DNA of 22,729 nt. It comes from a virus. Below the pieces are notes generated by a model. It ran no database searches, was not told the origin of the DNA, and worked only from the letters and a program-made list of their open reading frames with translations. The translations under genes and the position numbers were made by a program. The stretch is from positions 1 to 22,729 of IMG/VR virus record IMGVR_UViG_3300009496_000089; one strand, given 5' to 3'. Numbering within the stretch: the first letter of the stretch is position 1; every line of letters starts with the position of its first letter. Positions 1 to 22,729 of the stretch are shown here, one piece after another.

Positions 1-1
1 A

Positions 2-211
2 GGGTATGAACGATTTTTTGTAATATGCCTTTCTCATGAATCATTAGTTGGATATTTTAAAACGAATTTTGCTTTGATGCAACATCACCATTATTCGTTA
101 TCTGAAATAGAAAACATGGTACCCTGGGAGAGGGAAATTTATTTAACACTGCTTATTGAACATATTAAAGAAGAAAATGAGAGAGCAAGAGACAAGAGTT
201 TGAGCAAATAA
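2..211 (+). CDS. Tail assembly chaperone-like protein, C-terminal part (partial)
   Basis: The frame beginning at base 2 is open to TAA at 209-211 and is cut by the window edge. It ends in a region with PWEREIYLTLLIEHIKEENE followed by basic residues. I recognise this style of short C-terminal helix from small proteins encoded just before tape-measure genes in T4-like phages (gp26/gp51 region), but cannot name it firmly. The stop is directly followed by the ATG of the tape-measure-like gene (TAAATG), so the two are translationally adjacent. No convincing start lies in this frame: the only internal ATGs (77, 119) lack a ribosome binding site. The peptide may therefore be made by -1 frameshifting at the heptamer at 14-20, where the other frame reads GGT ATG AAC GAT TTT TTG TAA and stops. 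Confidence 0.6.
   Translation, partial: GYERFFVICLSHESLVGYFKTNFALMQHHHYSLSEIENMVPWEREIYLTLLIEHIKEENERARDKSLSK
14..20 (+). promoter_or_regulatory. Candidate -1 ribosomal frameshift heptamer (T TTT TTG)
   Basis: The heptamer T TTT TTG has the X XXY YYZ layout. The frame in which it reads TTT TTG meets TAA at the next codon (21-23); the -1 frame stays open to 209-211. This matches the gpG/gpGT-type tail chaperone arrangement upstream of tape-measure genes. Only 13 bases upstream are visible, so the incoming frame cannot be proven. Confidence 0.45.
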
Positions 212-2170
212 ATGGCTGATACAACACTAAACGATCTTATACACGTTATGCGTTCAGAAATGAAGCAGACCGATGACCTTATTGACGCTCAAACGGAAAC
301 GACTAAATCGGTCGATGATTTAACTGGCGTACTTGTAAGAAAATTTTTTGGTGGAGATAGCCTAGAAGATAAGATAGAAGGCAGTAGTAAAACCGGTGGT
401 ACTACCGGAGCTGGTATTAGTAAGGCTCTTGAAAAAACTACTGGCTCTATTGGTTTAGGAGATCTTGCTTCTTTATATGGTGCACTAAGACTGTTAACTA
501 GCCCATTGGGCATTGCATCTTTAGCATCGCTTACCGGCTTTGATGCTGCTCTTAAAGCTTTAGATCTTCCTAGACTAGTTAAAAATGCAAAAGCGTCTCT
601 TACCGCACTTGGAACCTCGCTAAAATCTATAACAGAGTTTAAGCTGCCTAAATTACCTAAAATAACATTTGAAGATGGGAGCTGGGGTAAAATAAAATTG
701 CCGCAAATTCCTATTCCTAGATTTATTACCTCTGCTGGTGAGGCCATTGGTGAATTTATTGATTTTAAAATTAGGCTACCAGTAATCAATTTTGTTGATG
801 CAGCTGGAACAAAGATTAGTGACTTTATAGATTACAAGATCAAGCTACCAGTAATCAATTTTGTTGACGCTGCTGGAACAAAGATAGCAGATTTTATTGA
901 CTATAAGATCAAGCTACCAGTAATTAATTTTGTCGATGATGCTGGTAAAGCAATAACTAACTTTATCGATTTTAAAATTAAGTTGCCAGCAATCAATTTT
1001 ATCGATGACGCTGGTAAATTTATTGATAATATTAAATTTAAATTGTCAGTACCAGCAATAAGTTTTTTAAATCAGGCTGGTGACAAAATAAGTAAAATAG
1101 ATCTTAAGGTCCCAGAAATTCCTAAGATAGGATTTTTAAGTGCCGTCGGTGACTATGTAAGTAAAATTGATCTTGAATTACCTAAGTTTCCAAAAATATC
1201 ATTTGGCGTAGGAGAAGACGGTGTTAGTATTGCCGAGAAGTTCGCTGGTGCATTTGGTAAAGTTACTGATTTCCTTGATAAAGCTTATGGATTTTTAAAA
1301 CCTTTACTTAAGCCTATAGAGCTTGTATTGAAAACCGTATTGAGACCCTTTACGCAAATATTGATAAGCGTTATAGATTTTGTTACAGGGTTTTATGACG
1401 GATTTACTAGCGAAGAAGAAGGCGCTACCTTCGGAGAGAAGTTAATAGCAGGTATTGAAGGAGGTCTTCTTGGGGTAGTTAAAGGTATTACCGAAGCGTT
1501 TGACTTGCTCTTTATAACGATACCTGCCTGGTTGCTTGAAAAGTTTGGTATGGAAAACGCTGCAGAAATCTTAAGAGGATTTAGTTTTACTGACATGGTT
1601 GATCCAGTATGGAATGGAATCAAAAACGTAGTAAGGTTTGTCGGCGATAACTTTGGACTAATGAGAGATCTAGTCGCAGCTGAATTTAATTACCAGGTAA
1701 CACGAATCACTAATGGATTTAAAAATGCTTTTGATAAAGTGTTTAATTTTATTAATAACCTTGGTGATGAATTATATATTATATTATCTGAATCATTGCA
1801 ATTCAGCTTCCCTGGAATAACAATACCTAAACCAACATCAAGCCTTATTCCAGACTTTATAAAAGACAGATTTCCGTTTGAAGTAATGCCAACATTTTCT
1901 GTGGGTCTAGGAGACGACTCATCACGGGCCGTAGCTCGATCTAGAATTAATGCTAATAATTCTTCTACAGCAGAACGCGTTAGCACAAGAGATTCTGAAA
2001 CGGCAGCGGCTCTTCAGGCTGTACAAGCTATAGCAAGCGAACTGGGCAAAAACTTTCAGCAGGTAGTTATTAATAATATCGATAATAGCAACACTGATAA
2101 CAGTAATAGCTCCACTACTACTGCAGTTGCAACCGGTAATAATAATGACGGGTTTGCGCTTGTTCAATAA
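212..2170 (+). CDS. Tail tape-measure-like protein with 23-residue repeats
   Basis: This 652-aa protein is close in size to T4 gp29 (about 590 aa) and follows a chaperone-like ORF, the usual place for a tape measure. Residues 1-80 are polar and probably helical. Residues 81-140 are Ala/Leu/Gly-rich. Residues about 160-331 hold roughly seven repeats of a 23-residue unit, best seen as KIKLPVINFVDAAG followed by FIDY. Residues 340-470 contain hydrophobic helical stretches of the kind seen in tape measures. The last 60 residues are Asn/Ser/Thr-rich. It starts at ATG 212, directly after the TAA of the preceding ORF, with only a weak AAGAG upstream, which suggests coupled translation. It is the only rightward gene left of 9500 and ends at strong terminators. 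The main alternative is another tail or baseplate structural protein with low-complexity repeats. Confidence 0.6.
   Translation: MADTTLNDLIHVMRSEMKQTDDLIDAQTETTKSVDDLTGVLVRKFFGGDSLEDKIEGSSKTGGTTGAGISKALEKTTGSIGLGDLASLYGALRLLTSPLGIASLASLTGFDAALKALDLPRLVKNAKASLTALGTSLKSITEFKLPKLPKITFEDGSWGKIKLPQIPIPRFITSAGEAIGEFIDFKIRLPVINFVDAAGTKISDFIDYKIKLPVINFVDAAGTKIADFIDYKIKLPVINFVDDAGKAITNFIDFKIKLPAINFIDDAGKFIDNIKFKLSVPAISFLNQAGDKISKIDLKVPEIPKIGFLSAVGDYVSKIDLELPKFPKISFGVGEDGVSIAEKFAGAFGKVTDFLDKAYGFLKPLLKPIELVLKTVLRPFTQILISVIDFVTGFYDGFTSEEEGATFGEKLIAGIEGGLLGVVKGITEAFDLLFITIPAWLLEKFGMENAAEILRGFSFTDMVDPVWNGIKNVVRFVGDNFGLMRDLVAAEFNYQVTRITNGFKNAFDKVFNFINNLGDELYIILSESLQFSFPGITIPKPTSSLIPDFIKDRFPFEVMPTFSVGLGDDSSRAVARSRINANNSSTAERVSTRDSETAAALQAVQAIASELGKNFQQVVINNIDNSNTDNSNSSTTTAVATGNNNDGFALVQ
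692..1204 (+). repeat. In-frame tandem repeats, about 69 bp period
   Basis: The DNA repeats roughly every 69 bp, encoding LP-x-INF-x-D-x-AG-type units. The units near 774-960 are the most alike (shared string agctaccagtaatcaatttt at 775-794 and again at 844-863). Later units drift (VPAISFLNQAG, IPKIGFLSAVG). This looks like internal duplication in a length-determining protein. Confidence 0.85.
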
Positions 2171-2174
2171 ATCA

Positions 2175-2204
2175 AAAGGGAGGCCTTCCTAGGTGCCTCC
2201 CTTT
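2175..2204 (+). terminator. Strong hairpin terminator, probably bidirectional
   Basis: A perfect 10-bp stem (aaagggaggc at 2175-2184, gcctcccttt at 2195-2204) encloses a 10-nt loop, five bases after the tape-measure stop. Both strands continue with T-rich sequence (CTTTCTATAT rightward, CTTTTGATTT leftward), so it can end the late rightward transcript and also the gp32 transcript. Confidence 0.85.
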
Positions 2205-2265
2205 CTATATGCATTTCACGTATGCATCAACCGACTGGGTTATCCGGTACCAGTGCTTTTACCGA

Positions 2266-2301
2266 CCTAAAGTAGAGGGCCACTTCCTCTTTAGGATTTT
2301 T
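2266..2301 (+). terminator. Second rightward terminator
   Basis: CCTAAAG (2266-2272) pairs with CTTTAGG (2289-2295), with an inner AGG/CCT pairing, and is followed by a T5 tract at 2297-2301. It overlaps the gp32 stop codon. It would stop rightward read-through before antisense transcription of gp32. A weaker stem, ACTGG/CCAGT followed by GCTTTT, lies between the two terminators (about 2233-2260). Confidence 0.6.
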
Positions 2302-3205
2302 AGTCGGCTTCAGCTAATTTTGCAAAATAGCTTAGAGTGTCATCATCGTCTTCGACTTTGATATTCTCTGCCGCCACCGGTTCGATGCGTTGCGGTGATG
2401 GAGCAGACTCAGGTTCATTCATCTGAGTATTTTGCGACATAGTCATCGCACCCATACCAGCAACCTCACCGAGGATGGAACTCAGTTTAGTTTTAAGTTC
2501 ATCGTATGTCTTATAACTTGAAGGATCTGACCATTCGGATAGATCATACATCTTATCATAGACAGCTTCTAGCGCCGCATCATCGCCACCCAAGAGTGGA
2601 GCTGGACGAGCAAACTCAGATTTGTCATAGTTACGATAACCTTCGACATTACGAATCTTAAGTTTAAAGTCTGCACCTTCCCACATATCAAATGGATTTA
2701 CTGCATCTTCATCAGCAAATTCAGGCTGCATCATATCCATAATTTTGTCATGGATTTTCTTACCAAACTGATACAAGAAGACTTGGCCTTCACGCTCAGG
2801 ATTAGATGGATCAGATACAACATAGACATTAGTTACGTAATGCAACCGACGTTTTTGTCGACGAGCAGCTTCTTTATCTTCTTCAATACCAGTATTCCAT
2901 AGACGAGAATTCAATTCGCCTACTGGATCTGGTTGGCCGATAGATGTGAGAGACTTTTCAATGTACCATTGACCTGTTGGTCCTTTAAAACCATGGTCCC
3001 AGTACCGTGCCCAAGGCAGTTCTGCACCTTCACGAGCAGGAAGGAATCGCAGAATGGCGTAACCATTACCCGCTTGATCTACTGTAGGTTTCCACAGACG
3101 TTCGTCTGCATAGGATTTCTTCTCGCCACCACCACCGGTTGCTTCAGCAGCTTTAATGAGTTTAGAGATATTATCCTTGTTACGCTTTAGATTTGCAAAA
3201 GACAT
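2300..3205 (-). CDS. 32: Single-stranded DNA-binding protein (T4 gp32 type)
   Basis: This 301-aa protein has the gp32 layout: a basic N-terminal LAST-like segment (NLKRNKDNISKL, residues 5-16), the core with GNGYAILRFLPA, HGFKGPTGQWYIE, VTNVYVVSDPSNPE and GQVFLYQFGKKIHDKI, then a linker and an acidic C-terminal tail (VEDDDDTLSYFAKL) of the kind that recruits replication partners in T4. In T4 it coats single-stranded DNA during replication, recombination and repair and regulates its own translation. The zinc-ligand cysteines of T4 gp32 are absent: after the conserved HGF the region reads EKSLTSIGQPDPVGEL with no Cys. The start is ATG 3205 after an A/T-rich leader. An early-type promoter (3243-3271) and a late box (3275-3282) lie directly upstream, fitting the early-plus-late expression known for T4 gene 32. 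The gp33 gene lies upstream, as in T4. Confidence 0.95.
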   Translation of the reverse strand: MSFANLKRNKDNISKLIKAAEATGGGGEKKSYADERLWKPTVDQAGNGYAILRFLPAREGAELPWARYWDHGFKGPTGQWYIEKSLTSIGQPDPVGELNSRLWNTGIEEDKEAARRQKRRLHYVTNVYVVSDPSNPEREGQVFLYQFGKKIHDKIMDMMQPEFADEDAVNPFDMWEGADFKLKIRNVEGYRNYDKSEFARPAPLLGGDDAALEAVYDKMYDLSEWSDPSSYKTYDELKTKLSSILGEVAGMGAMTMSQNTQMNEPESAPSPQRIEPVAAENIKVEDDDDTLSYFAKLAEAD

Positions 3206-3242
3206 TTATTTTTCCTTGTATTGCTGTAGTATTAACTGTATT

Positions 3243-3271
3243 ATTATACAACATTCTTACGTTGTTGTACA
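3243..3271 (-). promoter_or_regulatory. Early-type promoter of gp32 (TGTACA-17-TATAAT)
   Basis: On the minus strand TGTACA (3271-3266), a 17-bp spacer and a consensus TATAAT (3248-3243) precede gp32, with about 30 nt from the expected start site to the ATG. It is one of eight copies with this spacing in the window and has the best -10 box. Confidence 0.8.
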
Positions 3272-3274
3272 CCG

Positions 3275-3282
3275 TATTTATA
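3275..3282 (-). promoter_or_regulatory. T4-type late promoter box TATAAATA
   Basis: An exact TATAAATA on the minus strand lies just upstream of the early promoter of gp32 and includes the stop codon of the small basic ORF at 3278-3427. The late start site would fall near 3268, inside the early -35 region. T4 gene 32 is also served by a late promoter. Confidence 0.6.
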
Positions 3283-3427
3283 AATTTTGTTTCGACTTCT
3301 TTCGTCGGAGTTTTCTCATTCTCGTATAAAACCTTTCAGTTTTCGACAGTAAGGTTTTTTTAAGCATCTTACGTTTATCACGAGCTGCCTCTGATTTTGC
3401 CATACGTTCGTCACGAGTTTGTGTCAT
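3278..3427 (-). CDS. Small basic protein, 49 aa
   Basis: ATG 3427 is preceded by a good GGAGAG ribosome binding site; the frame runs 49 codons to TAA at 3280-3278. The protein is strongly basic (begins MTQTRDERMAK, ends LRRKKSKQNL), with no Cys and no membrane segment. It lies 9 nt after the gp33 stop in the same direction and is probably co-transcribed. Its last codons and stop form part of the late box that serves gp32. The function is unknown; the charge would suit nucleic acid or RNA polymerase contact, which is inference only. Confidence 0.7.
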   Translation of the reverse strand: MTQTRDERMAKSEAARDKRKMLKKTLLSKTERFYTRMRKLRRKKSKQNL

Positions 3428-3436
3428 AGTACTCTC

Positions 3437-3667
3437 CTATTCAAAAAGTAGTGTATTTCCTTTCGGAAGATAGTTAAGCCGCATTGCTTCGGCTTCAATT
3501 TTGTCTCGAATCGGGGTGGATATAAATTTCTTTACATCCTCAGGATCAATGTTATTTTTATCACAGACGTCGAGAACAGCGTCCATGTATGACATTTTCT
3601 GCTTGATGACAGCGTTCTCAATAAGAACACTGAATTTCGATTTAGTTAAGAATTTTGATTCAATCAT
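3437..3667 (-). CDS. 33: Late transcription coactivator gp33-like
   Basis: The protein has 76 aa from ATG 3667, chosen because GGAG lies 5 nt upstream; a GTG two codons earlier is less likely. It matches the small gp33 proteins of marine T4-like phages: KFLTKSKFSVLIENAV, MSYMDAVLDVC, IDPEDVKKFI and a C-terminal EAMRLNYLPKGNTLLFE. In T4, gp33 binds the beta flap of RNA polymerase and links it to the sliding clamp gp45 through a short hydrophobic C-terminal motif; the TLLFE end here fits such a clamp-binding tail. Its position one gene upstream of gp32 repeats the T4 33-59-32 order, but no gp59 gene is visible between them. The TATAAATA boxes in the window are the promoters it would act on. It overlaps the end of the upstream gene by 8 nt. 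Confidence 0.82.
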   Translation of the reverse strand: MIESKFLTKSKFSVLIENAVIKQKMSYMDAVLDVCDKNNIDPEDVKKFISTPIRDKIEAEAMRLNYLPKGNTLLFE

Positions 3668-4145
3668 AGTCACTCCAAGTCATACCTAGGTCTTCATAAT
3701 AGACACCATGAGTACGTTTAATATTACCCTCTTTATCATACGAAGGAACTACACATTTCCATTTCATAAGAGACTTACCGTACTCACCGTAAAACCCGTC
3801 TATATAGGTGCCATCACGTAAATAACGTTCTAGATTACGGATGTATGCTTGACAATTATGATATCGACTATATGCTCCAGTTTTATTTTGAGGATCCATC
3901 TTCATAGCTTTACGCTCTGATGACATAAGATCCTTTTGTGTTTTAATCCAATGCCGTACGCTCTTTAGAGACATAGGCTGATCGTCTGGAATAGCTAAAA
4001 CACTTTCATGAATGTTTTTATAGGTGGGAGGATTATTCTTCATACGCTTTTCGCGGGCTAGCTTAAGACGTTCAGCAGCTGCTTCACGTTGTTCGGCTGA
4101 CATTGGCTTACGCTTCTTACGAATTTTCACAGGTTTGTTCATCAT
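3660..4145 (-). CDS. Conserved phage protein, basic N-terminus, 161 aa
   Basis: The start is ATG 4145 or the next codon, ATG 4142, after GAGGA. Residues 1-40 are Lys/Arg/Ala-rich (KIRKKRKPMSAEQREAAAER), probably a helix. The middle carries SVRHWIKTQKDLMSSERKA, and the C-terminal part DGFYGEYGKSLMKWKCVV and an acidic end. I recognise this type as a conserved hypothetical protein in the gp32/gp33 neighbourhood of marine T4-like phages. It does not look like gp59, although it occupies that slot. It is the first gene after the promoter at 4167-4195, and its end overlaps gp33, so the order of co-expression is this gene, gp33, the 49-aa basic protein. Confidence 0.8.
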   Translation of the reverse strand: MMNKPVKIRKKRKPMSAEQREAAAERLKLAREKRMKNNPPTYKNIHESVLAIPDDQPMSLKSVRHWIKTQKDLMSSERKAMKMDPQNKTGAYSRYHNCQAYIRNLERYLRDGTYIDGFYGEYGKSLMKWKCVVPSYDKEGNIKRTHGVYYEDLGMTWSDYD

Positions 4146-4166
4146 ATATTCCTCATCAATAACACT

Positions 4167-4195
4167 ATTCTAACACAGTTTTAATCGGATGTACA
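4167..4195 (-). promoter_or_regulatory. Early-type promoter (TGTACA-17-TAGAAT)
   Basis: TGTACA at 4195-4190, a 17-bp spacer and TAGAAT at 4172-4167 precede the 3660-4145 gene and hence gp33. Upstream it reads AAGTGTG instead of the more common AACTGTG. The -35 box begins 4 nt after the stop of the upstream gene. Confidence 0.75.
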
Positions 4196-4198
4196 CAC

Positions 4199-4402
4199 TT
4201 ATTTTTCGTCGAGCGCAAATAATTCTATTTCGCCGTCGGATCTGCGTTCCCATCTGACCATATTTTCATTAATAAGATAATCTATAGTAGCATCAACAAT
4301 TTCTTGTCGATGTGTTTCATTGTCTCGTTTACCTAATACATATGTAAAATACGAAACTGCGCACGTAACAATTGCAAAAAACACTTCGAGTGAAATATAC
4401 AT
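4199..4402 (-). CDS. Small membrane-anchored protein, 67 aa
   Basis: ATG 4402 follows AAGGAG at 5-nt spacing. Residues 1-24 form a hydrophobic segment (MYISLEVFFAIVTCAVSYFT), followed by a charged domain with EIVDATIDYLINENMVRWERR and an acidic C-terminus, so it is probably a single-pass inner-membrane protein with a cytoplasmic domain. It belongs to the run of small genes starting at the 5288-5316 promoter. The function is not recognised. Confidence 0.75.
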   Translation of the reverse strand: MYISLEVFFAIVTCAVSYFTYVLGKRDNETHRQEIVDATIDYLINENMVRWERRSDGEIELFALDEK

Positions 4403-4425
4403 GTAATCTCCTTTTTATTTATTTA

Positions 4426-4689
4426 TTAAGAAAAAGAAATTACTGAATCGGTTTTAAATGACCGCCATCCTTTATTTTCTACATCCCAAACTGCTATTAC
4501 ATTTTCGTTGCGAGACTTTACATCACGCTGTGCTTTGTCAGTTCCAATAGCTGATTCTTGTAACGTACAAATCATAGTACGTTCCGTTCCATCAACTTTT
4601 TGAAAAATGACTTTGCAGTTGCGTTTAAGCAACTCTTCAATCATTTCATTACGGTTCACAATTTTCTCCAATTCAATTTCCATCATCAT
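4426..4689 (-). CDS. SH3-like beta-barrel phage protein, 87 aa
   Basis: The start at 4689 (MMMEIELEK) is supported by GGAGG 8 nt upstream; a longer frame from 4704 would place the start on the ribosome binding site. The motifs NCKVIFQKVDGTERTMICTL, then RNENVIAVWDVENKGWRSFK, match a small SH3-fold family common in T4-like phages (I believe DUF2693-like), of unknown role. It overlaps the upstream gene by 17 nt, indicating coupled translation. Confidence 0.75.
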   Translation of the reverse strand: MMMEIELEKIVNRNEMIEELLKRNCKVIFQKVDGTERTMICTLQESAIGTDKAQRDVKSRNENVIAVWDVENKGWRSFKTDSVISFS

Positions 4690-5026
4690 TGCTTTCGCCT
4701 CCATTAAATAATTCAGGTTTGAGTCTAATTACCTTCTCATCCTTTTCGTCCTTTTCATAAGAACTTTTCAAAATAAATTTATTGATATCGATGAGTGCAC
4801 TGCTATCATCAACCCAGCTGGAAATTCCTATTTCCTGTTTAATTACTTCCATGCTTTCGGTCAGATGCCTGTTAATGTTATCAATGCTTTCATTCCAAGC
4901 TAACGTTACTTCGCATAGAGTATTGATCTTCTTATCCATGTCATCAAGCTGAGCCTTAATAGGGTTCAGCATTAATTCCATTTCAATTCCATTAATCCCA
5001 TTCGTTGTCGTATCTGGTTGTTTCAT
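4673..5026 (-). CDS. Hypothetical coiled-coil protein, 117 aa
   Basis: The frame is open to 5137, but ATG 5026 is chosen: GGAG lies 9 nt upstream, and the extra N-terminal part would only shadow the preceding gene. Residues 15-60 (LNPIKAQLDDMDKKINTL, then WNESIDNINRHL) form a probable coiled coil. The C-terminal half is charged (YEKDEKDEKVIRLKPE). It overlaps its upstream neighbour by 35 nt and its downstream neighbour by 17 nt. No family is recognised. Confidence 0.65.
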   Translation of the reverse strand: MKQPDTTTNGINGIEMELMLNPIKAQLDDMDKKINTLCEVTLAWNESIDNINRHLTESMEVIKQEIGISSWVDDSSALIDINKFILKSSYEKDEKDEKVIRLKPELFNGGESNDDGN

Positions 5027-5276
5027 ACAAGGTTTCTCCATAATATTCTTTTGCATATTTTGATGCATCAGTCCACGCGTAAACATTGTTTCCTTCTTTA
5101 GGAATGTCCATGAACGAACGAGCTTTTTTAGGTACACGTTTTGTGAGAGTTTTAGAGCTGGCCTTTACTTTAGCCATCCGTACCTTTGTTGCTTTTTCGA
5201 CTTTTTGTTTATGTGCGATTTTAGCGATAAGTGCAAGACGGTCTGCTTTTTGTTGATCAGTCATATTATTCTCCAT
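4992..5276 (-). CDS. Small basic protein, 94 aa
   Basis: ATG 5276 is preceded by a GGAG-like sequence within a short leader. An alternative start is ATG 5264 (MTDQQKADR), with AATAT upstream. Residues 5-55 are Lys/Ala-rich and basic (RLALIAKIAHKQKVEKATKV, later KTLTKRVPKKARS). The C-terminus is aromatic and acidic (NVYAWTDASKYAKEYYGETL). It is the first gene of the unit driven by the promoter at 5288-5316. The function is unknown. Confidence 0.75.
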   Translation of the reverse strand: MENNMTDQQKADRLALIAKIAHKQKVEKATKVRMAKVKASSKTLTKRVPKKARSFMDIPKEGNNVYAWTDASKYAKEYYGETLYETTRYDNEWD

Positions 5277-5287
5277 GTTATAAAATC

Positions 5288-5316
5288 ATACTACACTAAA
5301 AACACAGTAATGTACA
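5288..5316 (-). promoter_or_regulatory. Early-type promoter (TGTACA-17-TAGTAT)
   Basis: TGTACA at 5316-5311, 17 bp, TAGTAT at 5293-5288, upstream of the 4992-5276 gene. Unlike the other copies, the region upstream of the -35 box is a perfect palindrome (5317-5333) instead of AATTAACTG. Confidence 0.75.
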
Positions 5317-5333
5317 TGTGACAAGTTGTCACA
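5317..5333. promoter_or_regulatory. Perfect 17-bp palindrome abutting a -35 box (operator candidate)
   Basis: tgtgacaagttgtcaca is an exact inverted repeat around a central base, directly next to TGTACA of the 5288-5316 promoter and 1 nt from the stop of the upstream gene. It has no T tract, so it is a better protein-binding site than terminator. No binding protein is known. Confidence 0.5.
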
Positions 5334-5334
5334 C

Positions 5335-5562
5335 CTACTCATAATTCATCACGTAAGAACCTTCAGGCAATCTCCATGCTCGCATTAGCTTCAAATACAT
5401 TTCAGGTTTCATAGTAATTACATCAAACTTTTGCATCTTCTCATTCCATTGCCGAATGTGTATATAGTCTTCAAACATAAAGACTGACACATCCTCCAAC
5501 TCTCCGGTATCGTCTAAGACAGTGATAAGCGTTTCATCCATATCAAACTCGACGGTAATCAT
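5335..5562 (-). CDS. Hypothetical acidic protein, 75 aa
   Basis: ATG 5562 lies inside the end of the upstream 46-aa ORF (20-nt overlap), with AAGAAAGAG about 10 nt upstream. The protein is acidic, probably beta-rich at the N-terminus (MITVEFDMDETLITVLDDTG), with EDYIHIRQWNEKMQKFDV in the middle and LMRAWRLPEGSYVM near the end. It is the last gene of the 6662-6690 promoter unit. The function is not recognised. Confidence 0.75.
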   Translation of the reverse strand: MITVEFDMDETLITVLDDTGELEDVSVFMFEDYIHIRQWNEKMQKFDVITMKPEMYLKLMRAWRLPEGSYVMNYE

Positions 5563-5683
5563 TTGTTGCTCTTTCTTTACTCAGATAAGTCCACACTACC
5601 TTTATATAGTGAGCATCAAGGATATCGCGATACTCAATAGCATCTAATACACAATTAAAGATTTTACCGTTGACCTTAATCAT
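5543..5683 (-). CDS. Small protein, 46 aa
   Basis: ATG 5683 shares ATGA with the stop of the upstream gene and has AAGGA upstream. The frame encodes MIKVNGKIFNCVLDAIEYRD, then HYIKVVWTYLSKERATND, ending at 5543 inside the next gene. The strict overlap on both sides and the ribosome binding site support a real gene. The function is unknown. Confidence 0.65.
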   Translation of the reverse strand: MIKVNGKIFNCVLDAIEYRDILDAHYIKVVWTYLSKERATNDYRRV

Positions 5684-5991
5684 CCCCAATCCTTCTTATC
5701 TCCAGACACTTCATTGTACTCGTAGCCAGCATAATATTCTTGGATTTCATCTTTAGTCATATCTATGGATTCTACCCGAAGTGCTTTATAAGTGCCACTA
5801 GGCCAATAATGGGGATCAACAGTACGACCATAGTACGAATCAGCGCTTCCGCGGTCAAAAGGACCGCCATGCCTAACCGTGTCAGATTGTCCGAAGGTAA
5901 CATCGTATGTGACTCCTCCAAATTCAAACCATTCTTTTTCATCTTCTTTTCCTTTCATATAGTCACCGCACGTTGTAAATTTAAGATCCAT
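5680..5991 (-). CDS. Hypothetical protein, 103 aa
   Basis: The start at ATG 5991 (MDLKFTTCGDYMKG) is chosen for the GGAGGGG ribosome binding site 6 nt upstream; the longer frame to 6081 shadows the upstream gene. The protein is rich in Tyr/Gly/Asp, with WFEFGGVTYDVTFGQSDTV and GTYKALRVESIDMTKDEIQE. No catalytic motif is visible. It overlaps the upstream gene by 11 nt and the downstream ORF by 4 nt. Confidence 0.75.
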   Translation of the reverse strand: MDLKFTTCGDYMKGKEDEKEWFEFGGVTYDVTFGQSDTVRHGGPFDRGSADSYYGRTVDPHYWPSGTYKALRVESIDMTKDEIQEYYAGYEYNEVSGDKKDWG

Positions 5992-6259
5992 ATGCTTCCC
6001 CTCCATAATAATTTCTGTAGATGTGATCCAACTTGCTACGCTCAGGATGCTTGCGGATCCACATACCAGTGTCAGGCACAAAATGCTTTTTAAAAAAATT
6101 GTCTAGTTTACGATTACCAGTCTTAACCGTAATATCAATTTGTCTAGACAATTCATCAAAAGAAGCATCAGACATAACAGGATCGTCTTTATATTCGTAA
6201 GCGTATGCTGCTACCGAAAGACGAATCCTATTACGTATTTCCTGATTTACGCCTTCCAT
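5981..6259 (-). CDS. Conserved phage protein, 92 aa
   Basis: ATG 6259 shares its A with the TAA stop of the upstream gene. The sequence (NQEIRNRIRLSVAAYAYEY, MSDASFDELSRQID, TGNRKLDNFFKKHFVPDTGMW) belongs to a small conserved hypothetical family I recognise from many tailed phages. It is predicted mostly helical and cytoplasmic. The role is unknown; it is the second gene after the 6662-6690 promoter. Confidence 0.8.
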   Translation of the reverse strand: MEGVNQEIRNRIRLSVAAYAYEYKDDPVMSDASFDELSRQIDITVKTGNRKLDNFFKKHFVPDTGMWIRKHPERSKLDHIYRNYYGGEAYGS

Positions 6260-6636
6260 TATGCTGCTATCTTTGGATTGTGAGAGAAAGCTACGAAGCC
6301 AATTGGAGCGATAACCGCTACTGTACCATCTTCAGCGACAATAACATCACCAACTGAAAGTGAAGACATACGACCTAAACGCTCAATGTTTTCGTCAGGA
6401 CCGATGTTACCAACCTCGAAACAATCGTTGTAATCTTCGGCTGTGATGTTAGCAACGTGAGTGTAGTAACCAGCATCAAAAGCATCAGAAGCCAGACCAC
6501 CGATTTTATTGCCTGAGAAATCCATAGACATTTTAGTCTTAGCTGCAAAAGCTGGTACTGAGTCGAAGTCACCAGACTCGTTAACTGTTTTGCGCTGAGC
6601 TGCTGTGAGTTGGATTTGGTATACTGCGAATTTCAT
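6259..6636 (-). CDS. Conserved phage protein, 125 aa
   Basis: ATG 6636 follows GAGGAG at 6-nt spacing; the in-frame extension to 6663 runs into the promoter and is rejected. The sequence shows MKFAVYQIQLTAAQRKTVNE, then IGGLASDAFDAGYYTHVANI, GNIGPDENIERLGRMSSLSVG and a beta-rich end (DVIVAEDGTVAVIAPIGFVA). I recognise it as a conserved hypothetical protein of T4-like and other phages. It is the first gene of its transcription unit. Confidence 0.8.
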   Translation of the reverse strand: MKFAVYQIQLTAAQRKTVNESGDFDSVPAFAAKTKMSMDFSGNKIGGLASDAFDAGYYTHVANITAEDYNDCFEVGNIGPDENIERLGRMSSLSVGDVIVAEDGTVAVIAPIGFVAFSHNPKIAA

Positions 6637-6661
6637 GACTATCTCCTCATTTGATGTAACC

Positions 6662-6690
6662 ATCCTACACTATTCAAAAGCGTTTGTACA
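6662..6690 (-). promoter_or_regulatory. Early-type promoter (TGTACA-17-TAGGAT)
   Basis: TGTACA at 6690-6685, 17 bp, TAGGAT at 6667-6662; AATTAACTG precedes the -35 box. It drives 6636 and the downstream small genes. Its upstream side belongs to the 56-bp module also found at 14205-14260. Confidence 0.8.
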
Positions 6691-6740
6691 CAGTTAATTT
6701 CGCTTTTTGCAAAAATAGTTTTGTTGAGAATCAATCACTT
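6685..6740 (-). repeat. 56-bp promoter-upstream module, copy 1
   Basis: The 56 bases match 14205-14260 at 49 positions without gaps, running from TGTACA to AAGTGATTGAT (minus strand), including an A/T-rich core with TTTTTGCAAAAA. Both copies end exactly at the stop codon of the upstream gene. Confidence 0.9.
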
Positions 6741-7353
6741 ATAAAATAGTTAAATTTAATTTTTCTAATTCTTTTTCAAGTTTCGGATTTTCTGGTATTG
6801 CTTTATGGAATTTATGGTTATTATTACCTGTATAAGAAGATATGTATTTTATAGCTTCATTAAATTCGACAACGTCATATTCTTGATTTGTGTTATCAAG
6901 CCACTCTTTTATATGGAAATAATGTTTTTGTATTTCCTTTTCTAGTGTAACCCAATCTCTATCTTTATGCTCATCCCACTTTGCATCATTTATAATAAAT
7001 CTATCTTGAGCATGCCAAGCACCTGTAGCTAAAGCAAGCAATGTAGATTTATATCTGGCAACTGCATCTTCTCGATATAAAATTATATGATGGTAATCCT
7101 GCTGCTGACTCAAATGTTGTATAGCTTTTTCTATTGATGAGCCAATATGATCATATCCTGATAAATGATAACAAAAAGAGTAGTTGTTATCAAAAAGATA
7201 TGTTAGCTCGCTATCATCCTTTTCAAGAGGTAGATGCCCCTTAGTCTCGTGCCCGACCTGATTATTCTTGACTTTATAATCATAATATAAACCGAGACTT
7301 GCTGTTCTAGCTGATGCCCATATTATAAATGGCTTGCCTTTATTTCTCAGCAT
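6739..7353 (-). CDS. Sulfotransferase-like protein, 204 aa
   Basis: The N-terminus KPFIIWASARTASLGLYYDY has the position and pattern of the 5'-phosphosulfate-binding loop of PAPS sulfotransferases (beta strand, then R-T/S-rich turn, then helix). The later IILYREDAVARYKSTLLA resembles the 3'-phosphate-binding strand-helix (R...S). The C-terminal part carries helices (WVTLEKEIQKHYFHIKEWLD). ATG 7353 is chosen because it overlaps the upstream stop by 14 nt and starts just before the loop; ATG 7392, preceded by GGGAAAG, would add 13 residues and is possible. It is the last gene of the SGNH, radical SAM, SPASM-like, sulfotransferase cassette. The likely role is transfer of sulfate to a glycan or other surface acceptor; the substrate is unknown. 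Confidence 0.72.
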   Translation of the reverse strand: MLRNKGKPFIIWASARTASLGLYYDYKVKNNQVGHETKGHLPLEKDDSELTYLFDNNYSFCYHLSGYDHIGSSIEKAIQHLSQQQDYHHIILYREDAVARYKSTLLALATGAWHAQDRFIINDAKWDEHKDRDWVTLEKEIQKHYFHIKEWLDNTNQEYDVVEFNEAIKYISSYTGNNNHKFHKAIPENPKLEKELEKLNLTIL

Positions 7354-7672
7354 TATTGCACCACTGTAAACATGGTCCAGGAGTTGTATCATAACTTTCC
7401 CATGATTCAGGCAAAGTTTCGTTAAACCATTCGGATTCTAAAATGTCATCTATATTATTAGTATTAATATTAAACTTTTCTCTTTGAGCATGATATTTCG
7501 CTAATACTTCATACTTAGAGAAAGTTAGTCCACTCTTATGATTAGTAGCAAGTGCCGTGTAATGTATATTTCCTAAGTAGCAGCATGGATATACTTGACC
7601 GTCAGGATTAATTAATATAGTGTTATCCTTTTGCCACATGCATTCGATACACGGCTTATCTGATGTAGGCAT
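7340..7672 (-). CDS. SPASM/twitch-like Fe-S domain protein, separate ORF (110 aa)
   Basis: The ORF shows CIEC (C8, C11), then NPDGQVYPCCYLGN (C30, C31) and PGPCLQWC (C101, C105). This is the auxiliary [4Fe-4S] cluster domain that normally forms the C-terminus of radical SAM/SPASM enzymes. It starts (ATG 7672) inside the end of the radical SAM gene, in the +1 frame, with no clear Shine-Dalgarno sequence. The natural fusion point would be the shared stretch around 7660, where one frame reads NAYIR-stop and the other runs on into SDKPCIEC. It is therefore either a true split enzyme made by coupled translation, a frameshift product, or a sequencing error. It overlaps the sulfotransferase gene by 14 nt. 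Confidence 0.75.
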   Translation of the reverse strand: MPTSDKPCIECMWQKDNTILINPDGQVYPCCYLGNIHYTALATNHKSGLTFSKYEVLAKYHAQREKFNINTNNIDDILESEWFNETLPESWESYDTTPGPCLQWCNNAEK

Positions 7673-8441
7673 TATCTAAGTCTTTCATTTGATTTTTATC
7701 TTTAGTCTGTCTGGACTGAACAAATTCTTCTGCTCGGTCAACCCACTCACTATTCATAATATGTCTTGATAAATCTTTTCTAGTCATTTCTTCTAAAAAC
7801 TCTTCTTCTCCATCTTCATTTACAAATCTAAATTTATTGTTAACTAAAAATCTGTCTGATTTAATTACATAACATTCATTAGCGCCATACATTTTAGCTA
7901 GATTCATCATGTCGTAGGTGTAATTTTCGTTGTGCTTAAACAAAATAATAAAAGCTTTTACATTGGCTGGAGTATTAGAAATCGCTTCCATGTTTTCCAA
8001 TACTTTGTCTAGTTCAACGCCTCGACGATATTTGGCATGCATTTCATTATTAATGCCATCAATATCAAAATAGATTAGTAATCTATCACCGCAATAACTA
8101 CCTAGTTTTTCCCACCAGCTTGGAGATCTTAATCCGCCATTAGTGTTAATATGAATTGTTGCATTAGAGTGATCTATAATATGTTTACACATTTCTAGTA
8201 GATCTTTACTCATAAGCGGATCACCCCACGTTCCGCATAGCCAAAATTTGCCAATTCTATCCATTGAACCAGCAGGAAATGCATTTACAAATTCTTCGAG
8301 ATCCCACTTCTTTAGTGGTAACCAATCCATTTTATCTAATCCGTTTGGATCGGTCCTGTGACATTGAGGACACGCCGCGTTACAGAATGTAGAAATATCT
8401 AACCATACCGTAATACCTTTAAGGTCAGAGAATAGTCCCAT
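7656..8441 (-). CDS. Radical SAM enzyme core, 261 aa
   Basis: C20, C24 and C27 form the CxxxCxxC cluster motif (CNAACPQC) after an initial beta strand (VWLDISTF). Further radical SAM features are FWLCGTWGDPLMSKDL (GGE-like SAM contact replaced by GTWGDPL), IHINTNGGL, LIYFDIDGINNEMHAKYRRG and VKAFIILFKHNENY. Such enzymes reductively cleave S-adenosylmethionine to modify peptides, sugars or cofactors. The usual C-terminal SPASM domain is absent and lies in the next, overlapping ORF. ATG 8441 follows GAGG at 7 nt. The gene follows the SGNH hydrolase across a 90-nt AT-rich gap with a weak late-type box. The substrate is unknown; an auxiliary-cluster partner and neighbouring sulfotransferase suggest modification of a surface polymer or peptide. 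Confidence 0.88.
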   Translation of the reverse strand: MGLFSDLKGITVWLDISTFCNAACPQCHRTDPNGLDKMDWLPLKKWDLEEFVNAFPAGSMDRIGKFWLCGTWGDPLMSKDLLEMCKHIIDHSNATIHINTNGGLRSPSWWEKLGSYCGDRLLIYFDIDGINNEMHAKYRRGVELDKVLENMEAISNTPANVKAFIILFKHNENYTYDMMNLAKMYGANECYVIKSDRFLVNNKFRFVNEDGEEEFLEEMTRKDLSRHIMNSEWVDRAEEFVQSRQTKDKNQMKDLDNAYIR

Positions 8442-8469
8442 TAATCATCCTCTTCGTAAATATAAAGAC

Positions 8470-8477
8470 GATTTATA
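8470..8477 (-). promoter_or_regulatory. Weak late promoter candidate (TATAAATC)
   Basis: TATAAATC on the minus strand differs from TATAAATA at the last base and lies 29 nt before the radical SAM start. A second variant, TATAAATT, is at 8496-8503. The whole 8442-8531 gap is AT-rich and holds no gene that I can see. Confidence 0.3.
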
Positions 8478-8531
8478 TGAGGTTTCTTTTTACTAAATTT
8501 ATATTTTATTTTATAATATAATCTAATAAAT

Positions 8532-9443
8532 TTACTCTGTATTTTTCCAAGCATTATAAAATTCTTTCGCTATAAGTTCGTGTCCAAGTTGGTTTGGATG
8601 ACCATCGTTTGGAGCAATACAATATTTTTCATTTTGATAATTGATAGAGGCCTCGTAATTATATCCACCTAAAACTTTAACAAAAGGAAATCCTATTATA
8701 GATTCTTCTTTTTTTAAAACATCATACAAAAAGACTTCATGCATATGATCGATTAGCCATGCATCCATACTTTGCTTAAGCGGGTTTTCAAGACCAAATC
8801 TTTCTAAATAATGTTCGTGTGGAGGGAGCGGATATAAAAGTTGATAAATTAAAACTTTATATCCAAGAGCTTTTGCCATAGTTATAACATTATATATCTG
8901 TTGAAACGCATAATGAATTCTTCTTTTTCTATACTCGCCCCAAACATAATAATTCGGTAACCAGTCACGCGCAAAATTTTCTATACCCATTCGTTCACAG
9001 TCTCGCAATGCGCGCTCTTGGTCTTCAGGATTATTTGATATATGGCGAGGAAGCGAAACTAAGGGATGTTCTCCCTTTTCTATACTGTCTTTTAGTTGGT
9101 ACATATAATATACAGCAGGGTTAAAATTAATTTCAGTGTATGTAGAGTATTCTCGCCACCAATCTGTCAATCCTAGTACTATTAAATTTTCTGGATGTGG
9201 CTTTATATTACGCTCTTCTGAAAATACAGCTCTTTGTATTCGGTCAATTGATTTACTTAAACTAGCTCCGCCGCGGCCAGTATTAATTACTTTATAATCT
9301 ATTCCGTGCTTATCTTTAATAATATCAGCTAAAACTTGTGGCCAAGCCTTGATTTCATTAACTCCATGGCTTTTTGAAAAATATTGCCAGTTATTTGGAT
9401 CAGTAAACGAGCATCCTCCGGCTACTAGTACAGGTTTTTGCAT
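8532..9443 (-). CDS. SGNH/GDSL-type hydrolase, 303 aa
   Basis: Block I is GGCSFTD with Ser12 in the nucleophile position; INTGRGGAS (53-61) fits block II; LIVLGLTDWW (87-96) occupies the block III place; NDGHPNQLGHELIA (279-292) has the catalytic His region of block V. The family includes esterases, acetylesterases and acyltransferases acting on carbohydrates or lipids. There is no signal peptide, so it probably acts in the cytoplasm or on the virion. ATG 9443 follows GAGGAG at 7 nt. It is the first gene after the minus-strand half of the palindromic late promoter at 9469-9480, so late expression is likely. The following genes (radical SAM, SPASM-like, sulfotransferase) suggest a shared job in modifying a glycan. 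The Ser-His assignment is from motif position only. Confidence 0.8.
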   Translation of the reverse strand: MQKPVLVAGGCSFTDPNNWQYFSKSHGVNEIKAWPQVLADIIKDKHGIDYKVINTGRGGASLSKSIDRIQRAVFSEERNIKPHPENLIVLGLTDWWREYSTYTEINFNPAVYYMYQLKDSIEKGEHPLVSLPRHISNNPEDQERALRDCERMGIENFARDWLPNYYVWGEYRKRRIHYAFQQIYNVITMAKALGYKVLIYQLLYPLPPHEHYLERFGLENPLKQSMDAWLIDHMHEVFLYDVLKKEESIIGFPFVKVLGGYNYEASINYQNEKYCIAPNDGHPNQLGHELIAKEFYNAWKNTE

Positions 9444-9468
9444 AACAAATCTCCTCTAAATTACTCTT

Positions 9469-9480
9469 TATTTATAAATA
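9469..9480. promoter_or_regulatory. Palindromic, bidirectional late promoter (TATTTATAAATA)
   Basis: The 12-bp palindrome carries exact TATAAATA boxes on both strands (plus 9473-9480, minus 9476-9469), between divergent genes at 9443 (-) and 9510 (+). Leaders would be about 20 nt each and both genes have strong Shine-Dalgarno sequences. The sharing of six bases means only one direction can be engaged at a time. Confidence 0.75.
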
Positions 9481-9509
9481 GCTTCAGGAACAATGGAGGA
9501 CGGCTCGAG

Positions 9510-9992
9510 ATGATCGATCCAGTAACGGCTATAGCTGGGGCTACAGCTGCATACAATGGCCTTAAGAAAATGATGGCTGTGGGGAAAGATATATCTGACA
9601 TGGCAGGCACACTATCGCAGTGGGCTGGCGCAATGTCTGACTTAGATTTTGCTCACGGTAAGGCAGAAAACCCGCCGATGTTTAAAAAGATATTTGGTGC
9701 AAGTCAAGTTGAACAAAATGCATTGGAAGTCTGGGGACACAAACAGAAGGCAAAGGAAATGCGTGAGGAATTACGGTCTCATATTTCGCTATTTTATGGT
9801 CCATCGGCCTGGGACGAGATTGTACGGATTGAAGCCCAGATGCGTAAGGAGCGTAGAGAGGCCGTATATAAAAAAGAAGAACGAAAGCAGTTAATCATTG
9901 AATGGGTAGCTGGTATATTCTTAGGATTACTGGCGATCGCGATAATTAGTGGGATGGTTTGGTTAACTGGATTAGCTAAAGGATGGTGGTAG
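9510..9992 (+). CDS. Membrane-anchored late protein, 160 aa
   Basis: ATG 9510 is chosen for GGAGGA 9 nt upstream; the longer frame from 9438 crosses the promoter. The N-terminus (MIDPVTAIAGATAAYNGLKK) is amphipathic and Ala/Gly-rich, the middle helical and charged (AQMRKERREAVYKKEERKQL), and residues 128-152 form a transmembrane segment (WVAGIFLGLLAIAIISGMVW). The MIDPVTAIAGATAAxNGLKK beginning is one I recognise from conserved hypothetical proteins of marine T4-like phages. It is the first gene of the rightward late cassette. A lysis or envelope role is possible but unproven. Confidence 0.8.
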   Translation: MIDPVTAIAGATAAYNGLKKMMAVGKDISDMAGTLSQWAGAMSDLDFAHGKAENPPMFKKIFGASQVEQNALEVWGHKQKAKEMREELRSHISLFYGPSAWDEIVRIEAQMRKERREAVYKKEERKQLIIEWVAGIFLGLLAIAIISGMVWLTGLAKGWW

Positions 9993-10165
9993 AGTTTATA
10001 TTAGTAGCCGTGACGTATACGCATTTTTGGATTAACGGCGCAAACACGTTTGTGCAAGTATGTACATATAGAGAGAATGTAACTAAACCCAATCGATACT
10101 ATGATAAAAAGTTTTGGTACTACCCAGATTCAAAATGTCCACAAAAGAAAAATTTAAAGAGGTAA
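9983..10165 (+). CDS. Small exported Cys-pair protein, 60 aa
   Basis: ATG 9983 overlaps the stop of the upstream gene by 10 nt (ATGGTGGTAG), with AAAGG immediately upstream. Residues 1-20 are hydrophobic (MVVEFILVAVTYTHFW), followed by a polar, Tyr/Lys-rich domain with two cysteines, C27 and C52. The layout (signal or anchor, Cys, about 25 residues, Cys) matches the ORFs at 11386, 11566 and 12709. It is probably periplasmic with one disulfide. The function is unknown. Confidence 0.6.
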   Translation: MVVEFILVAVTYTHFWINGANTFVQVCTYRENVTKPNRYYDKKFWYYPDSKCPQKKNLKR

Positions 10166-10167
10166 AA

Positions 10168-10563
10168 ATGGCCGGTAAACAACTAGATACTGATTCCCAA
10201 TGGAATCATTTGGATCGTGATGGTGATGGCGTTATAACTGATGAAGAGATTGCAATGGAACAGAGAATGATTGAGCTTCAGGACATGCGTTCTGATATGG
10301 AAAATGAAGACAAGAAACAAGACGCACAGAGAAACATGGCATGGTTTGCATTATTTGGAATGCTGCTATATCCTTTCTCTGTAGTACTTGCAATATGGTT
10401 AGGACTAGTACAAGCTGGTGAAATCCTTGGCGATATGGCAGCGGTTTACTTTGTATCAGTCGCAGCGATTGTTGCAGCCTTCTATGGCAAGGAAGCTATA
10501 GCTGCATCTAAAAAGAATAGTGTAACAGCTACGCAAAAGAAAACGGTAGTAGATAATAGGTGA
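10168..10563 (+). CDS. EF-hand membrane protein, 131 aa
   Basis: ATG 10168 follows AGAGG at 5 nt. Residues 16-27 (DRDGDGVITDEE) form a complete EF-hand calcium loop with ligand positions D16, D18, D20, V22 main chain, T24 and E27. A charged helix follows (residues 28-55), then two transmembrane segments (WFALFGMLLYPFSVVLAIWL and MAAVYFVSVAAIVAAFYG). This EF-hand-plus-two-helices protein is a conserved type I recall from marine T4-like phages. Calcium-dependent behaviour at the inner membrane, perhaps in lysis control, is inference. Its stop overlaps the next gene's GTG start (GTGA). Confidence 0.85.
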   Translation: MAGKQLDTDSQWNHLDRDGDGVITDEEIAMEQRMIELQDMRSDMENEDKKQDAQRNMAWFALFGMLLYPFSVVLAIWLGLVQAGEILGDMAAVYFVSVAAIVAAFYGKEAIAASKKNSVTATQKKTVVDNR

Positions 10564-10841
10564 TAAAAGTAACTGAACCTGCCAAAGAATATTTGAAAAA
10601 GGTTGGTAAGCCAAACGTATCTCTTGCTGTAAAAGGCGGGGGATGCGCAGGCTTTCAATATGAATGGGGTGTGACTGATGCAGCTGCTACAGTAGAAAAC
10701 CTATGGTTAGACCCAATGGCTGAAATGTTTATCTTCGGATGTACAATTGATTATGTTGAAGAGTTAGGAGGATCCTTCTTAAAGGTGGTCAATCCTAATG
10801 CAACAGCAAGTTGTGGATGCGGAGAGAGCTTTGGTGTTTAA
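10560..10841 (+). CDS. A-type Fe-S cluster carrier (IscA/ErpA/HesB-like), 93 aa
   Basis: The three conserved cysteines of A-type carriers are present: C29 in KGGGCAGFQY and C85, C87 in the C-terminal CGCGESFGV. Length and N-terminus (IKVTEPAKEYLKKV) match the family (about 105 aa in bacteria). Such proteins bind and pass on [2Fe-2S] or [4Fe-4S] clusters to apoproteins; hesB-like genes are known from marine T4-like phages. Translation starts at GTG 10560, overlapping the TGA of the EF-hand gene. In this genome, the radical SAM enzyme and SPASM-like protein, expressed from the same divergent late promoter region, are plausible cluster recipients, which is inference. Confidence 0.92.
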   Translation: MIKVTEPAKEYLKKVGKPNVSLAVKGGGCAGFQYEWGVTDAAATVENLWLDPMAEMFIFGCTIDYVEELGGSFLKVVNPNATASCGCGESFGV

Positions 10842-10854
10842 GAACGGGTAAAAA

Positions 10855-11172
10855 ATGGATAAGAATAAACTCAAGAAAGTATTTAGCCTTGACAATATCG
10901 TCGATGCTGCAGTAGATCTTTTCCTGGTGCTCTTTGATGTAATCACTTCGCCTATTCTAATAGTAATGAGAATGATACGTTGGACAATAGGCACTTATGT
11001 ATTAGATGGATTAAAAAATAAAATTAAAAAAATAATTCGTTGGGTAAAGAATAAACCGCGTTGGATACAGCTACTTGTTGTGCCTGCACTATTAGTTGCA
11101 TCTGCGTATATATTAGTTTTAATATGGATATTTGGCCAAGCCTGGGGCGAGTTTGTAGTAGAGGAATTTTAA
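10855..11172 (+). CDS. Two-helix membrane protein, 105 aa
   Basis: ATG 10855 follows GGGTAAAA. An amphipathic or hydrophobic segment (NIVDAAVDLFLVLFDVITSP) is followed by a strongly basic region (LKNKIKKIIRWVKNKPRW) and a clear transmembrane helix (LLVVPALLVASAYILVLIWI). The C-terminus is acidic. The gene sits directly before another two-helix ORF with no gap. A holin or lysis role would fit size and topology, but no family is recognised. Confidence 0.75.
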   Translation: MDKNKLKKVFSLDNIVDAAVDLFLVLFDVITSPILIVMRMIRWTIGTYVLDGLKNKIKKIIRWVKNKPRWIQLLVVPALLVASAYILVLIWIFGQAWGEFVVEEF

Positions 11173-11373
11173 ATGATTAGTAATATTAAAGGACTTATTG
11201 TCCTTGTCATGGCGTGCGGTTTAATGGCATTGCTCGGGTTAATTGTAATAGATGAGTTTGCTGCAGCAAATGAACACGGTGGTGAATTAGACGGTAACAT
11301 AGTAGAGTTGTTACAGATGAGCATCACTGGCATCATTGGATTGGTTGCCGGTTACGTAGGTGGTAAAACATAA
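11173..11373 (+). CDS. Two-helix membrane protein, 66 aa
   Basis: ATG 11173 follows the upstream TAA with no gap. Two hydrophobic helices (IKGLIVLVMACGLMALLGLI and MSITGIIGLVAGYVGG) are separated by an acidic loop (NEHGGELDGNIVELLQ). The Gly-rich second helix followed by GGKT is common in small phage membrane proteins. Holin is a possible but unproven role. Confidence 0.75.
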   Translation: MISNIKGLIVLVMACGLMALLGLIVIDEFAAANEHGGELDGNIVELLQMSITGIIGLVAGYVGGKT

Positions 11374-11385
11374 TTGGGTGAACTG

Positions 11386-11574
11386 GTGGTTGAATTTGGT
11401 GCGATATATTTTGTACTACTGATAGTAAGTAGAGGTGAAGAAATAGCCGATAGAGTTTATTTCTCTAAACTATCAGACTGTACATATATGGCAAGAGAAC
11501 TAAATTTTACCTACACAGGATCTCCGGTCATTAGGGCATATTGCATACCTGAAACAATGAAGAGTTCAGAGTAG
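11386..11574 (+). CDS. Small exported Cys-pair protein, 62 aa
   Basis: A GTG at 11386 is preferred (a TTG at 11374 is also possible); GGGTG lies 6 nt upstream. Residues 1-15 are hydrophobic, then RVYFSKLSDCTYMARELN with C32 and a C-terminal C53 in AYCIPE. Both this ORF and the one at 9983 begin VVEF directly after a membrane-protein gene, and they share the two-Cys layout. The end overlaps the convergent gene at 11566-11784 by 9 nt, with no clear terminator between them. Confidence 0.6.
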   Translation: MVEFGAIYFVLLIVSRGEEIADRVYFSKLSDCTYMARELNFTYTGSPVIRAYCIPETMKSSE

Positions 11575-11784
11575 ATCCTTAATATGCTTGCCTGTACCCC
11601 ATTCGTAGCACTGATAGGCTGCAACCTTAAAACCATTAGACTCAAAGGTTTTAATTCCTTCGGCTACGCTCTGTAAGCATATCTCTAAAGTAGGGTAAAG
11701 ACCAGGATTTGCCACGCCTTTGCAAACAGGAACTCCATTTTCCATATTGCATATAAGCAGAAGTGCAGTAAATAAAGTATTCAT
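11566..11784 (-). CDS. Small exported protein with four Cys, 72 aa
   Basis: ATG 11784 follows AAGGA. MNTLFTALLLICNM is a short hydrophobic leader, then Cys at 12, 21, 36 and 59, with LEICLQSVAEGIKTF and AAYQCYEWGTG. The same Cys-helix-Cys pattern occurs in 9983, 11386 and 12709. It is probably periplasmic. It is the last leftward gene of the 14182-14210 promoter unit and converges with 11386. Confidence 0.7.
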   Translation of the reverse strand: MNTLFTALLLICNMENGVPVCKGVANPGLYPTLEICLQSVAEGIKTFESNGFKVAAYQCYEWGTGKHIKDLL

Positions 11785-11787
11785 GTG

Positions 11788-12027
11788 CTATCCTTTATAA
11801 ATGGATAGCAAATGACTTTCAAACTGCTCTACTTTTTCCAACCTGTTTGGCCACAAGATATAATCCTTTTCAGGATTCTGTTTTAAATTATTGAGCAAAG
11901 GTATAATTGCATTATATAAACTATGCAGTCTATCTTCAGCAGATTCGGCCGCAACAGAAACTTTCTGTACGGCCTCTAATTCTTCTTCGTCTACGGCAGT
12001 AAAGCCAAAATCAAAAATATCTGCCAT
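11788..12027 (-). CDS. Conserved phage protein, 79 aa
   Basis: ATG 12027 shares its A with the TAA of the upstream gene; AGG lies 9 nt before. The protein is acidic, starts MADIFDFGFTAVDEEELEAV and has a helical end with LLNNLKQNPEKDYILWPNR and a final charged helix. I recognise the KDYIxWPNR motif from conserved small proteins of marine T4-like phages; the function is unknown. Confidence 0.8.
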   Translation of the reverse strand: MADIFDFGFTAVDEEELEAVQKVSVAAESAEDRLHSLYNAIIPLLNNLKQNPEKDYILWPNRLEKVEQFESHLLSIYKG

Positions 12028-12530
12028 TAGTTTGCCTGCAAAGTTACTTGTACTGGAATGCGCTGACCTGTACGATAGTTATTATATGTGTATGCTGTAC
12101 CTTCAATACCATTCCATGTAAACCAAATTTTATTGTTTTTGACAAAACGTTCGGTCTCTGTGTTGATAGTTGTATGGCATTGACGTTCTACTTTATAACC
12201 TGTTACAACCTGTCTAGACTTTTGCCCTTTGTCTGCAGCAATAATACCACCCAGTACAGCTCCTACTTGAGCGCCATCGCTGTTACCGCTAGCGCCTTTA
12301 CCAAGCAGCGCGCCTAGGATCATACCTCCTAGTACGTCACCACCTGTAGCACCGCCGCCTTGCACAGAACCATAAATTGGCACTTCAACATTTTGGCACT
12401 GTTGTACTGGTGCATTAACCTGTCGATATCCATAATTAGGCTCAACACGAGTAATAGTAGCTCTGACAGTTTCTGCCATAGCTGATGTTGTAGTCATTGC
12501 AATAATTGCGGCGGTAGCTAAATATTTCAT
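12027..12530 (-). CDS. Exported glycine-zipper protein, 167 aa
   Basis: A signal peptide (MKYLATAAIIAMTTTSAMA, then ET) with an AxA cleavage site is followed by a Cys-containing region, a glycine zipper at about residues 60-105 (GGDVLGGMILGALLG, later AQVGAVLGGIIAAD) and a C-terminal domain with GYKVERQCHTTI and a beta-rich end. This is the layout of the 17-kDa antigen/glycine-zipper 2TM family, which in bacteria sits in the periplasm or outer membrane. It has no lipobox Cys after the signal, so it is not a lipoprotein. A phage copy could alter the host envelope during infection, which is inference. ATG 12530 overlaps the stop of the 30-aa ORF (ATGA). Confidence 0.8.
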   Translation of the reverse strand: MKYLATAAIIAMTTTSAMAETVRATITRVEPNYGYRQVNAPVQQCQNVEVPIYGSVQGGGATGGDVLGGMILGALLGKGASGNSDGAQVGAVLGGIIAADKGQKSRQVVTGYKVERQCHTTINTETERFVKNNKIWFTWNGIEGTAYTYNNYRTGQRIPVQVTLQAN

Positions 12531-12619
12531 TTCTTCTTCCTTTGTCTACGAGCTTTACGTTTACTTGATCCGATTTTGCGGCGGCCAGTACTTGGTCGAT
12601 TCTTTCTAGGCCAAGGCAT
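12527..12619 (-). CDS. Very basic 30-aa peptide
   Basis: ATG 12619 to TGA 12527 encodes 30 residues of which 15 are Arg or Lys and none acidic (begins MPWPRKNRPSTGRRKIG). Its stop overlaps the next start (ATGA), and its start lies inside the 33-aa ORF upstream. The last codons contain AGGAAGAAG, which serve as the ribosome binding site of the glycine-zipper gene, so it may act partly as a coupling leader. Confidence 0.5.
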   Translation of the reverse strand: MPWPRKNRPSTGRRKIGSSKRKARRQRKKK

Positions 12620-12707
12620 AAATGTGTCCTAGCAAGAATCCAATAACAAGAAGAGCAACCGTACCGACGATGCATTTCCAATGTAGTCTTTTAATATAAT
12701 TAATCAT
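12606..12707 (-). CDS. Single-helix membrane peptide, 33 aa
   Basis: ATG 12707 follows AGGA at 7 nt. A basic N-terminus (MINYIKRLHWK) precedes one transmembrane helix (CIVGTVALLVIGFLLGHIYA). It overlaps the next small ORF by 14 nt and starts 1 nt after the upstream stop. The function is unknown. Confidence 0.6.
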   Translation of the reverse strand: MINYIKRLHWKCIVGTVALLVIGFLLGHIYALA

Positions 12708-12708
12708 C

Positions 12709-12897
12709 TTATGTTCCTATCTGATTTCTTTTAACGCATATCCCCTGCATATCCAAGGGATAATACCCATCTTTTCCACCAGCCGTTATGGCTAATGATT
12801 CTCTATCTCGAAAGCAATCCATCATGTTATCGTATGTTCCAACTTGACTTGCTCCGACTTTACCGTTAATAATTACTATTAGTACTAACGTCCACAT
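12709..12897 (-). CDS. Small exported Cys-pair protein, 62 aa
   Basis: A short leader (MWTLVLIVIINGKVGAS) is followed by TYDNMMDCFRDRES (C28) and MQGICVKRN (C54), the same two-Cys layout as 9983, 11386 and 11566. The start is ATG 12897. The only Shine-Dalgarno sequence, GGAGG at ideal spacing (7 nt), lies inside the 3' acceptor strand of the tRNA that ends 4 nt before the ATG, so tRNA processing would remove it. Confidence 0.7.
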   Translation of the reverse strand: MWTLVLIVIINGKVGASQVGTYDNMMDCFRDRESLAITAGGKDGYYPLDMQGICVKRNQIGT

Positions 12898-12901
12898 ATT
12901 T

Positions 12902-12978
12902 TGGCCTCCACGGAAGGACTCGAACCCTCAACCTGCCGATTAGAAGTCGGCTGCTCTATCCAGTTGAGCTACGTAGAG
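12902..12978 (-). tRNA. tRNA-Arg (anticodon UCU)
   Basis: The 77-nt sequence folds as a full cloverleaf: acceptor CTCTACG/CGTGGAG (one G-T pair), D arm with AGCTCAACTGGATAGAGC, anticodon stem GCCGA/TCGGC around CTTCTAA with anticodon TCT, and T arm with GGTTCGAGTCC. CCA is encoded. It reads AGA codons, which AT-rich phages use more than many hosts. It lies inside the leftward polycistron. Confidence 0.97.
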
Positions 12979-13012
12979 AATTCAATTATCTTCTTGTTTA
13001 TTTTTATCAATC

Positions 13013-13363
13013 TCACCGGCGCATACTAGCGATATCTTTGGCATCCTCTTTGCGGTCTGCAAAGATTGGAACCATATTAGATTTATGCATAGTAGCAATT
13101 CCTATGAGCTGCCGCTCTCCGTTATATTCTTTGCGATCTATAGCGGGCCCGTGGCTACATATTTTATCAGAAGTCATACGAGGTCCAGTATCGTAATCTG
13201 GTAATTTATACCGGTAATCTGACTTCTTGTCTTTATCTATACCCATCTTTGCATAGAACTTTTCCATGTCAGCCTCTGCCTTTAACAGAGACTTTGATTT
13301 GTTTTTTGACTTACGGCGCTTACTGCCGTGAACTTGAACACCACGAATCATATGCATACTCAT
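13013..13363 (-). CDS. Conserved phage protein, 116 aa
   Basis: ATG 13363 overlaps the stop of the upstream 47-aa ORF (ATGA). The N-terminus is basic (GSKRRKSKNKSKSLLKAEAD), with the middle YRYKLPDYDTGPRMTSDKIC and the end LIGIATMHKSNMVPIFADRK, DIASMRR. The ATMHKSNxVPxF motif is one I recognise from conserved hypothetical proteins in many marine phages. The function is unknown. Confidence 0.8.
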   Translation of the reverse strand: MSMHMIRGVQVHGSKRRKSKNKSKSLLKAEADMEKFYAKMGIDKDKKSDYRYKLPDYDTGPRMTSDKICSHGPAIDRKEYNGERQLIGIATMHKSNMVPIFADRKEDAKDIASMRR

Positions 13364-13503
13364 TGCATAATACCTGATCGTACCATAGCTGCACCGCTTT
13401 GTGAAAACTGTCTATGGATTTCACGAGACTGCTGCCTTGTTAGGCATTCCCAAATCTGAACTTCTTGATTAGTCCAGCTTTCAATAACTTCTACATACCA
13501 CAT
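13360..13503 (-). CDS. Small protein, 47 aa
   Basis: ATG 13503 shares its A with the TAA of the upstream gene (TAATG), and the stop overlaps the next start (ATGA). It encodes MWYVEVIESWTNQEVQIWEC, then a helical basic part (LTRQQSREIHRQFSQSG). Tight coupling on both sides supports a real gene. It is probably cytoplasmic; no family is recognised. Confidence 0.7.
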   Translation of the reverse strand: MWYVEVIESWTNQEVQIWECLTRQQSREIHRQFSQSGAAMVRSGIMQ

Positions 13504-13904
13504 TATACATATTCCTCATATTCTACAATTTCACAAAGGTCTTTGACTAGCTGCCTACCATAGTCGGTAAACAAGATACCTTGCTCCCAAACAAAATGCT
13601 CTACGCTTTGAGAATGGAAGAACTTTTCTGAACTAGTCATCCAGAGAAGAGCGTTAGTACGATTGCCAGCGCCTAGCTCGATAACATCTTTGACACGAGC
13701 TTCAAATTTAGCAACAGCATTTTCTGCTTGCTGCTTCTCAAAGATAGTGTTAGCTTCTAGCTCTGCACAAAGCTCATCCCAATAAGCTTGTTTACGAGTA
13801 GGACCCATCATGTCCCAGTTATCCATGGCAGTACCACGAGGACGAAAACCATAAACATCTTTATGGAGATCTGAGAAACAATCGTCTGAATAAGTAAATG
13901 ACAT
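13503..13904 (-). CDS. Conserved phage protein, 133 aa
   Basis: ATG 13904 overlaps the upstream stop (TAATG). Its start, SDLHKDVYGFRPRG, and its end, VEHFVWEQGILFTDYGRQLV, are familiar from a widespread phage family of unknown function. The middle is a long charged helix (KQQAENAVAKFEARVKDVIE). It is probably an early cytoplasmic protein. It lies second in the 14182-14210 promoter unit. Confidence 0.82.
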   Translation of the reverse strand: MSFTYSDDCFSDLHKDVYGFRPRGTAMDNWDMMGPTRKQAYWDELCAELEANTIFEKQQAENAVAKFEARVKDVIELGAGNRTNALLWMTSSEKFFHSQSVEHFVWEQGILFTDYGRQLVKDLCEIVEYEEYV

Positions 13905-14158
13905 TATGCTACCTCATAACCAATTACAGTTTCTACGTATCCATTACCGTACTCATCGGCAATAGCCAATACGATCTGCTCACGTGGCGTGGTATCCATA
14001 TCATCAATCTTTGCTACAGCACCATCAATATCATCTGAATTAATCAAACGCTGTACTGATTCAAAATCGGACATATCATCTTCATAAAGACCACGTAGAT
14101 CTTTAGAAGCAGTCTGCATATATGAGTATGTTTGATCGATAAGTTTCTGTATAGACAT
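13904..14158 (-). CDS. Hypothetical acidic protein, 84 aa
   Basis: ATG 14158 is chosen because GAGGAG lies 6 nt upstream; the in-frame ATG at 14164 touches that site. The protein is acidic and helical (MSIQKLIDQTYSYMQTASKD, later DDIDGAVAKIDDMDTT), ending YGNGYVETVIGYEVA. It is the first gene after its promoter. The function is unknown. Confidence 0.75.
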   Translation of the reverse strand: MSIQKLIDQTYSYMQTASKDLRGLYEDDMSDFESVQRLINSDDIDGAVAKIDDMDTTPREQIVLAIADEYGNGYVETVIGYEVA

Positions 14159-14181
14159 GTTCATCTCCTCTTGATATATCC

Positions 14182-14210
14182 TTTATAACATATCTAAAAG
14201 GGAATGTACA
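14182..14210 (-). promoter_or_regulatory. Early-type promoter (TGTACA-17-TATAAA)
   Basis: TGTACA at 14210-14205, 17 bp, TATAAA at 14187-14182, with AATTAACTG upstream. It drives the 11566-14158 unit including the tRNA. Confidence 0.8.
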
Positions 14211-14260
14211 CAGTTAATTTAGTTTTTTGCGAAAATAGTTTTGTTACAGATCAATCACTT
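14205..14260 (-). repeat. 56-bp promoter-upstream module, copy 2
   Basis: It aligns without gaps to 6685-6740 (49 of 56 identical). The differences cluster at four adjacent bases (14246-14249) and three single sites. The minus-strand AAGTGA start of the module supplies the TGA stop of the upstream gene. Confidence 0.9.
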
Positions 14261-14446
14261 AGAATTTTTTTGTCCGAGTCCGATAAAGCTTCCACTTGCC
14301 GCATCTTCCACAGCATCCACTCGTAGTATCTTTCCGGTTCCGGATCGTTCTTTTGTGTGTTCATATCTTGTCCATCCTGTAGTATCTGTAATATGGTCGC
14401 ACGGATCATCTAGCTGCAGCATAAACCGCTCGCTTTCGTCGTCCAT
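14255..14446 (-). CDS. Hypothetical protein, 63 aa
   Basis: ATG 14446 to TGA 14255 encodes a polar protein (MDDESERFMLQLDDPCDHIT, then GWTRYEHTKERSGTGK). The ribosome binding site is weak (GGGAT). A late-type box lies 31 nt upstream of the start. It sits in the same direction between the SprT-like gene and the promoter module. Support is moderate: direction and placement fit, with no recognised family. Confidence 0.55.
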   Translation of the reverse strand: MDDESERFMLQLDDPCDHITDTTGWTRYEHTKERSGTGKILRVDAVEDAASGSFIGLGQKNSK

Positions 14447-14476
14447 ATATGAATCCCGTTGTTGTTAAACATACGG

Positions 14477-14893
14477 TTATTTATAAAAATTGTCATATAA
14501 AACGCGCTCTAATGCATGGGCTTCTATTTCCCATGGTTTTTGTTCATATTCCATATTCCATGGATATGCTTTTTTCTCATAGATTATACGATCGCCACAT
14601 GGTTGCGTCATCTTACGAGTAGCATATTGGTACACATGAACCATCTCGTGTAATATAGTGGCGATAATTTCTTTACGAGCTTGACTGCTGTCAATACGCA
14701 TCGTATACTCTCTGTCATCCTCGTCTAAAACATCACCGTGAATTCCTTCTTTTTCCCTAAGGTTTTTCACAAATTTTACAGTGATATCTATTTTTCTATA
14801 ACGTGGCATGAGCTGCTCTTTAGCAAACCATATAGCTAATTCGGATTCCTCACGAATTGCTTTTTTCACATGTCCAGTAAATTCAATAATCAT
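14477..14893 (-). CDS. SprT-like zinc metallopeptidase, 138 aa
   Basis: HEMVH (82-86) is an HExxH zinc site in a helix following a beta strand (IDITVKFVKNL), and a downstream helix WEIEAHALE (121-129) offers the third ligand. This is the compact SprT/minigluzincin-like layout. The region between holds aromatic and basic residues. Cellular SprT/SPRTN proteins include DNA-protein crosslink proteases; phage homologues have unknown targets. ATG 14893 is 6 nt downstream of the -10 box of its promoter (14900-14928), so the mRNA is nearly leaderless. Confidence 0.78.
   Translation of the reverse strand: MIIEFTGHVKKAIREESELAIWFAKEQLMPRYRKIDITVKFVKNLREKEGIHGDVLDEDDREYTMRIDSSQARKEIIATILHEMVHVYQYATRKMTQPCGDRIIYEKKAYPWNMEYEQKPWEIEAHALERVLYDNFYK
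14478..14485 (-). promoter_or_regulatory. Late promoter box TATAAATA overlapping a stop codon
   Basis: An exact TATAAATA on the minus strand overlaps the TAA of the SprT-like gene and precedes the 63-aa ORF by about 30 nt. It is the same arrangement as at 3275-3282. Confidence 0.5.
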
Positions 14894-14899
14894 ACAAGC

Positions 14900-14928
14900 A
14901 CTCTAACATAAAACAAATCAAATGTACA
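14900..14928 (-). promoter_or_regulatory. Early-type promoter (TGTACA-17-TAGAGT)
   Basis: TGTACA at 14928-14923, 17 bp, TAGAGT at 14905-14900, with TTTAACTG upstream. The expected start site is within a few bases of the SprT-like ATG at 14893. Confidence 0.75.
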
Positions 14929-14937
14929 CAGTTAAAT

Positions 14938-15549
14938 TCATTTTTTATTAATAGCACCAGTACGAACTTCAACATTTTTTGGAAGATTTACTTTAGCAGC
15001 GCCGTGCTTATGATAGACAACAAACTGAGTATTAGGAAATTGTCTAAACAAACCTTCCCAAATAGGCCTCCAGTTTTGAGCTAATCTATGCGTATTAAAT
15101 GCATCACGATTTGAATTAAGCACAAAGTCTGTAGTACTAATAAGATTGAAGTCAAAGATAGAATCGAAGCCGTACATATGGACTTCATCACAGTTTAGTT
15201 TGTTAGAAACGTAGTGCGTACACATGTGACCACAATTAAAATCTGTATAGTTAGCAACATATGGTGGTAGCTCTGTATAAAACTCTTTAATATGTCGAGC
15301 AAACCTCATATAAAAGTTTGGTTTCATTTCCATATATTTTTTAGGACGTGCACCCATAACCCAATCATATGCACGCAAGTCTACACTACCTTCATCCATA
15401 GCTCGACACATTTTAAAATCAACGATAGCTGTAGCATATACGTTGCTAACTTCCATAGGTGGAAGATTACACGTCATAATGATACCTTTAGCCGGCTTAT
15501 AAAACCGAAAGCTATCTCCATTTCCAATAATATGTGCTACTTTAGACAT
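14938..15549 (-). CDS. DUF115/sialyltransferase-fold-like protein, 203 aa
   Basis: The N-terminus VAHIIGNGDSFRFYKP is a nucleotide-binding-like strand-GNG-turn, followed by MTCNLPP, AIVDFKMCRAM, a central NCGHMCTHYVSNKL and VHMYGFDSIFDF, and a C-terminal FVVYHKHG. The order (GNG..S, N, D, SGH-like helix, YGFD) is that of the DUF115/GT42-like fold, which includes flagellin glycosyl transfer accessory proteins and sialyltransferases. The assignment is by pattern only. It is the last gene of the glycan operon and overlaps the upstream glycosyltransferase by 8 nt. It probably transfers or assembles a surface sugar. Confidence 0.6.
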   Translation of the reverse strand: MSKVAHIIGNGDSFRFYKPAKGIIMTCNLPPMEVSNVYATAIVDFKMCRAMDEGSVDLRAYDWVMGARPKKYMEMKPNFYMRFARHIKEFYTELPPYVANYTDFNCGHMCTHYVSNKLNCDEVHMYGFDSIFDFNLISTTDFVLNSNRDAFNTHRLAQNWRPIWEGLFRQFPNTQFVVYHKHGAAKVNLPKNVEVRTGAINKK

Positions 15550-16198
15550 TATTCATCATACTCCGAATTTTTTCTTTGCCTTTATTGCCAGTCCAATGAT
15601 TAATTAAAATTTTCTTTGGAGCGGTTTTGTCAATATGATCAAGACGTAAAACATTATATGAATGCGATAGATCTACAATATTAACAGCCTTTTGCAAAGG
15701 ATCTAACATTTCATGTAGCGTTTCTTGATCGCCGCGGCTAGGTCTGTCATAACATTGTTGAGCCCAAGCTTTTAGAATCTGTGGTTTACCTTTAAACGCT
15801 ACTACACCTGAATTATACATTTCAGAATTACCACGCTTTGTCCAAGGCTTGTCTACAACCATATGTAATTTTTCAGGTAATAGATTATCAAATATTCCTG
15901 AAATATCTCCTAGCACTTCGCAATCAGTATCTAGCCAGCACGTCTCTCTATACGGAGAGTTAAGCATTGCTCCTGGTTTATAAAGCCATGTCGGTACATT
16001 GCGTGGTGTTTCAAGTCTTCCAATTGAATGCACTCTAGTCTCAAGATGGTTTAGCATCTTGTCTGACATACCAAAATCTACTACCGTAATAGGAATAGTA
16101 TTATGTTTTTGATAGTTATCAAGCATCCATGGCAGCATCCATTCAGTGTTGGTATCACTACCTGTCATGAAGGCTCGTGTAAGATCCGTATTAAACAT
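15542..16198 (-). CDS. GT8-like glycosyltransferase, 218 aa
   Basis: CWLDTDCEVLGDIS holds the DxD metal and sugar-nucleotide site (D90, D92). MYNSGVVAFKG and GDQETLHEML follow in the usual GT8/GT-A order, and HWTGNKGKEKI near the end gives the C-terminal His-containing metal site. ATG 16198 overlaps the upstream gene by 8 nt. It probably adds a hexose from a UDP- or other NDP-sugar in the cytoplasm. The acceptor is unknown. Confidence 0.82.
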   Translation of the reverse strand: MFNTDLTRAFMTGSDTNTEWMLPWMLDNYQKHNTIPITVVDFGMSDKMLNHLETRVHSIGRLETPRNVPTWLYKPGAMLNSPYRETCWLDTDCEVLGDISGIFDNLLPEKLHMVVDKPWTKRGNSEMYNSGVVAFKGKPQILKAWAQQCYDRPSRGDQETLHEMLDPLQKAVNIVDLSHSYNVLRLDHIDKTAPKKILINHWTGNKGKEKIRSMMNNV

Positions 16199-16835
16199 CT
16201 ATAATTTCTACCTTATTATGTTTTGCTGTACATCCGCGTTCACTTTGAATAGTAGTAAAACTGTCTTTAGCTTCAACTGGCCATGGGAAATATTCTTCTA
16301 AGAATGGAAAGGTATTTCTATTCAAGAACACATCAGTAGGTCTAGCTTCCATACGAGCCTGATCAATAAACAATTGTGCTGCTGCTGGCTTTACCCGATA
16401 CGCGTGAGCGCCAGGAAAATAAGGCTTAGAAGTAAGACTATTAACACCCAAGCTATTTGGCGTATGGTACTTTCCGTATGAAGGCATTCCTAAAGATACG
16501 GCACCTTTATAATTAATTAAAGTAGGAATAGTATTGACACATACCGCATCATGTTCAAAGATTGTGATTTCCTGATTAGTTTCTACCGAATGTTTCCATA
16601 GTCTGTAATGAGAAATAAACGCAGCAATGCAATTTGAAGTTCTAGAATAAACCTCATTCATTTCGACTATATTAATCTTTTCAGATTTAATAATTTTATA
16701 GAGGTCGTCGTTTGGAGTAGTAGCTTTAAACTTTTCGATCTCAAGCTTGCCAATTGATCGTCCAGATTTAATGCATCGTTCAGCCACAGACTGAGACTTT
16801 TCATTATCAAATATGGTAATCACATAGTGTTTCAT
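16191..16835 (-). CDS. GT25-like glycosyltransferase, 214 aa
   Basis: AFISHYRLWKHSVETNQEIT and IFEHDAVCVNTIP match the GT25 (LPS/LOS beta-galactosyltransferase-like) core, where the E-x-D motif (EHD here) is the metal site. AHAYRVKPAAAQLFIDQAR and PTDVFLN follow as in the family. It is a paralogue of the preceding gene (16832-17533), sharing the SHYxLWxxxV and EHDAV segments. ATG 16835 overlaps the upstream stop (ATGA). Confidence 0.82.
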   Translation of the reverse strand: MKHYVITIFDNEKSQSVAERCIKSGRSIGKLEIEKFKATTPNDDLYKIIKSEKINIVEMNEVYSRTSNCIAAFISHYRLWKHSVETNQEITIFEHDAVCVNTIPTLINYKGAVSLGMPSYGKYHTPNSLGVNSLTSKPYFPGAHAYRVKPAAAQLFIDQARMEARPTDVFLNRNTFPFLEEYFPWPVEAKDSFTTIQSERGCTAKHNKVEIIDV

Positions 16836-17533
16836 AAAGTAGTTGTCGAGGGAGTACCCTGCACCTTTGTATAATATTTCTTAGTGACACCTAGAAAGTT
16901 CATTTTAAAGTTTTGATAACAAAGCAAGGCATCGTTAGGCCATGCTCCGATTCTCTTTACAGTCTCAATAACTTCTTTTGCTGCCCATGGTTTAATTATA
17001 TATGCAGAGTTTCCGGCCAAACCTTGAGGGATTAAAGCCGTATCAATTCGAGGAACTGGCTGAATATGATATTTGCTTTCTTGTATCATGTTATGATATA
17101 TAATAGACTTTCTTGTTGCACCACGTGGATCATTAATACCGATTACGCCATAGTTATTGTTGTCCATTATATCATAGTCTAACTTACTTGTAAACACTGC
17201 ATCGTGTTCTAAAACTAAAATATTTTCTTGCAGTTTTACACACTCTTCCCATAGTTTGTAATGACTTAAAAAACAAGCTATACGCTTTCTAGGATCAGCT
17301 GTGCGATACGGAGATAAAGTGCATCCAGAAACCATATCAATTTTAGGCTGATGCCATGGATATGACCATTTAAGATTTGCTTCGCTAAAGCAAGTATCAG
17401 CATTTTCTGCTCTTACCGCTTTAAACGGTACAATTACAAAATCGTTTCCGACGAGGTGCGACGAGCGAATCAACTCAGCGGTCGCAGCTTCAGACACGGT
17501 GTGTCCTCCTAATGTAATTGCATATGCTTTCAT
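16832..17533 (-). CDS. GT25-like glycosyltransferase, 233 aa
   Basis: CFLSHYKLWEECVKLQENIL and VLEHDAVFTSKLD carry the GT25 core; GNSAYIIKPWAAKEVIETV and WPNDALLCYQNF correspond to the C-terminal part. The tandem pair with the next gene suggests duplication and divergence, giving two linkages. ATG 17533 overlaps the methyltransferase stop (ATGA), and the stop overlaps the next start in the same way. Confidence 0.82.
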   Translation of the reverse strand: MKAYAITLGGHTVSEAATAELIRSSHLVGNDFVIVPFKAVRAENADTCFSEANLKWSYPWHQPKIDMVSGCTLSPYRTADPRKRIACFLSHYKLWEECVKLQENILVLEHDAVFTSKLDYDIMDNNNYGVIGINDPRGATRKSIIYHNMIQESKYHIQPVPRIDTALIPQGLAGNSAYIIKPWAAKEVIETVKRIGAWPNDALLCYQNFKMNFLGVTKKYYTKVQGTPSTTTL

Positions 17534-18150
17534 TTTACTAACTCGATAATATAGCTATCAGGTTGACCGGTTAACTTACGGTTATCGTGTCTAGTAATAG
17601 TCATGCCAGACTCTTCTATTTCTTTTAGAAACATATTATTATCTAAAGCGTTATAGCGATCAGGATGACGACGTAACCATGGATGCTCTAATTCTTTCAT
17701 AGTCATAGACTCAAGTGGAAATACATCTTCGATAAAGAAATGACCATCTTCTTTTAGAAACTTAGAAAGATAACGGAACGTCAACATATTAGCTTTAGGC
17801 GTATGCAAACCATCATCGATAATTACATCAAACTTAATATTGCCAAACTTTTCGATAAGCTGTCGACTTACTGATGGCTCAATGCTGCTGGCTTTAAGAT
17901 AATCAGTACGATCTTTTTGATAGCAAGGTAGATCTTCAGCCCGAGTACGTACGAAGATATCAATTCCATACAAGTTTGCTTTTGGCAAAAACTCATGAAA
18001 TGCTTCAGTGCTATGTCCGTTAAATACTCCTATTTCTAAAATGTTAATTTCTTCATCTTTATATTTTTCTAAGACAGGTTCGTAAACTCTGTCATACTTG
18101 TGTTTTCTAGTTTTGTCACATCCATAAGCGTCAAATAATTTACCTAGCAT
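17530..18150 (-). CDS. SAM-dependent methyltransferase, 206 aa
   Basis: ATG 18150 is preferred (AAAGGA 6 nt upstream) over TTG 18156. LFDAYGCDKTRKHKYDRVYE is followed by the class I SAM-binding motif INILEIGVFNGHSTEAF, then LYGIDIFV (acidic residue for the ribose), FDVIIDDGLHT (motif IV) and HFFIEDVFPLES. It resembles sugar O-methyltransferases of the MycE/TylF or Methyltransf_24 type, where DDGxH helps bind metal. Within a glycosyltransferase operon a sugar methyl-capping role is the best inference. Confidence 0.82.
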   Translation of the reverse strand: MLGKLFDAYGCDKTRKHKYDRVYEPVLEKYKDEEINILEIGVFNGHSTEAFHEFLPKANLYGIDIFVRTRAEDLPCYQKDRTDYLKASSIEPSVSRQLIEKFGNIKFDVIIDDGLHTPKANMLTFRYLSKFLKEDGHFFIEDVFPLESMTMKELEHPWLRRHPDRYNALDNNMFLKEIEESGMTITRHDNRKLTGQPDSYIIELVK

Positions 18151-18709
18151 TGCCAATCCTTTTAATTAATGTATATCCAACATTTTCCTGATAATATTCT
18201 ACTAATGCCCAATCAGTATAATTTTTTTTCACAAACTCATCTATAACATCTTGTAATTTTTTGACAGCAAATGTGTCGTGAAATAATATATATTTGTTTA
18301 CTTTTTGGGGATGTATTTCTAATTCTTTACGCAAATGAGCTGGCTTGTGATTTGAATCTATTAAAAGAAAATCAACAAACGGCCTGTCTTCGATAATCAA
18401 ATTTGTTGAACTGTCTACAATTAACTTATAATTGTATTTTTTAAATAAAGATTCATATTCCATAAATGGTTTAGGATGCGTATCGATAAGTTCTAAATAT
18501 TCATAACCGGCTAAGGCTGCCGCTGCAGCCGTCGCTCCTTGCATAACACCTAACTCACGATACGACTTACAGTCTTTTGCTTTGTCTCTAATTATATTAT
18601 GATGAGCAACGTACTCATCGCCATGAGCCTCTGTTTGACGTTCTACAAGTGCATTGTAAAAATGTTCTAGGTCGGTAAACGTTTTAACTGGGGCTTCTAG
18701 ACGAATCAT
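18140..18709 (-). CDS. Methyltransferase-fold protein, 189 aa
   Basis: ATG 18709 overlaps the sulfotransferase stop (ATGA). SYRELGVMQGATAAAAALAG holds the SAM-binding strand-loop-helix, ELIDTHPK follows, DFLLIDSNHKPAHLRKELE has the acidic/His motif, and KYILFHDTFA completes the fold. It is a second, divergent relative of the downstream methyltransferase. The glycine-rich loop is ELGVMQGAT, a little unusual but compatible with activity. It overlaps the next gene by 11 nt. Confidence 0.7.
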   Translation of the reverse strand: MIRLEAPVKTFTDLEHFYNALVERQTEAHGDEYVAHHNIIRDKAKDCKSYRELGVMQGATAAAAALAGYEYLELIDTHPKPFMEYESLFKKYNYKLIVDSSTNLIIEDRPFVDFLLIDSNHKPAHLRKELEIHPQKVNKYILFHDTFAVKKLQDVIDEFVKKNYTDWALVEYYQENVGYTLIKRIGNAR

Positions 18710-19395
18710 CTTAGCGCCCAAACATTTTTTGTTGCTCCTGTATCAAAGTCGAATCCCCACATATCGATATCTTTTGCATACCAGTCAGCAATGATTTGTT
18801 TAGTCTTATCAGTGTACATATCCATGTACGTACCTTTATTTAAGGCTGTAACATTTCTTGCGCGCGACATTGTAGGAATATTGAAGTATGATATAAGATC
18901 TTCATTTAAATTTTCAAAGCGGATCATATCGCATTTAAGATTACCTTGTTCATCTGTTACATGATCTACTGCAGGATACCATCCACGCACGGCGCGATGC
19001 CACATAAACGGATGGTTACCCCAATTGTGACGTTCCTCTAAAAAGGCATCAAAGCTAGAAACGTCTGCATATGATGCTGGACTTTTCTTTTCAACTTCGA
19101 TAACTTTTTTCGCGAAAAAGTAACGACTAACGACACGATCCCAAGGGTTCCTAACAACAGCAAAAGCACCAAATCTGCTTGTGTATGTTGGATTAAGGTC
19201 TCGCCAGCGTGCATGCTCAATTCCATGATGATCTCCTGTCATGGCCATAGTGTCTAAAAGCTCTTGAGTATATTCTCGGCTTTTGTGTGTTTGTGCTCCA
19301 TTAACCATAATCTTATCTTTTAAGAATGGACTATGGCGAATTGTCATTCCAGCATTTTTTGGAATGTGCACAAAAATCTTTTTATCAATCAACAT
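18706..19395 (-). CDS. Sulfotransferase (Sulfotransfer_2-like), 229 aa
   Basis: KIFVHIPKNAGMTIRHSPFL is the 5'-phosphosulfate loop of carbohydrate sulfotransferases (IPKNAG, S/T), and FAVVRNPWDRVVSRYFFAK is the 3'-phosphate site (RNPxxRxxSxY). The C-terminal DKTKQIIADWYAKDIDMWGF is typical of the family. It would transfer sulfate from PAPS to a sugar hydroxyl. No PAPS synthesis genes are in the window, so donor supply from the host is assumed. It overlaps the upstream glycosyltransferase by 11 nt and the downstream gene by 4 nt. Confidence 0.92.
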   Translation of the reverse strand: MLIDKKIFVHIPKNAGMTIRHSPFLKDKIMVNGAQTHKSREYTQELLDTMAMTGDHHGIEHARWRDLNPTYTSRFGAFAVVRNPWDRVVSRYFFAKKVIEVEKKSPASYADVSSFDAFLEERHNWGNHPFMWHRAVRGWYPAVDHVTDEQGNLKCDMIRFENLNEDLISYFNIPTMSRARNVTALNKGTYMDMYTDKTKQIIADWYAKDIDMWGFDFDTGATKNVWALR

Positions 19396-20182
19396 ATGTC
19401 ATAAGCTCCTCTACGTTTTCGCCACGATTAGGAAGCTTATCTTTTAGAAAGAAGTGTACGAAATTACATTCTTTAACACGGCCTGCATCAATTCCAGTAA
19501 ATAAACCATTCCAATGGAATGTCAGGTTCTTTACGTTCATCCCGCTTTCTTTTACAAAGACATTGAGAAGGGTTTGATCGGTCGACCATTTCCAATTACC
19601 CATTCCATCGATAAAGGCTTTGAACTCAGGGCGCATTAAAAACTGTTGAGGTGTTTGGCCTTTAAGGTATTTTTGAAAACCTTTATTTAGAACCATCATG
19701 CCCATATTATAAAAGTCTGCTCCAGCTCCGCTAGGATGTTTCCAATCAAATAGTTGATTAATTGGCGTCATACCATATTGCATACGAGAGTAGTTAGCAA
19801 TCTTACGTAAATACTGCGAGGTGACTGGCATGTCACGTTCTAGTACTCCACCAAAATCATACTCTTCTGGTACCTTATCAAAAATATTAGGAGCTCCTGG
19901 ACGAATCCAAATATCAGCATCGATAATAGCAACTTGATCATTGGTCTTCAAATACGTAAAGGCGTTTTCCTTCTCAAATATTGGAAGGAAACCACCATGT
20001 TTTTCATACGACTCTTTACTACGATTAGTAGCAAATACGTCCGGCTTAATTCGAAGGATAGGTTGTTTCTGAACCACGTGTTCAATATTGTGTTCCTTAC
20101 AATATTGTTTTACAGATTCAATACAGTGATCATAAAGCCTAGAGCGTTTTCCTACATAGACTTGATAGATTACTCTTTTCAT
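19385..20182 (-). CDS. GT8-like glycosyltransferase, 265 aa
   Basis: VAIIDADIWIRPGAP holds the DxD site (D88, D90); ADFYNMGMMVLNKG, STDQTLLNVFV and LTFHWNGLF are in GT8 order. ATG 20182 lies inside the end of the upstream 82-aa ORF (44-nt overlap), with AAAGAG upstream. It probably acts early in building the glycan that the following genes sulfate and methylate. Confidence 0.82.
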   Translation of the reverse strand: MKRVIYQVYVGKRSRLYDHCIESVKQYCKEHNIEHVVQKQPILRIKPDVFATNRSKESYEKHGGFLPIFEKENAFTYLKTNDQVAIIDADIWIRPGAPNIFDKVPEEYDFGGVLERDMPVTSQYLRKIANYSRMQYGMTPINQLFDWKHPSGAGADFYNMGMMVLNKGFQKYLKGQTPQQFLMRPEFKAFIDGMGNWKWSTDQTLLNVFVKESGMNVKNLTFHWNGLFTGIDAGRVKECNFVHFFLKDKLPNRGENVEELMTYVD

Positions 20183-20387
20183 AACTAGACTCTTTCAAAA
20201 TAATATTTACAATTTCATTTGCACGTTCATATTTAGTTCGCAGACGATTAGATCCTTTACCGTTCTCTTTGAACCATACTAGACTATCTATACTACTATT
20301 CTTATACTCATCTGGAATCCTATATCGGCGGATAATTTCTTCATATTCTGTACGCAAGTTAAGCAGACTCGCCAGTGATATATTCAT
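20139..20387 (-). CDS. Conserved-looking small protein, 82 aa
   Basis: ATG 20387 is chosen (GGAAAG upstream); the longer frame to 20531 lies inside the HAD gene. The protein is helical and charged: MNISLASLLNLRTEYEEIIR, DSLVWFKENGKGSNRLRTKY and ANEIVNIILKESSYEKSN. It overlaps the HAD gene by 29 nt and the glycosyltransferase by 44 nt. I have a weak sense of having seen LNLRTEYE/WFKENGKG in marine phages. The function is unknown. Confidence 0.65.
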   Translation of the reverse strand: MNISLASLLNLRTEYEEIIRRYRIPDEYKNSSIDSLVWFKENGKGSNRLRTKYERANEIVNIILKESSYEKSNLSSLCRKTL

Positions 20388-20961
20388 AAATATCTTTCCA
20401 TTTTGCAAACGTTGGGTATGTAGTATTATGCATATTGTGTGCATGTTCAACAATAATAGACTCAAGACCAAGATCGTTACCGAGCTCAGCATTTTCAAGT
20501 TTATCTTCAATCCACATAAGTCCAGTATCACGATATGGTTCTAACACATCGTCTTTATCAGCACCGGTGTCTTCAAAGATAAATTTAGTAAAGGCAGTAT
20601 CGCCAAAAAGCTTTTTAGTATTTTGAATACGAAGCTTTTGAGCATGCTCGTCTTTTGAGAGAGATGTAATCATATGAAAAGTATAACCATGTTTACGGTG
20701 TAGAAGATCTACATAATACATAGCATCACGAAGAGGTGGTAAGAAACCCATAGCAGCGGATTCGTTGAATTGTCGAACTAACCGACTTTTAAGTTCTGGA
20801 TCGAGATTATATCGATCTCCCATATCATAATGTTCTTGACCATCTTCAACGATTTTATATCCTTGAGATTGCATCCACACATTCATGGCATATTCCCAAT
20901 TCATGAGAACACCATCGCAGTCAGTTAAGATTACTTTATTTAGATTATTTAGATTATTCAT
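20359..20961 (-). CDS. HAD-superfamily phosphatase/nucleotidase-like, 200 aa
   Basis: ILTDCDGVLMNWEYAM has the DxD nucleophile motif (D14, D16); HMITSLSKDEHAQ gives the Ser/Thr motif II and MWIEDKLENAELG the acidic motif IV. The cap region between is helical. The layout resembles 5'(3')-deoxyribonucleotidase-like HADs found in phages, so a nucleotide or sugar phosphate is the likely substrate. It is the first gene after the 21003-21031 promoter and heads the glycan operon, which could favour a sugar phosphate. Confidence 0.82.
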   Translation of the reverse strand: MNNLNNLNKVILTDCDGVLMNWEYAMNVWMQSQGYKIVEDGQEHYDMGDRYNLDPELKSRLVRQFNESAAMGFLPPLRDAMYYVDLLHRKHGYTFHMITSLSKDEHAQKLRIQNTKKLFGDTAFTKFIFEDTGADKDDVLEPYRDTGLMWIEDKLENAELGNDLGLESIIVEHAHNMHNTTYPTFAKWKDIYEYITGESA

Positions 20962-21002
20962 TTTTTTCCTTTCATAACAAATATCATCCTTATCATGATA
21001 CA

Positions 21003-21031
21003 GTTATACCATACTTTTAAGGAGATGTACA
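21003..21031 (-). promoter_or_regulatory. Early-type promoter (TGTACA-17-TATAAC)
   Basis: TGTACA at 21031-21026, 17 bp, TATAAC at 21008-21003, with AATTAACTG upstream and an A/T-rich stretch (TTTTTTCCAAAAACCGC, minus strand) like the two 56-bp modules. It drives the HAD gene and the whole glycan operon. Confidence 0.8.
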
Positions 21032-21061
21032 CAGTTAATTGCGGTTTTTGGAAAAAATAAT

Positions 21062-21742
21062 TTAAGACAGTACCATTTGCTTTTGCCTTGTATAGAATAA
21101 ATCTATGGTTTCGTGCAATCGTTCAATCCAATTGTCACGATGCTCTTTATATGTAAGAGCTCGACCATTATCAACATCCATGAGAATCACTAGATTAGGC
21201 ATTGCCATACCAGTACGTTCTTCCCACATAATTGAATAGGCGCATGCTTGAATAAAGTAATGGTCAAGCATCTTTTTCTTCTTAGGAAAGCGAGAAGTCT
21301 TAAAATCAACGATGCTATTTACACCATCAAACTTACAAGCACAGTCACACGTACCGGCTAGTTTAAGATGATCGCTATAGAGCGGAACTTCTTGATCATA
21401 GATTACATTCATCCGCTTTTCAAGAATAGGTTTCATGTTAGTTAGACTTTGCATGACGTGTGGCATCACACCTTCAGCATAATCTGGATCGTTTTGTAGA
21501 TATTTCTCTACAAGATTGTGTACCGCAGTACCACGAGTAGCAGCTTTACTACCGATCTTGTTAGCTTCTTCTTCACCAACACGAGCGCGCCATGCAGCGA
21601 TCTTGTCTTCGTTTAGAATAGAGGTTACAGTTGTAACGCTAGGATATGCCACGCCGTTAGGAGTGACATATCTGCGCTGCTTGCCATCTTCTCGTGTGAG
21701 AGTTTCATAGCCTAAGTCAATTTTTTCATGTATATAATTCAT
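21062..21742 (-). CDS. PD-(D/E)XK exonuclease (Cas4/MGME1-like), 226 aa
   Basis: RGTAVHNLVEKYL contains the conserved His (H75); LAGTCDCACKFDG places the first Asp (D133); IVDFKTSR gives D146 and K148; QACAYSIMW is the QxxxY motif (Q165, Y169). The N-terminus YPSVTTVTSILN fits the family. These nucleases degrade or trim single-stranded DNA ends. No four-Cys Fe-S cluster arrangement is evident, unlike typical Cas4, so MGME1-like is the closer description. It probably acts in phage recombination or host DNA breakdown. The gene has its own promoter (21749-21777), which leaves almost no leader. Confidence 0.85.
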   Translation of the reverse strand: MNYIHEKIDLGYETLTREDGKQRRYVTPNGVAYPSVTTVTSILNEDKIAAWRARVGEEEANKIGSKAATRGTAVHNLVEKYLQNDPDYAEGVMPHVMQSLTNMKPILEKRMNVIYDQEVPLYSDHLKLAGTCDCACKFDGVNSIVDFKTSRFPKKKKMLDHYFIQACAYSIMWEERTGMAMPNLVILMDVDNGRALTYKEHRDNWIERLHETIDLFYTRQKQMVLS

Positions 21743-21748
21743 AATAAC

Positions 21749-21777
21749 ATTCTAACACATATAACTGGGTTTGTACA
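21749..21777 (-). promoter_or_regulatory. Early-type promoter (TGTACA-17-TAGAAT)
   Basis: TGTACA at 21777-21772, 17 bp, TAGAAT at 21754-21749, with AATTAACTG upstream. It starts just before the nuclease ATG at 21742, as at 14900. Confidence 0.8.
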
Positions 21778-21785
21778 CAGTTAAT

Positions 21786-22253
21786 TTACATTAATTCAAA
21801 ATGAGGTCCATCAATAAACGGCCGCCGGCCTTGCGATCGACGTAGATCAATATAGTTATTCATAGCATCTTCGGCTGTTCCTTCGTACGTACGAATGTCA
21901 CCCTCAGACCATGCTGCTCCCCATTTAATTGCCACACCGACTTCAATCGCTGCTTCTTTAAATGCATCACAAATATCATCATAGACATTTAGTTCCCATA
22001 CAACATCAGATCCATCATATGCTACAACATCGACAGCATGTGAATAACCAGTATCTTGTACAAGATGTTTTGATTTCATTGTTTGAGATCTGCCGGCAGC
22101 AACCAGCTTCTCTTGTTCTTCTATAGTACGTACACCGTATGTAACACCGAAATCGACTTTAGTTAATTCAATTGCACGTTCGACTACGGCTACCATATCA
22201 GGATGAACTCCTTCGAGTTTACCTTTTGATCGGTTTGATAGATTAAATGCCAT
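21786..22253 (-). CDS. Endolysin, M15 peptidase family, 155 aa
   Basis: VTYGVRTIEEQEKLVAAGRS is the conserved N-terminal Arg region; SKHLVQDTGYSHAVDVVAYD carries zinc ligands (H63, with H72 possible, and D75), and GPHFEL ends with the third ligand H151. This is the VanY/L-alanyl-D-glutamate endopeptidase layout that cuts peptidoglycan stem peptides. No signal peptide is present, so release needs a holin. ATG 22253 follows GGAGG. It lies between phoH and the nuclease gene. Confidence 0.88.
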   Translation of the reverse strand: MAFNLSNRSKGKLEGVHPDMVAVVERAIELTKVDFGVTYGVRTIEEQEKLVAAGRSQTMKSKHLVQDTGYSHAVDVVAYDGSDVVWELNVYDDICDAFKEAAIEVGVAIKWGAAWSEGDIRTYEGTAEDAMNNYIDLRRSQGRRPFIDGPHFELM

Positions 22254-22262
22254 ATAATCCTC

Positions 22263-22729
22263 CTATAGGTTGAGCATTTCTTTTGTCATAATATAGTCTC
22301 TTACAAAATCAGATCGCACAATATCCTGCCATCCAAAATTAATTATATCAAAGTTTTTTAGTTGTTCTACGATTGTTAGAAATTTATATATTCCTGTTTT
22401 ATCATCTTCATATTTAAAATCAGTTTGTAGATGATCACCACTAAATATAATACGCGAATCTCTACCGACACGTGTTATAACAGAGTCTAGCTCATGGAAG
22501 TTTAGATTCTGCATCTCGTCTACTAATATCACAGCATTATCTACAGTTACACCTCTGATAAAGGAAGTAGATTCAAATTGAATTTTACCTGAAGATATCG
22601 CTTTACTCCAAGATCCCTTATCACCAAATAAATCGCAGGCAATAGCTTTATATGGAGCAATGTATGCTTCTTCTTTTTCTGCCTTAGTGCCAGGCAAGTA
22701 TCCCATATCTCTCGTTGGAACCATAGATC
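22263..22729 (-). CDS. phoH: PhoH-like ATPase, C-terminal part (partial)
   Basis: The frame runs off the window end, so the N-terminal Walker A part is missing. Visible are VPTRDMGYLPGTKAEKEEAY, then FIRGVTVDNAVILVDEMQNL (Walker B VDE) and RIIFSGDHLQTDF, the hallmarks of the phosphate-starvation-inducible PhoH ATPase/helicase-like domain. phoH is common in marine phages; its function in infection is not settled. The stop is 9 nt before the endolysin start. Confidence 0.92.
   Translation of the reverse strand, partial: SMVPTRDMGYLPGTKAEKEEAYIAPYKAIACDLFGDKGSWSKAISSGKIQFESTSFIRGVTVDNAVILVDEMQNLNFHELDSVITRVGRDSRIIFSGDHLQTDFKYEDDKTGIYKFLTIVEQLKNFDIINFGWQDIVRSDFVRDYIMTKEMLNL

Follow-up and report, generated by a model that had tools for sequence, protein, structure and literature searches.

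A predicted glycan-gene cassette with constant ends and an exchanged middle in uncultured marine T4-like viruses

Clusters of sugar genes are already known in phages and are usually regarded as patchy additions, if not as filler DNA. The possibility of 'stuffer DNA' has been raised for such clusters, and the sugar genes of P-SSM2 lie near phoH (PMC3037559). The LPS clusters of the cyanomyoviruses P-SSM2, S-SSM7 and S-SM2 are large, above all in the 232-kb and 252-kb genomes, and seven LPS genes are common to the three phages. They have been proposed to alter the surface of the infected cell and to serve superinfection exclusion (PMC2984593). Here we describe a ten-gene operon with a glycan cassette in the window, that is, the whole 22,729-nt stretch analysed (virus record IMGVR_UViG_3300009496_000089). 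Like the cyanomyovirus clusters, it belongs to T4-like marine phages. It adjoins phoH (22263-22724) and so shares the phoH-adjacent position of the cyanophage clusters but not homologous genes, as judged from GT8a and GT25a. Unlike them, it is compact and overlapping, its ends are constant and its middle is swapped.

Bacterial O-antigen and LPS outer-core loci resemble the cassette in their constant flanks, exchanged interior, NDP-sugar enzymes, glycosyltransferases, and methyl and sulfate caps; however, the cassette has no flippase, polymerase, initiating transferase or ligase. The chlorovirus capsid glycan genes (PBCV-1 A064R and A111/114R) and the Megavirinae clusters likewise combine virus-encoded glycosyltransferases and methyltransferase with a conserved core and variable decoration, and the Megavirinae glycogene clusters occupy a fixed genomic site in several clades, as the cassette does. 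These are eukaryotic viruses, though, the mimivirus glycogenes are late, and at the protein level the comparison covers a fold match of GT8a. In phage C48C1, relatives of the HAD and DUF115-like proteins bracket sugar-type genes upstream of gp32, but the interior is unrelated: a NodU-type carbamoyltransferase, a radical SAM/SPASM protein, a glycosyltransferase and a holin-like gene.

Gene order and promoter

Ten minus-strand ORFs, each present and intact, run from 20961 to 14938 (Table 1). With the best-supported starts, which are ATG in every case, all nine junctions overlap (29, 44, 11, 4, 11, 4, 4, 8 and 8 nt), in agreement with the initial annotation, which had proposed a ten-gene operon overlapping by 4-44 nt at every junction. 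The start of MT1 is most likely the ATG at 18709, the same start as in its relatives, and the ATG at 18150 was taken for MT2 in preference to TTG codons upstream. Against relatives at 70-99% identity, dN/dS was about 0.04-0.29 for nine genes, indicating purifying selection; MT1 has no such relatives. The ten overlapping ORFs are real genes.

Table 1. Features of the cassette and its flanking promoters (positions in the window)
Feature	Position	Strand	Evidence or remark
Cassette promoter	21003..21037	-	TAACTGTGTACA + 17 nt (TG ahead of -10) + TATAAC; PWM 37.2
HAD-family phosphatase	20359..20961	-	phrog_420; NT5C-like match below cut-off; co-transcribed
p82, 82-aa protein	20139..20387	-	Conserved at roughly half of the loci, directly upstream of GT8a
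GT8a, predicted GT-A-fold glycosyltransferase, constant 5' member	19385..20182	-	DxD; PF01501 in relatives; fold
ST, predicted PAPS-type carbohydrate sulfotransferase	18706..19395	-	PF03567 28.6 bits; phrog_3347
MT1, SAM methyltransferase-fold protein, variable middle	18140..18709	-	PF13578 below cut-off; 15 loci
MT2, predicted metal-dependent sugar O-methyltransferase, MycE/macrocin type	17530..18150	-	Profile vs 3ssm, 8ia9
GT25a, predicted glycosyltransferase, constant 3' block	16832..17533	-	PF01755 55.7 bits
GT25b, predicted glycosyltransferase, constant 3' block	16191..16835	-	PF01755 39.3 bits
GT8b, predicted glycosyltransferase, constant 3' block	15542..16198	-	DxD; glycogenin E 0.003
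MptE/DUF115-like protein, last gene of constant 3' block	14938..15549	-	Model pLDDT 93.6; PF01973 weak in relatives
Next promoter, same family, starting SprT-like gene	14900..14934	-	PWM 33.6; 3' boundary of unit

The motif of the cassette promoter, at 21031-21003, belongs to a family, TAACTGTGTACA-N17-TATAAT, that has five strict matches in the window against 0.28 expected. An early-type promoter, as first annotated, is thereby supported. The gp32 and exonuclease genes carry the motif as well, and the structural module of a 135-kb relative almost lacks it. The T4 late-promoter consensus TATAAATA occurs within the window only at chance level. G003, the closest complete relative, has the cassette promoter at the equivalent place (95296). 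The next gene starts with its own copy of the motif, at 14928, and the boundaries of the operon therefore also agree with those first proposed.

Enzyme families of the cassette

PF01501 (GT8) matches 20 of 47 GT8a relatives (best 6e-7), though not the GT8a of the window itself. The AlphaFold model of GT8a (pLDDT 93.4) resembled UGGT (1.4e-9) and the PBCV-1 capsid glycosyltransferase (2p6w; E 2.4e-8, TM 0.56/0.70) in Foldseek, as well as many other GT-A enzymes. Since its DxD motif (D88, D90) is also invariant, GT8a is predicted to be a glycosyltransferase of the GT8 family with a GT-A fold. GT25a and GT25b both exceed the curated cut-off of PF01755 (24 bits), the EHDA motif of GT25a is invariant but for one V, and the GT25 profile matched 8xc8 at 2e-8 (GT25b). 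These scores and the conserved acidic motif point to GT25 membership for both. GT8b resembles glycogenin, a GT8 enzyme, at an E-value of 0.003, and has an invariant DxD (D90, D92) and H.TG..G; the glycogenin match and the DxD suggest that it too is a GT8 enzyme with a GT-A fold. The MptE/DUF115-like protein is probably a transferase. PF01973 (MptE/DUF115-like) matched weakly in 14 of its 44 relatives (best E 0.011). Foldseek found nothing significant for its model in the PDB; elsewhere it returned only uncharacterised viral proteins, some further matches being labelled MptE-like. No convincing match came from sequence searches of the PDB with the DUF115 and GT8a profiles.

ST scores above the PF03567 (Sulfotransfer_2) cut-off of 22 bits, and its motifs HIPKNAGMT and RNPWDRVVSRY, which correspond to the 5'-PSB and 3'-PB, are nearly or fully invariant. 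Score and motifs together argue for a PAPS-dependent carbohydrate sulfotransferase. MT2 is above the cut-off for Methyltransf_24, and MT1, with invariant motifs IDS.H and HDT, matches weakly. The MT2 profile matched 3ssm (E 6e-22) and 8ia9 (E 1e-20), with the invariant DDG.H and ED motifs aligned. MT2 is therefore predicted to have the MycE-type catalytic domain, with the metal-ligand and catalytic-base motif. It shares this sugar O-methyltransferase domain and its motifs with the MycE and macrocin O-methyltransferases but, unlike them, consists of the catalytic domain alone.

Eight of the genes make up a coherent glycan pathway: GT8a, ST, the two methyltransferases, the two GT25 proteins, GT8b and the MptE/DUF115-like protein. 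A ten-gene pathway for a sulfated, methylated glycan had been proposed. The enzyme families hold up for these eight, and the genes swapped into relatives are sugar-nucleotide enzymes, glycosyltransferases, methyltransferases and sulfotransferases. The other two genes are only candidate members. Relatives of the HAD protein occur in 697 phage records, with or without the cassette, and this wide distribution led us not to accept it as part of the pathway; a family search with p82 gave no match. Neither the cassette proteins nor 428 ORFs from the GT8a-GT25b interval of relatives showed a credible transmembrane segment, and the locus lacks the membrane flippase, polymerase or exporter that O-antigen systems of the Wzx/Wzy or ABC type would have. 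As far as the sequence indicates, the pathway is soluble and has neither flippase nor polymerase.

Constant ends and exchanged middle

The cassette was found at 102 distinct loci, nearly all on marine viral contigs, and its carriers are uncultured marine T4-like viruses of bacteria. PhoH lies upstream in most relatives. The ends are constant: GT8a on the 5' side, and on the 3' side GT25a-GT25b-GT8b-DUF115, in exact order at 57 of 60 loci. All four 3' genes are present in 38 of the 42 loci that have GT8a and enough downstream sequence. The genes are thus the opposite of scattered, which would have counted against the initial annotation. In the middle, sulfotransferases, methyltransferases, extra glycosyltransferases, UDP-sulfoquinovose synthase, sugar epimerases, nucleotidyltransferases and a RuBisCO-like protein are exchanged among loci. 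Changes of middle genes on the core-gene tree are frequent (ST, 8; MT1, 7 for 9 carriers; MT2, 13). With MT1 as query the sole match was a near-identical contig, and tblastn on the fetched loci gave 15 distant carriers.

The cassette was absent from every cultured phage searched. Searched as nucleotide sequence, the operon had no match among phage records, nor did GT8a among 50,697 phage records. The only matches of GT25a there, at 24-27%, came from three Synechococcus phages, at least two of these matches being 2OG-Fe(II) oxygenase proteins. Cassette contigs were caught in MAG bins of Bacteroidota, Rhodobacteraceae and Opitutia. GT8a relatives on bacterial genome contigs were considered as signs of a bacterial donor or host; however, they are mostly phage contigs binned with MAGs, which carry the cassette, and sometimes PhoH, if long enough. 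Therefore, they show neither a donor nor a host.

Probable product and possible acceptors of the glycan

The most likely product is a short sulfated, O-methylated oligosaccharide made early in infection. The cassette would be expressed in the early or middle phase and the oligosaccharide assembled in the host cytoplasm. The constant transferases (GT8a, GT25a, GT25b, GT8b and the MptE/DUF115-like protein) would make or extend a common core, and the exchangeable middle genes, here ST, MT1 and MT2, would cap or decorate it, so that related phages may show differing glycotypes. No membrane step is encoded; therefore, the acceptor must be accessible from the cytoplasm. The best explanation, which we hold tentatively and at a little less than an even chance, is that the glycan goes onto the host lipopolysaccharide or envelope. 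The acceptor would be lipopolysaccharide or lipooligosaccharide at the inner face of the inner membrane, and the altered surface of the infected cell would exclude rival phages. The host surface, with superinfection exclusion, had been an initial candidate. In its favour, G003 has a kdsA that exceeds the curated cut-off and also an HldE-like nucleotidyltransferase, G001 has kdsA as well (these two being the closest long relatives), and the phoH neighbourhood is shared with one P-SSM2 LPS cluster (PMC3037559). Against it, kdsA was detected in no relatives but G001 and G003 and is separated from the cassette by about 45 kb, the cassette has no lipid A- or core-specific enzyme, and chlorovirus capsid glycans share the pattern of soluble viral glycosyltransferases, common core and variable decoration (PMC7826918).

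The same pattern makes it possible, though on balance improbable, that a capsid, fibre or baseplate protein receives the cassette's glycan in the cytoplasm, ahead of assembly, the core being common and the caps exchangeable. An all-soluble pathway with a constant core and exchanged caps would suit this, and the GT8a structure resembles the PBCV-1 capsid enzyme, though many other GT-A enzymes too. Chloroviruses offer a precedent of glycosyltransferase plus methyltransferase capping (PMC7826918), and in giant viruses 6-33 glycogenes are clustered together, in several cases at a constant position between conserved genes (PMC10117803). However, no link to any particular virion protein was found, and the promoter class and position of the cassette differ from those of the structural module. 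It had been argued initially that an early promoter speaks against a role in virion assembly only. This argument is weak, since the cell may make virion-modifying enzymes ahead of their substrates, even though the mimivirus glycogenes are all late (PMC10117803). Because the early promoter leaves the acceptor unsettled, the initial interpretation is only partly supported. A more specific idea, which we regard as doubtful, is that the cassette is a phage 'serotype locus', through whose constant flanks and exchanged interior every phage displays on its virion a sulfated, methylated glycotype of its own. If so, the capsid or fibril glycans of chloroviruses and mimivirus would have an equivalent in bacteriophages, and the glycan type would change by cassette exchange among co-infecting phages.

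It is unlikely that the product is a soluble or secreted glycoconjugate, or that another host molecule (a glycolipid, exopolysaccharide or host protein) is modified: UDP-sulfoquinovose synthase, a glycolipid-type donor enzyme, occurs in some relatives, but the cassette has no exporter or lipid-specific enzyme. T4 glucosylates hydroxymethylcytosine, and an early-type promoter, a T4-like genome and a Thymidylat_synt-family gene in relatives would fit sugars built and capped on modified bases; nevertheless, this initially suggested decoration of phage DNA is very improbable, since the sole such gene of G003 falls in a PHROG of thymidylate synthases, just 4 of 15 records, many of which are fragments, have the family, the records examined yielded no dedicated hydroxymethylase, and sulfotransferases, UDP-sulfoquinovose synthase and serotype-like swapping suit a displayed glycan better.

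In conclusion, whether the glycan goes to the host envelope, as we prefer, or elsewhere, the cassette resembles bacterial loci for varying surface sugars, and its swapped genes include chemistry unexpected in phages, such as UDP-sulfoquinovose synthase and a RuBisCO-like protein. Ends and order kept over about 100 marine viral loci, with a middle that turns over, are the mark expected from selection for glycan variety. The cassette makes it testable whether phages alter the surface of the host or coat their own particles.

Architecture and enzymes of the cassette

This 22.7-kb fragment of a virus record codes for a T4-type gp32, PhoH and a relative of phage C48C1's annotated late-promoter regulator, and therefore originates from a T4-like myovirus. 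By gp32 the closest annotated relative is C48C1 itself (Kyanoviridae, 57.6%). On the minus strand, from 20961 to 14938, lie ten genes encoding HAD, an 82-aa protein (p82), GT8a, a sulfotransferase (ST), two methyltransferase-fold proteins (MT1 and MT2), GT25a, GT25b, GT8b and a DUF115-like protein. All start with ATG and every junction overlaps by 4-44 nt. Nine of the genes could be compared with relatives at 70-99% identity, and their dN/dS is low. The overlapping operon proposed in the initial annotation is thus borne out. Since the HAD family is common in phages that do not carry the cassette, we count eight pathway genes and two co-transcribed genes.

Enzyme families, motifs and neighbouring genes together indicate that the cassette very probably encodes glycan assembly, as had been proposed. 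GT25a and GT25b both exceed the Pfam cut-off. GT8a has an invariant DxD motif, 20 of its 47 relatives match GT8, and its confident predicted structure (pLDDT 93.4) has a GT-A enzyme fold, with UGGT (1.4e-9), xyloside xylosyltransferase and the PBCV-1 capsid glycosyltransferase (2.4e-8) as best solved matches. GT8b carries a DxD motif and matches glycogenin. ST exceeds the Pfam sulfotransferase cut-off and keeps both PAPS-binding motifs. MT2 resembles the sugar O-methyltransferases MycE (3ssm; E 6e-22) and demethylmacrocin O-methyltransferase (1e-20), with aligned DDG.H and ED motifs, which contain the metal ligands and catalytic base of MycE; the fold assignment of MT1 is weaker. The product of the final gene matches MptE/DUF115 at low significance. 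Its structure was modelled with confidence (pLDDT 93.6); the only proteins similar to the model are uncharacterised viral ones, and a fold search of solved structures gave no counterpart. No cassette protein has a credible transmembrane segment. In relatives, 3 of the 428 ORFs checked in the GT8a-GT25b interval reached the threshold, and each of these can be put down to a wrong start, a broken frame or a buried barrel strand.

Features of the window and its relatives (L-numbers, individual loci; G003, a near-complete 135-kb relative; L187, a region of G003)
Feature	Position	Strand	Remark
Promoter upstream of HAD gene	window 21037	minus	shared TAACTGTGTACA-N17-TATAAT element
Promoter upstream of SprT-like gene, directly after operon	window 14934	minus	shared TAACTGTGTACA-N17-TATAAT element
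TAACTGTGTACA-N17-TATAAT family	window 3-6 kb, 14 kb, 21-22 kb	minus	
Protein with sulfotransferase-like motifs by eye	window 6739-7392		no Pfam match
SPASM domain	window 7340-7672		separate frame, overlapping radical SAM domain frame
Radical SAM domain	window 7656-8441		
SGNH-hydrolase-like protein	window 8532-9443		
kdsA (KDO-8-phosphate synthase)	L187:10276-11058 = G003 50276-51058		328.8 bits, over cut-off 242
HldE-like nucleotidyltransferase	L187:11978-12400 (G003)		
UDP-sulfoquinovose synthase	L034:5665-6810; also L036, L128, L169		NF041015, 357.6 bits, under curated cut-off 575
RuBisCO-like protein	L088:7491-8549; also L089, L152		variable middle of cassette, beside MobA/IspD-like nucleotidyltransferase

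Promoter family

The promoter element, in which 17 nt separate TAACTGTGTACA from a TATAAT-like box that often has a TG before it, is also found upstream of gp32 and the exonuclease gene, among others. Five strict matches lie in the window (0.28 expected), and a matrix from eight window sites gave 29 matches in G003 versus 1-2 in shuffles. These cluster at 34-115 kb, and HAD and SprT are each preceded by a copy. From gp32 to the record end, which holds the baseplate hub, tail tube, DNA end protector and head closure genes, G003 has no match, and its first 31 kb has only three, all on the strand opposite to gp23. This distribution supports an early or middle class for the cassette promoter, and with it the early-type promoter of the initial annotation; early or middle timing is what the distribution would predict. 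A weaker TTTACA-17-TATAAT promoter-like site within the GT25a coding sequence (window 17194-17166) recurs at G003 98825, which may reflect coding constraint.

Constant ends and a variable middle

IMG/VR scans gave 182 loci including that of C48C1, collapsing to 102 distinct; each was required to carry at least one cassette gene, and the counts are conditional on that. The genes are kept together in other viruses: the exact GT25a-GT25b-GT8b-DUF115 order was found in 57 of the 60 loci with DUF115 and sufficient upstream sequence, and all four in 38 of the 42 with GT8a and sufficient downstream sequence. The GT8a-GT25a interval varies in content. On a core-gene tree of 57 taxa, ST (present in 45) needs 8 changes, MT2 (32) needs 13 and MT1 (9) needs 7. 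Other middle genes encode further methyltransferases, a sulfotransferase of a second type and transferases that profile comparison shows to be GT8a-like. The middle also includes UDP-sulfoquinovose synthase, a GalE-like epimerase, a HAD-nucleotidyltransferase fusion, a mannose-phosphate isomerase/HldE-like fusion and the RuBisCO-like protein. This last protein retains IIKPK, DFIKEDE and a histidine matching RuBisCO H327; by our reading of the alignment it lacks the lysine of loop 6 and one of the active-site histidines, like form IV proteins. A literature search gave no obvious report of a RuBisCO-like protein in phages.

In C48C1 (L015:7319-15648), HAD and DUF115 relatives likewise flank sugar-type genes, but the interior differs, with a NodU-type carbamoyltransferase, a radical SAM/SPASM protein, a gene annotated as glycosyltransferase, a holin-like gene and a nuclease; the region may be a site that accommodates sugar genes in general. 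An EF-hand-like, membrane-spanning protein, so judged by sequence, is encoded away from the cassette (window 10114-10563, plus strand), and many other loci have a relative of it between p82 and GT8a. Window 6739-9443 is a possible second modification module.

Candidate acceptors

Because the cassette contains no flippase, polymerase or ligase, the acceptor would be reached from the cytoplasm. Modification of the infected-cell envelope, with host lipopolysaccharide as acceptor, is the reading we favour, at a little under an even chance. Such a host-surface target, also named in the initial annotation, agrees with the early-type promoter, with the location near phoH, which one LPS cluster of P-SSM2 shares (PMC3037559), with the superinfection exclusion proposed for such cyanophage clusters (PMC2984593), and with the kdsA and HldE-like genes of G003; kdsA was also found in G001, another close long relative, but it lies far from the cassette and is not general. 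Phage contigs bearing the cassette (L200, L202, L204-L206) were binned in Rhodobacteraceae, Flavobacteriaceae, Opitutia, Bacteroidetes and Sphingobacteriales MAGs; as pointers to the host these bins are weak and contradict one another, and they warn of contamination. Decoration of the virion, a plausible though less probable role, would suit an all-soluble pathway and has precedents in chloroviruses and Megavirinae (PMC7826918, PMC10117803), whereas the glycogenes of mimivirus are late. Some other acceptor is unlikely, and decoration of DNA, also suggested initially, has little in its favour and is very improbable.

Surface-sugar clusters carried by phages are already known. GT8a had no match in 50,697 phage records, a collection that may omit records very close to the window, and we count this absence as new as far as these records show; ST, GT25a and DUF115 had only distant or isolated relatives there. 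As far as the collections and papers covered show, the constant-end, swapped-middle organisation of the cassette is also new, as is its breadth among uncultured marine T4-like phages. The organisation suggests a division in which the constant end genes would build a common core, to which the swapped middle genes would add caps.
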